DNA of 64,000 bases from Streptantibioticus silvisoli (GTDB lineage: Bacteria > Actinomycetota > Actinomycetes > Streptomycetales > Streptomycetaceae): contig NZ_JAAGKO020000011.1 of the NCBI RefSeq assembly GCF_027947535.2, positions 1 to 64,000 on the forward strand, given 5' to 3'. Made by a program: the position numbers and the translations under genes. Numbering within the stretch: the stretch's first letter is position 1; every line of letters starts with the position of its first letter. A model generated the notes under the pieces. It worked only from the letters and a program-made list of their open reading frames with translations, had not been told where the DNA came from and did no database searches. Positions 1 through 64,000 of the stretch are shown one piece after another.

Positions 1-262
1 GAACCTCATCCACGAACCGGAAGAATCCGACCCGATGGACGGGGTATCAACATATTTGGCGTTGACTTTTAGCACGCTGTTGAGTTCTCAAGGAACGGAA
101 GCTACCTTCGAGACCGTTTCACCGGCCGCTCCGGGCTTTCCCTTCGGTGTTCCACCAGCTTATCAGATCCTTTCGGGCCTGATTCCCGCTGGCGGGGATT
201 TTGCTTTCGTGCCCTGCGGCACATCCACTACGTTAGTGGATTTCCTCGCCGACTCCTAATCG
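1..262 (-). other. Leader of an rRNA operon (pre-16S region), 16S gene beyond left edge
   Basis: Read on the minus strand, this stretch matches the streptomycete pre-16S leader as I remember it: the block TTCCTTGAGAACTCAACAGC (around 87-106), then TCAACGCC and ATGTTGATACCCCGTC, all of which normally lie a little upstream of 16S. Transcription therefore runs leftwards and the mature 16S 5' end should lie just outside the window. An inverted repeat ATCCACTA/TAGTGGAT with a 3-nt loop sits at 223-241. No rRNA gene sequence itself is inside the window. Confidence 0.8.
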
Positions 263-413
263 AGCGATTCGAATCCCATTCCGGACGCGCCGAAATTGAC
301 CCCGATGAGGGGTCGAGTTGTAGTGGTTGGCCGCTTCGTGGGGGCCTGGGCGGACTCCCGAAGGGTCTCGCGGACGGCTCACCCGTTAGAAGCGACTCGG
401 GCTACGTTAGGCG
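263..413 (-). promoter_or_regulatory. Probable rRNA operon promoter region
   Basis: This 150-bp non-coding stretch lies between the tyrS terminator and the pre-16S leader, so the rRNA promoters should be here. I could not assign a convincing -35/-10 pair: TAGGAG on the minus strand near 256-261 resembles a -10, but no TTGAC-like hexamer lies 17 bp before it. The location is inferred from context only. Confidence 0.35.
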
Positions 414-449
414 TCGGGCGGGCCCGCGTCAAGTCGCGGACCCGCCCGA
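414..449 (-). terminator. tyrS terminator hairpin
   Basis: A 15-bp inverted repeat (arms 414-428 and 435-449, 6-nt loop, one G-U pair in the RNA) starts 25 nt after the tyrS stop. It has no U-tract, as is common for streptomycete terminators. It would insulate the rRNA promoter region from tyrS read-through. Confidence 0.75.
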
Positions 450-473
450 AGTGGTCCGATGCCGGACGAACCG

Positions 474-1754
474 TCAGCCGTCGGACGGCCGGGCGGTGTT
501 GAGCTCGACGGCGGCGAGGTTCCGCTTGCCGCGCCGCAGCACCAGCCAGCGGCCGTGCAGCAGGTCGGAGTCGGCGGGGACGGCGTCCTCGTCGGCGACC
601 TTGACGTTGTTGAGGTAGGCGCCGCCCTCCTTGACCGTACGGCGGGCGGCGGACCGGCTCGGGGCGAGCCCGGTGCGCACCAGCAGGTCGACCACCGGCA
701 GCAGGCCGTCGACCGCGGCGTGCGGCAGCTCGGCGAGCGCGCCGGCCAGGGTGGCGTCGTCGAGGTCGGTCAGCTCGCCCTGGCCGAACAGTGCCTGGGA
801 GGCGGCGATCACGGCCGCCGTCTGGTCGGCGCCGTGCACCAGCGTGGTCAGCTCCTGCGCCAGCGCGCGCTGGGCGGCGCGGGCCTGCGGTCGCTCGGCG
901 GTGAGGCGTTCCAGCTCCTCGATCTCCTCGTGGGAGCCGAAGCTGAAGATGCGCAGGAAGCCGGGGACGTCGCGGTCGTCGGCGTTCAGCCAGAACTGGT
1001 AGAAGGCGTAGGGCGTGGTCAGCTCCGGGTCGAGCCAGACGGTGCCGGACTCGGTCTTGCCGAACTTGGTGCCGTCGGCCTTGGTGATCAGCGGGGTGGC
1101 CAGCGCGTGCACGGTGGCGCCCTCGGCCTTGCGGATCAGCTCGGTGCCGGCCGTGAGGTTGCCCCACTGGTCGCTGCCGCCGGTCTGCAGGGTGCAGCCG
1201 TACCGGCGGAACAGCTCCAGGTAGTCCATGCCCTGGAGGACCTGGTAGCTGAACTCGGTGTAGCTGATGCCCGCCTCGGAGTTGAGGCGGCGGGCCACCG
1301 CCTCCTTGGTGATCATCGTGTTGACGCGGAAGTACTTGCCGATGTCGCGCAGCAGGTGGATGGCCGACATGCCCGACGTCCAGTCGAGGTTGTTGACCAG
1401 GACGGCGGCGTTGGACCCGTCGAAGGCGAAGTACGGCTCGATCTGCCCCCGGATGCGCTCGACCCAGTCGGCGACGGTGCCGGCGTCGTTCAGGGTGCGC
1501 TCGGCGGTCGGCTTGGGGTCGCCGATCAGGCCGGTGGCGCCGCCGACCAGGGCGAGCGGGCGGTGGCCGGCCTGCTGGAGCCGGCGCACGGTGAGGATCT
1601 GGACGAGGTTGCCCAGGTGCAGGCTCGGCGCGGTCGGGTCGAAGCCGACATAGACCGTGACGGGGCCGTCCGCGAACGCCTTGCGCAGTGCGTCCTCGTC
1701 GGTGGAGATGGCGATCAGCCCTCGCCACCGCAGCTCGTCGACGATGTCGGTCAC
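474..1754 (-). CDS. tyrS: Tyrosyl-tRNA synthetase
   Basis: This class I aminoacyl-tRNA synthetase activates tyrosine and charges tRNA-Tyr in the cytoplasm. The 426-residue protein has the HIGH-equivalent HLGN at residues 46-49 after GFDPTAPSL, the YxxxQ-type tyrosine pocket around 165-180 ([11 protein letters not shown]), the GGSDQWGN motif near 192-199 and the KMSKS-equivalent KFGKT at 230-234. A C-terminal S4 RNA-binding domain occupies about 350-420. I chose the GTG at 1754, preceded by GAGGAG, because an upstream in-frame extension to 1850 is unlike the family N-terminus. It lies 100 bp downstream of the glycosylase gene and immediately upstream of the rRNA leader, in the same direction. 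Confidence 0.96.
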
Positions 1755-1853
1755 GGGTCTCGTGTCTCCTCGGGTCGGGCGGGGTCGGTCCTGCACGTCA
1801 TGACTACGTACCGGCGTGAAGCGTGTCCGAGGGTACGCGGTCGCGGCCACCGA

Positions 1854-2495
1854 TTATCGGCGGCGCCGGGGGGCGTGCGCGCGGTAGGGGCTGACGGTGG
1901 GGTCGCCGTCGATCCAGAACCGCCAGGGGTGGTCCGCGCCCGCGCCGCCCACGCCGGTGCGCGGGCCGGTGCGGACCGTCCCCGGCGCCGGCGGCGCGCC
2001 GGTGAGCAGGCGGAACGGTGTGCCGTCGGGGGCGCAGGCGTCGGCGCCGTTCAGGGCGCGGTCGATGCCGAGCGCGCCGGCCAGCCGGGCGGGTCCCTGG
2101 GCGAGGTCGCTGTCGCGCCGGGAGGTGGCGCGGCGCGGGCGGGCCAGGTCGGCGCCGGTGACGATCTCGCCGGCCCGCAGCAGGACGCCGGAGGCGGTGC
2201 CGACCGGGCCGCAGACCAGGTTGGCGCAGTGCCACATCCCGTACGTGAAGTACACGTAGACGTGGCCGGGCGGGCCGAACATGACGGCGTTGCGCGGGGT
2301 GCGGCCGCGGTAGGCGTGCGATCCGGGGTCGGCGGTGCCCGCGTAGGCCTCGACCTCGGTCAGCCGCAGCGCGATCGGGCCGTCGGCGGTGGTGTGGACC
2401 AGGACGCGGCCGAGCAGGTCGGGAGCGACGTCCAGTACGGGCCGGTCGAAGAAGGAGCGGTCCAGCGGGCGTCGGGTGTCGTCGTCGGTGATCAC
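1854..2495 (-). CDS. 3-methyladenine DNA glycosylase (AAG/MPG family)
   Basis: This base-excision repair enzyme removes alkylated purines from DNA. The 213-residue product has the AAG-fold hallmarks: TEVEAY, which contains the catalytic glutamate, followed by [10 protein letters not shown] and the [18 protein letters not shown] segment that lines the base pocket. The length fits bacterial MPG proteins (about 190-220). The GTG at 2495 (VITDDD) was chosen because the open frame extends upstream into sequence that is antisense to the next gene. The ribosome-binding site is weak. It precedes tyrS on the same strand and may be co-transcribed with it. Confidence 0.9.
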
Positions 2496-2591
2496 GCGGT
2501 ACGAGGGTAGTCGTCCGGGCGTGGCCGCCTCCCGCGTCCCGGGGCGCGTCCTAGGGTGGCGGCAGGTACTCGTTCTCAGGAGGTTGTCCAG

Positions 2592-3131
2592 GTGTCCGAG
2601 CACAGCAGGCCGCCGCTTCCGCACGCGTTTCACCCGCCGGTGGCGTCGTTCACCGTGACGAGCGATGACGTGTCGGAGGGGTCGCGGCTGAAGGACGAGC
2701 AGGTCATGGCGGCGGGCAACCGTTCGCCGCAGTTGAGCTGGCAGGGGTTCCCGGCGGGGACGAAGAGCTTCGCCGTGACGTGTTACGACCCGGACGCGCC
2801 GACGGGCAGCGGCTTTTGGCACTGGTCGGTGTTCGACATCCCGGCGTCGGTGACCGAACTGCCGGCCGGGGCGGGCTCGGGCGACTTCGCCGGGCTGCCG
2901 TCGGGTGCGGTGCAGGTGCGCAACGACATGGGCGGCCGGGAGTTCGTGGGGGCCGCGCCGCCGCCCGGGGACGGGCCGCACCGGTACGTGTTCACGGTGT
3001 ACGCGGTGGACAGCGAGAAGCTGGGTCCGGACGCGGACGCCTCGCCCGCCGTGGTCGGGTTCAATCTGCGGTTCCACGCGATCGGCCGCGCCCAGCTGAT
3101 CGGTGCGTACGAGGTGGCCGCTCAGGACTGA
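2592..3131 (+). CDS. YbhB/YbcL (PEBP, Raf-kinase-inhibitor-like) family protein
   Basis: This is a small cytosolic protein of the phosphatidylethanolamine-binding-protein fold; the bacterial members have no settled function. In its 179 residues the conserved [13 protein letters not shown] loop and the [25 protein letters not shown] region, which form the anion-binding pocket, are both present. The start is the GTG at 2592, with a perfect AGGAGG 8 nt upstream. It is divergent from the glycosylase gene. Confidence 0.93.
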
Positions 3132-3484
3132 CCTGTGGAGGCCGGTTTTTCCCTTGCGGTGACCGGCCGGCCCGGCCACAGTGGTGTCACCGGGCGACCG
3201 GTACCGCCAGTGGCGGGGACGGTGGCCCTACCAACCGCTGTCCGTCGGAACCGGTGGCCGCGCCGCGCGTGAGCGCCGCGCGGACCGGTGGCCTCGCGGG
3301 TCGCCAATGCGCCCCGGACGCCCCTTTCGGGGGGTGTCCGGGGCGTTCGGCTTTTCGCAGGTTTCCGGTGATGGGCCCATCTTCCGGCGAGTTGGGGAAA
3401 TTGCGTTGTCGGTGCGCGTTTCGCGGGTCCACAGTGGTGTCACCTCGCCGCGGGGGCGGGCCTGAGCCGGGAGGGTGGCCGAAG
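3132..3484. other. Intergenic region with a terminator, no gene seen
   Basis: These 353 bp between the PEBP and HNH genes hold a strong hairpin at 3310-3345 and a weaker GC-rich inverted repeat around 3250-3290. I found no credible ORF, tRNA or repeat. Confidence 0.6.
3310..3345 (+). terminator. Hairpin terminator downstream of the PEBP gene
   Basis: Arms 3310-3324 and 3331-3345 (15 bp, one mismatch) enclose a 6-nt loop and are followed by TTCGGCTTTTCG on the plus strand. It lies about 180 nt after the PEBP stop and about 140 nt before the HNH gene, so it probably ends the PEBP transcript. Confidence 0.65.
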
Positions 3485-4042
3485 ATGCGCGAGACGCTGG
3501 TGCTGAACGCGGGGTACGAGCCGTTGTCGACCGTGTCGTTGCGGCGCGCGGTGGTGCTGGTGATGCGGGGCAAGGCGGTGGTGGAGCAGGCGCACCCGGG
3601 TCTGCGGCTGCGGGCCGCGGCGGTGGAGATGCCGGTGCCGCTGGTGATCCGGCTGACGCGGTACGTCCGGGTGCCGTTCCGACAACGGGCCCCGTGGTCG
3701 CGGCGCGGGGTGCTGGTGCGCGACCGGCACCGGTGCGCGTACTGCGGGCGGCGGGCGACCACCGTCGACCACGTGCTGCCGAGGTCGCGGGGCGGGCGGG
3801 ACACCTGGCTGAACACGGTGGCGGCGTGCGCGGCGGACAACCACCGCAAGGCGGACCGGACGCCGGAGCAGGCGGGGATGCGGCTGCTGGTCCCCCCGTT
3901 CGAACCGACGCCGGCCGACACGCTGGTGGCGGCGCTGGGGCTGACCGGTGACGACGGCGCGGGCGGGGCGGCGCGCTGGCTGGCCGGCACGACCGCGGCG
4001 GGCGGGCCGCCGTACCGGCTGCCGGAGTCGGCCACCGCGTAG
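3485..4042 (+). CDS. HNH endonuclease family protein
   Basis: This is a 185-residue HNH nuclease of the type common in actinobacterial core genomes; its substrate is unknown. The first 70 residues (LVLNAGYEPL... RAVVLVMRGKA) match the conserved N-terminal domain of these proteins. The HNH module follows at about 80-130: CAYC knuckle, DHVLPRSRGG with the catalytic His, the Asn of WLNTVAAC, and NHRKADR. The start ATG has GGGAGG upstream. It is convergent with the SPFH gene, separated by a perfect hairpin. A restriction role cannot be excluded but there is no methylase partner. Confidence 0.9.
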   Translation: MRETLVLNAGYEPLSTVSLRRAVVLVMRGKAVVEQAHPGLRLRAAAVEMPVPLVIRLTRYVRVPFRQRAPWSRRGVLVRDRHRCAYCGRRATTVDHVLPRSRGGRDTWLNTVAACAADNHRKADRTPEQAGMRLLVPPFEPTPADTLVAALGLTGDDGAGGAARWLAGTTAAGGPPYRLPESATA

Positions 4043-4092
4043 CCGGGACCGCCGGGACACCGGGACCGCTGAGTACGGCGGGACCGACGGGA

Positions 4093-4133
4093 ACGCCGAG
4101 GCCCGGACGGATGATCCGTCCGGGCCTCGGCGT
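4093..4133. terminator. Bidirectional terminator between HNH and SPFH genes
   Basis: A perfect 19-bp stem (4093-4111 with 4115-4133) and a 3-nt loop sit between two convergent stop codons, so it can serve both transcripts. Confidence 0.85.
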
Positions 4134-4139
4134 CGCGGG

Positions 4140-5126
4140 TCAGTCGTTCTCGATACCGGGGGCCTCGCGGCGCGGCGGGACCGGGGACTTGGTCATGCCG
4201 CCGCCGTTGCCGCCACCGTTCCCCCCGCCTCCGTTGCCGTTGCCGGCGCCGAGGTTGCCGAGGTTGCCGAACGCGCCGCCGAGACCCTTGAGGGCGTCGC
4301 CGATCTCGCTGGGCACGATCCAGAGCTTGTTGGCGTCGCCCTCGGCGATCTTCGGCAGCATCTGGAGGTACTGGTAGGCGAGCAGCTTCTGGTCCGGGTC
4401 GCCGGCGTGGATGGACTCGAAGACGGTGCGGATCGCCTGGGCCTCACCCTCGGCGCGCAGGGCGGCGGCCCGGGACTCGCCTTCGGCGCGCAGCACGGCG
4501 GAGGCCTTCTCGCCCTCGGCGGTGAGGATCTGCGACTGGCGGATGCCCTCGGCGGTGAGGATCGCGGCGCGCTTGTCACGGTCGGCGCGCATCTGCTTCT
4601 CCATCGAGTCCTGGATGGAGGTCGGCGGCTCGATGGCCTTCAGCTCGACGCGGTTGACCCGGATGCCCCACTTGCCGGTGGCCTCGTCCAGCACGCCGCG
4701 CAGTGCGTGGTTGATCTCCTCGCGGGAGGTCAGGGTGCGTTCCAGGTCCATGCCGCCGATGATGTTGCGCAGCGTGGTGACGGTGAGCTGCTCGATGGCC
4801 TGGATGTAGCTGGCCACCTCGTAGGTCGCGGCCCGGGCGTCGGTGACCTGGTAGTAGATGACGGTGTCGATGTTGACGACCAGGTTGTCCTGGGTGATCA
4901 CCGGTTGGGGCGGGAACGGCACAACCTGTTCCCGCAGGTCGATCCGGTTGCGGATCCTGTCGATGAACGGGACGACGATGTTGAGACCCGCGCTGAGTGT
5001 GCGGGTGTAGCGGCCGAAGCGCTCCACGATGGCGGCGCTGGCCTGCGGAATGACCTGGACGGTCTTGATGAGTGCGATGAAGACGAGCACCACCAGGATG
5101 ACCAGGACGATGATGATGGGTGTCAC
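4140..5126 (-). CDS. SPFH/band-7 (stomatin-like) membrane protein
   Basis: This is a membrane scaffold protein of the stomatin/prohibitin group, thought to organise membrane microdomains. One N-terminal transmembrane segment (about residues 3-25, rich in I/V/L) is followed by the SPFH domain (ERFGRY... GLNIVVPFID... VNIDTVIYYQV) to about residue 190. An alanine/glutamate-rich coiled coil (AILTAEG, AAALRAEGEAQA repeats) ends near 255 and the C-terminal tail is Gly/Asn-rich. The GTG at 5126 was chosen because GGGGAG lies 8 nt upstream and it places the membrane helix at the N-terminus. It forms the usual pair with the NfeD gene 140 bp upstream. Confidence 0.92.
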   Translation of the reverse strand: MTPIIIVLVILVVLVFIALIKTVQVIPQASAAIVERFGRYTRTLSAGLNIVVPFIDRIRNRIDLREQVVPFPPQPVITQDNLVVNIDTVIYYQVTDARAATYEVASYIQAIEQLTVTTLRNIIGGMDLERTLTSREEINHALRGVLDEATGKWGIRVNRVELKAIEPPTSIQDSMEKQMRADRDKRAAILTAEGIRQSQILTAEGEKASAVLRAEGESRAAALRAEGEAQAIRTVFESIHAGDPDQKLLAYQYLQMLPKIAEGDANKLWIVPSEIGDALKGLGGAFGNLGNLGAGNGNGGGGNGGGNGGGMTKSPVPPRREAPGIEND

Positions 5127-5266
5127 GACGACCACTCCCCATGCCCACGCGCCGCAAAGCGATTGGTAGTTGATCCGTATGCTGATCGGGAAGATCAATA
5201 CTGGCAGACCGGACGCGGGTCGTGCCCATGGTTGGCGCAAACTCTCGGCGTCCGGACACTCGCGGG

Positions 5267-5698
5267 TCACATGACGACGGCTGTGGCCCCCTCGATCTCG
5301 ACGACGTCGACCTCCTGGCCGGCCTCGAAGACCAGGGTGGCGTCGTAGGAGCGGGCGGACCAGATCTCACCGCCCAGCTTGACGCGGCCGGTGCGGTTGT
5401 CGACGCGTTCCAGGACGAGGGCGCTGCGGCCCTTGAGGGCGTCGATGCCGGTACGCAGTTCGGGGCGGGTGTCGCGGTGCCGTACGGCGACGGCGCGCAC
5501 CACGGTGACCAGCGATACGGACACCGCCAGGAAGACGATGACCTGGAGTACGCCGCCGGCGCCCAGGACGCTGGACAGCGCGGCGGCCACCGCGCCGATG
5601 ACGAACATGCCCAGTTCGGGCATCGCCGTGATCACCAACGGGATGCCGAGGACACCCGCCGCTGCCAGCCACCACACCCAGTCATTCACAAGTCCCAT
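5267..5698 (-). CDS. NfeD-like membrane protein
   Basis: NfeD proteins accompany SPFH proteins and are thought to complete the membrane microdomain complex. This 143-residue short form lacks the ClpP-like protease domain. It has about three hydrophobic segments (residues 5-70) and then a C-terminal OB-fold-like beta domain with the family features GRSALVLERVD, GRVKLGGEIWSARS and G-x-x-V-x-V-V-x-I-E-G. It lies immediately upstream of the SPFH gene on the same strand, consistent with a two-gene operon. Confidence 0.92.
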   Translation of the reverse strand: MGLVNDWVWWLAAAGVLGIPLVITAMPELGMFVIGAVAAALSSVLGAGGVLQVIVFLAVSVSLVTVVRAVAVRHRDTRPELRTGIDALKGRSALVLERVDNRTGRVKLGGEIWSARSYDATLVFEAGQEVDVVEIEGATAVVM

Positions 5699-5819
5699 GG
5701 TAGGGCGGAAGGTTGGGCACCGACAGAAGGCGTGCGCACCGATCGGGCCATCACGGCCGGGATGTTTGGCGGGCCGTGGGGGCGGTGGCGCGGCGGGGTC
5801 CGGGCGGGGCCGGGGCGGG

Positions 5820-6611
5820 TCAGTTCAGCGGCAGGCCCTGGGCGGTCCAGCGGTCGCCGCGGTGCTCGACGGTGAGCGGCAGGCCGAAGCAGTGCGAGAG
5901 GTTGCGGGAGGTGAGCTCCAGCTCGATCGGTCCGGCGGCGACGACCTTGCCCTGGCGGATCATCAGCACGTGGGTGAAGCCGGGGGCGATCTCCTCGACG
6001 TGGTGGGTCACCATGATCATCGAGGGCGCGATGGGGTCGCGGGCGAGGCGGCCGAGGCGGCGGACCAGGTCCTCGCGGCCGCCGAGGTCGAGGCCGGCGG
6101 CGGGTTCGTCGAGCAGCAGCAGTTCGGGGTCGATCATGATGGCACGGGCGATCAGGGTGCGCTTGCGCTCGCCCTCGGACAGGGTGCCGAAGCGCCGCTC
6201 GGCGTACTCGGTCATGCCGAGCCGGTCGAGGATGAGCCGGGCGCGCTCCTCGTCGGACGCCTCGTATCTCTCCTGCCAGTGGGCGGTCATGCCGTAGGCG
6301 GCGGTGAGGACGGTCTCCAGGACGCTCTGGTCGCGGGGCATCTTCTCCGCCATGGCCACGCCGGCGACGCCGATGCGCGGGCGCAGGTCGAACACGTCGA
6401 CGCCGCCCAGCTTCTCGCCGAGGATCACGGCGCTGCCGGAGGTCGGGAAAAGGTAGCTGGACGCGATGTTGAGCAGGGTGGTCTTGCCGGCGCCGTTCGG
6501 GCCGAGGATCACCCACCGCTCACCTTCCGCGACCGTCCAGGTGATCTGGTCCACCAGAGCCCGTCCGTCGCGGACCACGGATACGTCCACCAGCTCCAGT
6601 ACTTCGGTCAT
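5820..6611 (-). CDS. ABC transporter ATP-binding protein
   Basis: This is a 263-residue ATPase subunit with Walker A GPNGAGKTT near residue 38, signature LSEGERKR, Walker B LLLLDEPAAGLD and H-loop THHVEEI. It resembles the YlmA/ModF-like stand-alone ATPases often annotated as molybdate or metal importers, but no permease gene is adjacent, so the substrate is unknown. The ATG at 6611 is preceded by GGGGAG. It is divergent from the hypothetical gene at 6731. Confidence 0.9.
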   Translation of the reverse strand: MTEVLELVDVSVVRDGRALVDQITWTVAEGERWVILGPNGAGKTTLLNIASSYLFPTSGSAVILGEKLGGVDVFDLRPRIGVAGVAMAEKMPRDQSVLETVLTAAYGMTAHWQERYEASDEERARLILDRLGMTEYAERRFGTLSEGERKRTLIARAIMIDPELLLLDEPAAGLDLGGREDLVRRLGRLARDPIAPSMIMVTHHVEEIAPGFTHVLMIRQGKVVAAGPIELELTSRNLSHCFGLPLTVEHRGDRWTAQGLPLN

Positions 6612-6730
6612 GAGCGCGTTGTCTCCCCTGTGCGTGTGCGGTCTCGGTCGGCCGCGGGGCCGCCCCATGGAAAACCCCCGAGGGAAAACCTACGCCACAC
6701 CTCCACCGCGGCAGTCCCTAGGCTGGGTGG

Positions 6731-7531
6731 ATGCTTCAGGAACCACGCGCGGGACGCATGACAGCTTGGGGAAACGCCCTTCTTGGGGGTTTTGTCTCAC
6801 CGGACGACGCGGTGGACGCGATCGTCGGGAGTGACGCGGCACACCGGATGGCGGGGCTGCCGGGTGAGGACGGTGAGGTGGGGCTGACGCTGGGTCTGGG
6901 GCGGCTGCGGGCGCTGGGGGTGCGCGGGCTGCGGCTGGCGCTGCCGGTGCCGGGGCATCCGCTGGGTCTGAGCGGCCCGGCGCCGTTCAACGCGGCGGCG
7001 CTGGCGGCCGGGGAGGCGGTGCTGGCGGTGGGCGGCGCGGTCGGTCTGGTGCCGGAGGTGCGGCGGGCGGGGCCGGCCGGGGACGAGCACGTCGAGGTGG
7101 TGTGGCGGTGCGCGCCGGTGCGGGAGGCGCCGCCGGCCGACGTGCCGTCGCTGGGCGAGGCGGAACGGGAACTGGCGGAGGCGCTGCGGGACGCCACGCA
7201 GGCGCTGTCGCGGCTGGACGTGGCGGGGGCGGGTCCGGCGGCGCGGGCGGCGCTGGAGGCGTACCGGGCGCGGGCCGAGCAGGGACGTCAGGTGCTGGCG
7301 CCGGGGTATCCGCCGCGGGCGGTGCGGGTGCTGGCGCTGGCGCAGCGGGTGGCGGCGCTGACCTCGATCGCGGGGGTGCCGGCCACCGGTGAGCACGGCG
7401 CGGCGGTGAGCGCGACGCAGATCGCGGCGCGCGCGGAGGTGCTGCGGCCGGTGGAGCGGACCGCGCGGCGGGCGCAGGTGGCGGCGTACAACGCGTTCGT
7501 GGAGGAGGCGGAGCGGCGCCGCGAGGGGTGA
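6731..7531 (+). CDS. Conserved hypothetical protein, probably leaderless
   Basis: The 266-residue protein is Ala/Gly/Arg-rich with no motif I recognise. The N-terminal half (about 25-135) looks globular and ends in a VEVVWRCAPV strand; the C-terminal half (140-266) is strongly helical (EAERELAEALRDATQAL, AARAALEAYRARAEQG). It is likely an actinobacterial core protein, since its neighbours are. A TAGGCT -10 box at 6719-6724 leaves only about 6 nt before the ATG and no Shine-Dalgarno is present, suggesting a leaderless mRNA. Confidence 0.78.
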   Translation: MLQEPRAGRMTAWGNALLGGFVSPDDAVDAIVGSDAAHRMAGLPGEDGEVGLTLGLGRLRALGVRGLRLALPVPGHPLGLSGPAPFNAAALAAGEAVLAVGGAVGLVPEVRRAGPAGDEHVEVVWRCAPVREAPPADVPSLGEAERELAEALRDATQALSRLDVAGAGPAARAALEAYRARAEQGRQVLAPGYPPRAVRVLALAQRVAALTSIAGVPATGEHGAAVSATQIAARAEVLRPVERTARRAQVAAYNAFVEEAERRREG

Positions 7532-7769
7532 CGGTCGCGGGCTGCGGGCGGCCGGGGTGCGGTCCGTGCCGCGGGGGGCCGCGCCGCCCGGGGTGGCGGG
7601 CGCGGGTTGTCGGCGGCCGGCCGGGGGCGGTGGGCGTGGCGCACCGCGCGGGGCGGCCCGGGGGGGGTGCGGTGGACGTGGTCGGGCCCCGCGCCCCGGG
7701 GGGTCGCGGGGCCCGGCCCTGCCGTCCCGGAGGCCGCCGCCGGGGTGCGGGACGGCCGTCGGCGGTACG

Positions 7770-8009
7770 TCAGCTGGCGACGGCGGTGTTGCCGAACGCC
7801 GGGTTCAGCAGCCCGACGACGTTGATGGTGTTGCCGGAGGCGTTGACCGGCACGTGGAGCGGCACCTGGATGACGTTGCCCGACACGACGCCGGGGGAAC
7901 CGGTGGCGGCACCGAGGGCGCCGGCGTCGGCGAAGGCGGAACCGGCGCAGGCACCAGCGGCCACACCGGCGGTGGCGAGGACCAGGGCGGCCTTCTTGGC
8001 AGTGTTCAT
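7770..8009 (-). CDS. chpE: Short chaplin, cysteine-less (ChpE-like)
   Basis: Chaplins are secreted amyloid-forming surface proteins that coat aerial hyphae and lower water surface tension. This 79-residue precursor has a signal peptide (residues 1-27, ending AGSAFA) and a single chaplin domain: SPGVVSGNVIQVPLHVPVN then GNTINVVGLLNPAFGN. The mature domain has no cysteines, whereas most short chaplins carry a disulfide pair; this matches ChpE of S. coelicolor, whose gene sits in the same context (recalled). Start ATG 8009 with GAGGA-type SD. It is paired with a second chaplin gene 230 bp upstream. Confidence 0.93.
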   Translation of the reverse strand: MNTAKKAALVLATAGVAAGACAGSAFADAGALGAATGSPGVVSGNVIQVPLHVPVNASGNTINVVGLLNPAFGNTAVAS

Positions 8010-8239
8010 GAGTAGCGTTCCTCCTGTGGTTCGGTGGCCCCGGGCTCGGGTCACACGTGAGGAAACGCCTGACCGCGGCGGACGACACGGTTCGGGGTGC
8101 CGATACCTCCGTACGGCGCAACCTGCCGTCGCCGGGCCGCCGTTCGGGCCGCGCCGGAACGCGGAACGGCCCCGGGGCGGATGCCTCCGGAGCCGTTCCG
8201 TTCACCGCGTGCGGACCGCGCGGTGCGGGCGGGGGTGCC

Positions 8240-8479
8240 TCAGTGGTTGAGGGTGTGGTTGCCGAACGCCGGGTTCAGCAGCCCGATGACGTCGACGGTG
8301 TCGCCGGTGGCGTTGACCGGCACGTGCAGGGGGACCTGGACGAGGTTGCCCGAGGCGACACCGGGCGAGTTCAGGGCGGCACCGTGGGCGGCGGAGGCCG
8401 CGCAGGCGGCACCGGCGCCGGCCATGGCGAGCCCGCCCGCGACGGCGGTGACGGCGGCGACCTTCTTCAGGTTCTTCAC
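8240..8479 (-). CDS. Second short chaplin, cysteine-less
   Basis: This 79-residue secreted chaplin is the same length as its neighbour. The signal peptide runs to about residue 28 (GAGAACAA), and the chaplin domain reads NSPGVASGNLVQVPLHVPVN, then GDTVDVIGLLNPAFGN. The mature domain has no cysteine. The GTG at 8479 (VKNLKK) has AGAGAGG 8 nt upstream. The domain is about 70% identical by eye to the chaplin at 7770, while the signal peptides differ, pointing to an old tandem duplication. It lies just downstream of the two-component system genes on the same strand. Confidence 0.92.
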   Translation of the reverse strand: MKNLKKVAAVTAVAGGLAMAGAGAACAASAAHGAALNSPGVASGNLVQVPLHVPVNATGDTVDVIGLLNPAFGNHTLNH

Positions 8480-8632
8480 TTCTTCGACCTCTCTGGTGGT
8501 GCGCCGCCGCAGGACGCGGGCGGCACGCCATGGAGAACGCCGCACCGGCCGAGGGGTTGCGCCATTCGGGCGACATACACCCGACGGTATGAATCTCGGT
8601 CGGTAGGACAATCGGTGGCCGACGCGGGCGTT

Positions 8633-9310
8633 CTACGGTCCGACGCCGTGCCGGACCGCCCACAGCGCGGCCTGGGTGCGGTCGGAGACGTCGAGTTTCA
8701 TCAGGATGTTCGACACGTGGGTCTTCACGGTCTTCTCCGACAGCACCAGCGCGCGGGCGATCTCGCGGTTGGAGCGGCCGTCGGCGATGAGGCACAGGAC
8801 CTCGCGCTCGCGGTCGGTGAGGGTGGCGCCGCGGCCCCGGGTGCCGGCGGCGGGCCCGGAACCGTCGAGGGTCAGCAGCGCCTCGGCGACCTCGGGCTGG
8901 AGCAGGACGTGGCCGGCGTGCACCGAGCGGATGGCGTCGGCCAGGGCGCCGGGGTCGATGTCCTTGTAGACGTATCCGGCGGCGCCGGCGCGCAGGGCGG
9001 GCACGACGGTGCGCTGTTCGGTGAAGCTGGTGACGACCAGCACCTGGGCCCGGTCGCCCGCCTCGCGCAGCAGGCGCAGCGCCTCGATGCCGTCGGTGCC
9101 GGGCATCTTGACGTCCATCAGGATGACGTCGGGCCGCAGTTCGGCGGCGCGGGCGGCTCCTTCGGCGCCGTCGGCCGCCTCGCCGACCACCTCGATGTCG
9201 GGCTGGACCTCCAGGAAGGTGCGCAGGCCGCGCCGGACGACCTGGTGGTCGTCGACCAGCAGGACGCGGATGACGCCGCCGTCCGCGGGGGCGGGGTGCT
9301 CGTCAGCCAC
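8633..9310 (-). CDS. NarL/LuxR-type response regulator
   Basis: This 225-residue transcription factor has an N-terminal receiver domain (VLLVDDHQVV at about 16-25, phospho-acceptor Asp in VILMDVKMPG, conserved Lys in GYVYKD) and a C-terminal LuxR helix-turn-helix (LTDREREVLCLIADGRSNRE... KTVKTHVSNILMKL, about 160-210). The GTG start overlaps the end of the kinase gene by 8 nt (GTGGCTGA), so the two are translationally coupled. The chaplin genes directly downstream are plausible but unproven targets. Confidence 0.94.
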   Translation of the reverse strand: MADEHPAPADGGVIRVLLVDDHQVVRRGLRTFLEVQPDIEVVGEAADGAEGAARAAELRPDVILMDVKMPGTDGIEALRLLREAGDRAQVLVVTSFTEQRTVVPALRAGAAGYVYKDIDPGALADAIRSVHAGHVLLQPEVAEALLTLDGSGPAAGTRGRGATLTDREREVLCLIADGRSNREIARALVLSEKTVKTHVSNILMKLDVSDRTQAALWAVRHGVGP

Positions 9311-10622
9311 CGGGGACCTCCAGTTCGATCGTGGTGCCCTCGCCGGGCGCGGACCGCACGGTGAGCAGGCCGGCGACGGCGGTGGCGCGGTCCCGCATGG
9401 ACACCAGGCCCAGGTGGCGGCCGGCCCGGCGGACCGCGGTGGTCTCGAAGCCCCGGCCGTCGTCGGTGACGCGCAGGACGGCGCCGCGGCCGCGGCCGGT
9501 CAGTTCGACGGCGACCCGGCCGGCCGCCGCGTGCCGCAGGGCGTTGTGCAGGGCCTCCTGGGCGACCCGCAGCACGGCCTCCTCCTGGGCGGCGGGCAGC
9601 GCGTGCGGCAGCCGGCCGGTGAACGTCACCCGGGCGGCGTGCGCGCGGTCCAGCACGTCGGTCTGGCTGCGCAGCGCGGCGATCAGGCCGTCCTCCTCCA
9701 GGGCGGCGGGGCGCAGTTCGACGACGACGGCGCGCAGTTCGTCGGCGGCCTCGGCGGCGAGCCGGGCGACCTCGCGCAGTTCCTGCTTGGCGCGGGCCGG
9801 GTCGCGGTCGACGAGGGCGGCGGCGGCCTGGGCGGTCAGGCGCAGCGAGAACAGCTTCTGGGAGACGGCGTCGTGCAGGCCGTGGGCGATCCGGGCGCGT
9901 TCGCCGGCCAGGGTGAGTTCGCGGCTGCGTTCGTGGAGCCGGGCGTTGGTCAGCGCGAGGGCGGCGTGCGCGGCGAGGGTACGCAGCAGTTCCTCGTCGT
10001 CGGCGGTGAAGCCGGGGCCGACGGGCGTGGCGGCGGGTGCTTCGCGGGGGCCGTCGGGTGCGTCGCCGGAGCCGTCGTACGCCTCACCGGGGTCGCCGGG
10101 CGCGTTGCCGCCGCCGTGCTCCGGGTCGGCGCCGTCGTGCTCCCGGGCGGCGGTGGTCCGCCCGGCGGGGCTCTCCTTGCCGGCCAGGAAGATCGCGCCG
10201 AGCACCTCGCCGTCGCCGGTGACCGGCATGCCGAGGAAGTCGGACATCTCGGGGTGCTCCTTGGGCCAGCCCTCGAAGCGGGGGTGGCGGCGGACGTCGG
10301 CGAGGCGCTGGGTGGTGGCCTCGTGGAGCATGACGGCGAGGATGCCGTGCTGGCGGGGCAGCGGGCCGATGGCCTTCCACTGTTCGTCGGTGACGCCGTC
10401 GACCACGAACTGCGCGAAGCCGCCGTGGTCGTCGGGCACGCCGAGGGCGGCGTAGCGGGCGCCGATGAGTTCGCGGGCGGAGCTGACGATGGTCTGGAGC
10501 ACGTCGCGGACCTGGCGGTGGCGGCTCATCGCCAGGACGGCGGAGCTGATCGCGTTGATCCGGTCGCGGGCCGTGTCGGGGGCCGTACCGGGTGGGGTGG
10601 CGTCGTGCGCCGGGCCGGACAT
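9303..10622 (-). CDS. GAF-domain sensor histidine kinase (HisKA_3 type)
   Basis: The 439-residue cytoplasmic kinase has no transmembrane helix. A GAF sensor domain spans about 22-220, with a Gly/Asp/Pro-rich insertion of about 45 residues at 155-200. The dimerisation and phosphotransfer helix carries the H-box (ERARIAHGLHDAVSQKLFSL, near 243-262), and the HATPase has an N-box (EALHNALRHAAAGRV) and a G-box (DDGRGFE). It is the cognate partner of the overlapping response regulator. The ligand is unknown; GAF domains in this class often sense redox state, gases or small molecules. Confidence 0.93.
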   Translation of the reverse strand: MSGPAHDATPPGTAPDTARDRINAISSAVLAMSRHRQVRDVLQTIVSSARELIGARYAALGVPDDHGGFAQFVVDGVTDEQWKAIGPLPRQHGILAVMLHEATTQRLADVRRHPRFEGWPKEHPEMSDFLGMPVTGDGEVLGAIFLAGKESPAGRTTAAREHDGADPEHGGGNAPGDPGEAYDGSGDAPDGPREAPAATPVGPGFTADDEELLRTLAAHAALALTNARLHERSRELTLAGERARIAHGLHDAVSQKLFSLRLTAQAAAALVDRDPARAKQELREVARLAAEAADELRAVVVELRPAALEEDGLIAALRSQTDVLDRAHAARVTFTGRLPHALPAAQEEAVLRVAQEALHNALRHAAAGRVAVELTGRGRGAVLRVTDDGRGFETTAVRRAGRHLGLVSMRDRATAVAGLLTVRSAPGEGTTIELEVPGG

Positions 10623-10807
10623 GTGATCACCGTACCCGTGCCGTACCGGGGTGGCACCGGTCCGGCGGCGGAGCGGCGCGGGCCGCTGGTCGTAGGTCCG
10701 ATGGACCGGTCGGCGGGGTCCGGGCGGCCGACGCGGGCGGGGCGGGGGCGTTCCTACGGTGAGGTGGTCGCCGGGCGGCGGGTCCGGCAGCGGGACGGAG
10801 GTACGTC

Positions 10808-11506
10808 ATGCCGGTCGCGATCGTCACGGGTGCGTCGAGGGGGCTGGGGCTGGCGCTGGCGCGGGAGTTGTCGGCGCGGGGGTGGGACCTGGTGCTGGAC
10901 GCCCGGTCGCCGGAGCCGTTGCGGGCGGCGGCGCGGGGGCTGCCGGGGTCCGGTGAGGTGGTGCCGGTGCCCGGCGACGTGACGGACGCGGCGCACCGGG
11001 CGGGGCTGGTGGCGGCGGCGCGGGGGCTCGGCGGGGTGGACCTGCTGGTGAACAACGCGAGCGCGCTGGGCGCCGCGCCGCTGGTGCCGTTGGCGGAGCT
11101 GGCGGCGGCGGGGCTGCGGGAGGCGCTGGAGACGAACGTGGTGGCGCCGGCCGAGCTGACCCGGGCGGCGCTGCCGGCGCTGCGGGCGGCCGGGGCGGGC
11201 GCGGTGCTGAACGTGACCAGTGACGCGGCGGTGGAGGCGTACTCGGCGTGGGGCGGTTACGGGGCGTCGAAGGCGGCGCTGGAGCGGTGGTCGGCGGTGC
11301 TGGCGGTGGAGGAGCCTGCGGTGCGGGTGTGGTGGGTGGATCCGGGGGACCTGCGGACGGCGCTGTACGCGGCGGCGTGCCCGGACGATCCCGGGGCGGC
11401 GGCGCGGCCGGAGCCGGGGTCGGTGGTGCCGTCGCTGCTGCGACTGGTGGACGCCGGGGCGCCGAGCGGCCGGTACACGGCGTCGGCGCTCGCGGGGGCG
11501 GTGTGA
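10808..11506 (+). CDS. SDR-family oxidoreductase
   Basis: This 232-residue short-chain dehydrogenase has the cofactor-binding TGASRGLG at residues 8-15, NNAS near 80 and the catalytic Y-x3-K as YGASK near 149-153. The expected Ser is in LNVTSD. The substrate cannot be inferred. Its stop codon overlaps the ATG of the QueA-like gene by one base, so the two are co-translated, which suggests a shared but unidentified pathway. Start ATG follows GGAGGTACGTC. Confidence 0.92.
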   Translation: MPVAIVTGASRGLGLALARELSARGWDLVLDARSPEPLRAAARGLPGSGEVVPVPGDVTDAAHRAGLVAAARGLGGVDLLVNNASALGAAPLVPLAELAAAGLREALETNVVAPAELTRAALPALRAAGAGAVLNVTSDAAVEAYSAWGGYGASKAALERWSAVLAVEEPAVRVWWVDPGDLRTALYAAACPDDPGAAARPEPGSVVPSLLRLVDAGAPSGRYTASALAGAV

Positions 11507-12660
11507 TGAGCGGGCGGCCGGTGCGGGTGCCGCGGGAGTTGTCGGCGCGGGGGCCGGCGGCGCGGCGGGACGCGGTGCGGATGGTGGTGGGCCGGCGCGG
11601 TTCGGGCGCGGTGGCGCATCACGCGTTCGGCGAGCTGCCGGCGTTGCTGCGGGCCGGGGACGTGCTGGTGGTCAACACCTCGATGACGTTCCCGGCGGCG
11701 GTGGACGCGGTGCTGGAGGGGGCGCCGGGCGGGACGGCGGTGCCCGTGGCTCCGCAGGGAATGGCGCCGGGGGTGCCGGGGGTGCCGGGCGGGAGGGCGG
11801 CCGGGTTCCCGGACGGGGTGCCGGCGGCCGGTGCGGGCGGGGTGCCGGTGGTGGTGCACTTCTCCGGGCGGCGGGACGACGGGCGGTGGGCGGTGGAGCT
11901 GCGCGATCCGGACGGCCGGGGCACGACACGGGCGCGGCCGGGCGGCCCGGCGGGGGCGGTGCTGGCCCTGCCGCGCGGTGAACGCCTGGTGCTGCGGGAG
12001 CCGTTGAGCCCGCACGGGGACCGGTTGTGGCTGGCGTCGGTGTCGATGGCGGACCCGGTGCGGTACCTGCACCGGTACGGGCGGCCGATCCGGTACGCCT
12101 ACACCGAGCGGGACCATCCGCTGTCGGCGTACCGCAGTGTCTTCTCGGTGCCGTCGCCGGACGGTCCGGGGTCGGCGGAGATGCCGAGTGCGGCGCGGCC
12201 GTTCACCGCGGCGCTGGTGGCGGCGCTGGTGCGCGGCGGGGTGCAGTTCGCGCCGCTGGTGCTGCACACCGGGGTGGCCTCGGCGGAATCGCACGAACCG
12301 CCGTACCCCGAGCGGTTCGCGGTGCCGGAGTCGACGGCGTGGCTGGTGAACGCGGCGCGGGCGGGCGGCGGGCGGATCGTGGCGGTGGGCACGACGGCGG
12401 TGCGGGCGCTGGAGTCGGTGGCCGATCCGGCGGGCCGGGTGCGGGCGGGCGGCGGCTGGACGGACCTGGTGGTGACGCCGGAGCGCGGGGTGCGGGCGGT
12501 GGACGGGCTGCTGACCGGGCTGCACGAGCCGCGGGCGTCGCACCTGCTGATGCTGGAGGCGGTGGCGGGCGCGCCGCTGCTGGACGCGGTGTACGCGGGG
12601 GCGGTGGAGCAGCGCTACCTGTGGCACGAGTTCGGCGACGTCAACCTGCTGCTGCCGTGA
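11506..12660 (+). CDS. QueA-like S-adenosylmethionine:tRNA ribosyltransferase-isomerase
   Basis: QueA transfers the ribosyl part of SAM to preQ1 in tRNA during queuosine synthesis. This 384-residue relative keeps LPALLRAGDVLVVNTSMTFPA (QueA has LLVVNDTRV), IRYAYTERD, the LHTGVAS segment and the AVGTTAVRALES motif. It is longer than QueA (about 345) because of a Gly/Pro insertion at roughly 80-115. Catalytic-region motifs diverge: the FHLPxSTL loop of QueA reads LHEPRASHL here. With no tgt or queG nearby, a function in queuosine synthesis is doubtful. It is translationally coupled to the SDR gene. Confidence 0.82.
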   Translation: MSGRPVRVPRELSARGPAARRDAVRMVVGRRGSGAVAHHAFGELPALLRAGDVLVVNTSMTFPAAVDAVLEGAPGGTAVPVAPQGMAPGVPGVPGGRAAGFPDGVPAAGAGGVPVVVHFSGRRDDGRWAVELRDPDGRGTTRARPGGPAGAVLALPRGERLVLREPLSPHGDRLWLASVSMADPVRYLHRYGRPIRYAYTERDHPLSAYRSVFSVPSPDGPGSAEMPSAARPFTAALVAALVRGGVQFAPLVLHTGVASAESHEPPYPERFAVPESTAWLVNAARAGGGRIVAVGTTAVRALESVADPAGRVRAGGGWTDLVVTPERGVRAVDGLLTGLHEPRASHLLMLEAVAGAPLLDAVYAGAVEQRYLWHEFGDVNLLLP

Positions 12661-12702
12661 GCGGTGCAGCGGTGCCGCCGTGAGCGGTGCCGCGGCGTGA
12701 AC

Positions 12703-12744
12703 GTGCCGACGGCGCCGCCCGGTCGGGGGCGGCGCCGTCGGCAC
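12703..12744. terminator. Bidirectional terminator hairpin
   Basis: A perfect 18-bp stem (12703-12720 with 12727-12744) with a 6-nt loop separates the convergent QueA-like and FHA-ABC genes. Confidence 0.85.
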
Positions 12745-12761
12745 GGGCGGGGCGGGCGGGA

Positions 12762-15329
12762 TCACTTCTCCCGCATGACCTCCGGTTCGTGGCGGCGCAG
12801 CAGGCGGGCGACGGCGAAGCCGCAGGCGACGCCGAGGGCGAGCAGGACGATCATGTCGGCCCACCAGATGCCGGCGCTGTGCTTCCACAGCGTGTCGGGG
12901 TCGGTGGGGTCCCAGGGCAGCAGCGTGTCGAGTTGCACGGTGGTGCCCATGGCGGCGACGGCCCAGCGGGACGGCATCAGCCAGGCGACCTGTTCGATGC
13001 CGGGCTTGGCGTAGATCTGGAAGAGCACGCCGGTGAAGACGACCTGGACGATGGCGAACATCACCAGCAGCGGCATGGTCTTCTCGGCGGTCTTGACCAG
13101 GGCGGAGATGACCAGGCCGAACATCATCGAGGTGAAGCCGATGCCGATGACGCCGAGGGTCATCTCGATCGCCGGGTGGCTGTGCAGCACGACACCGGTG
13201 GTGGGCATGGTGCGCGGGGTGAAGCCGATGGCGCAGATGATGACGCCCTGGAGGGCGGTGATCAGGCCGAGCACGATGACCTTGGACATCAGGTACGCGC
13301 TGCGCGACAGTCCGACCGCGCGTTCGCGCTCGTAGATGACGCGTTCCTTGATCAGTTCGCGTACCGAGTTGGCGGAGCCGGAGAAGCACGCGCCGACCGT
13401 GAGGATCATCAGGATGGTGCCGGCGTCGCGGTTGGCGAAATGCGCGTTGGCCGGGCCGAAGCCGAGGCCGGACTTGGCCGGGATGACCACGGAGACCACG
13501 CCGAGGACCGCGGGCATGATGAGCATCAGCGCCAGGAAGCCGCGGTCGGAGGCGATGACCGAGGTGTAGCGGGCGATCAGCGTCCACAGCTGGGAGCCCC
13601 AGCTCTGCGACTTCTGCGGCCGGGTGACCTGGCTGGGCATGGCGGGCGCGACCTGCGGCGCGGCCTCGTCGAGGTGCGCGGTGTACATCTGGTAGTGCTG
13701 CGATCCGCGCCAGCGCCCGGCCCAGTCGTAGTCGCGGTAGTTCTCGAACGCCTGGAAGACGTCGGCCCAGCTGGAGTAGCCGAAGAAGTTCAGCGCCTCG
13801 TCCGGCGGGCCGAAGTAGGCCATCGAGCCGCCGGGGGCCATCACCAGCAGCCGGTCGCACAGGGCGAGTTCGGCGACCGAGTGGGTGACGACGAGTACCG
13901 TGCGGCCGTCGTCGGCCAGGCCGCGCAGCAGCTGCATGACGTCGCGGTCCATGCCCGGGTCGAGGCCGGAGGTGGGCTCGTCGAGGAAGATCAGCGACGG
14001 CTTGGTCAGCAGCTCCAGGGCGACCGAGACGCGCTTGCGCTGGCCGCCGGACAGCGAGGTGATGCGCTTGTCGGCGTGGATGTCCAGCTTGAGTTCGCGC
14101 AGCACCTCGTCGATGCGGGCCTGGCGTTCGGCGGCGTGCGTGTCGCCGGGGAAGCGGAGCTTGGCGGCGTACTTCAGCGCGGTGCGGACGCTCAGTTCCT
14201 TGTGCAGGATGTCGTCCTGCGGAACGAGGCCGATGCGCTGGCGCAGTTCGGCGAACTGCTTGTACAGGTCGCGGTTGTCGTACAGCACCTCGCCGACGTC
14301 GGCGGGCCGGTAGCCGGTCAGCGCGCGCAGCAGCGTGGACTTGCCGGAGCCGGAGGGGCCGATGACGCCGATGAGCGACTTCTCCGGGACGCCGAACGAG
14401 ACGTCCTTGAGGATGCTCTTGGTGGTGTTGCCCTGCGGCACGTTGACGGTCAGGCGGCGCGCGGAGAAGGAGACGGCGCCGGTGTCGACGAACTCCTCCA
14501 GCCGGTCGTCGACCAGCCGGAACGTGGAGTGGCCGACGCCGACGATGTCGTGCGGGCCGATCTGGTGGCGGTCGACGGGCTGGCCGTTGACGTAGGTGCC
14601 GTTGTGGCTGCCGAGGTCGACGATCTCCATGCGGCCGTCGGGGTGGGCGTGGAACTCGGCGTGGTAGCGGGAGACCTGGAGGTCGGAGACGACCAGTTCG
14701 TTCTCCAGCGCACGGCCGATCCGGATGACCCGGCCCGCCGACAGGTGGTGGAAGGTGGTGGGGCTGCGGTCGCTGTAGGCCCCGGCGGCGCCGGCGGTCT
14801 GCTGCCGCGGCTGGTCGCCGCCGCGGGCGGCCGGCGGCTGGGCGGGCGGTCCGGCGGTCCCGGCGGCGGACGCGCCGGCCCAGGCGGGCAGGGCGGCCTC
14901 GGGCTGCGCGGCGGCCTGTGGTGCCGCGGCGGCCGGCTGCACAGCGGCGGCGGGCCGGGCGGCCGGTTGCGCCGTCGCGGCGGCCGGTTGCGGGACGTCC
15001 GCGGCGGTGAAGCCGAGGCGTGGTCCGTCGGTGGCGTTGCCGAGGTTGACGGCGGAACCGGGCGCGATCGCCGCCTCGTTGACCCGCTGCCCGCCGGCGA
15101 ACGTGCCGTTGGTGCTGCCCTGGTCCTCCAGCAGCCAGCCCTCGCCGGTCCAGCGGATCGTGGCGTGCCGCCAGGAGACCCTGGCGTCGTCGAGCGTTAC
15201 GTCCCCCTGCGGGTCACGGCCCACGGTGTATGTCCTGGACGCATCAAGGGTCCAGGATTGTCCGTTCAATTCAAGTACGAGTTCCGGCACTCCATGCCCC
15301 ACAAGGTTGTCCCCCGAGTAGTCCCCCAT
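12762..15329 (-). CDS. FHA-FHA-ABC transporter fusion protein
   Basis: This is a single-chain half exporter of 855 residues. Two FHA phosphothreonine-binding domains (about 32-95, GRDPQGDV...SWRHA...STNGTF; and 200-270, GRALENELV...SRYHAEF...SHNGTYVNG) are separated by an Ala/Pro/Gln-rich linker. An ABC ATPase follows (GPSGSGKST, SLSGGQRKR, LIFLDEPTSGLD, about 300-530) and then an ABC-2 type membrane domain with about six helices (610-840). FHA domains imply control by Ser/Thr protein kinases. The start is uncertain: GTG codons at 15302 and 15290 (VPELVLEL) are at least as likely as the ATG at 15329. Confidence 0.93.
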   Translation of the reverse strand: MGDYSGDNLVGHGVPELVLELNGQSWTLDASRTYTVGRDPQGDVTLDDARVSWRHATIRWTGEGWLLEDQGSTNGTFAGGQRVNEAAIAPGSAVNLGNATDGPRLGFTAADVPQPAAATAQPAARPAAAVQPAAAAPQAAAQPEAALPAWAGASAAGTAGPPAQPPAARGGDQPRQQTAGAAGAYSDRSPTTFHHLSAGRVIRIGRALENELVVSDLQVSRYHAEFHAHPDGRMEIVDLGSHNGTYVNGQPVDRHQIGPHDIVGVGHSTFRLVDDRLEEFVDTGAVSFSARRLTVNVPQGNTTKSILKDVSFGVPEKSLIGVIGPSGSGKSTLLRALTGYRPADVGEVLYDNRDLYKQFAELRQRIGLVPQDDILHKELSVRTALKYAAKLRFPGDTHAAERQARIDEVLRELKLDIHADKRITSLSGGQRKRVSVALELLTKPSLIFLDEPTSGLDPGMDRDVMQLLRGLADDGRTVLVVTHSVAELALCDRLLVMAPGGSMAYFGPPDEALNFFGYSSWADVFQAFENYRDYDWAGRWRGSQHYQMYTAHLDEAAPQVAPAMPSQVTRPQKSQSWGSQLWTLIARYTSVIASDRGFLALMLIMPAVLGVVSVVIPAKSGLGFGPANAHFANRDAGTILMILTVGACFSGSANSVRELIKERVIYERERAVGLSRSAYLMSKVIVLGLITALQGVIICAIGFTPRTMPTTGVVLHSHPAIEMTLGVIGIGFTSMMFGLVISALVKTAEKTMPLLVMFAIVQVVFTGVLFQIYAKPGIEQVAWLMPSRWAVAAMGTTVQLDTLLPWDPTDPDTLWKHSAGIWWADMIVLLALGVACGFAVARLLRRHEPEVMREK

Positions 15330-15541
15330 TGGCGGGGAGTCTAGGGATGTCGAACATCGGGAGGAACTATTTCAGGATTGGCGGTCTATCTGAAAGTCGC
15401 CTCCCCCGGCAGCGGGGCCGGCTGCCGCGCGGACGGCGGCGACGACCGCGCAAGCCGGTACGAAAGCCGCCCGCGGTGGTAAGGGGCACGTAACCCCGCC
15501 GAGCGGGGCAACCGAGCCCGCCGCACACCACCGGAGCCGCG

Positions 15542-16915
15542 ATGACCAGCGACCGCGCACCCCGGGCGGTGCCGTGGGGGCGGGTCGTCGCGACGGGGGT
15601 GGCGGCGGTGGGATGGGCGCTGCTGGGGATGGCCGCGGTGGCCGCGCTCGGGCTGCACCTGCTGGGGACCGACCGGCGGGCGGCGCTGGGCCCGTCGACG
15701 GCGGCGCTGGTGACGATGGCGGTGGGCGGCCGGGTGCACGCCTTCGGGAACGTGTCGGCGTTCGGCCGCGGCGCGGCGGCCACCGGCGTGATCGGCCTGC
15801 TCCCGCTGGGCGTCGCGCTGACCGGTGCCCTGCTGGTGGCCCGGGTCTTCCTGCGGTCGCTGCGCGGCGCGGACCCGGGGGTGCGGCCGACGGAACTGGC
15901 GGCACGGGCCGCGGTGGTGGTGGCGCTGTTCACCGCGGCGGTGGCGGGGCTGGCGTGGGCCGGGCAGGACACCGTCTCGCTGCGCGGCGGCCCGGCCGGC
16001 GACGGCAACGGGCTGCCCGGCGGCCTGGCGGGGCTGGACGGCGCTTTCTCCCGGGGTCTCGACACGCTGGGCAGGACGCACGGTTCGGTGGGGTTCCGGG
16101 TGGACACCGCCGCGTCGGCGGGCGGCGGCGCGCTGTGGATCGTGGTGGTGCTCGCGCTGGCGCTGGCGGCCGGACGGCGGGCGCCGGCCGGCTGCGGCCC
16201 CGTGCACCGCGTGGTGCGGCCGGCCGTCTCCGCGTGGTGCACGGTGCTGCTGCTGGCGGTGGCGGCGGGCCTGGCCGTCGCCGCCTGCGCCGCCGTGACG
16301 GACGACCACCCCGCACGGGTGGCCGGCGGCGCGCTGCTCGGCACACCGAACGCGGTGTGGTTCGCCACGACACTGGGCCTGTTCGTCCCCTGGTCCGGCC
16401 GGGCGTCCGGACCGCTGACGGTGCTGCTGCCCGATCCGCTGGGCCGGGTGCTGGGCTCGGCCCGCGGTCCGGTGACCGTGCGGGGGCTGGCGGAGCTGGA
16501 CGGCCGGGTTTGGCTGCTGCCGGTGGCTGCCGCGGTCCTGGTACTGGCCGCCGGCGTACTGACCGCGGTGCGCACGCCGCCCGCCGACGCCCCGCCCGGC
16601 CGCCGGGTGGCCCGGATCGCGGTACGCGACGCGGTGGCCGGCGCGGTGGCGTTGCCGGCCCTGGTGGGCCTGACCGGCTTCTCGGTGGCCGCCGGGCTGT
16701 CCGCCTTCGGTGTCGACGCGGCCGGTGCGGCGCTGTCCCTGCACGGTTCGCTCGGCCGGGCGGTGCTGCTGGGCGCCGCCTGGGGTGCGGCCGGCGGCGC
16801 GGCGGGCGGCGCGCTGGCCCTGCTGACGGGCACGGAGGGATCGCGGGCGGCGCGGGACGGGAACGGGCGGGACGGGAACGGGCGGGGCCGGAACGGGTGG
16901 GGTCGCGAGGGGTGA
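15542..16915 (+). CDS. Streptophobe-family integral membrane protein
   Basis: The 457-residue protein is very hydrophobic, with about eight to nine transmembrane segments (for example 15-40, 75-100, 115-140, 200-215, 240-262, 285-300, 335-355, 375-400). It fits the streptomycete streptophobe family, named for hydrophobicity and host range and without known function. The C-terminus is a short repetitive tail of NGRDGNGRGRN type built from a 12-bp tandem repeat. It is divergent from the FHA-ABC gene. Confidence 0.8.
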   Translation: MTSDRAPRAVPWGRVVATGVAAVGWALLGMAAVAALGLHLLGTDRRAALGPSTAALVTMAVGGRVHAFGNVSAFGRGAAATGVIGLLPLGVALTGALLVARVFLRSLRGADPGVRPTELAARAAVVVALFTAAVAGLAWAGQDTVSLRGGPAGDGNGLPGGLAGLDGAFSRGLDTLGRTHGSVGFRVDTAASAGGGALWIVVVLALALAAGRRAPAGCGPVHRVVRPAVSAWCTVLLLAVAAGLAVAACAAVTDDHPARVAGGALLGTPNAVWFATTLGLFVPWSGRASGPLTVLLPDPLGRVLGSARGPVTVRGLAELDGRVWLLPVAAAVLVLAAGVLTAVRTPPADAPPGRRVARIAVRDAVAGAVALPALVGLTGFSVAAGLSAFGVDAAGAALSLHGSLGRAVLLGAAWGAAGGAAGGALALLTGTEGSRAARDGNGRDGNGRGRNGWGREG

Positions 16916-17250
16916 CGACTGCGGGGGTGGCCGCAGGGGTGGGACCGGGTGGGAGCCGATCGTGAGGGGAGGGAGCGGATCGTGAGGGAGCGGACCGGGC
17001 GGACGGTAAGGGGCCGGACCAGTCGCACCACGGGAGACGGAACCACCGCACCGGGCGGAACCACCGCACCGGGCGAGACCACGCACAGGGTGCGCCGGTG
17101 ACCGCGCCGACCGCAGACGGAACCACCGCACCGGGCGGGACCACGCACGCAGGCGCCGGCTACCGCGCCGGCCGGGAAGCGGGGTCCGGTGACCGTTGTG
17201 CGGGACAGTGGGTCTTGAGTCGGGGAGGAGCCGATACCGTGGGGGGCACC
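16916..17250. repeat. Intergenic region with short direct repeats
   Basis: These 335 bp before serB contain at least three copies of a 16-nt unit GGAACCACCGCACCGG (near 17040, 17057 and 17110), with related GAGACCACGCAC segments, and a G-rich stretch after the streptophobe stop. No gene was seen. Confidence 0.6.
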
Positions 17251-18498
17251 ATGGACGACGCATCGCGGACCCTTCCCGCTCACGCCGATCCGGTCACGAC
17301 GGAGGAAGCCGGACCCACCCTCCTGGTCAAGATCTTCGGCAAGGACCGTCCCGGCATCACCGCCGGGCTCTTCGACACCCTCGCCGGTTTCGGCGTGGAC
17401 GTGGTCGACCTCGAACAGGTGGTGACGCGGGGCCGGATGGTGCTGTGCGCGCTGGTCACCGCGCCGGCCGGCGACGGCGCGGTGGAGGGCGCGCTGCGCT
17501 CGACCGTGCACGCCTGGGCCGAGTCGGTGAAGATGCAGGCGGAGATCATCTCCGGCACCGGCGACAACCGTCCGCGCGGCACCGGCCGCTCGCACGTGAC
17601 CATCCTCGGCTATCCGCTGTCCGCCCGGGCGATGTCGTCCATAGCGGCCCGGATCACCGACGTCGGCGGCAACATCGACCGTATCCTGCGGCTCGCGAAG
17701 TACCCGGTGACCGCGGTGGAGCTGACGGTGTCCGGCACGCCGACCCCGCAGTTGCGCAGCGCGCTGGCACCGGAGGCGATGCGCAGCGGGGTGGACGTGG
17801 CGGTGGTCGCGGCCGGGCTGTACCGCCGGGCGCAGCGGCTGGTGGTGATGGACGTGGACTCCACCGTCATCCAGGACGAGGTCATCGAGCTGTTCGCCGG
17901 GCACGCCGGCTGCGAGGAGCAGGTCGCGGAGGTGACGGCGGCGGCGATGCGCGGCGAGCTGGACTTCGCGCAGTCGCTGCACGCGCGGGTGACGCTGCTG
18001 GCCGGGCTGGACGCCTCCGTGGTGGACAAGGTCCGCGCCGAGGTACGGCTGACGCCGGGCGCGCGCACCCTGATCCGCACGCTCAAGCGGCTGGGCTACC
18101 AGGTCGGCGTGGTCTCCGGGGGCTTCACCCAGATCACCGACGACCTCAAGGAACGGCTGGGGCTGGACTTCGCGGCCGCCAACACGCTGGAGATCGTCGA
18201 CGGCAAGCTGACCGGCCGGGTGACCGGGCCGGTGGTGGACCGGGCCGGCAAGGCCCGGCTGCTGCGCGAGTTCGCGGCGCAGGCGGGGGTGCCGCTGGCG
18301 CAGACCGTGGCCATCGGCGACGGGGCCAACGACCTCGACATGCTGAACGCGGCCGGCCTCGGCGTGGCCTTCAACGCCAAGCCGGTCGTGCGCCGGGCCG
18401 CCCACACCGCGCTGAACGTGCCGTTCCTCGACACCGTGCTGTATCTGCTGGGCATCAGCCGCGAGGAAGTCGAGGCCGCCGACAGCGAGACGCTGTGA
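17251..18498 (+). CDS. serB: Phosphoserine phosphatase with ACT domains
   Basis: SerB catalyses the last step of serine synthesis, hydrolysis of phosphoserine. The 415-residue protein has two N-terminal ACT-like regulatory domains (about 23-95 and 114-185) and a C-terminal HAD phosphatase: nucleophile motif DVDST at 201-205, the motif II region VGVVSGGFTQITDD, and motif IV GDGANDLDM. This is the long actinobacterial form. The ATG at 17251 follows GGGGGG; a GTG at 17239, 8 nt after GGGGAGGAG, is an equally plausible start. The stop codon lies inside the first unit of a tandem repeat. Confidence 0.93.
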   Translation: MDDASRTLPAHADPVTTEEAGPTLLVKIFGKDRPGITAGLFDTLAGFGVDVVDLEQVVTRGRMVLCALVTAPAGDGAVEGALRSTVHAWAESVKMQAEIISGTGDNRPRGTGRSHVTILGYPLSARAMSSIAARITDVGGNIDRILRLAKYPVTAVELTVSGTPTPQLRSALAPEAMRSGVDVAVVAAGLYRRAQRLVVMDVDSTVIQDEVIELFAGHAGCEEQVAEVTAAAMRGELDFAQSLHARVTLLAGLDASVVDKVRAEVRLTPGARTLIRTLKRLGYQVGVVSGGFTQITDDLKERLGLDFAAANTLEIVDGKLTGRVTGPVVDRAGKARLLREFAAQAGVPLAQTVAIGDGANDLDMLNAAGLGVAFNAKPVVRRAAHTALNVPFLDTVLYLLGISREEVEAADSETL

Positions 18499-18743
18499 AA
18501 GGCCCTGCGGGGCGGGGCGATGATCCCACTGCGCCGTGAAACGCACCCCGGGCCGGCCGGGTAACGGTCCCTTCGCACCGTGAAACGCCTCCGCGGCGGG
18601 CGGCGACGATCCGATCGTGCTGTAAAACGCCCCGGGGGCGGGACGATGATCCCTTCGCGCCATGAACCGCACCCCGGGCCGGGGCGACGGTCGCGTCACG
18701 CCGTGAAACGCCCCCGGCCCAGCCCGGCGGTCCCGCCCGGAAC
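18495..18743. repeat. Six degenerate ~41-bp tandem repeats at the serB stop
   Basis: Units begin near 18495, 18536, 18580, 18622, 18662 and 18703 (periods 41, 44, 42, 40, 41). Each starts with a GTGAAA-like core, usually CCGTGAAACGC, followed by a C/G-rich block and often GATGATCCCTTCGC. The first unit includes the serB stop codon (18496-18498). Confidence 0.85.
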
Positions 18744-18798
18744 GGCTCCGTGACGGGGCCGCTCCCGGCGACCGGCGGCGCGGCCGGCGGCGCGTGGG

Positions 18799-18931
18799 TC
18801 AGGCGCGGAGCCGGAGCGAGGGCGGATCAGCCGCAGGGCCGGAGCGGACCAGTCGCGGACCAGCCGCGGAGCCGGGGCGCGGCGGACCAAGCCGCGGAAC
18901 CGCAGCAGGTCAGCCGCAGGCCCCGAGCGGA
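18799..18931. repeat. Tandem repeats derived from the 3' end of the phosphatase gene
   Basis: About six degenerate units of the form TCAGCCGCAGGGCCGGAGCGG start at 18799, 18827, 18849, 18860, 18887 and 18910. They run directly into TCAGTCGCGGGGCGGGGCC at 18932, which is the antisense of the downstream gene's stop codon and last codons. Confidence 0.8.
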
Positions 18932-19453
18932 TCAGTCGCGGGGCGGGGCCCAGTACGCGGTGAGGCGGGCGACGCCGTGCTCGACGCTCTTCCAGGTGCC
19001 GGTGAACTCCAGCACGGCGACGGCGGCGGTCGGGAAGGCGCCGCGGCGCATGTGGGCCAGGGCGCCGTCGCCGGCGTCGCCGGCCAGCGCCTCGGCCAGC
19101 CCGTGCATACCGGGGTTGTGGCCGACCAGGGCCACGTCCGGCAGGTCCTCCTCGACACCGTTGAGCACTGCCAGCAGGTCACCGGTGGTGGCCTCGTAGA
19201 GGCGCTCGTCGTAGACGGTCTTCGGGCGCTGCGGGAGCTCGTGGGCGACCAGCTTCCAGGTCTCGCGGGTGCGGATCGCCGGGGAGCACAGCGTCAGCCG
19301 GGGCTGGATGCCCGCACCGGCCAGCCACTGTCCGGCGGCCGGCGCCTCCATCCGGCCGCGGTCGGCGAGCGGCCGCTCCCGGTCGGGGACGTCGGGCCAG
19401 TCGGCCTTCGCGTGCCGCAGCAGAACGATCCTTCGGGGCGTTGCGTCGCTCAT
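18932..19453 (-). CDS. SixA-type histidine phosphatase
   Basis: This 173-residue enzyme belongs to the histidine phosphatase superfamily. The catalytic RHG-type motif is LLRHAKADW at residues 11-19; other pocket residues lie in SPAIRTRET (about 57-65) and VGHNPGMH (about 109-116, second catalytic His). It is the size of E. coli SixA, which dephosphorylates phosphohistidine on signalling or PTS proteins; the target here is unknown. It is convergent with serB. Its 3' end merges into tandem repeats that copy its terminal codons. Confidence 0.9.
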   Translation of the reverse strand: MSDATPRRIVLLRHAKADWPDVPDRERPLADRGRMEAPAAGQWLAGAGIQPRLTLCSPAIRTRETWKLVAHELPQRPKTVYDERLYEATTGDLLAVLNGVEEDLPDVALVGHNPGMHGLAEALAGDAGDGALAHMRRGAFPTAAVAVLEFTGTWKSVEHGVARLTAYWAPPRD

Positions 19454-19549
19454 GCCCTTCAGCTTTGCAGAAAACCGGCCGCCGGGCGCGGGGTGCGCGC
19501 GGACCCGTTCGCGGCGGGCGGCCGACGCGGGGGTGCCGTCGGCGGGCTC

Positions 19550-19676
19550 GCGTCAGGCGGCGGACGCCGGGGAGACGTCACGCGGTGGACGCCGGGCGGA
19601 CGTCACACGGAAGGCACCGGAGCACGGAGGCGCCGGAGCGGGGGCGCCGGAGCGCGGAGGCGCCGGGCAGGAGGCG
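19550..19676. repeat. Tandem repeats 3' of the small membrane-protein gene
   Basis: Two 26-bp units (GTCAGGCGGCGGACGCCGGG type, from 19552 and 19577) are followed by four ~16-bp units (GGCGCCGGAGCGCGGA type, 19614-19670). The block ends at GGCGTCA, the antisense stop codon of the gene at 19677; the 26-bp units also contain GTCA. Confidence 0.75.
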
Positions 19677-20180
19677 TCACGCCCCGGCCGTCAGGGCGGC
19701 GGGCAGCAGGGCGCGCAGGTGGCCGAGGAGCACGACGACCGGCGGGACGGCGACCGGGCCGGTGTGCCGGTTGCCGGCCACTCCGGCGAGCAGCAGGACG
19801 AACGCGGCGGCGGGCAGCGCCACCGCCCACCAGCGCAGCCGCACCCCGTCACCGGCCGTCGGCCGGGCGCCGGACGCGGTGCCGAGCCCGGCCGCGGTGC
19901 CGATCCCGGTGCCCGTGCCTATGCCCGACCCCGTACCCGTACCCCCGCCCGCACGCACATCTGTACCGGAGAAGCCGGTGAAGCCGGAGAGAAAAGCGCG
20001 GGCCGTCCGTCCGGCGCGGTGGTGCACGCCGGAGCGGCGGAGCGGGCCGGGGAGGCGGGCCCAGCCGGCGAGGCGGCTGACGCCGAGCGGGCGGTTCGCG
20101 CCGAGCGGCGGGCGTATCGGAGTCGCCGAACGCGCCGGGTGCCCGGCCGTCAGCGGGACGGGTGGGGGGTGGCCTGCCAT
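19677..20180 (-). CDS. Small membrane protein of unknown function
   Basis: The 167-residue product has a basic, Pro/Arg-rich first half, a GT/GI-repeat linker (about 74-95, GTGTGSGIGTGTGIG) and two hydrophobic segments near the C-terminus (about 118-133 and 140-160). I do not recognise a family. The ATG at 20180 has a perfect AGGAGG 8 nt upstream, which is the main reason to call it a gene. The Gly-Thr linker comes from a 6-bp DNA repeat and may vary in length between strains. Confidence 0.6.
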   Translation of the reverse strand: MAGHPPPVPLTAGHPARSATPIRPPLGANRPLGVSRLAGWARLPGPLRRSGVHHRAGRTARAFLSGFTGFSGTDVRAGGGTGTGSGIGTGTGIGTAAGLGTASGARPTAGDGVRLRWWAVALPAAAFVLLLAGVAGNRHTGPVAVPPVVVLLGHLRALLPAALTAGA

Positions 20181-20326
20181 GGGGAACGCCTCCTGATCAT
20201 CGCTTCCGCGCGCCTGGTGACGACGCTACGCAAGCGGTGTCCGCGTTCCCATCCGGGCGGCCACCCATCCGACCCTGATCCTGACCCCAGGGTGAGGGTG
20301 GGGTTGTCCCCACCCCGCGCCAGGGA

Positions 20327-20449
20327 TCACCCGTAGTGGGCGCCGATGGTGGCGATGATCGCGACGACCGCGGGAACGGCGAGCATGAGGCCGAAGACGA
20401 GAAGGAGCTTCTTCTGCGGCTGCGGGGGGTTCGGTTCGAGGACTGGCAT
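20327..20449 (-). CDS. SGM_5486-family transporter-associated mini-protein
   Basis: This 40-residue protein has a proline-rich N-terminus (MPVLEPNPPQPQKK) and one transmembrane helix (about residues 15-36). It fits the tiny streptomycete family named after SGM_5486, described as transporter-associated. A CACACT box lies 6 nt before the ATG, resembling a -10 at leaderless spacing (it begins with C rather than T). It is too short for most gene finders. Confidence 0.75.
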   Translation of the reverse strand: MPVLEPNPPQPQKKLLLVFGLMLAVPAVVAIIATIGAHYG

Positions 20450-20574
20450 GGCGTCAGTGTGGCATCCGTTCCTGTACGTCCCGGTCCGGGGGTGCCGGCC
20501 CCGGCACCGGCGTGTCGCGCGGCGGCCGGCCGGCACGGGCGGCGGCGCCGGTCGCGGGCCGGGCACCGGCGCGG

Positions 20575-20955
20575 TCACGGCGTGGTGCGGCGGGTCAGCC
20601 AGGCCGCGCGGATCTCCTTCCAGCAGCGGCCGGAGAGCGTGACCCACTGCGCGGGACCGTCGTAGACCGGCGCGGTGTCGGTGGCCGGGTCCCACCAGCG
20701 CACGCAGCTGACGTGCAACTGGAGCCGGGTCTCCTCGGGGTCGGGGTTCATGCAGGTGGCGACCGCGTCGCTGCCGTGCCGCACCAGGTCGCACCGGGCG
20801 CCGTCGTCGCGCGCGGTGTCCAGCGGGACGACGCCGGGGGTGGCCCGCTGCGCGAGGCGGACGGGCGCGCGGACGGCGGCCGACGACGGCAGGAGGACCA
20901 GCGCGGCCAGCACGGCGGCGAGGTGGACGGCCGGCCTGCCGGGGTAACGAAGCAT
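20575..20955 (-). CDS. Small secreted protein with four cysteines
   Basis: The 126-residue product begins with a signal peptide (MLRYPGRPAV then a 17-residue hydrophobic core ending SSAA). The mature part has four cysteines, in GARCDLV, VATCMN, VSCVRWW and GRCWKE, likely two disulfides, and ends ...WLTRRTTP. No family was recognised; the cysteine-paired small beta-protein look suggests an extracellular binding or inhibitor protein. ATG 20955 has GAGGAGGG upstream. Confidence 0.8.
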   Translation of the reverse strand: MLRYPGRPAVHLAAVLAALVLLPSSAAVRAPVRLAQRATPGVVPLDTARDDGARCDLVRHGSDAVATCMNPDPEETRLQLHVSCVRWWDPATDTAPVYDGPAQWVTLSGRCWKEIRAAWLTRRTTP

Positions 20956-21166
20956 CGCGTGCCCTCCTCGTGGCGCCCTGCCCCCTGAGGTCCCCACCGT
21001 CCCCACCGCCATCCTCACCGGCGGCGGACCGCGGCGCCCGGCATGCTGCGCCGACCGGGTCACGGGCCCGCGTCGGGCCCCGGTCCCGCCACTGTGGCGG
21101 AGCCGGGGCCCGGTGGACGTACGTCCCATCGAACGCCTCCCCCGCCGGCCGCGAGGACCGACAGGG

Positions 21167-21237
21167 GATGCGCCGCGGGGTGCGTCTCAGGAAACGCGCC
21201 TCGGGGAGCGTCCCTCAAGGGATGCGCCTCGGGGTCA
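21167..21237. repeat. Three repeats carrying the fabI stop region
   Basis: Units GATGCGCCGCGGGGTGCGTC (from 21167), AACGCGCCTCGGGGAGCGTC (from 21193) and GATGCGCCTCGGGG (21221-21234) each end in TCA. The last TCA (21235-21237) is the antisense stop codon of fabI. Confidence 0.75.
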
Positions 21238-22005
21238 GGCGCCCATCATGTGCACGCCGCCGTCGACGTGGACGATCTCGCCGGTAGTGCGCGGGAACCA
21301 GTCGGACAGCAGGGCGACGACGCCGCGGCCGGCCGGCTCCGGGTCGCTCAGGTCCCAGCCGATCGGGGCGCGGTGGTTCCACACGTCGGCGAGTTCCTCG
21401 AAGCCCGGGATGGACTTGGCGGCCATCGACTTCAGCGGCCCGGCCGAGATGAGGTTGACGCGCACGTTCTTCTCGCCCAGGTCACGGGCCAGGTAGCGGG
21501 AGGTCGACTCCAGCGCGGCCTTGGCGACGCCCATCCAGTCGTACTTCGGCCAGGCGATCTGCGCGTCGAAGGTGAGGCCGACGACCGAACCGCCGCGCGG
21601 CATCAGCGGCAGCAGCGCCATGGTCAGCGACTTGAGCGAGTACGCGGAGACGTGCACCGCGGTGGCCACGTCCTCCCACGGCGCCTCGAGGAAGTTGAAG
21701 ACCGACAGCGGGCCGAAGGCGATGGAGTGCACGACGCCGTCCAGCTCCACGCCCTCGCCCAGGTGCTCGGCGACCAGGCCGGGCAGCCGGTCCAGGTGCT
21801 CCTGGTTGGTGACGTCCAGCTCGATCACCGGTGCGGGCTTGGGCAGCCGCCGGGCGATCCGCTCGACCAGGCTGGGGCGGGGGAACGCGGTGAGGATGAC
21901 CTCCGCCCCCTCCTCCTGCGCGAACTTCGCGGCGTGGAAGGCGATCGAGGCGTCGGTGAGGACTCCGGTGATCAGGATGCGCTTGCCTGCGAGGATTCCA
22001 CTCAT
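21235..22005 (-). CDS. fabI: Enoyl-[acyl-carrier-protein] reductase FabI
   Basis: FabI performs the last, NADH-dependent step of each fatty-acid elongation round. The 256-residue protein has the non-canonical SDR cofactor loop GVLTDASIAFHAAKF, the active-site Tyr-x6-Lys type pair around YDWMGVAK, and FDAQIAWPKY typical of FabI. It keeps the SIAFGPL and HVDGGVHMMG motifs. It lies 5 nt downstream of fabG on the same strand, forming a compact type II fatty-acid synthase pair. Confidence 0.95.
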   Translation of the reverse strand: MSGILAGKRILITGVLTDASIAFHAAKFAQEEGAEVILTAFPRPSLVERIARRLPKPAPVIELDVTNQEHLDRLPGLVAEHLGEGVELDGVVHSIAFGPLSVFNFLEAPWEDVATAVHVSAYSLKSLTMALLPLMPRGGSVVGLTFDAQIAWPKYDWMGVAKAALESTSRYLARDLGEKNVRVNLISAGPLKSMAAKSIPGFEELADVWNHRAPIGWDLSDPEPAGRGVVALLSDWFPRTTGEIVHVDGGVHMMGA

Positions 22006-22010
22006 GGTGC

Positions 22011-22730
22011 TCAGTGACCCATGCCCAATCCGCCGTCTACGGGAATGACGGCTCCAGTGATGTACGCGGCGTCGTCCGACGACAGGAAGCGCACCGAGGC
22101 GGCGATGTCCTCGGGCAGCCCGTAACGGGCCATCGGGACCTGGCCCATGATGGCGGCGCGCTGGTCGTCGCTGAGCACCCGCGTCATGTCGGTGTCGATG
22201 ATTCCGGGCGCGACGACGTTGACGGTGATGTTGCGGCTCGCCAGCTCCCTGGCGAGGGAGCGGGCGAACCCGATCAGGCCGGCCTTGGAGGCGGCGTAGT
22301 TGGACTGGCCGGCCGAACCGAGCATCGCGACGACCGAGGAGATCAGCACGACGCGGCCCTTGCGGGCCCGCAGCATGCCGCGCGAGGCGCGCTTGACCAC
22401 CCGGAAGGTGCCGGTGAGGTTGGTGTCGAGGACCGCGGAGAAGTCCTCCTCGGTCATGCGCATCACCAACTGGTCACGGGTGACGCCGGCGTTGGCCACC
22501 AGCACCTCGACCGGGCCGTGCGCCTGCTCGACCTCCTTGTAGGCCTGCTCGACCTGCTCCGCGTCGGTGACGTCGCACTTGACGGCGAGCACCCCCAGGG
22601 CGGTCAGCTCGGCCGGCGGCTCGCCGGAGCGGTAGGTGATCGCGACCTGGTCCCCGGAGTCGGCGAAAGCGCGGGCGATGGCGAGGCCGATGCCGCGATT
22701 GCCTCCGGTGACGAGTACCGAGCGGCTCAA
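22011..22730 (-). CDS. fabG: 3-oxoacyl-[acyl-carrier-protein] reductase FabG
   Basis: FabG reduces 3-oxoacyl-ACP with NADPH in fatty-acid elongation. The protein has TGGNRGIG, NAG in LVANAGVTRDQL, the catalytic YAASK and the C-terminal PVDGGLGMGH. The start is probably the TTG at 22730 (reading LSRSVLVTGG) because it has AAAGGGTGG just upstream and gives the family N-terminus; a GTG at 22772 would add 14 unlikely residues. Length from TTG is 239 residues. It is divergent from tldD and cotranscribed with fabI. Confidence 0.94.
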   Translation of the reverse strand: MSRSVLVTGGNRGIGLAIARAFADSGDQVAITYRSGEPPAELTALGVLAVKCDVTDAEQVEQAYKEVEQAHGPVEVLVANAGVTRDQLVMRMTEEDFSAVLDTNLTGTFRVVKRASRGMLRARKGRVVLISSVVAMLGSAGQSNYAASKAGLIGFARSLARELASRNITVNVVAPGIIDTDMTRVLSDDQRAAIMGQVPMARYGLPEDIAASVRFLSSDDAAYITGAVIPVDGGLGMGH

Positions 22731-22942
22731 GGGCCCACCCTTTCGTAGTCTCAGCGTGTGATCCCAGCTCACCCGTCGAAACTATCGGTCACCCGGTGCC
22801 TTCGGTGAAGCCGCTGGCGACAGGGGCGGCGGTTGACGTCTGTGGGGTCCCTACAGAAATCGGCGGTGGGCCGGGCTGTCGCAGGGGCATGATTCACTGC
22901 GGGTGTCATCGCAGACCGCTGACTGACGGAAGGGGGGCCTCC

Positions 22943-24465
<1,523 letters not shown>

Positions 24466-24469
<4 letters not shown>

Positions 24470-25857
24470 GTCGTTCCACCCCCGCGCACGACATCGTCGA
24501 GCGCGCCCTGGAGCTGTCGCGGACGGACGGCTGCGTCGTCATCGCCGACGAGCAGTCCAGCGCCAACCTGCGCTGGGCGCGCAACGCCCTGACCACGAAC
24601 GGCGTCACCCGCGGCCGCAGCCTCACCGTGGTCGCCACGGTCGACGGCGCCCAGGGCACCGCCAGTGGTGTGGTCTCCCGGTCCGCGGTCACCGACGAGG
24701 AGCTGGAACCGCTGGTGCGCGCGGCCGAGGCGGCGGCCCGCGACTCCGGTCCGGCCGAGGACGCCCAGCCGCTGATCGGCGGCGCCGCGCCCGCCGCCGA
24801 CTTCACCGCCCCGCCGGCCGAGACCACCTCCGACGTCTTCACCGCGTTCGCGCCCGCGCTCGGCGAGGCGTTCCGCACCGCCCGGGACGGCGGCCGGGAG
24901 CTGTACGGCTTCGCGTACCACTCGGTGGTCACCAGCTACCTGGGCACCTCGACCGGGCTGCGGCTGCGGCACGACCAGCCGACCGGCACCCTGGAGGTCA
25001 ACGCCAAGTCGCCGGACGGCACCCGCTCGGCGTGGGCCGGCGCCTCCACCCGCGACTTCCGCGACGTCGACCCGCGCACCCTGGACGGCGACCTGGCGCG
25101 GCGGCTGGCCTGGGCCGAGCGGCGCGTGGAGCTGCCCGCCGGACGGTACGAGACGCTGCTGCCGTCCACCTCGGTCGCCGACCTGCTGATCTACACCCTG
25201 TGGTCCGCCGCCGCCCGCGACGCCGCCGAGGGCCGCACCGTCTTCAGCCGCCCCGGCGGCGGCACCCGGGTCGGCGAGAAGCTGTCGGCCCTGCCGCTGA
25301 ACCTCTACAGCGACCCGGCCGCCGACAGCATCCAGGCCGCGCCGTTCGTCATCGCGCACTCCTCCGGCGGCGACCAGTCGGTCTTCGACAACGGCATGCC
25401 GATCGGCCGCACCGACTGGATGCGGGACGGCGTGCTGGAACGGCTGGTGACCACCCGGCACACCGCCGCGTCGACCGGCCTGCCCGACGCGCCCAGCGCC
25501 GACAACCTGCTGCTGGACGGCGGCGGCACCACGTCGCTGGAGGAGATGGTCGCGGCCACCGACCGCGGCCTGCTGCTGACCTCCCTGTGGTACATCCGCG
25601 AGGTCGACCCGGCCAACCTGCTGCTGACCGGCCTGACCCGGGACGGGGTCTACCTGGTGGAGAACGGCGAGGTGACCGGCGTCGTCAACAACTTCCGGTT
25701 CAACGAGTCGCCGGTCGACGTGCTGGCCCGGGCCACCGAGGCCGGCCGCACCGAACGCACGCTGTCGCGCGAGTGGGGCGACTACTTCACCCGCACCGCC
25801 ATGCCGCCCCTGCGGGTGCCGGGGTTCAACATGTCCTCGGTCAGCCAGGGCGTCTGA
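24466..25857 (+). CDS. tldE: TldE/PmbA-family protease subunit
   Basis: This 463-residue partner of TldD lacks the HExxxH motif, as TldE proteins do. It has the same fold: N-terminal domain with DGCVVIADEQSSANLRWARN, a middle domain, and a C-terminal domain with DNLLLDGG, LLLTSLWYIREVDP and VVNNFRFNESPV. The ATG overlaps the tldD stop, so both subunits are made in coupled amounts. No peptide-modification genes are nearby, so a general proteolytic role is more likely than a RiPP role. Confidence 0.94.
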
Positions 25858-25871
25858 CCGGCCGCGCCGGG

Positions 25872-25961
25872 GAGCACGAAGAGAACCGAAGAGCACGAAG
25901 AGAACGAAGAGCACGAGGCCGACGGGGGAACGATCGGGATGACGGGGGGAACGACGGGGAT
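25872..25961. repeat. Short tandem repeats between tldE and kptA
   Basis: A GAGCACGAAGAGAACGAA unit of 18-19 bp occurs 2.6 times (25872-25917). It is followed by two ~20-bp units, GACGGGGGAACGATCGGGAT and a near copy (25921-25961), each ending in the AT of a possible kptA ATG and each including GGGGGA. The duplication therefore created two equivalent SD-start pairs. Confidence 0.75.
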
Positions 25962-26514
25962 GGACGACAAGCGCCATGTGAAGGTGTCGAAGTTCCTGTC
26001 ACTGGTGCTGCGGCACCAGCCGTCCGCGGCCGGGGTGACCCTGGACGCGGGCGGCTGGGTGGCCGTCGACGACCTGCTGGCCGGCTGCGCGGCGGCCGGC
26101 CGGCCCTGCGGCCGGGCCGAGCTGGAACGGGTGGTCGCCGACAGCGACAAGCAGCGCTTCGCGCTGTCCCCCGACGGCCTGCGCATCCGCGCCAGCCAGG
26201 GCCACTCCGTCCCGGTCGACCTGGGCCTGGCCGACAGCGAGCCGCCGCCGGTGCTCTACCACGGCACCGCCACCCGCACGCTGCCGCTGGTGCTGCGCGA
26301 GGGCCTGCGGCCGATGGGCCGGCAGGACGTCCACCTGTCGGCGGACGCGGCCACCGCGACCCGGGTCGGCGCCCGGCACGGCCGTCCGGTGGTGCTGGAG
26401 ATCGACGCGGCGGCGCTCGCCGCGGCCGGCCACCGCTTCCGGGTCAGCGCCAACGGCGTCTGGCTGACGGACGCGGTACCCGCCTCCCACCTGCGGGTGC
26501 CGCCGACCGGGTGA
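25960..26514 (+). CDS. kptA: RNA 2'-phosphotransferase (KptA/Tpt1)
   Basis: Tpt1 enzymes move a 2'-phosphate from RNA to NAD, giving ADP-ribose 1",2"-cyclic phosphate. The protein has the winged-helix N-domain ([12 protein letters not shown]) and the ADP-ribosyltransferase-like core: YHGT near residue 104, RQDVHLS, and [11 protein letters not shown]. About 184 residues, normal for the family. The ATG at 25960 ([13 protein letters not shown]) matches family N-termini; an ATG at 25939 is equally well placed. It follows tldDE closely on the same strand. Its role in bacteria, which lack the yeast splicing pathway, is unclear. Confidence 0.92.
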
Positions 26515-26541
26515 GGACGGCGGCGCGCTCCCGGCGCGGCG

Positions 26542-26826
26542 TCAGCGCGGTGAGCGGTTCCTGTTGCGGCCCCGGATCGACTGCCACAGCGGGCTGCCGA
26601 CCGCGACGACGAGGACCGCGCCGGCCAGTTGCAGCAGGTGCCGGATCCAGTCGACACCGCTGGTGTGCCGCACGCCGATCCCGCTGGCCACCGCGTTGCC
26701 CAGCAGGCCGCCGATGATGCCGTAGATCACCGTCAGCCACAGCGGGATGGCCTGCCTGCCCGGCAGGATGGCCCGGGCGATCACACCCAGCACCAGGCCC
26801 ACCACGATCGCCCACAACCAGCCCAT
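26542..26826 (-). CDS. GlsB/YeaQ/YmgE-family stress membrane protein
   Basis: This 94-residue protein has three hydrophobic segments with the glycine-zipper features of the family (GLVLGVIARAILPGR, YGIIGGLLGNAVAS). Members are induced by envelope and acid stress, but their activity is unknown. A C-terminal basic tail (RGRNRNRSPR) is cytoplasmic by the positive-inside rule. SD GAGGAGG lies just before the ATG at 26826. It is convergent with kptA. Confidence 0.9.
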   Translation of the reverse strand: MGWLWAIVVGLVLGVIARAILPGRQAIPLWLTVIYGIIGGLLGNAVASGIGVRHTSGVDWIRHLLQLAGAVLVVAVGSPLWQSIRGRNRNRSPR

Positions 26827-27176
26827 GACGCCTCCTCGGCCACGACCCCGTCCGTCCCGGGTCAGTCTCCGGCTGCGGCCCGCCCCGCGCATGCCGGGCG
26901 GACCCGTTCGCATGGCGGCGGCCGGGCGGCGGCCGGTGGTCGGGGCGGTGGACGGTGATGCGGCAGCCAGCCGGTGACGCAGGGGGGTCGGGGGCGGCGG
27001 CCGGTCGTGCGGTGACCGGTGGTGCGGCAGCCAGCCGGTGACGCAGGGGTGGCCGGGGTGGCCGCCCGTCGTGCGACGGCCCGCAGGACGCGCGGGACCC
27101 GGGGTACGCCGGACGGCCCGGCGCGGCGTACCGTGGGCAGGGCCCGGTTCCGGGGAACGTCCGGCACGGTGATCAG
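26827..27176. repeat. Intergenic region with a 27-bp direct repeat
   Basis: These 350 bp have no gene that I can support. A near-perfect 27-bp segment (starting TGCGGCAGCCAGCCGGTGAC) occurs at 26959 and again at 27023, a 64-bp period with related sequence between. Confidence 0.6.
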
Positions 27177-27572
27177 GTGGTGGAGTTGAAGCGCAAGCGC
27201 GCCGGTGACGGCGAGGTCTTCCAGATCTCGGGGGCCCGCGAGGGTCTGTCCGACGACATCCGGGGCCGCCAGCGGCGCTACGCCATTTCGATGGCGGTCC
27301 GCACGGTCTGCGTCCTGCTCGCGGTGGTCCTGTGGCACGTACAGACGGTGATCGCCGCGATCTGCCTCGTCGGCGGTCTCGTGCTGCCCTACGTCGCCGT
27401 GGTGGTCGCCAACGCCGGCCGCTCCAACGACACGTCGCTGCCGCCGGCCTTCGTCCCCGGCCCCACCCGCAACGTCCTCGAACCCGGCGCCGACCCGCAC
27501 GCCGTCGGCGACCCGCACTCCGTCGGCGACCCCGGCCGCGATGACGAGCAGGACCGCGGCACCCCCGGCTGA
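27177..27572 (+). CDS. DUF3099-family membrane protein
   Basis: This is a 131-residue member of an actinobacterial family of unknown function. The conserved part (FQISGAREGLSDDIRGRQRRY) precedes two transmembrane helices (about 40-55 and 58-78). The hydrophilic tail is Asp/Pro-rich with an imperfect DPHAVGDPHSVGD repeat. The start is the first of two consecutive GTG codons. A U-tract terminator lies 120 nt downstream. Confidence 0.85.
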   Translation: MVELKRKRAGDGEVFQISGAREGLSDDIRGRQRRYAISMAVRTVCVLLAVVLWHVQTVIAAICLVGGLVLPYVAVVVANAGRSNDTSLPPAFVPGPTRNVLEPGADPHAVGDPHSVGDPGRDDEQDRGTPG

Positions 27573-27655
27573 CCGGCGACTTCGCGTCAAGCTCAAGGAA
27601 ACCTCAGACGAATCCCGCCGATCCGCTGCCAACGGAGGGTGGGTGCGTGACATAC

Positions 27656-27740
27656 TGCGTACGCGCTCCGCATCCCCCGTCGGAGCGACCGATCGACGCC
27701 GGGCAGCTCCCCCCGTGGCTGCCTGGCGTCGTTCTTTTTG
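27656..27740 (+). ncRNA. Candidate small RNA ending in an intrinsic terminator
   Basis: Two hairpins stand in series: CGCTCCG/CGGAGCG (27664-27687, 10-nt loop) and the terminator stem at 27695-27730. A CATACT box at 27651-27656 could be a -10 that places a start at about 27663, exactly at the first hairpin; no good -35 was found. It may simply be the 3' untranslated region of the DUF3099 gene. Confidence 0.35.
27695..27739 (+). terminator. Rho-independent terminator with U-tract
   Basis: A 13-bp stem (27695-27707 with 27718-27730, one G-U pair) and a 10-nt loop are followed by GTTCTTTTTG. A real U-tract is unusual in this high-GC sequence and makes this the clearest intrinsic terminator in the window. 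Confidence 0.85.
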
Positions 27741-27862
27741 TGCGCCGCGCCGCCTTCTCCAGGGGGCCGTCCCAGCTGCCGGGGCCCGGTCGCGGCGGCC
27801 GCCGAGGTCCGTGACCGGTGGTCCCTGCGGTGCCGTACGGGTGGGACGCCGGCCAGCGGCTG

Positions 27863-28090
27863 TCACCGTGCGACGTCGAAGTCCCAGTCGGACAGCGCGA
27901 CGACCTCCTTGAGCATGCCGCGCACGTTCAGGAACCCGGACAGCGATGCACGGTGTTCCTCGCAGGCGAGCCAGGTCTTGCGGCGCTCGGGGGTGTGGAT
28001 CTTGGGGTTGTTCCACGCGACGACCCAGGTGGCGTCGGCTCGGCAGCCCTTGGCGGAACAGATCGGCTTCTCGGCCGCGACGAACTCCAT
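27863..28090 (-). CDS. Small Cys/His protein, conserved in streptomycetes
   Basis: This 75-residue protein contains CSAKGC near the N-terminus and CEEH in the middle, a likely zinc-binding CxxxxC...CxxH site, around an NNPKIHTPERRKTWLAC core. Similar proteins have sometimes been labelled acetone carboxylase, which the sequence does not support. Function unknown. It lies between moaA and the U-tract terminator. Confidence 0.8.
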   Translation of the reverse strand: MEFVAAEKPICSAKGCRADATWVVAWNNPKIHTPERRKTWLACEEHRASLSGFLNVRGMLKEVVALSDWDFDVAR

Positions 28091-28180
28091 GCCGTGAGCC
28101 TACAAAACGGCGCCGCGCGCCAGGGTCCGTCCGGCTGATCCGGTCGGAGCGGGGAGCGGCGAGGGCCGCCGAGCCGCGCG

Positions 28181-29239
28181 CTATCCGCCGATGGCCGACA
28201 TCGGGCGCCGGGGCTGGAGGAACGCGGGGTCGTCCAGGCCGGAGCCGGCCTTCTTGCCCCACATCGCGGCCCGCCACAGCGCGGCTATCGACTCGTCGTC
28301 GGCACCGGTGCGCAGCGCCTGGCGCAGGTCGGTCTCCTCGCGGGCGAACAGGCAGTCGCGGATCTGGCCGTCGGCGGTCAGGCGGGTGCGGTCGCAGGCG
28401 CGGCAGAACGGGCGGGTGACGGAGGCGATGACCCCCACCCGGGCCGGGCCGCCGTCGACGAACCAGTGCTCGGCCGGGGCGGAGCCGCGATCGCCGTCGG
28501 TCCCGGGGGTCAGGGTGAAGCGGGTGGCGAGCGAGGTCAGGATCTCCTCGGCGGTGACCATGGTGTCGCGCTGCCAGCCGTGCTGGGCGTCGAGCGGCAT
28601 CTGCTCGATGAAGCGCAGGTGGTAGCCGTTGTCGACGGCCCAGGCCAGCAGGTCGGGGGCCTCGTCGTCGTTGAGGCCGCGCATCAGCACGGTGTTGATC
28701 TTCACCGGTGCCAGGCCGGCGGCGCGGGCGGCGGCCAGCCCGTCGAGGACGTCGGCGTGCCGCCTGCGCCGGGTCAGCCGCTGGAAGACGTCGGGGCGCA
28801 GCGTGTCGAGCGAGACGTTGACCCGGTCCAGGCCGGCGTCGCGCAGGGCGGCGGCGGTGCGGGCGAGGCCGATGCCGTTGGTGGTCAGCGACATGCGGGG
28901 CCGGGGGTCGAGGGCGGCGCAGCGTGCGACGATGCCGGCCAGGCCGGGGCGTAGCAGCGGTTCACCGCCGGTGAAGCGGACCTCGGTCACCCCCAGCCGG
29001 GTCACCGCGACGCGGACCAGCCGCACGATCTCGTCGTCGGTCAGCAGCTCGGGCTTGGCCAGCCATTGCAGGCCCTCCTCGGGCATGCAATACGTGCAGC
29101 GCAGATTGCACCGGTCGGTGAGCGAGACCCGCAGGTCGGTCGCGACCCGTCCGTAGGTGTCCAGCAGCACCGTCTCCGCCTCCCCCGGGGCGCCGAGCGC
29201 GTCCCGTGATCCCCCCAGCGTAGATCGCCCGGCGGACAT
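28181..29239 (-). CDS. moaA: GTP 3',8-cyclase MoaA
   Basis: MoaA is the radical-SAM enzyme that starts molybdenum-cofactor synthesis by converting GTP to 3',8-cyclo-GTP. The protein (about 352 residues) has the radical-SAM CNLRCTYC motif (CxxxCxxC), FTGGEPLLR, the second Fe-S cysteines in RPFCRACDRTRLTADGQIRDCLF, and the C-terminal GG (SAIGG) needed for activity. The ATG at 29239 is a reasonable start, but the family core begins only about 27 residues later (LLDTYGRVATDLR). No other moa gene is in the window. Confidence 0.95.
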   Translation of the reverse strand: MSAGRSTLGGSRDALGAPGEAETVLLDTYGRVATDLRVSLTDRCNLRCTYCMPEEGLQWLAKPELLTDDEIVRLVRVAVTRLGVTEVRFTGGEPLLRPGLAGIVARCAALDPRPRMSLTTNGIGLARTAAALRDAGLDRVNVSLDTLRPDVFQRLTRRRRHADVLDGLAAARAAGLAPVKINTVLMRGLNDDEAPDLLAWAVDNGYHLRFIEQMPLDAQHGWQRDTMVTAEEILTSLATRFTLTPGTDGDRGSAPAEHWFVDGGPARVGVIASVTRPFCRACDRTRLTADGQIRDCLFAREETDLRQALRTGADDESIAALWRAAMWGKKAGSGLDDPAFLQPRRPMSAIGG

Positions 29240-29698
29240 TCCACCGATCGAGGACGATCGGCCTTCCGCGCGCGGGGGCAGGGCGGGGGCGCGGGGAGGG
29301 CGGGGACGGCTGCCCGGCCGCCGGCGGGGACCGGATCGCGGACCGGGGAGCACGGCGCGAACGGGCGAGCGTGACGCGGACGGAAGAGCGCGGCGCGGAC
29401 GGAAGAGCGGGGCACGGACCGGATCACGGAAGCCGGAGCGACACGGACCGGATCACGGGCCGACGAGCGTGACGCGCACGGAAGAGCGCGGCACGGACCG
29501 ACGAGCGCGACGCGGACCGAACAGCGCGGCACGGACCGACGAGCGCGACGCGTACCGAACGGCGCGGCGTGGACCGAACAGCGCGGCGCGGGCCGGGCCG
29601 GTGAGCGCGGCGCGGACCAGGCCGGTGAACGCGGCGCGGGCCGGATCGCCGGAGGGGCGAGCGCGGCGCGGCCGACTCGTGGAACAGGCGTCAGGCGG
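29240..29698. repeat. Long degenerate ~18-bp tandem repeat region
   Basis: From about 29340 to 29690 the sequence is built of imperfect 17-19-bp units of the form GGACCGAACAGCGCGGCGC, with variants GGACGGAAGAGCGCGGCGC and GGACCGACGAGCGCGACGC. All frames are partly open for that reason, but the translations are low-complexity Arg/Thr/Ala strings and I do not call a gene. It fills the gap between moaA and the 3' end of the hydroxylase gene. Confidence 0.75.
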
Positions 29699-30643
29699 TC
29701 ATACCGCTTCCGCTCCGGCCGGTGCCTCGGCCACCGCGGTCCCGCCCGCCGGCGTCGTCGCGGCGGGCCGCGCGTCGGCCGGGGCCGGGGGCGCCGCGTC
29801 GGCGGTACGCCGGTGTTCCGGCTGCCAGCCGGGGCCGCGCAGTACGTAGCCGGCCCGGTCGCGCCAGCGGTCGGCGGCGGCGATGTCGCGGCCGAGGGCG
29901 GCGTATTCGTGGGTGGCGACGCGCAGCGGGTTGAAGGTGCCGATGTTGGTGGTCAGTCCGTAGACCGGGCGGTCGGTCTCGGGGACGAACGAGCCGAACA
30001 TCCGGTCCCACACGATGAGGATGCCGCCGAAGTTGCGGTCGAGGTAGCCGCCCTGGGAGGCGTGGTGCACCCGGTGGTGCGAGGGGGTGTTGAGCACGAA
30101 CTCCAGCGGGCGCCACAGCCGACCGACGCGTTCGGTGTGCACCCAGAACTGGTAGACGAGGTTGACCGACGAGCAGAAGGCCACCGCGGCCGGTGAGACG
30201 CCGCAGGCGATCATCGGCAGGTAGAACGGCCAGACCGTCCACGTGGTCCACGGCTGGCGCAGCGCGGTGGACAGGTTGAAGTTCTGGCTGGAGTGGTGGA
30301 CGACGTGACAGGCCCACAGCAGGCGGATGACGTGGTGCTCGCGGTGCGACCAGTAGTAGAAGAAGTCCTGGGCGAGCAGCATCGCGACGACGGTCCACCA
30401 GTGCAGCGGGATCCGCAGCGGCGTCAGTTCGTAGACGCCCAGGTAGATCGCGGCGATCGGGATCTTCCAGAGCGCGTCGAAGACCAGGCTGCCCAGGCCC
30501 ATGCCGATGCTGGTGGTGGTGTCCTTGCCGGTGTACCCGACCTGGTCGTCGTCGGGATGTATCCGGAAACTGACCACTTCGATGACGGTCAGCAGCACAA
30601 AGGCAGGTATGGACCACAGCACGGCATTGGGCAGTTGCGGCAT
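29699..30643 (-). CDS. Sterol desaturase / fatty-acid hydroxylase family protein
   Basis: This is an integral membrane di-iron hydroxylase. Its 314 residues include about four transmembrane segments and the histidine clusters HREHH, HVVHHSS and HHRVHHAS that bind the two irons. In streptomycetes such enzymes may act on carotenoids, hopanoids or fatty acids; the substrate is not visible here. The C-terminal 45 residues are Ala/Pro-rich and probably disordered. It is divergent from the exonuclease gene. Confidence 0.92.
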   Translation of the reverse strand: MPQLPNAVLWSIPAFVLLTVIEVVSFRIHPDDDQVGYTGKDTTTSIGMGLGSLVFDALWKIPIAAIYLGVYELTPLRIPLHWWTVVAMLLAQDFFYYWSHREHHVIRLLWACHVVHHSSQNFNLSTALRQPWTTWTVWPFYLPMIACGVSPAAVAFCSSVNLVYQFWVHTERVGRLWRPLEFVLNTPSHHRVHHASQGGYLDRNFGGILIVWDRMFGSFVPETDRPVYGLTTNIGTFNPLRVATHEYAALGRDIAAADRWRDRAGYVLRGPGWQPEHRRTADAAPPAPADARPAATTPAGGTAVAEAPAGAEAV

Positions 30644-30809
30644 AACGGCACCATAGAAGCGCCGGAGCCCTGACGCCAGAGGTAGTTACCGACTAGTACG
30701 AAACGAGATGCGTGAGGCTCCGTCAGCCGGCGCGACACGCTGCGCGGGTGACGCCGCGACCGGCGAGCGGTGCGGACGGTGTCAGTGGGGGCCCGTATCC
30801 TCGTGAACC

Positions 30810-31817
30810 ATGCTGGACGAACGCCCCGAGACACCGTCACCAACCCCGCCCGTGTGGCCCGATGCCTACCCGCAGGGGTACGCCGTGGTCGACGTCGAGA
30901 CCACCGGCCTCGGCCGCGACGACCGGATAGTGTCCGCGGCCGTCTACCGGCTCGACGCCCGGGGCACCGTCCAGGACCACTGGTACTCACCGGTCAACCC
31001 GGAGCGCGATCCGGGTCCGGTGTGGATCCACGGTCTGACGAGCGAGGCGCTGGAGGGCGCGCCGCTGTTCGCCGAGATCGCCGGGGAGCTGGCCGGCCGG
31101 CTGGCCGGCCGGGTGCTGGTCGCGCACAACGCGGTCTTCGACTGGTCCATGCTGGCGCGGGAGTTCGCCCGGGCCGGCACCGAGGTCGCGGTGGAGCACC
31201 GGCTGTGCACCATCGTGCTGTCGAAGGAACTGCGGCTGCCGCTGCCCAACCACAAGCTGGAGTCGCTGGCCGCGCACTACGGCGTGGTGCAGCGCCGCAA
31301 GCACCACGCGCTGGACGACGCCCGGGTGCTGGCCGAGGCGTTCCGGCCCAGCCTGCACCTGGCGGCCGGTGCCGGGTTGCGGCTGCCGCTGCACGCCTGC
31401 CGGCCGCTGACCGAGTGGCGCCAGTCCCCCTCGGTGCCGCTGCGTTCCACCGGGTACCGGCAGCCGACCAGTTGGCGCCAGCCGCGCAAGCGTCCGGCCT
31501 GCCCGTACCCGAACCCGGGCCGCCTGGAGCCGGGCCGGCCGCTGGTGCAGGGCATGCGGGTGGCGTTCTCCGGCGACACGACGGTCGAACGCGAACTGCT
31601 GGAGGACCGCGCGACCGAGGCCGGCCTGCATGTGGCCTCCAGCGTCTCGCGCCTCACCAGCCTGCTCGTCACCAACGACCCCGGCTCCCCGGCCGCCAAG
31701 GTGCTGGCCGCCCGGCGCCACGGCACCCCGGTGGTGGACGAGGCCGGCTTCCAGCGGCTGCTGTCGGAGGTGGCACCCGCGGGCCGCCTGCCCCAGCAGC
31801 GGCCGCCGGCCGGGTAG
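30810..31817 (+). CDS. DEDDh 3'-5' exonuclease with BRCT domain
   Basis: The 335-residue protein has a DnaQ-like exonuclease domain (about 22-190) with the acidic motifs VVDVETTGLG, AHNAVFDWSML and HHALDDARVL, and a C-terminal BRCT domain (about 250-325, RVAFSGDTTVERELLEDR... GTPVVDEAGF). The pairing suggests DNA repair or proofreading guided by a phosphopeptide or DNA-end interaction. A TATCCT -10 box (30796-30801) lies 8 nt before the ATG, so the transcript is probably leaderless. Confidence 0.92.
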   Translation: MLDERPETPSPTPPVWPDAYPQGYAVVDVETTGLGRDDRIVSAAVYRLDARGTVQDHWYSPVNPERDPGPVWIHGLTSEALEGAPLFAEIAGELAGRLAGRVLVAHNAVFDWSMLAREFARAGTEVAVEHRLCTIVLSKELRLPLPNHKLESLAAHYGVVQRRKHHALDDARVLAEAFRPSLHLAAGAGLRLPLHACRPLTEWRQSPSVPLRSTGYRQPTSWRQPRKRPACPYPNPGRLEPGRPLVQGMRVAFSGDTTVERELLEDRATEAGLHVASSVSRLTSLLVTNDPGSPAAKVLAARRHGTPVVDEAGFQRLLSEVAPAGRLPQQRPPAG

Positions 31818-31893
31818 GCCGGACGGGCGGTTCGGCCCCGAACCGCCCCGCGCCTGCGCCGCCGCGGGGCCCCGCGTCACGCACTGTGGCGGC

Positions 31894-32145
31894 ATGGCAC
31901 GTTGCGAGGTCTGCGGAAACGACTACACGATGAGCTTCGAGGTGCGCGCGCAGGGCGCGACGCACGTCTTCGACAGCTTCGAGTGCGCCATTCACCGCAT
32001 GGCGCCCATCTGCGAGCACTGCGGGATCAAGGTGGCCGGCCACGGCGTCGAGGCGGACGGCCGGTTCTTCTGCTGCGCCCACTGCGCCAAGGCGGAGGGC
32101 GCGGTGGGCCTGGTGGACCGGGTGGGCGCGGCCCCGGTGTCCTGA
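31894..32145 (+). CDS. Cysteine-rich mini-protein (zinc-ribbon-like)
   Basis: This 83-residue protein has CEVC, CAIH, CEHC and CCAHC motifs, nine or so metal-ligand candidates, consistent with two zinc or other metal sites. Similar actinobacterial proteins have been annotated as prokaryotic metallothionein, but the spacing is more like a zinc ribbon or YHS/TRASH-type domain. Its function is unknown. The gene's last 16 nt, including the stop, are copied several times downstream. Confidence 0.85.
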   Translation: MARCEVCGNDYTMSFEVRAQGATHVFDSFECAIHRMAPICEHCGIKVAGHGVEADGRFFCCAHCAKAEGAVGLVDRVGAAPVS

Positions 32146-32275
32146 GGCCCCCCGGTCTCCGGAAGGCCCCGGTGTGCTGAAGGCCCTCGGGTGTCCTGAG
32201 GTGCGCTGAAGGCCTCCGGCATCCTGGGCCGTCCGGAAGGCCCCGGTGTCCTGACCGGCCCCGGTGTCCCGGACG
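32130..32275. repeat. Repeats of the Cys-rich gene's last codons and stop
   Basis: The 16-nt end of the gene, GGCCCCGGTGTCCTGA (32130-32145), recurs as GGCCCCGGTGTGCTGA at 32165, GGCCCTCGGGTGTCCTGA at 32182, a weaker copy near 32212, a perfect copy at 32239-32254 and GGCCCCGGTGTCCCGGA at 32258. Confidence 0.85.
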
Positions 32276-32366
32276 GTCGCCGCGGCCCGTTCCCGCGCCG
32301 GCCCGCGGTGACCGCGGGCCGCCACCCTTGTGCGGAGCGCCCGGCGACGAGTTGTACCGTCGTGGG

Positions 32367-33398
32367 GTGTACCGCTTCCTGCTGACCAGGCAATGGGTGA
32401 TTCTCACCATCGTGGGCCTGCTGATGATGCCCGTGATGGTACGGCTGGGCATCTGGCAGATGCACCGCCACGAGGCCGAGAACGCGAGCAACGCCCGCAT
32501 CTACGCCGCGCTCGCCGCCGCGCCGGTCCCGGTGGAGCGGATCGACGCCCCCCGCCACCGGATTCCGGCGGCGGACGACTTCCGGACGGTGACGGTCACC
32601 GGGACCTACGACCAGGCGCACGAGGTGGTGGTCCGGCACCGCACCTCGGCCGACGACTCCTCGATCGGGTACTACGTCGTCACCCCGCTCCTGCTGGCCG
32701 ACGGCAAGGCGGTGCTGGTCAACCGCGGCTGGGTCGCCTCGCAGTACGACGGGATCACCTTCCCCAAGGTGCCGGCCGCGCCGAAGGGCCGGGTGAGCCT
32801 CACCGGGCGGCTGCGGCTGGACGAGACGACCGCGGGCACCGGCATCCAGGACAAGCACGACATGCCGCCGCGGCAGGTCATGCTGATCAACAGCGAGGAG
32901 CTGGCCGGTACGGTCTCCCGGCCGGTCCTGGGCGGCTACCTGGAACTCACCGCCACCTCGCCGAAACCGGCCGCCGGCCAGCCGCAGCTGGTCCCGCCGC
33001 CCAACCCCGGCCAGACCAACGGCGGTTACACCCCCCCGCACCTGGCGTACGCGTGGCAGTGGTGGCTGTTCGTGCTGATGGTCCCGGCCGGCTGGATCAT
33101 CCTGGTGCGCCGTGAGCACCGCGACCAGGTGGCCAAACGGGACAAGGCCCGCGACGCCGCGGCCGGTCCGGGCGACACGGGTGCCGGCGAGACCGGTGCC
33201 GGTGTGGCGGGTGCCGGCGAGACCGGTGCGGCCGGTTCGGACGGTACCGCCGACGCCGGTGCGGAAAGTGCCGCCGGTGCCGGTGCGGATGGTGCCGGTG
33301 TCAGTGCCGGGGTCCGTGGTACCCGTGAGGGCGATGCCGAGGACGCGGCGGCGAAGGTTACCGTGCCGGCCGCCTCCGGCGAGGGAAAAGCGTCGTAA
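32367..33398 (+). CDS. SURF1-family cytochrome oxidase assembly protein
   Basis: SURF1 helps insert heme into the aa3 cytochrome oxidase. The protein has an N-terminal membrane helix (about 8-28), the family's LGIWQMHRHEAEN, VVTPLLLADGKAVLVNRGWV and YLELTATSP motifs, and a C-terminal helix (WQWWLFVLMVPAGWIILV). The last ~80 residues are a low-complexity GAGETGAGVAG-type tail not found in typical SURF1. The GTG at 32367 lies 6 nt after TACCGT, an apparent leaderless promoter. Confidence 0.9.
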   Translation: MYRFLLTRQWVILTIVGLLMMPVMVRLGIWQMHRHEAENASNARIYAALAAAPVPVERIDAPRHRIPAADDFRTVTVTGTYDQAHEVVVRHRTSADDSSIGYYVVTPLLLADGKAVLVNRGWVASQYDGITFPKVPAAPKGRVSLTGRLRLDETTAGTGIQDKHDMPPRQVMLINSEELAGTVSRPVLGGYLELTATSPKPAAGQPQLVPPPNPGQTNGGYTPPHLAYAWQWWLFVLMVPAGWIILVRREHRDQVAKRDKARDAAAGPGDTGAGETGAGVAGAGETGAAGSDGTADAGAESAAGAGADGAGVSAGVRGTREGDAEDAAAKVTVPAASGEGKAS

Positions 33399-33515
33399 CG
33401 CCCCTTCGGGGAACGAATAGCGGCGTCGGGCGCGTCACCGCGCGGGAGAACGGGCGGCGGCCACCGGAGGCCCGGGCCCGACCTGACAGAGTTCCGTTTC
33501 CAGGAAAGGCACCAC

Positions 33516-35339
33516 GTGGCAGGACGCATCGAGGACTACGCGATCATCGGCGATCTCCAGACCGCCGCCCTCGTGCACCGCAACGGTTCGATCGACTGGC
33601 TCTGCCTGCCGCGGTTCGACTCGGGGGCGTGCTTCGCCGCGCTGCTGGGCGGCGAGGACCACGGCTTCTGGCAGCTGGCGCCCACCGGGCACAACGCCAC
33701 TCCCCGGCGGCAGTACGTCAAGGACAGCCTGGTGCTGGAGACGGAGTGGGAGACCCCGTCGGGCACCGTGCGGGTGACCGACTTCATGCCGCAGCGCGAC
33801 CACCGCCCGGACGTGGTCCGGATCGTCGAGGGCCTGTCGGGCCGGGTGCAGATGCACGGCCAGCTGCGGCTGCGGTTCGACTACGGCAGCGTCGTGCCGT
33901 GGGTGCGGCGGGTGGACGGCACCCGGGTGGCGGTGGCCGGACCCGACTCGGTGTGGTTCGGCGTCGAGGGCGACGTGCACACCTACGGCGAGGACTTCAC
34001 CACGCATTCGGAGTTCACCGTCGGCAAGGGCGACAAGGTCGCCTTCGTGATGTCGTGGCACCCCTCGCACGAACCGCGCCCCAAGCTGATCCACCCGTAC
34101 AAGGCGCTGGAGCAGAGCCTGAAGGGCTGGCGCAAGTGGGCCGACCGGTGCAGCTACGACGGACCGTGGCGCGACGAGGTGGTGCGGTCGCTGATAACGC
34201 TGAAGGCGCTGACGTACGCCCCCACCGGCGGCATCGTGGCCGCCGCCACCACCTCGCTGCCGGAGGAGATCGGCGGGGTCCGCAACTGGGACTACCGCTT
34301 CTGCTGGCTGCGGGACTCCACCTTGACCCTGAGCGCGCTGCTGGCCAGCGGCTACACCCGGGAGGCGTCCGAGTGGCGCGACTGGCTGCTGCGCGCGGTG
34401 GCCGGCGACCCGGCGGATCTTCAGATCATGTACGGACTGGCCGGTGAACGCCGGCTGCCGGAGATGCTGCTGCCCTGGCTGCCCGGCTACGAGGACTCCT
34501 CGCCGGTGCGGATCGGCAACGCGGCGGTGGAGCAGTTGCAGCTCGACGTCTACGGCGAGGTGATGGACTCCCTGTACCTGGCCAGGACCGCGGGCATGCC
34601 GATAAAGAAGCACGCGTGGAACTTCCAGCGGTCCCTGATGGACTTCCTGGAGTCCAACTGGCGTGACCCGGACGAGGGGTTGTGGGAGATCCGCGGCCCG
34701 CGCCGGCACTTCACCCACTCCAAGGTGATGGCCTGGGTCGCCGCCGACCGCGCCGTGCGAACCGTCGAGGCGGTGCCGGAGCTGAAGGGCGACCTCGACA
34801 AGTGGCGGGCGATGCGCGACGAGGTGCACCGCGAGGTGTGCGAGAAGGGCTACGACCCCGAACGCAACACCTTCACGCAGTACTACGGCTCCGCCGAGCT
34901 GGACGCCGCCACCCTGCTGATCCCGCAGGTCGGCTTCCTGCCGGCCGACGACCCCCGGGTGGTCGGCACCGTCGACGCGGTGCGCCGCGAGCTGGAGCAC
35001 GGCGGCTTCGTCCGCCGCTACTCCACCGGCATGGGCGCCGACGAGTCGGTGGACGGCCTGCCGGGTGACGAGGGGGCGTTCCTGGCCTGCTCGTTCTGGC
35101 TGGCGGACGCGCTGGCGGAGACCGGGCGCAACGACGAGGCCGTGGAGGTCTTCGAGCGGCTGCTGAGCCTGCGCAACGACGTTGGCCTGCTGGCGGAGGA
35201 GTGGGACCCGGCGGCCGGCCGCCAACTGGGCAACTTCCCCCAGGCGTTCAGCCACGTCGGCCTGGTCAACACGGCGATGCGGCTGGCCCGCAGCGCGAAG
35301 GGCGATACCACGGAGGCGGACGTGACGATCCGGGGGTGA
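33516..35339 (+). CDS. Glycoside hydrolase family 15 protein (glucoamylase/trehalase-like)
   Basis: GH15 enzymes hydrolyse alpha-glucosidic bonds; several actinobacterial ones are trehalases. The 607-residue cytosolic protein has the N-terminal beta-sandwich (EDYAIIGDLQTAALVHRNGS) and the (alpha/alpha)6 barrel: RNWDYRFCWLRDSTLTL, ESNWRDPDEGLWEIRG with a general-acid Glu candidate, and LLAEEWDP with a second. The GTG at 33516 follows GGAAAGG. It is downstream of SURF1 on the same strand but probably its own unit. Confidence 0.92.
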   Translation: MAGRIEDYAIIGDLQTAALVHRNGSIDWLCLPRFDSGACFAALLGGEDHGFWQLAPTGHNATPRRQYVKDSLVLETEWETPSGTVRVTDFMPQRDHRPDVVRIVEGLSGRVQMHGQLRLRFDYGSVVPWVRRVDGTRVAVAGPDSVWFGVEGDVHTYGEDFTTHSEFTVGKGDKVAFVMSWHPSHEPRPKLIHPYKALEQSLKGWRKWADRCSYDGPWRDEVVRSLITLKALTYAPTGGIVAAATTSLPEEIGGVRNWDYRFCWLRDSTLTLSALLASGYTREASEWRDWLLRAVAGDPADLQIMYGLAGERRLPEMLLPWLPGYEDSSPVRIGNAAVEQLQLDVYGEVMDSLYLARTAGMPIKKHAWNFQRSLMDFLESNWRDPDEGLWEIRGPRRHFTHSKVMAWVAADRAVRTVEAVPELKGDLDKWRAMRDEVHREVCEKGYDPERNTFTQYYGSAELDAATLLIPQVGFLPADDPRVVGTVDAVRRELEHGGFVRRYSTGMGADESVDGLPGDEGAFLACSFWLADALAETGRNDEAVEVFERLLSLRNDVGLLAEEWDPAAGRQLGNFPQAFSHVGLVNTAMRLARSAKGDTTEADVTIRG

Positions 35340-35403
35340 CCGGCTTCCACCGCTCCCCCACCGCACGCCACTGCGCCCCGCACCGCCTGTCCCCCACCCG
35401 CAC

Positions 35404-35434
35404 GACGCCCGCGGCCACCCCGGCCGCGGGCGTC
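35404..35434. terminator. Bidirectional terminator after the GH15 gene
   Basis: A perfect 13-bp stem (35404-35416 with 35422-35434) and a 5-nt loop lie between the convergent GH15 and AmaP genes. Confidence 0.85.
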
Positions 35435-35494
35435 CCGCCTTCCACCCCACCGGGCTCACCGGACTCACCGGGCTCGTCCGTCCGGCGCGGCGGC

Positions 35495-36091
35495 TCACTC
35501 CACGCGGGCGCCCCGGTGCCGTTCGCCGTGCAGGCGGACCTCCGCGGGGAGTCCGTCGAGCGCGGCGGAGCGGCAGGCGTCGGTGAGGACGCGGGCGTCG
35601 AGGTCGGTGACGACGGTGTCCGGCACGGCGTGCCCCTCCAGCAGCAGCGACACCCGGGCGGCCGGGGTGTGGCGGCGGCCGGCCAGCCGGACCCCGGAAC
35701 GGGCCACCCCGGGCAGCGCCTCGGCGTCGGCGGCCAGCGCGTCCTCCAGCGCCCGGCCGCGCAGCACGACGCGGCCCTCCTCGCCGTAGTCCACCTGCAC
35801 CTGGCCCAGCCGGCGGGTGCGCAGCTGCGCCACCAGCCACCACAGGGCGGCCAGCGCGATCACCGCGAGGGCGGCGATGACCACCGGCCACCACCAGCTG
35901 TCGCCGCGGTAGCGGGTCCGGTCGGCGGCGGTCAGCAGCACGTCGTGCGGGCCGCTGAACGGCCACCAGGACGGCAGGGTGAAGTGCCAGTGCCTCGGCA
36001 GGTCGAACGCGGAGACCAGCACCGATCCGCCGACGACGAACAGGATCGCTCCGATCAGCCCCATCAGGAGCCGGTTGACCGTGGTCCGCAT
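35495..36091 (-). CDS. amaP: Alkaline-shock membrane anchor protein AmaP
   Basis: AmaP anchors Asp23 at the membrane in Firmicutes; streptomycetes have related operons. The 198-residue protein has two transmembrane helices (about 8-30 and 70-90) flanking an extracytoplasmic loop, and a soluble C-terminal domain resembling Asp23 (VQVDYGEEGRVVLRGRALEDALAADAEALPGVARSGVRL). It is last in a five-gene minus-strand operon, 7 nt after the DUF6286 gene. Confidence 0.88.
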   Translation of the reverse strand: MRTTVNRLLMGLIGAILFVVGGSVLVSAFDLPRHWHFTLPSWWPFSGPHDVLLTAADRTRYRGDSWWWPVVIAALAVIALAALWWLVAQLRTRRLGQVQVDYGEEGRVVLRGRALEDALAADAEALPGVARSGVRLAGRRHTPAARVSLLLEGHAVPDTVVTDLDARVLTDACRSAALDGLPAEVRLHGERHRGARVE

Positions 36092-36098
36092 GGACCGC

Positions 36099-36989
36099 TC
36101 ACCCCTTTCCGGCCCGGCGCACGGCCAGCGACAGCCGCGGCGGGCGTTGCAGCCCCAGGCCCCGGCGGGCGTCGCCGAGCACGCTGTCCAGGTCGTCGCG
36201 TACGTCGTCCAGCGCCCGGAAGTGCGACTCGGCGCGGACCTTGGCCCGGCGCCGGCCGACCGCGACGCGCACCGACTGCACGCCCGGCACCTCCAGGGCC
36301 CGGTCCCGCAGCACCAGCGCGGCGGCGTCCCGGTCCAGGCCGGCCCGGATGCGCCCGGGTCCCGGCCGCATCGCCAGCACCTGCCGCAGGCCGGGCGTCG
36401 CCGCCAGCACCAGCAGCCACAGGCCGAGCGCGGCGGCGAGCGCGGCGCCGGCCAGCACCCAGGTGTCGTCCAGCGGACGGGTCGCCAGTTCCCGGGCGAC
36501 CCGCACCCGCCAGGCCATCGCCCGGCGGCCGGCCCGCACGGCGGCGACGTCGTACAGCAGCAGGCCGCTGCCCGCCAGCACCAGCAGCGCGGTGATCAGC
36601 GCCGGCAGCCGGCGCGGCGACCAGAACCGCTTGCCCCGCCCGCCCGGCCGCGGCCCCGGCTCGGCGTGCTCCTCGGGAACGCGCGCGTTGAGCGGCGGAA
36701 CGGGCCCGGCACCGGCCGGGTCGTCCCCGCCGCCGGTGGTACGGTCGCGCTCCGCGGGGTCGCCGGGGTCGAGGTCGCGGTGGCCGGGGTCGCCGGTGCC
36801 GGCGTCGCCGCCGCGGTCGCGGGGGTCGGCGGCGCGGTGCGCCCCGGAGCCGGACGTACCGGACGCCGGACCGGACGCGGTGCCGGACGTACCGGACCCG
36901 GCACCGGACGCCGGACCGGAGACGCCGGACGTACCGGAGCCGCCGGGGGGCCGCGCGGTGCCGGGGGGTTCCGCGCCGGGGTCGGTCAT
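36099..36989 (-). CDS. DUF6286-type membrane protein of the Asp23 operon
   Basis: The 296-residue protein has a long low-complexity N-terminal half (Gly/Ser/Thr/Pro, then Asp/Arg), two transmembrane helices (about 130-148 and 177-197) and a C-terminal domain (LVLRDRALEVPGVQSVRVAVGRRRAKVRAESHF) that again looks like an Asp23-type fold. The ATG at 36989 overlaps the stop of the upstream Asp23 gene by 4 nt and follows GGGAGG. It lies between the Asp23 and AmaP genes. The low-complexity segment is coded by a 12-15-bp GGAC-CCGGA-type repeat. Confidence 0.8.
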   Translation of the reverse strand: MTDPGAEPPGTARPPGGSGTSGVSGPASGAGSGTSGTASGPASGTSGSGAHRAADPRDRGGDAGTGDPGHRDLDPGDPAERDRTTGGGDDPAGAGPVPPLNARVPEEHAEPGPRPGGRGKRFWSPRRLPALITALLVLAGSGLLLYDVAAVRAGRRAMAWRVRVARELATRPLDDTWVLAGAALAAALGLWLLVLAATPGLRQVLAMRPGPGRIRAGLDRDAAALVLRDRALEVPGVQSVRVAVGRRRAKVRAESHFRALDDVRDDLDSVLGDARRGLGLQRPPRLSLAVRRAGKG

Positions 36990-37393
36990 GACAGCCTCCC
37001 GTGGTCGGCGGTCATGGCCGAGGAGTGCAGGTGTTCCACCTCGACGGAGACCTCGCGCACCGTCATGTCGCACAGTTCGCCGACCCGGTCGATGACGTGC
37101 CGGCGGACCGCGGCGCAGACCGCGCGCAGGTCGGCGGGGTAGCCCAGGTCGACGTAGAGCCGGATCTTGGCCAGTCCGCGGCCGCCGCCGCGGGCCCCGC
37201 CGGCCGGGCGGACGCTCACCGACGCCTGCGGGAAGCGGTCCCGGGGCACCAGGTGGTCGGTGGGCAGGCCGCGCAGCACCTCACGGGCGGCCTGCGAGGC
37301 GATCCGGCCCACCACCCGGTCGGCGATCCGGGTCGCGCCGCGGTCGGCCGCCGCCACCCGGGGCACGGCCTGGTCGGGCACGGTGGCGGTCAC
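36986..37393 (-). CDS. Asp23/Gls24-family envelope stress protein (second copy)
   Basis: This 135-residue Asp23-like protein has IADRVVGRIASQAAREV and the later VYVDLGYPADLRAVCAAVRRHVIDRVGELCDMTVREVSVEVEHL segments of the family. Its GTG start overlaps the preceding gene's stop (GTGA), and its own stop overlaps the next gene's ATG, so it is tightly coupled within the operon. Confidence 0.88.
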   Translation of the reverse strand: MTATVPDQAVPRVAAADRGATRIADRVVGRIASQAAREVLRGLPTDHLVPRDRFPQASVSVRPAGGARGGGRGLAKIRLYVDLGYPADLRAVCAAVRRHVIDRVGELCDMTVREVSVEVEHLHSSAMTADHGRLS

Positions 37394-37578
37394 CGGCGCC
37401 GGTCACGGTCGCGCGGCCGGAAGATGTCGCCGGGGTCGAGGTCGCCGTCGAGGAAGCGGCCGACCAGGAACCCGACCGCGCCGAGCGCCGCCACCAGCAA
37501 GAACGCGCCGAACCCGCCGAAGTACCCGGCGAACGCCAGGGCCATTCCGGTGATCAGACCCACTACGGCCATGCTCAT
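37390..37578 (-). CDS. DUF2273-like small membrane protein
   Basis: This 62-residue protein has two transmembrane helices (MSMAVVGLITGMALAFAGYF and GAFLLVAALGAVGFLVGRFL) and a basic, Asp/Arg-rich tail. In Firmicutes, DUF2273 proteins sit between AmaP and Asp23 genes, and this one is in the equivalent place. ATG 37578 has GGGGAG 6 nt upstream. Confidence 0.82.
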   Translation of the reverse strand: MSMAVVGLITGMALAFAGYFGGFGAFLLVAALGAVGFLVGRFLDGDLDPGDIFRPRDRDRRR

Positions 37579-37642
37579 CGTCCGCTCCCCGTCATCGTCC
37601 GCATCGAGGACCACTCGTCCTGCCGTCCGTCATCGCCGGGAC

Positions 37643-38110
37643 TCACTGGACCCGCGTCTCGGGATCGTCGTCCTCCTCGTCGGGCAGCTTGACGTCGCCG
37701 ACCGCGATGTTGACCTCGACGACCTCCAGGCCGGTCATCCGCTCGACGCCGGCGATGACGTTCTCCCGCACGGCGCGGGCCACCTCGGCGATGGACACCC
37801 CGTACTCCACGACGATGTCGATGTCGATGGCGGTCTGCACCTCGCCGACCTCGGCCTTGACGCCGCGGGTGGCGGTGCGGCCGCTGCCGGGGACCCGGTC
37901 GCGGACCGCGCCCAGGGTGCGGGCGAACCCGGTGCCGAGCGCGTGCACGCCGACGACGTCGCGGGCGGCCAGCCCCGCGATCTTCTCGACGACGCCGTCC
38001 GCGATGGTGGTCCGCCCGCGGGTCGCCGGGTCGCCCAGCTGTCCCTCGCGCGGCCGGCCGCTCCCCAGCGGGGTGCCCCGGCCCGTGCTGTCCTTCGCCA
38101 TGTCCGTCAC
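37643..38110 (-). CDS. Asp23/Gls24-family envelope stress protein (first copy)
   Basis: This 155-residue first gene of the operon has the classical Asp23 pattern: TTIADGVVEKIAGLAARDVVGVHALG, AEVGEVQTAIDIDIVVEYGVSIAEVARAVRENVIAGVERMTGLEVVEVNIAVGDVKL. The start may be GTG 38110 (VTDMAKDS) or ATG 38101; GAGAGG precedes the former. Asp23 proteins form membrane-associated assemblies involved in cell-envelope homeostasis. Confidence 0.92.
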   Translation of the reverse strand: MTDMAKDSTGRGTPLGSGRPREGQLGDPATRGRTTIADGVVEKIAGLAARDVVGVHALGTGFARTLGAVRDRVPGSGRTATRGVKAEVGEVQTAIDIDIVVEYGVSIAEVARAVRENVIAGVERMTGLEVVEVNIAVGDVKLPDEEDDDPETRVQ

Positions 38111-38302
38111 AGCGGGTCGTCCTCTCGATCGGCGGACCTGATACGCGGTCACTCCACGCCAGCGTATGCGCGCCTGCCCGGCCGTGCCGGAGAGTTGGCC
38201 CCCGACGCGCCGCCATCGGGGTGAACCCGGGCGTGAGCCGGGCGCCGGGCGCAAGATGGCAGCCAGTCAGCAGGCGTTGCTGGGCCGGTGACAGGAGACG
38301 TG

Positions 38303-39046
38303 ATGACCGCGGACGGATTGCTCCAGGCGGTACGAGGACAGGTCGGCGCGGGCCGCACGCTGCCGCTGGGCGGGCCGGCGGACGGCTGCTGGATCACCGA
38401 ACGGGCGGTGGCGCGGGTGCTGCGGGAGGCCGAACGCACGGTGCCGGGGGTGGCGCTGGACCGGGTGCGGGTGCGGCTGGCCGACCCGGACGCGCACGAC
38501 TGGGGTGCGGTGCGGACCGCGAATCCGGCGGCGCCGCCGAGCGCGATGCCGGCCGGGCCGTTGCGGATCGAGGCGGACTTCGCGGCCCGGCCGGACCGCC
38601 CGCTGCCGCGCACCGCCGACCTGCTCAGGGCGGTGCTGGCCGCGCTGGCGGCGGACCGGCTGGGCCTGGTGGTGACCGCGATCGACCTGCGGGCGGTGGG
38701 ACTGCTGGGCCCGCTGGACGCGGACCGCCCGATGGCGGACCCGGACGAGGCGGGGCTGGAGACGGGGCCCGACGCCGCGGCCGGGCCGGTGGGGGACGCC
38801 GCGGGCGCGGACGGACCGGCGGACGCGGTGGTGGCGGCGGCGCTGAAGGTGGGCGGGGTGCGGGGGGCCGCCGCCCGGTGGACCGCGGGGGGTGTGCGGG
38901 CGTACGTCACGGTGGACGGCGGGTTCCGGGCGCTGGACGTGGCGGTGGCGGTGCGTACCGCCGTCACGGTGGCGGCGGCCGGCGAGCGGGCGGCGGCGGA
39001 CGGCCCGGCGCCGGCCACCGCTGTCGTGGTGACCGGCGCGGGGTGA
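38303..39046 (+). CDS. Nucleopolyhedrovirus P10-family (Asp23-linked) protein
   Basis: The 247-residue protein matches the streptomycete family labelled 'nucleopolyhedrovirus P10 family', a name that says nothing about function. It has an Asp23-like N-terminal half (CWITERAVARVLREAERTVPGVALDRVRV) and a second repeat at the end (GVRAYVTVDGGFRALDVAVAVRTAVTVAA). It is divergent from the Asp23/AmaP operon, sharing its 192-bp promoter region, so co-regulation is likely. ATG 38303 follows AGGAGACGTG. Confidence 0.75.
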   Translation: MTADGLLQAVRGQVGAGRTLPLGGPADGCWITERAVARVLREAERTVPGVALDRVRVRLADPDAHDWGAVRTANPAAPPSAMPAGPLRIEADFAARPDRPLPRTADLLRAVLAALAADRLGLVVTAIDLRAVGLLGPLDADRPMADPDEAGLETGPDAAAGPVGDAAGADGPADAVVAAALKVGGVRGAAARWTAGGVRAYVTVDGGFRALDVAVAVRTAVTVAAAGERAAADGPAPATAVVVTGAG

Positions 39047-39060
39047 GGCGGTGCGGGGCG

Positions 39061-39864
39061 TCAGTCGCCGAGGCCGGCCAGGTCCCGCAGGCGGCGGCCC
39101 TGCGCGGCGCGTTCGGCGGCGCGCTGGTCGTCCAGGTCGCGGTCGGCGGCGCCGGACAGCAGGCCCTTGAGCTCCACGACCGCGTCGCGGGCCGGGGCGA
39201 GCAGGGCGGCGGTGAGGTCCTGGACGGCGGCGTCGAGCTCGGCGGCCGGCACGGCGAGGTTGGCCAGGCCGGTGCGGACCGCCTCGTCGGCGTGCACGAA
39301 GCGGCCGGTGGCGCAGATCTCCAGGGCCCGGGCGTAGCCGACCAGCGCGACCAGCGGCCGGGTGCCGGTCAGGTCGGGCACCAGGCCGAGGCTGGTCTCA
39401 CGCATGGCGAACTGCACGTCGTCCGCGCACACCCGCAGGTCGCAGGAGAGCGCGAGCTGGAACCCGGCGCCGATGGCGTGCCCCTGCACGACGGCGACCG
39501 TGATCAGGTCGGTGCGCCGCCACCAGGTGAACGCCTCCTGGTAGCCGGCGATGACCGCGTCGAGTTCGGCCTCGGTACCGCGGGCCATGTCGACGAAGGA
39601 CGGCTCCCCGGCGAAGCCCTCCGGGGTGAACGCCTGCCGGTCCAGACCCGCCGAGAACGAGACGCCCTCGGCGCGCAGCAGCGCGACCCGTACGCTGCCG
39701 GGCAGCAGGCGGCCGGCCTCGGCCAGCGCCCGCCACAGGGCGGGCGACTGGGCGTTGCGCTTGCCCGCGTTGCACAACGTGACGGTGGCCACGGCGCCGT
39801 CCGGGTGGACGGTCAGCCGTACGCCGTCGCGGTCGAGCAGCGCTGCGGTGGTCGGGTCGGACAT
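39061..39864 (-). CDS. Enoyl-CoA hydratase/isomerase family protein
   Basis: The 267-residue crotonase-fold protein has the oxyanion-hole segment FSAGLDRQAF and VVQGHAIGAGFQLALSCDLRVCADD, where an Asp replaces one of the Glu catalytic residues of classical hydratases (MRETSLGLVPDLTGTRPL). It may act on an unidentified acyl-CoA. ATG 39864 follows GGAGG. It is convergent with the P10-family gene, only 14 bp apart, and downstream of gbn. Confidence 0.9.
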   Translation of the reverse strand: MSDPTTAALLDRDGVRLTVHPDGAVATVTLCNAGKRNAQSPALWRALAEAGRLLPGSVRVALLRAEGVSFSAGLDRQAFTPEGFAGEPSFVDMARGTEAELDAVIAGYQEAFTWWRRTDLITVAVVQGHAIGAGFQLALSCDLRVCADDVQFAMRETSLGLVPDLTGTRPLVALVGYARALEICATGRFVHADEAVRTGLANLAVPAAELDAAVQDLTAALLAPARDAVVELKGLLSGAADRDLDDQRAAERAAQGRRLRDLAGLGD

Positions 39865-39972
39865 CGGGTGCCTCCGGACGGGCGGGAACGGGATCACCGA
39901 ACAGTGATTACCGAACAGTAACCACTGAAGCGCCCGTTCCGCCGTCCGGGTGACAACCGGACCGGCGGCCGG

Positions 39973-40191
39973 TCAGGCGGCGGCCTTCTTTCCCCTGGTC
40001 GCACCTCCGCGGCCGCGGAGAGCCACACCGGACTCACTCAGCATGCGGTGGATGAATCCGTAGGACCGGCCCGTCTCCTCGGCCAGCGCCCGGATACTCG
40101 CACCGGAGTCGTATTTCCTCTTGAGGTCAGCCGCGAGCTTTTCGCGCGCGGCGCCGGTCACCCGGCTGCCCTTCTTCAGAGTCTCGGCCAC
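39973..40191 (-). CDS. gbn: GATC-binding nucleoid-associated protein Gbn
   Basis: This 72-residue basic protein has a helix-turn-helix (KKYDSG-like ASIRALAEETGRSYGFIHRMLSESG) and a Lys-rich tail (GRGGATRGKKAAA). It matches S. coelicolor Gbn (SCO1839), a small nucleoid protein that binds GATC sites and affects development (recalled). The GTG at 40191 has GGAGGAGG just upstream; an ATG at 40227, also with GGAGGGG upstream, would add 12 residues. A GATC sits directly before that ATG, so self-binding is possible. Confidence 0.9.
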   Translation of the reverse strand: MAETLKKGSRVTGAAREKLAADLKRKYDSGASIRALAEETGRSYGFIHRMLSESGVALRGRGGATRGKKAAA

Positions 40192-40227
40192 CCGTGCCTC
40201 CTCCAGGAAGTGCCTTCGGACTCTCAT

Positions 40228-40598
40228 GATCACCCCTCCGGCGCTTCCTGGCCACCCATTCGGCAAGTCGAGTGGCACAACATCCGCCGTGCGTTCGGCC
40301 GGGCACAGGGAGTATCCGGCCGCGCTCCGGCCGCCGGGCACCGGAACGTTTCCGCAGCGCTCACCGGCGCGATCGTGAAACCGCTGGTCATCACGGTGCG
40401 TAAGGAGCGCCGGGCACGGGCGGGCATGAGCGTCCCCCGCCCCGGGGACGGTGGACGCCCCGGGACGGGGGATGAAACCGGCTCGTGCGGATGACGGAGG
40501 CCGGATCGGCCGAAAGATCCCCTCCGGCCCGCGCGGGCACCCGCGACGGCGCGGCCGGCGCCCTCGGCACCCGCACCGCCGCGGTGCCGGCGGCGCGG
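40228..40598. other. Intergenic region between gbn and the ABC-F gene
   Basis: These 371 bp contain a GATC at 40229-40232, a CCCCGCCCCGGGG-type inverted repeat near 40435-40475 that may terminate the ABC-F transcript, and no ORF that I can support. The gbn promoter should be at its left end; no clear -35/-10 pair was found. Confidence 0.5.
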
Positions 40599-42197
<1,599 letters not shown>

Positions 42198-42266
42198 GGA
42201 AGGAACTCCAGGGCAGGACCAGGACAGGGATGGACGGCAGGACGGACGGGCGGGGCCGGTTGCCGT

Positions 42267-42290
42267 CTAGTGCACGAGGTTGACTGCCAT
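42267..42290 (-). CDS. 7-codon leader ORF (MAVNLVH) upstream of the ABC-F gene
   Basis: On the minus strand ATG-GCA-GTC-AAC-CTC-GTG-CAC-TAG encodes MAVNLVH. It starts 93 nt upstream of the ABC-F GTG and ends 70 nt before it. A TAGACT -10 box lies 7 nt before its ATG, so the mRNA would begin at or near this ORF. Upstream peptides of this kind control several known ABC-F resistance genes by ribosome stalling; this is an inference from position, not shown here. Confidence 0.5.
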   Translation of the reverse strand: MAVNLVH

Positions 42291-42297
42291 GGGCGTC

Positions 42298-42303
42298 AGT
42301 CTA
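42298..42303 (-). promoter_or_regulatory. -10 box of the leader/ABC-F transcript
   Basis: TAGACT on the minus strand fits the TANNNT streptomycete -10 consensus and is spaced 7 nt from the leader ATG, the typical distance for a leaderless start. I found no strong -35. Confidence 0.55.
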
Positions 42304-42614
42304 CCGGGCGCCGCGACGGCGCCCGGTGGGCCCGGGAGCGGGGCCGCCCGGCCGGCGCCGCGGCGGCGGCCCGCCGCGGGGTGCCGGTGCGGGATGCCGG
42401 TGCGGGATGCCGGTGCGCGGGGCCGGGATGTCCCCGGGGTGCCGGCGGGCGGGGCCGGGATGTCTCCGGGGTGCCGGCGGGCGGGGCCGGGGCGTCCCTG
42501 CGGTGCCGGCGCGCGGGGCCGGCATGTTCCGGGGGCGGCGCGCGGGGCCGACGCGTCCCCGCGGTGCCGGCGCGCGTCCCTGCGGGGGCCGGGCCGGCGG
42601 CCCGGCCCCCGGGG
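42302..42614. repeat. Five 32-bp tandem repeats plus a 13-bp repeat, 3' of the HEAT-like gene
   Basis: Three 13-bp units (TGCCGGTGCGGGA, 42382-42419) are followed by five units of 29-32 bp beginning GGGCCGGGATGTCCCCGGGG-like at 42420, 42452, 42484, 42516 and 42545. The first two differ by one base. The block fills the gap between the ABC-F leader promoter and the stop codon of the gene at 42615. Confidence 0.85.
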
Positions 42615-44012
42615 TCATTCGCCTCCGGTGTGGACCTCGAACGCGGCGCGGCGGACGGCCTTGGCGAGCGCGGGGTCGGGGTGGGCGGAGGCGAGGGCGA
42701 CCAGGACCTGGACGGTGCGCGGGTGGCCGGTGGCGCGGATCTCCTCCAGCAGGCGCGGGACCGGTCCCTGAAGCGCCGTCTCCAGGTGGCCGACGAGCAG
42801 CTGGCTCTCGCCGTGTTCGGCGACCGCGGCGGCGGTGTCGACCCACAGCCAGGTGGCCTCCTCGCGGGTGAGCAGCGCGGCCTGCTCCTCCGGCTCCAGC
42901 CCCTGCTCCTCCGCCAGCCACAGCACCGCGTACGGGCGCAGCATCGGTTCGTCGACGACGGCGCGCACGGCGGGTTCGGCGGGCGCGCCGACGGTGCGCA
43001 GCGCCTCGAAGGCCAGCCCGCGCAGCAGCGCGTCGTCGCCGCGGGCCACGTCGAGCAGCTCCCCGACGGCCTGCCGGACCGGGCGGGCGGCCAGCCACGC
43101 CTTGTACTCGGTACGGGCCGGGCCGGGCGAGTACTGGGCGCAGGCGCGCAGCAGGTCCTCGGCGGACTGCTCGATGTGGCCGGCCGGGCCCTGCGCGGCG
43201 ACGCAGATCTGTTCCAGCTTCACCCAGACCGCCCAGCTGCCCAGCTCGGTCAGCACGACGTCCTCGGTGGCCCCCGCGCGGGTGCGCAGCGCGCCGACGC
43301 CGACCAGCGCGTCGAGCGTCCACTCCAGCAGCGCGGCCAGCGGCGCGGCGGCACCGTCGGGCTGCTCGGTGGGCGGTTCGTGGCGTTCGGTGCGCAGCTC
43401 GGCGACTCGGGCGGTGAGCAGGTCGAGCAGGGCCTCGACGGCGACCGGGCCGGAGGACAGGTGCAGCAGCGACAGCAGTTGCGGGGCGGCCTCGACGACC
43501 TCGGCGATCAGCGACAGGTCGCCGAGGGCGGGCGCGGGGTGGTAGAGCGACCAGGCGTCGAACAGGGCGACCCAGCCGCGCAGGATCGCGGTGTCGTCCC
43601 CGGTCCACGCGCGTAGCCGCCATCCCGGCCGTGCGGTGCCGTCCCGGATCTCGATCAGGCCGGCGAGTCTCGCCTGGTCCCAGGCGGCCGCCACCTGATC
43701 GTGCGTCAGCTTCAGTGCCGCTGCCGCGAGTTGGAGTTCGGCCAGCGGCAGCGTGCCGCTGGGCTCCGGGTGCAGCGGGCCGCTGCGGGCGGCGCGGCCG
43801 GTGCGGGTGTCCGCCGGGTCGGCCCAGTACGCGAGCCGGGCCGCGTCGGCCAGTACGGCCCTCGCCAGGGCCGCGAGTTCGGCGTTGGCGGGGGTTCCGT
43901 CGGGCGGGCGGGGCGGCCCGGTGCGGCGGGCCTGGGCGGCCCTCCGCACAGCCGCGATCGGCTGCTGGTTCACGAGCCGGAGCTTGGTGTCGCGCTGGGA
44001 ACGGGACGTCAC
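42615..44012 (-). CDS. HEAT-like alpha-helical protein of unknown function
   Basis: The 465-residue protein starts with a Gln/Arg-rich helix (LVNQQPIAAVRRAAQARR), then a winged-helix-like part (LKLTHDQVAAAWDQARLAGLIEIRDG) and a long all-helical half with repeat-like blocks (DDALLRGLAFEALRTVGAPAEPAVRAV; HPRTVQVLVALASAHPDPALAKAVRRAAFEV), suggestive of HEAT repeats. No catalytic motif is seen. It is paralogous to the protein at 62248. The GTG at 44012 lies 7 nt after a TAAGAC -10 with TTGGGA 17 bp upstream, so the mRNA is probably leaderless. Confidence 0.8.
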   Translation of the reverse strand: MTSRSQRDTKLRLVNQQPIAAVRRAAQARRTGPPRPPDGTPANAELAALARAVLADAARLAYWADPADTRTGRAARSGPLHPEPSGTLPLAELQLAAAALKLTHDQVAAAWDQARLAGLIEIRDGTARPGWRLRAWTGDDTAILRGWVALFDAWSLYHPAPALGDLSLIAEVVEAAPQLLSLLHLSSGPVAVEALLDLLTARVAELRTERHEPPTEQPDGAAAPLAALLEWTLDALVGVGALRTRAGATEDVVLTELGSWAVWVKLEQICVAAQGPAGHIEQSAEDLLRACAQYSPGPARTEYKAWLAARPVRQAVGELLDVARGDDALLRGLAFEALRTVGAPAEPAVRAVVDEPMLRPYAVLWLAEEQGLEPEEQAALLTREEATWLWVDTAAAVAEHGESQLLVGHLETALQGPVPRLLEEIRATGHPRTVQVLVALASAHPDPALAKAVRRAAFEVHTGGE

Positions 44013-44019
44013 GGGAGAA

Positions 44020-44048
44020 GTCTTACGGGTGACCGACCGGAATCCCAA
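44020..44048 (-). promoter_or_regulatory. Promoter of the HEAT-like gene
   Basis: TTGGGA (44043-44048 antisense) and TAAGAC (44020-44025) are separated by 17 bp and followed by 7 nt to the GTG start, a vegetative-type promoter giving a leaderless transcript. Confidence 0.6.
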
Positions 44049-44252
44049 ACGAGCGGTCCGCGGACCCGGCGGACGGTCCCTTTCGCACCGTTCGCCCCGG
44101 TCATCGGGCCCGGGACGCCGCCGAACGCTCTCCCGGCGCCCCGGACGGGCGGACTCCCGCACGGCACGCCGCGGCGCGGGAGCCGGACGCGGTACGCGTC
44201 CGGCGGAGGTTCGCGGTGCGTCTGCGCCGGTCCCGGTCCCGGTCCCGGTCGG

Positions 44253-44302
44253 TCATATCAGCGGCACCGCCGTACGTCGGATCAGCGGCCGACCGGCGTA
44301 CG
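44253..44302. repeat. Repeats copying the hydrolase stop region
   Basis: The antisense stop and last codons TCACATCAGCGG (44303-44314) recur as TCGGATCAGCGG at 44277 and TCATATCAGCGG at 44253, each preceded by GTACGTC- or GGTC-type sequence. The period is 24-26 bp. Confidence 0.8.
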
Positions 44303-45439
44303 TCACATCAGCGGGGTGAGGAAGCGGCGCAGCGACTCCTCGTACGCGTCGGGGTCGACGTTCCACATGCCCTGGTGCTCGGCGCCGTCGACCCGGAAGA
44401 GGGTGACGAGGTCGGGGCGGCGGGCGGCGAACGCGCGGCTGGTGCGCCAGGGGGCGACCGAGTCGCCGGGGCCGTGCGCGACGAAGGTCGGCACGGTCAG
44501 CCGGTCGGGGTCGGCCGAGCCGGTGAGCGGGCCGCCGTACAGCCCGGTGCGGCCGGCCACCGCGCGGGTGGCCAGCGGCAGGAACACGCCCGGCACCCCG
44601 TGCTCACGGGCCAGCGAACGCACCACCGCCTGCCATTCGAGCACCGGCGAGTCCAGCACCAGACCGGCGATGCGGTCGCGCAACGGGGACAGGTCGGCGG
44701 TGCGCAGCGCCATCGCCGCGCCGGTCGACCAGCCGTGGATCACCACCCGCCGGGCGCCGTAGTGGACCGCGTGCCGCAGCGCGGCGTCCACGTCGCGCCA
44801 TTCGGTGTCGCCCAGGTGCGAGACCCGGTCCGGGGACTTCGGCGCGCCGGGGTCGTTGCGGTAGCTGACCGACAGCACCGGGAAGCCGAGCCGGTGCAGC
44901 AACGGCAGGACGGCGAGCGGCTGTTCACGCGTGGCGCCGAGGCCGTGCACGGCGATGACCCAGGTGGCCCGGTCGCCGGGGACGAACCAGGCGGGCAGAT
45001 GGCCGAGTTCGCTCTCGACGGGGTCCTCGGCGTACCGCAGGCCGTGCGTCTCGTGGGGGTTGCCGGCGTGGACCTGCGGGGTGATGCGGACCCGGCTGCC
45101 GGGCTTGAGCCATCCGCGCTGCGGCAGCAGCAGTTCACGGGTGACGGTGGTCGGGGTGGTGTCCAGCACCGCGCCGACGGCGGCGTGCGCCGGCTCCCCC
45201 GACGCGCCGTTCGACGTGCCCTGGAGCCCGTAGACGCCGCGCCGCACGGTGGCCAGCGACCGCGTGAGGGTGACGCGGTCGGGCCGCACGTCGTGCACGG
45301 TGAGGGCGCCGCCGTCCGGGGTGGGATCCGGCCGGGGGCGCAGTGCGTAACGGGACGCGAACCGGCCGGCCGCCACCGCGGCCGCACCGGCACCCACACA
45401 GGAGACGGCGGCCACACTCGCCGCGGTACGGAGGCGCAT
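44303..45439 (-). CDS. Alpha/beta hydrolase, membrane-anchored
   Basis: The 378-residue protein has an N-terminal hydrophobic segment (about 5-25) that is either an uncleaved anchor or a signal peptide, then an alpha/beta-hydrolase fold: VIAVHGLGATREQ (oxyanion region), the nucleophile elbow GWSTGAA (GxSxG, near 250) and a late HQGM histidine. Asp in GPGDSVAP completes the triad. Substrate unknown; the length and N-terminal region fit peptidase-like or lipase-like cell-surface hydrolases. Confidence 0.9.
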   Translation of the reverse strand: MRLRTAASVAAVSCVGAGAAAVAAGRFASRYALRPRPDPTPDGGALTVHDVRPDRVTLTRSLATVRRGVYGLQGTSNGASGEPAHAAVGAVLDTTPTTVTRELLLPQRGWLKPGSRVRITPQVHAGNPHETHGLRYAEDPVESELGHLPAWFVPGDRATWVIAVHGLGATREQPLAVLPLLHRLGFPVLSVSYRNDPGAPKSPDRVSHLGDTEWRDVDAALRHAVHYGARRVVIHGWSTGAAMALRTADLSPLRDRIAGLVLDSPVLEWQAVVRSLAREHGVPGVFLPLATRAVAGRTGLYGGPLTGSADPDRLTVPTFVAHGPGDSVAPWRTSRAFAARRPDLVTLFRVDGAEHQGMWNVDPDAYEESLRRFLTPLM

Positions 45440-45627
45440 CTTCCCCAGTGTCGGTGAACGGACGGATTCCGGCCACCCCGCCCGGCACCGGTGCGGCCGG
45501 TCGGGGGTAGCGGCGCGGGCCGGTCGACCCGGTTTCGGCGCGGCCGGCTGGCGGAGACGGTGCGGCCGGTCGGCGCGAGCGGTGCGGCCGGTCGGCGGCG
45601 CCGTGTCCCGCTGCGCTCCGGCGCCGG
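45440..45627. repeat. Repeat-rich gap between hydrolase and aldolase genes
   Basis: A unit GGTGCGGCCGGTCGGCG occurs about four times (near 45490, 45524, 45560 and 45580). The region holds the hydrolase promoter at its left end and the aldolase 3' end at its right. Confidence 0.65.
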
Positions 45628-46281
45628 TCAGGTCTTCGGCTGGCCTCCGGCGCGGAGCATCTCCCCGGCCAGGGCGATCTCCTCCGGCGGCAGCAGGCTG
45701 GGGGTGCCGACGGCTGCGGCGGCGAGCCAGACGCGGCACATCCACTCCAGCTGCGCGGAGTTGTCGTAGGCGGTGGCCAGCGTGTCGGCGTACACCACCG
45801 TGCCGTGGTTGCGCAGCAGGCAGCCGGTGCGGTCGCGCAGGGCGGTCAGGGCGGCCTCGGCGAGTTCGGGGCTGCCGTAGGTGGCGTAGGAGGCCACCCG
45901 GATGATGCCGCCGAGCGCCCCGCAGATGTAGTGCACCGGCGGGAGCTCCTCCACCAGGGTGGAGACGGCGGTGGCGTGCGGGGCGTGGGTGTGCACGATC
46001 GCGCGGGCGTCGGTGGCGCGGTAGACGGCCAGGTGCAGCGGCAGTTCGCTGGACGGGCGCAGCCGGCCGGCCCGGGTGACGCCGTCCAGGTCCACGGCGA
46101 GCAGGTCGTCCGGGCCCAGGTCCTCGTAGCGGACCGAGGAGGGGGTGATCACCACCAGGTCGCCGACCCGGGCGGAGACGTTGCCGGAGGTGCCGACCAC
46201 CAGGCCCTCGGCGGCGGTGCGCCGGGCGGTGGCCACTACCTCGGCCCAGGCGGCGCGCAGTTCGTTGTCATGTTCCGTCAC
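45628..46281 (-). CDS. Class II aldolase/adducin family protein
   Basis: This is a 217-residue zinc aldolase related to L-fuculose-phosphate and L-ribulose-phosphate enzymes. GTSGNVSAR (phosphate-binding) lies near 30-38, SSELPLHLAVY near 77, the zinc site HTHAPHATAVS near 95-105 and LLRNHGTV further on. The sugar substrate is not clear. GTG 46281 lies 7 nt after TAGGGT, an apparent leaderless promoter, so I prefer it to the GTG at 46290. Confidence 0.9.
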   Translation of the reverse strand: MTEHDNELRAAWAEVVATARRTAAEGLVVGTSGNVSARVGDLVVITPSSVRYEDLGPDDLLAVDLDGVTRAGRLRPSSELPLHLAVYRATDARAIVHTHAPHATAVSTLVEELPPVHYICGALGGIIRVASYATYGSPELAEAALTALRDRTGCLLRNHGTVVYADTLATAYDNSAQLEWMCRVWLAAAAVGTPSLLPPEEIALAGEMLRAGGQPKT

Positions 46282-46390
46282 TCGCGGCACCCTACGTTGC
46301 CCGGCCGACCGGGCGGGCAGTAACGTCCCGCTGCGCCCCCGCTCCTGCGGCGGGCCTCACAGGCGGTGACCACACGATGCGGGGACCCTC

Positions 46391-47779
46391 ATGACGACCG
46401 TCAACGGCGGCATCTCGTTCTGGTACTCCTCCACCGGCCTGCCCGCCCCCCGCGAACCGCTGCCGGGCGACACCGCGGCCGACGTGTGCGTGGTGGGCGG
46501 CGGCTACACCGGCCTGTGGACCGCGTACTACCTGAAGAAGGCGGTGCCGTTCCTGCGCATCGTCGTCCTGGAGCGGAAGTTCTGCGGCTACGGCGCCTCC
46601 GGACGCAACGGCGGCTGGCTGTACAACGGCATCGCCGGCCGGGACCGGTACGCCGCGCTGCACGGGCACGACGCGGCGGCCGGACTCCAGCGCGCGATGA
46701 ACGACAGCGTGGACGAGGTCGTCCGGGTGGCGCAGGAGGAGGGGATCGACGCCGACGTCCACCGGGGCGGTGTGCTGGAGGTCGCCCGCACCCCGGCGCA
46801 GCTGGCCCGCCTGAAGGCGTACCACGCGGCGGAGGTGGCCTTCGGCGAGACCGACCGGCTGCTGCTGGGCGCCGTCGAGACCGCGGAACGCGTCCGGGTG
46901 GCCGGCACGGTCGGCGGCAGCTGGACCCCGCACGGCGCCCGCATCCACCCGGCGAAGCTGGTGCAGGGGCTGGCGAAGGCGGTGGAGGCGCTCGGCGTCG
47001 TCATCCACGAGTCCACCCCGGTGACCGAGATCCGCCCCAAGCACGCGGTGACCCCCTACGGCACGGTCCGGGCGCCCTACGTGCTGCGCTGCACCGAGGG
47101 CTTCACGGCCGACCTGAAGGGGCAGCGGCGCGCCTGGCTGCCGATGAACTCCTCCATGATCGCCACCGAGCCGTTGCCGGCCGAGGTGTGGCGGACCATC
47201 GGCTGGGACGGCCGCGAGGCGCTGGGCGACATGGCGCACGCCTACGTGTACGCGCAGCGCACCGCCGACGACCGGATCGCGCTCGGCGGCCGCGGTGTGC
47301 CGTACCGGTTCGGGTCGCGCACCGACAGCGACGGGCGGACCCAGGACGCGACGATCGCCGCGCTGCGCGACGTCCTCGTGCGGTTCTTCCCGGCGACGGC
47401 CGGCGTGGCGATCGACCACGCCTGGTCCGGGGTGCTCGGCGTGCCGCGCGACTGGTGCGCGTCGGTGGAACTGGACCGGGCCACCGGCCTGGGCTGGGCC
47501 GGCGGCTACGTCGGCAGCGGCGTGACGACGGCGAATCTGGCCGCCCGCACCCTGCGCGACCTCGTCCAGCAGGACTCCGGCCAGAGCGGCCCGACCGAGC
47601 TGACGGCGCAGCCGTGGGTCGGTCACCGGGTACGCCGCTGGGAGCCGGAGCCGCTGCGCTGGCTGGGCGTGCACGGGCTCTACGCGGCCTACCGGTACGC
47701 GGACCGCCGGGAGGCGGAGGCACACCTGGCCGGGACGAGCGCGGTGGCCCGCGCGGCGGACCGGATCGCCGGCCGCTGA
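46391..47779 (+). CDS. FAD-dependent oxidoreductase (DAO family)
   Basis: The 462-residue flavoenzyme has the Rossmann motif VCVVGGGYTGLWTAYYL (residues ~32-48), the GYGASGRNGGWLYNG segment typical of gamma-glutamylputrescine oxidase-like DAO proteins, and the C-terminal GYVGSGVTTANLAARTL FAD-binding region. The substrate may be an amine or amino acid. ATG 46391 has GGGGA upstream. It is divergent from the aldolase gene. Confidence 0.92.
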   Translation: MTTVNGGISFWYSSTGLPAPREPLPGDTAADVCVVGGGYTGLWTAYYLKKAVPFLRIVVLERKFCGYGASGRNGGWLYNGIAGRDRYAALHGHDAAAGLQRAMNDSVDEVVRVAQEEGIDADVHRGGVLEVARTPAQLARLKAYHAAEVAFGETDRLLLGAVETAERVRVAGTVGGSWTPHGARIHPAKLVQGLAKAVEALGVVIHESTPVTEIRPKHAVTPYGTVRAPYVLRCTEGFTADLKGQRRAWLPMNSSMIATEPLPAEVWRTIGWDGREALGDMAHAYVYAQRTADDRIALGGRGVPYRFGSRTDSDGRTQDATIAALRDVLVRFFPATAGVAIDHAWSGVLGVPRDWCASVELDRATGLGWAGGYVGSGVTTANLAARTLRDLVQQDSGQSGPTELTAQPWVGHRVRRWEPEPLRWLGVHGLYAAYRYADRREAEAHLAGTSAVARAADRIAGR

Positions 47780-48113
47780 GGGGGCTCCCGCGGGGGCTCC
47801 CGCGGAGAGCAAGGGCCGGGGCTTCGGGTGCGGGGGCTCCGGAGAGGCGGTGCTCCGGAGAGGCGGTGCTCCGGGGGCGTGGGCTCCCCCGGAGAGGAGG
47901 GGCTCCGGAGGCGTGGGCCTCCCGACCGGTCCCCCCGCGGAGCGGTCCCCCGCGCGGGGCGATTCGTCCCGGCTTCCCCGGTCCCGAGCCGGAGAATCAT
48001 GTGGGCGGCGGGTATCCGCACGACCGGGGCGGACCGCGTTCACCTGGGGTTTTCCGTGGCGTTGACGGGACGTCGGACACCGCGCCGGGGACAACACCGC
48101 AAGGTCGTGCCCA
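47780..48113. repeat. Repeat-rich intergenic region before the phosphate transporter
   Basis: Directly after the oxidoreductase stop come GGGGGCTCCCGCG (twice), CTCCGGAGAGGCGGTG (twice) and related units to about 47960. A single GTTCACC half-site lies near 48038-48044. No gene was seen. Confidence 0.6.
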
Positions 48114-48146
48114 GTTCACCTCGCGTTCACCCGCGGTCCGTACGGT
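48114..48146 (+). promoter_or_regulatory. PHO box (PhoP-binding direct repeats)
   Basis: Three 11-bp direct repeat units, GTTCACCTCGC, GTTCACCCGCG and GTCCGTACGGT, start at 48114, 48125 and 48136. The first two contain the exact GTTCACC core of streptomycete PHO boxes at the right 11-nt period. They lie 42-74 bp before the transporter ATG, consistent with PhoP activation under phosphate limitation. Confidence 0.85.
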
Positions 48147-48187
48147 CACCCGCGTCTGCGACCGAATACTTAACGATTGTCGGGTGA

Positions 48188-49450
48188 ATGGAACACATCA
48201 CGCTGCTCATCGGAGTCGTGATCGCCACCGCGCTCGTATTCGACTTCACCAACGGCTTCCACGACACCGCCAACGCCATGGCGACCACCATCGCCACCAA
48301 GGCGATGGCGCCCAGAGTGGCCGTGGCGATGTCCGCGGTCCTCAACCTCGCCGGCGCCTTCCTGTCCATCGAGGTCGCCAAGACGATCTCCGGCGGGATC
48401 ATCGACGAGGGTTCCGGTATCCGTCCCCAGGTGATCTTCGCCGGGCTGATCGGCGCCATCGTGTGGAACCTGGTGACCTGGCTGGCCGGGCTGCCGTCCA
48501 GTTCGTCGCACGCCCTGTTCGGCGGGCTGATCGGCGCCACGCTGGCCGCCGTCGGCACGCACGGGGTGCACGGCGACGCCGTGGTCATGAAGGTCCTGAT
48601 CCCCGCGGTGGCCTCCCCGCTGGTCGCCGGGCTCGCCGCGGCCGCCGCGACCCGGCTGACGTACCGGGTCGGGCGCAACGCCGGCGAGCACACCGCCCGG
48701 CGCGGCTACCGCGCCGGCCAGATCGCCTCCGCCGCGCTGGTGTCGCTGGCGCACGGCACCAACGACGCGCAGAAGACCATGGGCGTCATCACCTTGACGC
48801 TGGTCACCGGCGGCGTGCTGGCGCCGGGTTCGACCCCGCCGGTGTGGGTGATCCTGTCCGCCGGCACCGCGATGGCGCTCGGCACGTACCTCGGCGGCTG
48901 GCGGATCATCCGCACGCTGGGCCGCGGGCTGACCGACGTGACGCCGCAGCAGGGGTTCGCCGCCCAGACCGCCGCGGCCACCGTGATCCTGGCCTCGTCG
49001 CACCTGGGCTTCGCGCTGTCCACCACCCACGTGTGCTCCGGCGCGGTGGTCGGCTCCGGCCTGGGCCGCAAGGGCGCGGTCGTGCGCTGGGGGCTGGCCG
49101 GGCGGATCGCGCTGTCGTGGCTGGTGACGCTGCCGGCCGCCGCGCTGGTGGCGGCCGGCGCCGCCCTGCTGGCCGACCGCGGCCCCTGGGGCGTCGTGGC
49201 CGACGGCCTGGTGGGCCTCGTCGTGTGCGCCGGCGCCTGGGCGCTGGCCCGCCGCCGCCGGGTGGACCACCGCAACGTCAACGCCGACGAGCCGGCCGGC
49301 GTCAGGGTCGCCCCGGTCGCCCTCCCCGTCGCCGTCCCGCTCACCGTGCCGGTCACCGCGGGCGCGGTCCGGACCGGGACGCTGGCGGCGACCATCGCGG
49401 CGCCGGCGACCGCCGCGCCGAAGCAGGCTGAGAAGGAGGCGGCGCTGTGA
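48188..49450 (+). CDS. pit: Inorganic phosphate transporter, PiT family
   Basis: PiT proteins co-transport metal-phosphate with protons. The 420-residue protein has the signature DFTNGFHDTANAMA at about 18-31 and its inverted-repeat partner SLAHGTNDAQKTMG at about 184-197, about ten transmembrane helices, and GLPSSSSHALFGG and ALSTTHVCSGAVVG re-entrant loops. The C-terminus is a Val/Pro/Ala-rich extension. It resembles S. coelicolor PitH2. It overlaps the next gene by 4 nt. Confidence 0.94.
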   Translation: MEHITLLIGVVIATALVFDFTNGFHDTANAMATTIATKAMAPRVAVAMSAVLNLAGAFLSIEVAKTISGGIIDEGSGIRPQVIFAGLIGAIVWNLVTWLAGLPSSSSHALFGGLIGATLAAVGTHGVHGDAVVMKVLIPAVASPLVAGLAAAAATRLTYRVGRNAGEHTARRGYRAGQIASAALVSLAHGTNDAQKTMGVITLTLVTGGVLAPGSTPPVWVILSAGTAMALGTYLGGWRIIRTLGRGLTDVTPQQGFAAQTAAATVILASSHLGFALSTTHVCSGAVVGSGLGRKGAVVRWGLAGRIALSWLVTLPAAALVAAGAALLADRGPWGVVADGLVGLVVCAGAWALARRRRVDHRNVNADEPAGVRVAPVALPVAVPLTVPVTAGAVRTGTLAATIAAPATAAPKQAEKEAAL

Positions 49451-49668
49451 GCGTCGACTGGGGTTCCCTGGCCACCGTGCTGGTGGTCGGCGTGGTCGTC
49501 ACGCTGGGGCTGGTGGGCCTGTTCACCCTCGGCATCGCCGGGCTGTCCCGGCAGGAGGCCGCGGTCGCCCGCGGCACGAGCGCCCCGGCCGCCCGGGTCG
49601 GCGGCTGGGCCTGCTTCGCGCTGGCCGCCGCGGCGGTCGGCTACGGGATCAGCCTGATCGCCGGCTGA
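49447..49668 (+). CDS. Small membrane protein coupled to the phosphate transporter
   Basis: This 73-residue protein has two transmembrane helices (about 7-31 and 53-72). The GTG start overlaps the transporter stop (GTGA), so the two are co-translated, which suggests an accessory subunit of the transporter. No family was recognised. Confidence 0.85.
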   Translation: MSVDWGSLATVLVVGVVVTLGLVGLFTLGIAGLSRQEAAVARGTSAPAARVGGWACFALAAAAVGYGISLIAG

Positions 49669-50571
49669 CCCGCCCGCGTCCACCGTCCGCACCGGTGACG
49701 GCCGCGTCGCTCCGCAGGCGTTCACCCCGCCCGCACCCGTACCCGCCGGCCGCCTCCGTGCGCGTCCACCGTTCGCCCTCACGACCGCCGTCCCGCCTCC
49801 GCCCGGGGACGGCGGTCGACGGCGTTCCGCGAGGCCGGTACGGGGGCCCGCGCGGGGGCGGCGACGGGGCCGGGGACCCCGCGCGACGACGGCGCGAGCA
49901 GCGGATGAGACCCTTGACCGGCCCGAACAGCGACAGGACGGGCCGCAGTTGAACCGTACGGGGGAATCATGACGCCGACGCGCGCCCGCGGCGAGCCGCC
50001 CGCGGCCGGCCCACGCACCGCCGGGAACCGGCCGCGTACCGCCGCGCACCGACGGCCCACCGCGCAGGGCCGGCCGCCTACCGCCGCAGCCGGCCGGCGC
50101 ACCGCCCCGGGACACTCGCGCACCGCACCGGGCGACCCCTCGCGCACCGCCCCGGCAGGCTCTCGCACCGCCGGGGGGCGCTCGGGCGCCGTGGATCCCG
50201 CATGCGCCGCGCCGCCGTCCTCGCGGGCCGCCGCCGGACCCCCGGGCACCGCCGCGGAGCCCGCCCGCGACACCGTGATCCGAACGGTCCGCGGCCTTGC
50301 GCGGTGGTCCGGCGGGCGGCGGTCCGGCCGGATCTGAACCGGTCGCGCGCGGCCGGAAGTCGTCACGAACACGCCCTGAAAGCAAGCCCGTTGGGTTGCC
50401 ATGGGCGAGTACCGTTCCCCCGGCGCACAGGTCAGCGACAGGCATGACCAGGCGCGCGCACCCTGCCTGTCGGCTCGGGGGCCGGGCTCAGTACCGTCAG
50501 GCGTACCGCCCCCACCGCCCCGCCGAGCCGCCCGCCCCGCAAGCACCACCCGCACCGAGGAGATCCCCCAA
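49669..50571. repeat. 900-bp repeat-rich gap before the CbiX-like gene
   Basis: The region contains tandem 21-24-bp units beginning CGCACCGC (50097-50186). No cobalamin riboswitch signature was found on either strand. One doubtful ORF (49969-50337) is listed separately. The stretch 50338-50571 has nothing I can name. Confidence 0.5.
49969..50337 (+). CDS. Doubtful repetitive Arg/Pro/Thr-rich ORF
   Basis: The 122-residue ORF has a good GGGGGA 3 nt before its ATG, but the translation is low-complexity (RTAxGRPRTA repeats) and has almost no hydrophobic residues. It may be a product of the tandem DNA repeat rather than a gene. Listed at low confidence because of the ribosome-binding site. Confidence 0.2.
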   Translation: MTPTRARGEPPAAGPRTAGNRPRTAAHRRPTAQGRPPTAAAGRRTAPGHSRTAPGDPSRTAPAGSRTAGGRSGAVDPACAAPPSSRAAAGPPGTAAEPARDTVIRTVRGLARWSGGRRSGRI

Positions 50572-51522
50572 GTGACCCCGCCGCCAGCCCTTCTCGTCGT
50601 CGGCCACGGCACGTGCGACGAGGCCGGAGCCGCGACTCTGCGGTCCTTCGTCCAGATGCTCGGTGAACGCAATCCGGGGCTGCCGGTGGGCGGTGGCTTC
50701 ACCGAAGAGAACTCGTCTTCCGCCGCCGGTTCCGCCCCCGGCGGTCTCTCCGGTGCCGGGCCCGGCCGTTTTCCCGGCCATGACATCCCCGCCCGGTTGC
50801 CCGGCGCCCTGCCCGGTCAGCAGCCCGACCACCTCGCCGGCCACCTCCCCGGCTCCCTCTCGGGCGCCGTGGCGGAGCTGGTGGTGCGGCGCGCGGCGCG
50901 GGAGTTCGCGGTCATACCGCTGACCCTCGGCCGGGCCGACCAGGCCGACGCCGAGATCCAGCGGGCGCTGGAACGCGAGGAGCAGCGGTACGACGGCATC
51001 GGGTACGCCTACTGGCGCGGGCCGCTCGGACCGCACCCGGCGCTGCTGAGCGCGCTGGAACGGCGGCTGGACGAGGCGCTGGGCAACGCGCACCGCACCC
51101 CGTCGGACCGGGCGGCCACCACCGTGCTGCTGGTCGGCCGCGGTTCCATCGACCCGGAGGCCAACGCGGAGCTGTACCGCACCGCCCGGCTGCTGTGGGA
51201 GGGCCGCGGCTACGCCAGCGTGGAGGTCGCCTTCGTCTCGCAGGCGGCGCCCGACGTGCCGTCCGGCCTCGACCGCTGCGCCCGGCTCACGTCCGGGGTG
51301 CCGGGGCGGATCACCCGGGTGGTCGTGCTGCCGTACTTCCTGTTCGACGGTCACCTGCCGGATCGGGCCCGCCAGCAGGCGGAGGGCTGGGCGGAGGCCA
51401 ACTCCACCGTCGACGTGCGGTTCGCCGGCGTCATCGGGGCCGCCGAGGAACTGGCCGACCTGGTGCTGGAACGCTACGGCGCGCTGCCCGGCGCCCGGCA
51501 GGACGCACCGGCCCACGCCTGA
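50572..51522 (+). CDS. Sirohydrochlorin chelatase-like (CbiX/SirB) protein
   Basis: CbiX/SirB enzymes insert Co or Fe into sirohydrochlorin in cobalamin or siroheme synthesis. The 316-residue protein has LLVVGHGTCDE (metal-ligand His near residue 9) and a second half with TVLLVGRGSIDPEAN, and a VVVLPYFLFDGHL segment with the conserved His. A Gly/Pro-rich insertion of about 45 residues (43-92, SSAAGSAPGG... HLPGSLSG) interrupts the N-terminal domain. GTG 50572 has GAGGAG upstream. Confidence 0.88.
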   Translation: MTPPPALLVVGHGTCDEAGAATLRSFVQMLGERNPGLPVGGGFTEENSSSAAGSAPGGLSGAGPGRFPGHDIPARLPGALPGQQPDHLAGHLPGSLSGAVAELVVRRAAREFAVIPLTLGRADQADAEIQRALEREEQRYDGIGYAYWRGPLGPHPALLSALERRLDEALGNAHRTPSDRAATTVLLVGRGSIDPEANAELYRTARLLWEGRGYASVEVAFVSQAAPDVPSGLDRCARLTSGVPGRITRVVVLPYFLFDGHLPDRARQQAEGWAEANSTVDVRFAGVIGAAEELADLVLERYGALPGARQDAPAHA

Positions 51523-51527
51523 CCGGT

Positions 51528-51573
51528 ACCGGCCGGGCGGGGACGGTGACCTGTGCGCCCCGCCCCGGCCGGT
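51528..51573. terminator. Bidirectional terminator hairpin
   Basis: A 15-bp stem with a one-base bulge (51528-51542 with 51558-51573) lies between the convergent CbiX-like and LAETG genes. Confidence 0.75.
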
Positions 51574-51574
51574 G

Positions 51575-52723
51575 TCAGTCCCGCGGGCCGGCGCGGCGGC
51601 GCCGGGCGACGAGGAGGACGGTGCCGCCCGCGATCAGCAGGGCCACCGCACCGGCGACCAGCAGCGGCGTCGCCGGACCCGCGCCGGTCTCCGCCAGGTC
51701 CCGCCCGGTCGTGGTGGCCGAGACCGGCCGCACCGAGGAACCGGACGAGCCGGCGGAACCGGCACCGGACGCCGCCCCCGTACGGCCCGAACCGCCGGAA
51801 GCGCCCGCGCCGGAGGAACCGTCCCCGCCGGAGGCACCCGCACCGCCCGACGCTCCGCCGGAGCCCGAACCACCGCCGCCGGAGCCGCCGCCGGCCCCAC
51901 CACCACCGCCGGAGCCGCCACTCCCGGTGCCCCCGCTGCCGGAACCCCCGGAGGCACCCCCGCTGCCGGAACCTCCGGAGGAACCCCCGCCGTGACCGCC
52001 GGGCGTCGTGCAGGAGGCCGCGGCCAGCGAGATGTCGCCCTTGACGGTGGCGACGCCGAGGCCGAGCGGGTCGACCGCCACGGTGAGGTGGAGCGCGGTG
52101 GCGGCCGCGGTCGTCGAGGTGGTCGCGGTCCGCGACAGCGTCAGGCGCACCTCGCCGGCGCCGGGCACCCGCACGTCGGTGCCGCCGGCGGTCAGGGTGA
52201 CCGGGCGGCCCAGCACGCCGACGGTGCCGAGGACCTCGGACGTCGCGGTCGGGCGCCGGCCGGCGTCGCAGGTCGCCCGTGAGGTGGCCGTCCGCACCGT
52301 CAGCAGCGGGCCGGGCAGGCCGGGCAGCGTGACCCGGGCGTCGACCAGGTCGGCGTAGCCCTGCGCCCGGTGGCCGTCGGCGGTGGCTCGGGCGGTGGCC
52401 ACGTCGGCGCTCAATACGCCGAACGGGTGACCGCCGTCGATTCCGTCCAGCCGGGCGGACAGCGCGGTCCCGCGGGCGTCACCGGGCGCGTGGATGTCGT
52501 CGAGCGTCACGTCGAGCGGGACGCCGACCGTCCGCCGCAGCAGCGTCACGTCGAGTCCGGCGCGCAGCACGGCGGCGCCGGCCGTGCCGGGGTGCGTCGC
52601 GCCGGGACCGGCGGTGGCGGCCAGCGCGTTCGGCGCCGGAGCGAGGGCCACGGCGGCGAGGGCGGCGGCCGCCGCGACGGCCGCGGAACGGCGTGCGGGC
52701 TTACTGAGGACAGGTCTGTGCAC
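51575..52723 (-). CDS. SCO1860-family LAETG-anchored surface protein
   Basis: This secreted, sortase-anchored protein of about 382 residues begins with a signal peptide (about 1-36, ending PNALA). A beta-rich folded domain with two cysteines (ATCDAG, AASCTT) runs to about 235. A Gly/Ser-rich linker of about 100 residues leads to the LAETG sorting signal, a C-terminal transmembrane helix and an RRRR tail, as recognised by class E sortases. It matches the family named after SCO1860. Start is uncertain: GTG 52723 (GTGGGGG 8 nt upstream) or ATG 52747. Confidence 0.9.
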   Translation of the reverse strand: MHRPVLSKPARRSAAVAAAAALAAVALAPAPNALAATAGPGATHPGTAGAAVLRAGLDVTLLRRTVGVPLDVTLDDIHAPGDARGTALSARLDGIDGGHPFGVLSADVATARATADGHRAQGYADLVDARVTLPGLPGPLLTVRTATSRATCDAGRRPTATSEVLGTVGVLGRPVTLTAGGTDVRVPGAGEVRLTLSRTATTSTTAAATALHLTVAVDPLGLGVATVKGDISLAAASCTTPGGHGGGSSGGSGSGGASGGSGSGGTGSGGSGGGGGAGGGSGGGGSGSGGASGGAGASGGDGSSGAGASGGSGRTGAASGAGSAGSSGSSVRPVSATTTGRDLAETGAGPATPLLVAGAVALLIAGGTVLLVARRRRAGPRD

Positions 52724-52994
52724 GGGTGGAACCCCCACGAAAGGCATGCGCCACCGGCGTCGCCGCAAGGGACAGCCCGGCCGCCGGTGACCTGGACCCG
52801 GCCATATTTACGCACCGTGCGTCAACGGTCAGCGACAGTGAGCCACTCCACCCGAATGGGTGGTTTCCGGGTGAACGTTCGACTCTCGCGCCATAACGAC
52901 TCCACCGCATCACCTGATACCACCCGCACCGCGACCCGCTCCCCCCGGCGATCCGCACGCCCCCTCGACGTCGGGCGACGCATTCCGTCATGCG

Positions 52995-53036
52995 TCAACC
53001 AAGGGTTGACCCGAGTCAATCGACAACCTAAGGTTG
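52995..53036 (+). promoter_or_regulatory. Promoter of the Clp-N regulator overlapped by two palindromic operators
   Basis: TTGACC (53006-53011) and TAAGGT (53029-53034) are 17 bp apart, and the ATG follows 6 nt after the -10. TCAACC-AAG-GGTTGA (52995-53009) overlaps the -35; CAACC-TAA-GGTTG (53024-53036) covers the -10. Both are perfect inverted repeats of the same half-site CAACC. Confidence 0.75.
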
Positions 53037-53040
53037 ACGC

Positions 53041-53790
53041 ATGACGAAGCAGCCCGTGCGGCTCGACGACCTGATCGAGCACGTTCTCAACCAGCACCCG
53101 GACGGTGACGCGCTCCAGCACCTGTCCGACGCGGTCACGACCTCCAGCCACCTCGGCGAGGTCTCCGACCACCTGATCGGCCACTTCGTGGACCAGGCGC
53201 GCCGGGCGGGCGCGTCGTGGACCGAGATCGGCCAGTACATGGGGGTGACCAAGCAGGCCGTGCAGAAGCGGTTCGTCCCCAAGGAGAGCGAGGCGGACGA
53301 GCTGGACTCCCCGCAGTCGGGGCTGTTCACCCGCTTCACCCAGCGGGCGCGCGACGTGGTCGAACACGCCCGCGCCGCGGCCGAGCGGCACGGCAGCGGC
53401 CACGTGGAGACCGCCCACCTGGTCCTCGGCCTGCTCGCCGTGCCGGAGGGCATCGCGGCGCAGGCCATGGTGGCCCTCGGCCCGGACGCGGCCACCATCG
53501 GGATGACCGTAACGGCCGCCCTCGATCCGCCGGCGGACAAGGCCCCGCGCCGCATCCGGTTCAGCCGCGGCTCGAAGAAGACGCTGCAACTGGCCCTGCG
53601 CGAGGCGCTGCACCTGGGCCACAACTACATCGGCACCGAACACATCCTGCTCGGCCTGCTGCGCGACGAGCAGGACCCCGCCGCCGAACTCCTCACCGGC
53701 CTCGGCATCGGCCACGAGGCCACCGAGACCTGGACCAAGGCCGCCCTCGCCGGCTACAAGCTCCGCAACGGCGGCGGCAGCAAGGACTGA
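53041..53790 (+). CDS. Clp N-domain / helix-turn-helix protein
   Basis: The 249-residue protein joins a winged-helix or HTH N-terminal part (about 15-80, GASWTEIGQYMGVTKQAVQKRF with a recognisable HTH) to a double Clp N-terminal domain (about 95-240, ARAAAERHGSGHVETAHLVLGLLAVPEG and AREALHLGHNYIGTEHILLGLLRDEQ), the substrate-recognition module of ClpC/ClpA. No ATPase domain is present. It could be a regulator controlled by Clp or by a stress protein. The paired palindromes on its promoter suggest autoregulation. Confidence 0.88.
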   Translation: MTKQPVRLDDLIEHVLNQHPDGDALQHLSDAVTTSSHLGEVSDHLIGHFVDQARRAGASWTEIGQYMGVTKQAVQKRFVPKESEADELDSPQSGLFTRFTQRARDVVEHARAAAERHGSGHVETAHLVLGLLAVPEGIAAQAMVALGPDAATIGMTVTAALDPPADKAPRRIRFSRGSKKTLQLALREALHLGHNYIGTEHILLGLLRDEQDPAAELLTGLGIGHEATETWTKAALAGYKLRNGGGSKD

Positions 53791-53977
53791 CGCGGGAAGC
53801 GCGCGCCGGGCGCCGCCGCCTGCGACGCGGGTCGCGGCTCCTGACGCCGGACGCCGCGACACCCGACGCGCGAGGAGGCGGCACCGGGGGCGGGGTGCAC
53901 CCGGCGCGGAGGCGGCACCGGGGGCGGAGACAGCACCGGGGGCGGCACGTGCAGCTCACCCACCGGGCCGTGCACTA
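53791..53977. repeat. GC-rich region with CACCGGGGGCGG repeats and a 20-bp direct repeat
   Basis: Tandem GGCGGCACCGGGGGCGG-type units run from about 53875 to 53945. The perfect 20-mer GCGGGGTGCACCCGGCGCGG at 53890-53909 recurs at 54099-54118, flanking the CRISPR-like repeats. Confidence 0.8.
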
Positions 53978-54067
53978 GTGGTCCCCGCGCCCGCGCGGGT
54001 GGTCCCGGCTACACCTCCGCCGCGATCGGCCGCGAGCTGTGGTCCCCGCACCCGCGGGGGTGGTCCC
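53978..54067. CRISPR. Two-repeat type I-E CRISPR remnant, no cas genes in the window
   Basis: Two 29-nt repeats (53978-54006 and 54039-54067) start GTGGTCCCCG and end GGTGGTCCC, with two mismatches between them. They enclose one 32-nt spacer (54007-54038). Repeat length, spacer length and the palindromic GTCCCCGC...GGGGGTGG form match streptomycete type I-E arrays. A second 32-nt interval (54068-54099) would end where the flanking 20-bp direct repeat begins. The array direction is unknown. Confidence 0.75.
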
Positions 54068-54098
54068 CGCTCATGGGGTTCCTACAACCGCACCGGCG

Positions 54099-54118
54099 GC
54101 GGGGTGCACCCGGCGCGG
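54099..54118. repeat. 20-bp direct repeat flanking the CRISPR remnant
   Basis: GCGGGGTGCACCCGGCGCGG here is identical to 53890-53909. The two copies bracket the two-repeat CRISPR remnant at 88 and 32 bp. Confidence 0.85.
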
Positions 54119-54347
54119 CAGCGGCAGCGGCACCGGGGGCGCCGGCACGGAGGCGGCGTGGAGGCGGCACCGGCGCGAAGGCGCATGCGGCACCGGCGCG
54201 GAGGTGGCACCGGCGCGGCGCGCATGCGGCACCGGTGGCCTCGCCGCACCCCGCGCCACCGCGGAACTCCCCCGCCGCGCCGCAGAACAGCGCCCGCCCA
54301 CGCAGGGTTCCGCCGCGGAGCACCCCTCGCCGCGGAGCGCCCCCGCG
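54119..54347. repeat. Degenerate GGCGGCACCGG repeats before the amidohydrolase gene
   Basis: Irregular units of GCGGAGGTGGCACCGGCGCG type fill about 54125-54260; the rest contains CGCCGCGGAACTCC-like sequence. No gene was seen. It is the 3' flank of the amidohydrolase gene. Confidence 0.5.
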
Positions 54348-55442
54348 TCAGCCCGTCACGTTCCCGCGGAGCACCACGTGCCGGGGGGCGGCCAGGACGC
54401 GGACGTCGGCGCGCGGGTCGGCGTCGTAGAGGACCAGGTCGGCCGGGTCGCCCTCGGCCAGCAGCGGGCGGCCCAGCCAGCGGCGGGCGTCCCAGCAGGC
54501 CGCCGACAGCGCGGTCACCGGCGGCAGGCCGGCCCGGACCAGTTCGGCGACCTCGTCGGCGATCAGCCCGTGCGGGAGCGAGCCGCCCGCGTCGGTGCCG
54601 GCGAAGATCCGCACGCCGGCGTCGTGGGCGGCGCGCACGGTGTCGTAGCGGCGTTCGTGCAGCCGCCGCATGTGCGCCGACCAGACCGGGTAGCGCTCGT
54701 CGCCGCCCGCCGCGAGGGCCGGGAAGGTGGCGATGTTGACCAGGGTCGGCACGATCGCCACGCCGCGTTCCGCGAACAGCGGGATGGTGTCCTCGGTGAG
54801 CCCGGTGGCGTGTTCCACGCAGTCGATGCCGGCCTCGACGAGGTCGGCGAGCGAGTTCTCGGCGAAGCAGTGCGCGGTGACCCGGGCACCCTCTCGGTGC
54901 GCGGCGGCGATGCCCTCCTCGATCGCCCAGCGCGGCCAGCAGGGGGCGAGGTCGCCCTCGGCGCGGTCGATCCAGTCGCCGACCAGCTTGACCCAGCCGT
55001 CGCCGCGCCGCGCCTCGCGGGTGACGTAGGCGGCGAGGTCGCCCGGTTCGATCTCGTGCGCGAAGCCGCGGATGTAGCGGCGGGTGCGGGCGATGTGCCG
55101 GCCGGCCCGGATGATCCGCGGCAGGTCCTCGCGGTCGTCGATCCAGCGGGTGTCGGCCGGGGAGCCGGCGTCGCGGATCAGCAGGGTGCCGTGCTCGCGG
55201 TCGCCCACCGCCTGCTTCTCGCTGGTGGCCTCGTCCACCGCGCCGTGCGGCCCCAGGCCCACGTGGCAGTGCGCGTCCACCAGGCCGGGCAGCGCCCAGC
55301 CCGACAGCGTGCGCACGTCCCGGGCGGTGGCGGGCCGCTCGTGGCTGATCCGCCCGCCGACCACCCACAGCTCGTCGGTCAGGTCCTCCGGACCGGTCAG
55401 AACCCGTCCCTTGATATGCAGCACCGGGGCATCCGTCGTCAT
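54348..55442 (-). CDS. Amidohydrolase family protein
   Basis: The 364-residue metal-dependent hydrolase has the TIM-barrel metal motif GLVDAHCHVGLG (HxH near 58), WVKLVGDWID with the carboxylated-Lys position, HCFAENSLADL, CVEHATGL and TDAGGSLPHG with the last Asp ligand. It is close to imidazolonepropionase-like enzymes. Substrate unknown. TAGAGT lies 7 nt before the ATG, an apparent leaderless promoter. Confidence 0.9.
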   Translation of the reverse strand: MTTDAPVLHIKGRVLTGPEDLTDELWVVGGRISHERPATARDVRTLSGWALPGLVDAHCHVGLGPHGAVDEATSEKQAVGDREHGTLLIRDAGSPADTRWIDDREDLPRIIRAGRHIARTRRYIRGFAHEIEPGDLAAYVTREARRGDGWVKLVGDWIDRAEGDLAPCWPRWAIEEGIAAAHREGARVTAHCFAENSLADLVEAGIDCVEHATGLTEDTIPLFAERGVAIVPTLVNIATFPALAAGGDERYPVWSAHMRRLHERRYDTVRAAHDAGVRIFAGTDAGGSLPHGLIADEVAELVRAGLPPVTALSAACWDARRWLGRPLLAEGDPADLVLYDADPRADVRVLAAPRHVVLRGNVTG

Positions 55443-55822
55443 GCCGTTGACTCTACGAGCGCTCCCCCCGGGGCCGAAACCGCCTCCGGGACCGCCTCGG
55501 ACATCGCCTGCGGAACCGCCGCCCTCCGGCGCCCGGCCACCCGGCCGGCGGACCGCCCGGCCCCGCGGCGCGACCCGCGACGGGCGGTCGGCATTCCGCA
55601 TTCCCACGGCCCGTACGGACGCGTGGCCCGCATTCCGGATGCGCAATTGCGCGGTCACCGCCATAATGCAGCGGCGGAATTCAGCGCGCTTACATCCCCA
55701 TCAGCTCCTGCCCAGGCTCGCAGTCGCTAAACGCCCCTTTTCCGAGCGCGTTCCGGACGGAAATCCAGCAGATCTCGGTGAAGTTACGCGGGTGTGATCG
55801 ACCCCACAAGAAGTCCGGTTCA

Positions 55823-55838
55823 CCCGTATATATACGGG
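55823..55838. promoter_or_regulatory. Perfect 16-bp palindrome CCCGTATATATACGGG
   Basis: The 16-bp sequence is self-complementary and AT-rich in its centre, unlike the surrounding DNA. It lies about 120 bp upstream of ectA and is a good candidate for a dimeric regulator site, with the regulator unknown. Confidence 0.6.
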
Positions 55839-55925
55839 CGTAGCGGACCATGATGCGCGGCGGACGATCATGCCGTACGCGCGCGATAACACATCTCGCG
55901 AAGCCGGGTAACCCCGCCCCCTCAT

Positions 55926-55949
55926 GCATTTCTCCCAGAGGCTGGGTAA
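55926..55949 (+). promoter_or_regulatory. Sigma-B-like promoter of ectA
   Basis: GCAT, then 14 nt, then GGGTAA resembles the general stress sigma-B consensus GNNT-N14-16-GGGTA(C/T). A start about 7-12 nt downstream would fall at or just before the ectA ATG at 55961. Confidence 0.5.
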
Positions 55950-55960
55950 ATTCATATTCC

Positions 55961-56470
55961 ATGACCGCCGTACAAGCGACGAAGAATTCCGATCACCTTC
56001 TCGACCATCCCACCGTGGACGACGGCGCCGAGATGTGGCGCATCGCCCGCGACTCCAAGGTCCTCGATCTGAACTCCTCCTACAGCTACCTGCTGTGGTG
56101 CCGGGACTTCTCCCGTACCTCGGTGGTGGCCCGGGAGAACGGCAGAACGGTCGGGTTCGTGACCGGGTACGTGCGCCCCGAGCGGCGCCGGACGCTGGTG
56201 GTCTGGCAGGTCGCGGTGGACGAGGCGTACCGCGGGCGCGGGCTGGCGGCGACGATGCTCGACGGGCTGACCGCCCGGACGGTCGCCGCCCTCGGGATCG
56301 ACCGCATGGAGACCACCATCGCCCCGGACAACGAGGCGTCGAGCCGGCTGTTCACCTCGTTCGGTGAGCGGCACGGCGCCACGGTGGAACGCGAGGTGCT
56401 CTTCGAAGGGGTGCATTTCCCCGACGGACACGACCCGGAGGTGCTGCACCGGATCGGCCCGCTCGCCTGA
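55961..56470 (+). CDS. ectA: L-2,4-diaminobutyrate acetyltransferase
   Basis: EctA acetylates diaminobutyrate in ectoine synthesis. The 169-residue GNAT-fold protein has VVWQVAVDEAYRGRGLAATML, the acetyl-CoA-binding R/Q-x-x-G-x-G/A region (RGRGLA), and the family features DLNSSYSYLLWCRDF and TTIAPDNEASSRLF. No Shine-Dalgarno is present, in line with a leaderless start. First gene of ectABCD. Confidence 0.95.
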   Translation: MTAVQATKNSDHLLDHPTVDDGAEMWRIARDSKVLDLNSSYSYLLWCRDFSRTSVVARENGRTVGFVTGYVRPERRRTLVVWQVAVDEAYRGRGLAATMLDGLTARTVAALGIDRMETTIAPDNEASSRLFTSFGERHGATVEREVLFEGVHFPDGHDPEVLHRIGPLA

Positions 56471-56531
56471 GCCCGGTCCACCGCACCTCCCGCGCGAACC
56501 CGCTCGCCCCCACCCCCGAAGGAGCCCCACG

Positions 56532-57800
56532 GTGACCATCACCCCGCCCGAACTCAGTGTCTTCGAGTCGCTGGAGTCCGAGGTCCGAAGCTACTGCCGC
56601 GGCTGGCCGGCCGTCTTCGACCGCGCCCAGGGCAGCTGGCTGCACGACGAGGACGGTCACGCGTACCTGGACTTCTTCTCCGGGGCCGGCGCCCTCAACT
56701 ACGGCCACAACAACCCGGTGCTCAAACGCGCGCTGCTGGACTACCTGGAGCGCGACGGCATCACCCATGGACTGGACATGTCCACCACCGCCAAGCGGCG
56801 GTTCCTGACCAGCTTCCAGGACGTCGTGCTGCGGCCGCGCGAGCTGGACTACAAGGTCATGTTCCCCGGCCCCACCGGCACCAACGCCGTCGAGGCGGCG
56901 CTGAAGCTGGCCCGCAAGGTCAAGGGCCGCGAGGCCATCGTGTCGTTCACCAACGCCTTCCACGGCATGTCGCTGGGCGCGCTGGCCGTCACCGGCAACG
57001 CCTTCAAGCGGGCCGGCGCCGGCATACCGCTGGTGCACGGCACCCCGATGCCGTTCGACCACTACCTCGACGACCAGACCCCGGACTTCCTGTGGTTCGA
57101 ACGGCTGCTGGAGGACCAGGGCTCCGGCCTGAACCGGCCGGCCGCGGTCATCGTCGAGACCATCCAGGGCGAGGGCGGCATCAACGTGGCCCGCCCGCAG
57201 TGGCTGCGGCAGCTGGCCGAGCTGTGCGAGCGGCGCGACATGCTGCTCATCGTCGACGACATCCAGATGGGCTGCGGGCGCACCGGACCGTTCTTCTCGT
57301 TCGAGGAGGCCGGCATCACGCCCGACATCGTCACGCTGTCGAAGTCCATCGGCGGCTACGGCATGCCGATGTCGCTCACGCTGTTCAAGCCGGAGCTGGA
57401 CATCTGGGAGCCGGGCGAGCACAACGGCACCTTCCGCGGCAACAACCCGGCGTTCGTCACCGCCACCGCGGCGCTCGACACGTACTGGGCCGACGGGCAG
57501 ATGGAGAAGCAGACCCTCGCCCGCGGCGACCAGGTCGAGTCCGCGATGCGCGACATCCTGCGCGAGCACCGCGACACCAAGGCCGACTTCCGCGGCCGCG
57601 GCCTGGTGTGGGGCCTGGAGTTCGCCGACAAGTCCCGGGCCGCCAAGGTCTGCGCCCGCGCCTTCGAACTCGGCCTGCTGCTGGAGACCTCCGGCCCGCA
57701 GAGCGAGGTCGTCAAGCTGCTGCCCGCGCTGACCATCGGCCCCGACGAGCTCGACGAGGGCCTGCGCATCACCGCCCGCGCCGTCCGCGAGACGGCCTGA
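56532..57800 (+). CDS. ectB: Diaminobutyrate--2-oxoglutarate aminotransferase
   Basis: EctB makes diaminobutyrate from aspartate semialdehyde using PLP and glutamate. The 422-residue class III aminotransferase has FFSGAGALNYGHNNP, PTGTNAVEAALKLAR, and the PLP-lysine motif DIVTLSKSIGGYGMPMS. The start is the GTG at 56532 with GGAG 6 nt upstream. It follows ectA by 61 nt. Confidence 0.96.
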   Translation: MTITPPELSVFESLESEVRSYCRGWPAVFDRAQGSWLHDEDGHAYLDFFSGAGALNYGHNNPVLKRALLDYLERDGITHGLDMSTTAKRRFLTSFQDVVLRPRELDYKVMFPGPTGTNAVEAALKLARKVKGREAIVSFTNAFHGMSLGALAVTGNAFKRAGAGIPLVHGTPMPFDHYLDDQTPDFLWFERLLEDQGSGLNRPAAVIVETIQGEGGINVARPQWLRQLAELCERRDMLLIVDDIQMGCGRTGPFFSFEEAGITPDIVTLSKSIGGYGMPMSLTLFKPELDIWEPGEHNGTFRGNNPAFVTATAALDTYWADGQMEKQTLARGDQVESAMRDILREHRDTKADFRGRGLVWGLEFADKSRAAKVCARAFELGLLLETSGPQSEVVKLLPALTIGPDELDEGLRITARAVRETA

Positions 57801-57961
57801 GACCACCGGCGCCGGACCGGCGCCGGCGCCGCCGCGCGAGCGCCCCGGCGCGGGAGCGCGGCACGGGGCGCCGGTGACACCGTCCGACCGCGCGCCCCCG
57901 GCCGGAACCGTGGAACCCCCGACCGGACAACCGTAGAACCCCCGACCAGAAAGGTATGCCC

Positions 57962-58360
57962 GTGATCGTTCGATCGTTCAAGGAACTCGAGGGAACCGAC
58001 CGGCACATCAAGTCGGAGTCCGGTACCTGGGAGAGCAAGCGCATCGTGCTGGCCAAGGAGGGCGTCGGCTTCTCCCTGCACGAGACGATCCTGTACGCCG
58101 GGACCGAGACGGCGATGTGGTACGCCAACCACATCGAGGCCGTCTGGTGCCTGGAGGGCGAGGCGGAGCTCACCGACGAGGAGACCGGCGAGAAGTACTG
58201 GATCTCGCCGGGCACCATGTACCTCCTCAACGGCCACGAGCGGCACACCCTGCGCCCGAAGACCGACTTCCGTTGCGTGTGCGTCTTCAACCCGCCGGTC
58301 ACCGGGCGGGAGGACCACGACGAGCACGGGGTGTACCCGCTGCTCACCGAGGAGGCCTGA
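57962..58360 (+). CDS. ectC: L-ectoine synthase
   Basis: EctC cyclises N-gamma-acetyldiaminobutyrate to ectoine. The 132-residue cupin has the family blocks [55 protein letters not shown] and [15 protein letters not shown] chose the GTG at 57962 (VIVRSF) because GAAAGG lies 7 nt upstream and family proteins begin MIVR; an ATG two codons earlier is too close to the SD. It lies 161 bp after ectB. Confidence 0.96.
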
Positions 58361-58363
58361 GCC

Positions 58364-59260
58364 ATGACCACGATCACCGACCTGTACCCGACCCGGGGCG
58401 CCGCCGAGGTGTCCACCCCGCGCCAGGACCCGGTGGTGTGGTCGCAACCAGGTGCGGCCGGACCGATCCGGCCGGGGGACCTGCGCGGGCTCGACCGCGA
58501 CGGTTTCCTGACCGTGGAGCAGATCGTCGGTCCGCAGGAGGTCGACCAGTACCGTGCCGAGCTGGACCGGATGATCTCCGACCCGGCCGTGCGGGCCGAC
58601 GAACGCTCGATCATCGAACCGGGGACGCAGGACGTCCGGTCGATCTTCGAGGTGCACAAGATCAGTGAGGTCTTCGCCTCGCTGGCGCGCGACCCGCGGC
58701 TGCTCGACCGCGCCCGGCAGATCCTCGGCTCCGACGTGTACGTCCACCAGAGCCGGGTCAACGTCAAGCCCGGTTTCGGGGCCAGCGGCTTCTACTGGCA
58801 CTCCGACTTCGAGACCTGGCACGCCGAGGACGGCCTGCCGCGCATGCGGACCGTCTCGGTGTCCATCGCCCTCACCGAGAACCACGACACCAACGGCGGG
58901 CTGATGATCATGCCGGGCTCGCACCGGACGTTCGTCGGCTGCGCGGGCGAGACGCCGAAGGACAACTACAAGCGGTCGCTCCAGATGCAGGACGCGGGTA
59001 CCCCGTCCCACCTGGCGCTGACCGAACTGGCCGAAGAACACGGCATCAAGCTGTTCACCGGCCCGGCCGGCTCCGCGACCTGGTTCGACTGCAACTGCAT
59101 GCACGGCTCGGGCGACAACATCACGCCCTACCCGCGCAGCAACGTCTTCATCGTCTTCAACAGCATGGACAACCAGGCCGTCGACCCGTTCGCGGCCCCG
59201 ATCGCCCGCCCCGACTTCATCGGAGCGCGCGGCCCGTTCACGGCCCTGACCAGCGCGTAG
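58364..59260 (+). CDS. ectD: Ectoine hydroxylase
   Basis: EctD converts ectoine to 5-hydroxyectoine with Fe(II) and 2-oxoglutarate. The 298-residue dioxygenase has FYWHSDFETWHAEDGLPRMR with the iron-binding HxD (H-S-D), SHRTFVG and the distal His in NCMHGSGDN, then YPRSNVFIVFNS. It starts 3 nt after ectC. Presence of ectD implies production of hydroxyectoine. Confidence 0.96.
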   Translation: MTTITDLYPTRGAAEVSTPRQDPVVWSQPGAAGPIRPGDLRGLDRDGFLTVEQIVGPQEVDQYRAELDRMISDPAVRADERSIIEPGTQDVRSIFEVHKISEVFASLARDPRLLDRARQILGSDVYVHQSRVNVKPGFGASGFYWHSDFETWHAEDGLPRMRTVSVSIALTENHDTNGGLMIMPGSHRTFVGCAGETPKDNYKRSLQMQDAGTPSHLALTELAEEHGIKLFTGPAGSATWFDCNCMHGSGDNITPYPRSNVFIVFNSMDNQAVDPFAAPIARPDFIGARGPFTALTSA

Positions 59261-59290
59261 CCGCTGCCGCCGCGTCACGGCGTGACATCC

Positions 59291-59323
59291 CGGCCCCGGA
59301 AGCCCCCCGTGCTTCCGGGGCCG
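59291..59323 (+). terminator. Terminator of ectABCD
   Basis: A perfect 13-bp stem (59291-59303 with 59311-59323) with a 7-nt loop lies 30 nt after the ectD stop. Confidence 0.85.
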
Positions 59324-59379
59324 CGGCACGCCGGAAAACCCGTCGGCGCCGGCCCCGCACTCCTTCTAGGGTCTCCCTC

Positions 59380-60162
59380 ATGACGGACAGTGAGCAGGAG
59401 CACCGGGACCACCGGGCACAGCGGGCGTTGTCGTTCGGCACGCAGGCGGCCTCGTACGAGATCAACCGGCCGCCCTACCCGCCGGCCGCGGTGCGGTGGG
59501 GCCTGCGGGTCGCACCGGGAGCGGACGCGGCCGGCATGCGGGTGCTCGACCTCGGCGCGGGCACCGGGAAGCTGACCCGGGCACTGGTGGCGCTGGGGGC
59601 GGACGTGGTCGCGGTCGAACCCGATCCGCAGATGCTGGCGGAGCTGCGGCGCGGCCTGCCCGGCGTGGAGTCGCACGCCGGCCGCGCGGAGGCGATCCCG
59701 CTGCCGGACGCGTCGGTGGACGCGGTGGCCGTCGGACAGGCGTTGCAGTGGTTCGACACGGACCGCGCGATGCCGCAGATCGCCCGCGTACTGCGGCCGG
59801 GCGGCGTGCTGACCGGGCTGTGGAACGCCGACGACCACACGGTGGACTGGGTGGCGGGCCTGGCCCGGATCGAGGGACGCGCGGTGCAGCGGCTGCGCGA
59901 GACCTTCGCCGGCGACGACGCGGTGGAACTGCCCGGATTCCCGCACAGCGACGGCAGGTTGTTCGACAACGCGCACCGGCGCACCGCCGAGTCGCTGACC
60001 TCGACCATGGCCACCCGGTCCGCGGTGGCCGTACTGCCCGACGCGGAACGGGCGGCCCGGCTGGCCGAGATCCGCGCCTACCTGGTCTCGGTGCCGCAGA
60101 CCGCGCGGGGCGAGTTCGACATGCCGCTGGTGACGATGGTGCACCGGTGGTGGCGGGAGTGA
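59380..60162 (+). CDS. Class I SAM-dependent methyltransferase
   Basis: The 260-residue methyltransferase has VLDLGAGTGKLTRAL (motif I, about 56-70), VAVEPDPQML and the PDASVDAVAVGQALQWFD motif of the Methyltransf_11 group. It resembles small-molecule methyltransferases of the ubiquinone/trans-aconitate type; substrate unknown. A TAGGGT -10 lies 7 nt before the ATG, so it is probably leaderless. Confidence 0.9.
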   Translation: MTDSEQEHRDHRAQRALSFGTQAASYEINRPPYPPAAVRWGLRVAPGADAAGMRVLDLGAGTGKLTRALVALGADVVAVEPDPQMLAELRRGLPGVESHAGRAEAIPLPDASVDAVAVGQALQWFDTDRAMPQIARVLRPGGVLTGLWNADDHTVDWVAGLARIEGRAVQRLRETFAGDDAVELPGFPHSDGRLFDNAHRRTAESLTSTMATRSAVAVLPDAERAARLAEIRAYLVSVPQTARGEFDMPLVTMVHRWWRE

Positions 60163-60542
60163 GGGGGGCTCCGCCGGTTACCGGGGATGGGGGCGCCGGC
60201 CGGTGACGGGGTGCCGCGGGTGCTGGCGGGGACGGGGGCGCCGCCGGTCGCGGTGAACGGGGGCGCTGGCCGGTGACGGGGGAACGGGGAAGGGGGACGC
60301 CACCGGTGACGGGGGGACGGGGGCGTCGCCGACAGCGGGTCGACGGCGGCGTGGCGCCCGCAGCGGGGCGGCGGCGTGGCGCCCGCAGGAATCCGCCGCA
60401 GCGGCAACTCACCGTCACGCGGGGGCAGTTGGGGCAACCGGTCGGCGCGGCGGCCCGGTGGGGGCAGCCGGCGCGGCGCGGCGGCGCGCGCGGGCGGCCG
60501 GATGGCTGGAACCACATCGGGTCCGGCGGCGTTCCTATGGGC
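60163..60542. repeat. Repeats 3' of the methyltransferase gene
   Basis: Units of the form CCGGCCGGTGACGGGGGCG recur about six times from 60175 to 60330, varying in length. The 212 bp after them hold no gene that I can support. Confidence 0.65.
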
Positions 60543-61934
60543 ATGACCGCCATGACGCCCGGTTCCAACGTCGCGCTGACCGCCGCGCGGCTCACCGTCG
60601 AGGTAACCGCGCCGGTCGCGCTGGACGTGTCCGCCCTGCTGGTCACCGCGGACGGCAAGGTGCGGTCCGACGACGACTTCGTCTTCTACAACCAGCCCTC
60701 GGCGCCCGGCGTCCGCTACGAGGGCGGCGCGATCGTGGTGGACACCGCCGAGGTGCCGGACGGCGTCGAGAAGGTCGTCGTGACCGCCAGCCCCGGCACC
60801 GACGGGCAGACCTTCGCCGGCACCGAGCCGACCGCCACGGTCACCGGCGACGGCGCGGTGGTCGCCGACTTCACCCCGTCGGGCCTGGGGGCGGAGACCG
60901 CGCTGGTCGTGGTGGAGGTCTACCGGCGCGGCGCCGCCTGGAAACTGCGCGCGGTCGGCCAGGGCTACGCCGACGGACTGGCCGGCATCGCGACCGACTT
61001 CGGCGTCACCGTCGAGGAGCCGGCCGGCGTGGCCACCGGCGAGCCGATGAGCACGTCCGCGACGGCGGCGGTCGCCCCGCAGGCACCGCAGGCGCCGACC
61101 GCACCGGACCCGCGGATCGCCGCGCCCGTATCCGCCCCCGCGCCCGCCCCCGCGCCGTTCACCCTGCCGGCCAGCTTCCCGCCGCCGCCCGCGCCGCCCG
61201 GTCCGCCGCCGCCCACCGCGCCGACCGGGTTCGGGCCGCCGCCGGGCGGGTTCGGTGGTGGGCCGGCGCCGGACCTCCCGCCGCCGGCCGGTGCCCCGGT
61301 CACCGCGTTCCCACCGCCGTCCGGCACGCCGGCCCCGGTGCCGCCGCCGGCCGGGGGCAAGGTCAACCTGGACAAGGGCCGGGTCAGCCTGCGCAAGAAC
61401 GAGAGCGTGTCGCTGGTCAAGGGCGGCCGCCCGCTGCTGTCCGCGGTGCGGATGGGGCTGGGCTGGGAGCCGAGCCGGTCCGGCCGGGACATCGACCTCG
61501 ACGCGTCCGTCATCGTCTACGGCCCCGGCCGCGAGCACGTCGACTCCTGCTACTTCGGCAAGAAGACCGTGCTCGACGGCGCGATCCGGCACTCCGGCGA
61601 CAACCTCACCGGGGCGGGCGGCGGTGACGACGAGACCATCGTGGTCCACCTGGGTTCCTTGCCGCCGCAGGCCGCCGCCCTGGTGTTCACCGTCACCTCC
61701 TACTCCGGCCAGAAGTTCACCAAGGTCGCCCGCGCCTACTGCCGCCTGCTCGACGACGCCACCGGCGAGGAACTGGCCCGGTTCGACCTGACCAACTCCG
61801 AGAACAGCACCGGCGTGATGATGTGCAAACTGGTCCGGCAGCCCACCGGTGAATGGGACATGACCGCCCTCGGCGTCTTCGCCGCCTCCAAAACGGTCCG
61901 CGGCATGGTCCAGCCGGCCACGGAGCTTCTGTAA
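60543..61934 (+). CDS. Double TerD-domain protein
   Basis: TerD-family proteins bind calcium and act in tellurite and stress responses. The 463-residue protein has an N-terminal TerD-like domain (about 5-165, SNVALTAARLTVEV... SDDDFVFYNQPSAPG), a Pro/Ala-rich linker (about 175-275, PAPAPAPFTLPASFPPPP...) and a C-terminal TerD domain (about 280-463, LDKGRVSLRKNESVSLVK... IDLDASVIVYG... DETIVVHLG). The Ca-binding acidic residues are present in both. The start could be 60537, 60543 or 60552. Confidence 0.9.
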   Translation: MTAMTPGSNVALTAARLTVEVTAPVALDVSALLVTADGKVRSDDDFVFYNQPSAPGVRYEGGAIVVDTAEVPDGVEKVVVTASPGTDGQTFAGTEPTATVTGDGAVVADFTPSGLGAETALVVVEVYRRGAAWKLRAVGQGYADGLAGIATDFGVTVEEPAGVATGEPMSTSATAAVAPQAPQAPTAPDPRIAAPVSAPAPAPAPFTLPASFPPPPAPPGPPPPTAPTGFGPPPGGFGGGPAPDLPPPAGAPVTAFPPPSGTPAPVPPPAGGKVNLDKGRVSLRKNESVSLVKGGRPLLSAVRMGLGWEPSRSGRDIDLDASVIVYGPGREHVDSCYFGKKTVLDGAIRHSGDNLTGAGGGDDETIVVHLGSLPPQAAALVFTVTSYSGQKFTKVARAYCRLLDDATGEELARFDLTNSENSTGVMMCKLVRQPTGEWDMTALGVFAASKTVRGMVQPATELL

Positions 61935-62247
61935 CCCCGGGCGTCCGCGACGGCGGGCGCCGCGCGGGCCCGGGCGCCGCACACGGTCGGTCGCCGCACA
62001 CGGTCCGATCGCCGCACACGCCCGGGCGCCGCAGACCGTCGACCGCCGCAGCCGCCGCCAGGCACCGCGGACGGCCCCGCGCCGCGGTCCCCGCGCCGCA
62101 GACCGTCAGTGGCCGCCGCGGAGCCCCCGGCACCGCGGACGCCCCTCCCCCGGACACCGGACCCCGACGCGGACACCGGGCCCCGACCCGAACCCCGGTG
62201 CGGCCGGCGCCGCGCGGGCCTGTCAACCCGCGGAGCGGGCGGCCCCC
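61935..62247. repeat. CGCCGCACACGG repeats and a copy of the downstream gene's stop region
   Basis: CGCCGCACACGGTC-like units recur from about 61970 to 62040, with variants (CGCCGCAGACCGTC) to about 62110. At 62223-62240, TCAACCCGCGGAGCGGGC copies with one change the antisense stop and last codons TCAGCCCGCGGAGCGGGC (62248-62265) of the gene at 62248. Confidence 0.8.
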
Positions 62248-63822
62248 TCAGCCCGCGGAGCGGGCCTTGAAGGCGGCCTTGCGGGCCTCCTTGGCCACCG
62301 AGCGGTCCGGGTGCAGGCGGCCGACGGCCTCCAGGACGGCGGCGGTGTCCGGGTGGTCGACCCGCCAGGCGGCGTCGAAGAAGCCGTCGTGCCGGGCGAC
62401 GAGGTCGCGCACCAGGTCGGCCAGCAGTTCCGCGTCGTCGTCCACGTCGAGCTGGGCGGCCAGGGTGTCGACGGTGAGCCAGAAGACCATCGACTCGTCC
62501 GGGGCCGGCACGTCGGACGCACCGCGTTCCACCAGCCAGACGCGGGCCAGGCCGCCGAGTTCGCGGTCGCCCAGCACCTCGCGCAGCGCGGGCTCGGCGC
62601 GGATGTCCAGCCGGCTGAGCGTCTGCTGGCAGGCCAGCCGCCGGGCCGGGGCGCCGGTGCCCGTGCCGCGGGCCGCCGCCAGCAGCTCACCCGCCGCGAC
62701 CCGCGGTTCGCGGTCGGCCAGCCAGCGCTCCGCCTCGTCGAACGCGGCGTCCTCGGGGTAGGAGACCAGCGCCGCCAGCAGGGTGGCGGCGTCCTCGCCG
62801 GCCAGGTCGCCGACGACCGGCGCGGTGACGCCGGCCGCGCGCAGCCGTTCGCGCACCCCCAGCACGCCGAGCGGGGTCAGCCGGACCATGCCGTAGCGGG
62901 AGACCTCCTCCTCGTCGAGCTCGTCGGGCACCGCCGGTTCCTCCTCGTCGGCGGCATCCTCCTCGATCAGCGCGTCGTCGACCGGCTGGTAGTCGACGAG
63001 GCCGGTGTCGGCCAGCAGCCGGAAGTGGTCGTCGAGGCGCATCATCGCCTCCGAGACCTCCTCCAGCACCGCGTCGGTCGGTACGTCCATGTCGTCCGGC
63101 ACGACCATGGACGCCGCCAGCACCGGCAGCGGCACGGCCTGGGCACCGGGGGCGGTGCCGGGCGGCGGGGAGCCGGCGGCGGCGGCCGGTACGGGTCCGG
63201 CCGGGGCGGTGGAGCGGCGGGCGGCGGACTCCTCCAGCGCGGTCAGCAGGTAGAGGTTGGCGAGCGCGCCGTCGAGGAAGGCGGCCTCCTCGCCGGGGTT
63301 CCAGGCCGGCTCGTCGGCGTCCCGGTCGGGTTCGCCGTCCGGGTCCGCATCACCGAAGAGATCGGCCAGCCCCGCGGAGGCCGCCTCGGCGAGCGCCGAC
63401 TCGAAGCCGGTCCGCCACAGGCCGAGTACGGCGGCCGGGTCGCCGGCACCGACGACCTCCAGCGTGCCGCCGGGCACCGCGGTGCCGGCCGGGGTGCCCG
63501 GGTCGGCCCCGGGGACGTGCGGGTCGTCGGCCGGCCCCGCGTCGGCCAGCTCGACGTCGACCAGGCCGGTGTCGACCGCGAACGCCCAGGCCTCGGTGGT
63601 CTCCGGCAGGCCGTCCGGATCGTCGGCGATGCCCAACTCGGCTGCGGCGCGCAGCAGTTCGGCCTCGACCAGCTCGGCGGCGGCGTCCACCGCGACCTGC
63701 GGCGCGGCCCAGCGGGCCAGCCGGACCGCCCGGTCGAAGAGCGGGGCGGCCAGCGCGAGTCGCGCGAGGTCGGCGTCGGGCAGCAGCCGCACCGGCGGCA
63801 TGTCGCGGCTGTCAGCGGGCAT
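62248..63822 (-). CDS. HEAT-like paralogue, Ala/Asp-rich, unknown function
   Basis: The 524-residue acidic protein shows the same architecture as the 42615 product: N-terminal helices, a winged-helix-like LTPLGVLGVRERLRAAG, and C-terminal repeats ending HPDRSVAKEARKAAFKARSAG (compare HPDPALAKAVRRAAFEV). A Gly/Ala/Pro-rich segment and long Asp/Glu-rich loops interrupt it. No catalytic motif. GAGGAGA precedes the ATG at 63822. Confidence 0.78.
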   Translation of the reverse strand: MPADSRDMPPVRLLPDADLARLALAAPLFDRAVRLARWAAPQVAVDAAAELVEAELLRAAAELGIADDPDGLPETTEAWAFAVDTGLVDVELADAGPADDPHVPGADPGTPAGTAVPGGTLEVVGAGDPAAVLGLWRTGFESALAEAASAGLADLFGDADPDGEPDRDADEPAWNPGEEAAFLDGALANLYLLTALEESAARRSTAPAGPVPAAAAGSPPPGTAPGAQAVPLPVLAASMVVPDDMDVPTDAVLEEVSEAMMRLDDHFRLLADTGLVDYQPVDDALIEEDAADEEEPAVPDELDEEEVSRYGMVRLTPLGVLGVRERLRAAGVTAPVVGDLAGEDAATLLAALVSYPEDAAFDEAERWLADREPRVAAGELLAAARGTGTGAPARRLACQQTLSRLDIRAEPALREVLGDRELGGLARVWLVERGASDVPAPDESMVFWLTVDTLAAQLDVDDDAELLADLVRDLVARHDGFFDAAWRVDHPDTAAVLEAVGRLHPDRSVAKEARKAAFKARSAG

Positions 63823-63979
63823 CGGGGTTGGTCTCCTCGTACACGTGGTACACGGGCTCGGTCCCGGCCCCGGGGCCGGAAGGCGGCGCCACGGGGCGGG
63901 TGCGGCATCAAGCGTAGACGTATTCGCGCGGCCGGCGTCCGGTTCACCGGCGGGTCTCCCGGCGTTCGCCTGTTCTCTC

Positions 63980-63985
63980 TTGACA
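63980..63985 (+). promoter_or_regulatory. -35 box TTGACA at the right edge
   Basis: A consensus TTGACA lies 15 bp before the end of the window, facing right; the -10 is outside. It suggests a vegetative promoter for the next gene, which is not in the window. Confidence 0.4.
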
Positions 63986-64000
63986 ACTGGGGCGAATCGG

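Follow-up and report, generated by a model that had tools for sequence, protein, structure and literature searches.

A conserved, putatively leaderless seven-codon ORF ahead of an ABC-F gene in Streptomyces and relatives, a candidate translation attenuator

The locus in the window

Does a seven-codon ORF that lies between a promoter-like box and an ABC-F gene of Streptantibioticus silvisoli control this gene, and if so by what means? In the window, i.e. the whole stretch of 64,000 nucleotides that was analysed, the entire arrangement is found on the minus strand. It consists of a -10-like box TAGACT (42298..42303), a gap of 7 nt (42291..42297), an upstream ORF (uORF) of seven codons with the stop TAG (42267..42290), the Shine-Dalgarno (SD) sequence GGAG (42206..42209) and the ABC-F gene itself, an ORF for an ATPase of 532 aa with a GTG start at 42197 (40599..42197). 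The uORF reads ATG GCA GTC AAC CTC GTG CAC TAG from 42290 to 42267, encodes MAVNLVH and is putatively leaderless, as judged from the sequence and from conservation in relatives. An earlier, sequence-only reading of the window had given the same box, gap and ORF, though not the strand; the spacer between the uORF stop and the ABC-F GTG, which had been given as 70 nt, was counted as 69 nt.

The pattern TAGACT-N7-ATG occurs once in the 64-kb window compared with an expectation of 0.02, and a looser, seven-codon version of it has a single occurrence in the 8.7-Mb genome. A quick scan of the genome's other ABC-F loci (L002-L006, of which L004 and L005 are one gene, and with true starts that are uncertain) revealed no similar uORF. 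Between 42100 and 42650 there was neither a promoter-like site with a -35 element nor an intrinsic terminator, the stretch between the uORF and the ABC-F gene included. A known Rfam cis-regulatory element was ruled out, given that no match in 42100-42500 reached the gathering score; two matches fell far below it, both on the other strand.

The ABC-F protein scored 388.5 bits against NCBIfam NF000355 (ribosomal protection-like ABC-F, cut-off 380), and its nearest relative in the PDB was YbiT, followed by PoxtA, a phenicol/oxazolidinone resistance factor. By these matches the protein is classed as being of the ribosomal-protection type. A small helix-turn-helix-like protein (AETLKKGSRVTGAAREKL...) is encoded after the ABC-F gene, at ~39973-40227 on the minus strand; Rv1473A is presumably a similar neighbour in mycobacteria.

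A gap of 6-7 nt, the only values found among the relatives described below, makes the A of the ATG base 7 or 8 downstream of the -10 box. In WblC-activated promoters of S. coelicolor, most start sites lie 7-8 bp after the -10, in line with the genome-wide mapping cited there (PMC7157823). Given that the A of the ATG sits where these start sites mostly lie, it is likely from the -10 spacing that the mRNA begins at the ATG and that the uORF is leaderless. In the promoters of Streptomyces, the blocks GGAAAA and TTGC are conserved 11-24 nt upstream of TAGACT. They resemble a WblC site and a -35 hexamer, but as a -35 hexamer TTGC would be only ~8 nt before TAGACT, compared with 16-19 nt in WblC promoters, which makes a WblC/WhiB7 promoter reading doubtful. 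In the window, a perfect 9-bp inverted repeat with a 5-nt loop (ccgggcgccgcgacggcgcccgg) occupies 42304-42326, directly upstream of the -10 box, and by eye it is absent from that place in the printed promoters of relatives. GC-rich low-complexity repeats fill ~42360-42600, between the end of the upstream gene and the uORF promoter.

Conservation of the mini-ORF in the Streptomyces family

The ABC-F gene was present in 120 of 121 sampled family genomes (85-100% identity), and 119 upstream regions were used, one of the 120 genes beginning at a contig edge. The layout of box, gap, ATG and short ORF was found before the gene in 98 of these 119 genomes by a search that allowed five TAnnnT boxes (picked after a first look), a gap of 5-8 nt, ATG as the start and no more than 12 codons. 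The box is TAGACT in 87 of the 98 leaders and TAGAAT in 8, with three others occurring once each. The gap is 6 nt in 40 and 7 nt in 58 leaders, with no other value, and the uORF has 7 codons in 84 leaders, 8 in seven, 12 in four, 10 in two and 6 in one, with TAG as its stop in 97 of 98. A strict detector, whose boxes were also selected after a first look at the leaders, recognized 97 of the 119 upstream regions but not a single one on the reverse strand or in any of 20 dinucleotide-shuffled sets. These null counts, together with the low expectation for the window, ruled out a chance origin of the mini-ORF.

The short ATG form was present in 15 of the 17 sampled family genera and absent from g2 (0/3) and g3 (0/13), i.e. 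two genera with 16 genomes; two g2 sequences have, by eye, a longer ORF (14 and 15 codons) after TAGACT. Our genus label g10 stands for Streptomyces, g14 for Streptantibioticus and g15 for Kitasatospora, while g7 includes species that still carry the name Streptomyces (S. fildesensis, S. acidipaludis). In a set of named Streptomyces-group loci (any TAnnnT box, gap 6-7 nt, 3-15 codons; 80 loci kept of 593) the uORF was found in 80/80, 74 of them with 7 codons; these loci come partly from the same genomes as the family sample and the two sets are not independent. Frame, length and promoter spacing across species are thus kept in 15/17 genera and at 80/80 named loci, and the proposal of a leader ORF therefore stood up to the comparison of orthologous loci by which the sequence-only reading had asked it to be judged. 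With high confidence, the leader ORF can be regarded as real and conserved, and as very probably functional.

For the heptapeptide, which had been singled out for the same comparison, the outcome was divided. Frame, length, spacing, Ala at codon 2, mostly hydrophobic residues at codons 3-5, His, Asp or Gln at codon 7 and the TAG stop are conserved, and the exact sequence is not: 62 distinct peptides were present among the 98 family leaders and the 68 named loci first detected, which ruled out exact conservation. Of 49 distinct seven-codon ORFs, 46 have Ala at codon 2 (the third base being A, T or C in 45), 48 carry His, Asp or Gln at codon 7 and 48 end in TAG. Longer relatives (MAVLLWVH, MAILPAHD, MAVLLTDPTD) retain the frame and the flanking blocks. 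Gly was found in none of 47 distinct heptamers at positions 3 and 4 and in 11 at position 6, and its absence at positions 3 and 4 is weak evidence because the complementarity to the SD also limits codon 4. The C-terminal Asp/His was noticed as a candidate termination-stall signal.

Pairing of the mini-ORF with the ABC-F initiation region

The sequence-only reading overlooked base pairing between the uORF and the ABC-F initiation region. RNAalifold was run separately for each clade (22 leaders of Streptomyces, 20 of Kitasatospora and 18 of g7 plus the window), the alignments omitting the long-spacer leaders of g10 and g7, and in all three models the uORF was paired with the ABC-F initiation region. 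In the Streptomyces model, uORF bases 1-4 pair with the start codon region, bases 10-13 (CTCC) with GGAG and bases 16-18 with CGC; in the Kitasatospora model ATGGCT pairs with AGCCAT and bases 10-13 again with GGAG; and in the model of g7 and the window bases 2-8 pair with ABC-F codons 3-5. Neither codon 7 nor the stop takes part in a helix of the Streptomyces or the g7 consensus model, yet both are among the most conserved bases, and their constraint there is therefore not explained by pairing.

Pairs were also counted at anchored positions in 78 leaders (84 seven-codon leaders, or 79 when identical pairs were merged, with L119, which lacks GGAG, dropped). The SD helix was complete in 61/78 (g10 23/24, g15+g12 18/19, g7 11/24, nine smaller genera 9/11), and 0.93 of its cells were paired compared with 0.34-0.58 when slid by 1-3 nt. 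It pairs equally well with the genes of other genera, because GGAG is constant. The start-codon helix of g15+g12 was complete in 16/19 cognate combinations and in 3% of those swapped to other genera, and the codon 3-5 helix of g7 in 18/24 compared with 6% after swapping; in the nine smaller genera the codon 3-5 helix was complete in 3/11, compared with 27% swapped. All seven pairs form in 81 of 91 leaders, i.e. of the 96 distinct leaders without the five that lack CTC at codon 4 or GGAG, and since this selection guarantees three of the four SD pairs, bases 13 and 16-18 are the real test. The Streptomyces helices hardly vary: two-sided changes are absent and covariation is at the level of shuffles, although 98% of their cells are paired compared with 33-56% when slid.

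Masking of the uORF in the main-gene set (n = 78) raised SD openness from 0.14 to 0.26, compared with 0.22 for a spacer control mask. The difference was clear in the ATG-start group alone (0.30 versus 0.17 for the control), the GTG-start genomes giving 0.25 with the uORF mask and 0.25 with the control, and the start codon became less open (0.34 to 0.27). The duplex between ORF and start region had a mean z of -2.0 against shuffled ORFs and a z of -1.13 against uniform synonymous codons, and was hardly better than that of natural upstream DNA (z -0.44) or GC-rich synonymous ORFs (-0.41).

A second ABC-F gene, a paralog with 59-63% identity, is present in 20 of the 121 genomes (L127-L137, L257-L265). 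All 20 upstream regions have a seven-codon ORF, MSTPRIS or variants of it (one MSTLFIS), which ends with TAG, lies 6-7 nt after a TAnnnT box and is separated from the gene by 58-64 nt. These boxes, such as TACCCT and TACCGT, are poor, and the strict detector recognized 0/20. This uORF pairs with the SD stretch, with 6 two-sided pair changes compared with 2.9 in shuffles and a covariation of 0.163 compared with 0.090 (a value reached by none of 500 shuffles); the number of additional pair types was not significant (50/500 shuffles). These compensatory changes are support and not proof, given that related rows can exceed shuffles without structure. Of the cells 86% were paired compared with 31-40% when slid, a figure that is favoured by taking the counted structure from the fold of one of the rows; RNAalifold alone recovers the core of the helix, 7 of 10 pairs. 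The SD was paired with the ORF at p > 0.5 in 20/20, and masking of the uORF brought SD openness to 0.46, compared with 0.22 without a mask and 0.22 with control masks; the rise was above 0.1 in 15/20.

From other families of the class, 62 loci were sampled (60 chosen among the best matches listed, plus L165 and L166) and 23 of them have a leaderless-type ORF of 4-13 codons, starting with ATG or GTG, whose peptides are unrelated (MRTPD, MRAPD, MMPVAD, MNSVAD, MLRCEP, MIRTS, MLLLD and others); the strict detector found 22/61 and none on the reverse strand. Several of these ORFs complement their own SD stretch, for example in L211 (ACTCCCGA/TCGGGAGT) and L193 (CTCCGTGGC/GCCACGGAG). The cognate duplexes had a mean energy of -17.4 kcal/mol compared with -12.5 kcal/mol (sd 0.7) after swaps between families, with 0/20000 as low (9 families). 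Compared with shuffled ORFs z was below -1 in 16/23 and above 0 in 3, and 6/23 are matched in pairing by a third or more of the foreign genes. At the 14 of 23 loci where the SD could be placed, its openness rose from 0.21 to 0.36 on masking of the uORF, compared with 0.24 in the controls, and in 7/14 the SD pairs mainly with the ORF. A leaderless uORF was found in 0/30 upstream regions, of which at least one (L234) was cut wrongly at a contig end, of a family that we take to be mycobacteria. In this respect the oxazolidinone-chloramphenicol ABC-F OcrA (Rv1473 / MAB_2736c), the likely orthologue of the present core ABC-F, differs from the gene studied here. Knock-down of OcrA is described as sensitising Mtb to linezolid (PMC9159947).

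The window's own leader is predicted to fold differently from the models of its relatives. The 5' arm of an inner hairpin, GACGGCA (42261..42267, minus strand), would start with the final G of the uORF stop, with TGCCGTC (42233..42239, minus strand) as its 3' arm, and the uORF would pair not with the SD but with bases -29 to -15 just before it; CTGCC in this stretch (42212..42216, minus strand) is the predicted partner of uORF bases 3-7 with p ~0.9. ACTGCCA in ABC-F codons 3-5 (42185..42191, minus strand) is the complement of uORF bases 2-8, and the alternative helix that it could form, fully paired in the 18/24 g7 leaders counted above, has p ~0.07 in the window copy. Pairing between SD and uORF has p ~0.001 in the window, though the SD pairs with uORF bases 10-13 in the Streptomyces and Kitasatospora models, and with AAC as its codon 4 the window copy has lost this complementarity. 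Its leader folds no more strongly than shuffles do (z 0.32). The attenuation mechanism set out below rests on the relatives and is less certain for the window copy.

Proposed mechanism and competing explanations

The device of the family is probably translation attenuation by an ORF that serves as its own anti-SD strand. The mRNA would start at the AUG of the seven-codon ORF, and in the resting state the uORF RNA and the hairpin beginning at its stop codon would fold onto the ABC-F initiation region and limit its translation. Ribosomes would load without a Shine-Dalgarno sequence, translate seven codons and depart, after which the fold would re-form. A drug acting on the peptidyl transferase would halt a ribosome early on the uORF, with its footprint covering the uORF, and the stalled ribosome would free the partner strand, so that the ABC-F start is exposed and the ribosome-protection factor is made. 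The stall would probably occur on codon 3, where Ala2 is the penultimate residue, a context of chloramphenicol and linezolid. The footprint of a ribosome with codon 3 in the P site would extend over roughly all 24 nt of the ORF, with the inner hairpin left in place. Stalling by chloramphenicol and linezolid is described for a penultimate Ala and, less so, for Ser or Thr (PMC8987054), and MAI, the tripeptide with which MAILLAH begins, was used for an arrested structure with chloramphenicol (PMC10552525). That chloramphenicol or linezolid is the drug sensed is a tentative suggestion, less likely to be right than wrong.

As to class, a cat/cmlA-type translation attenuator with a leaderless sensor ORF is in our judgement the best explanation, and a reasonably probable one. 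In cat and cmlA a masked gene start becomes open when a ribosome stalls within a short leader ORF (PMC8876359). The present leader resembles these chloramphenicol-inducible genes in having a short ORF close upstream, here presumably translated, and in the Ala/Ser/Thr context of phenicols (PMC8987054). The masking of the target SD or start that they display is supported here in the paralog, in Streptomyces and in Kitasatospora, and not for the window's own SD, and the change in accessibility over the main-gene set is weak. Whereas the leader ORF of cmlA is 9 codons long and follows a strong SD, the mini-ORF is of the leaderless type, usually has 7 codons and precedes a chromosomal actinomycete ABC-F gene. 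Very short uORFs likewise precede the ABC-F genes of msrDL (MYLIFM), vmlR, lsaA and cplR (PMC10314930, PMC10201436), the last three being compared by their consensus peptides only; msrDL is described with a ribosome-binding site and an intrinsic terminator (PMC10314930), whereas no such terminator was found here at 42100-42650. are5sc, tiaA and lmrC also combine a Streptomyces-group host with uORFs before ABC-F genes (PMC12421871, PMC8546547), and differ in belonging to the ARE5 subfamily, in 5'UTRs of 194 and 232 bp, in control by terminator and antiterminator and in uORF peptides (MLV and MVGDDDISG) unlike the MAVNLVH type. The new features are the leaderless leader ORF and its direct use as the masking strand; no report of a leaderless uORF ahead of this ABC-F gene was found among the open-licence PMC papers listed.

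Translation of the uORF might instead decide between early termination, Rho-dependent or at an unusual intrinsic site, and read-through, as in lmrC, wblC and msrD. Such transcription attenuation is known for lmrC of Streptomyces (PMC8546547) and for whiB7/wblC (PMC11550727), and the 94 spacers are richer in C (0.47) and poorer in G (0.27) than upstream DNA (0.39 and 0.36). However, C is at least twice G in only 16% of the spacers, five T within 8 nt occur in just 11/94 and never more, the window leader is without a terminator-like site and the predicted pairing aims at the SD and the start codon; we consider this explanation unlikely. Reinitiation or translational coupling, in which the leaderless ORF merely loads ribosomes that restart on the ABC-F gene, would suit some leaders of the Kitasatospora genus. 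In four of them (L064, L065 and L067 with the peptide MAECHTHV, L095 with MAVCHDHR) the uORF stop lies inside the ABC-F SD (TAGGAG), 14 nt from the ATG, and in the sister genomes L066, L072 and L076 there is no uORF stop and the frame continues until it overlaps the ABC-F start at ATGA. The remaining 94 of the 98 leaders have 56-185 nt between stop and start, and an ORF for loading needs neither a fixed length nor pairing, which makes coupling an improbable general account.

A leucine attenuator, in which Leu codons report the charging of tRNA-Leu, would accord with the frequency of Leu at codons 4 (34/47 distinct heptamers) and 5 (30/47), and LeuL leaders of S. lividans are described as leaderless (PMC8079986). 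We judge it very improbable: MAIFSGQ, MAVFPGH, MSTPRIS and MRTPD contain no Leu, the target is not a leucine gene and CTCC is explained by the complementarity to the SD. It is even harder to believe that the leader is no more than a structured RNA 5' end, with a short frame that is there by accident and is not translated. The uORF is largely paired in the clade models, which speaks for this reading, but 84 of 98 leaders have exactly 7 codons, codon 7 and the stop are highly conserved though unpaired in two of the three models, and the longer variants keep the frame and the flanking blocks; the presence of ATG and stop, which the search demanded, proves by itself nothing on translation.

Translation attenuation by the mini-ORF might also extend across the Actinomycetes, a generalization that we put forward as speculative and rather doubtful. 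A core ABC-F gene of the phenicol/oxazolidinone type would then be guarded by a leaderless anti-SD mini-ORF that is at once a ribosome sensor and an antisense of the ribosome-binding site and that samples 70S initiation directly. Its peptide would be free to vary (MAILLAH, MAIFSGQ, MRTPD, MMPVAD, and MSTPRIS in the paralog) as long as the RNA tracks the initiation region and the Ala/Ser/Thr context stays. If the attenuator reading is right, the core ABC-F gene of Streptomyces and its relatives carries a minimal, 24-nt sensor for ribosome-targeting drugs, leaderless initiation is able to provide an input for regulation, and the mini-ORFs are a natural series of varied peptides for testing drug-specific nascent-chain contexts. 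Searches for uORFs that require a Shine-Dalgarno sequence may miss the leaderless kind.

As a minor observation on the same promoter, the leader is lost at one locus of the family sample (L030, genome G046), where TAGACT stands 6 nt before the ABC-F GTG and the ABC-F gene itself would be leaderless.
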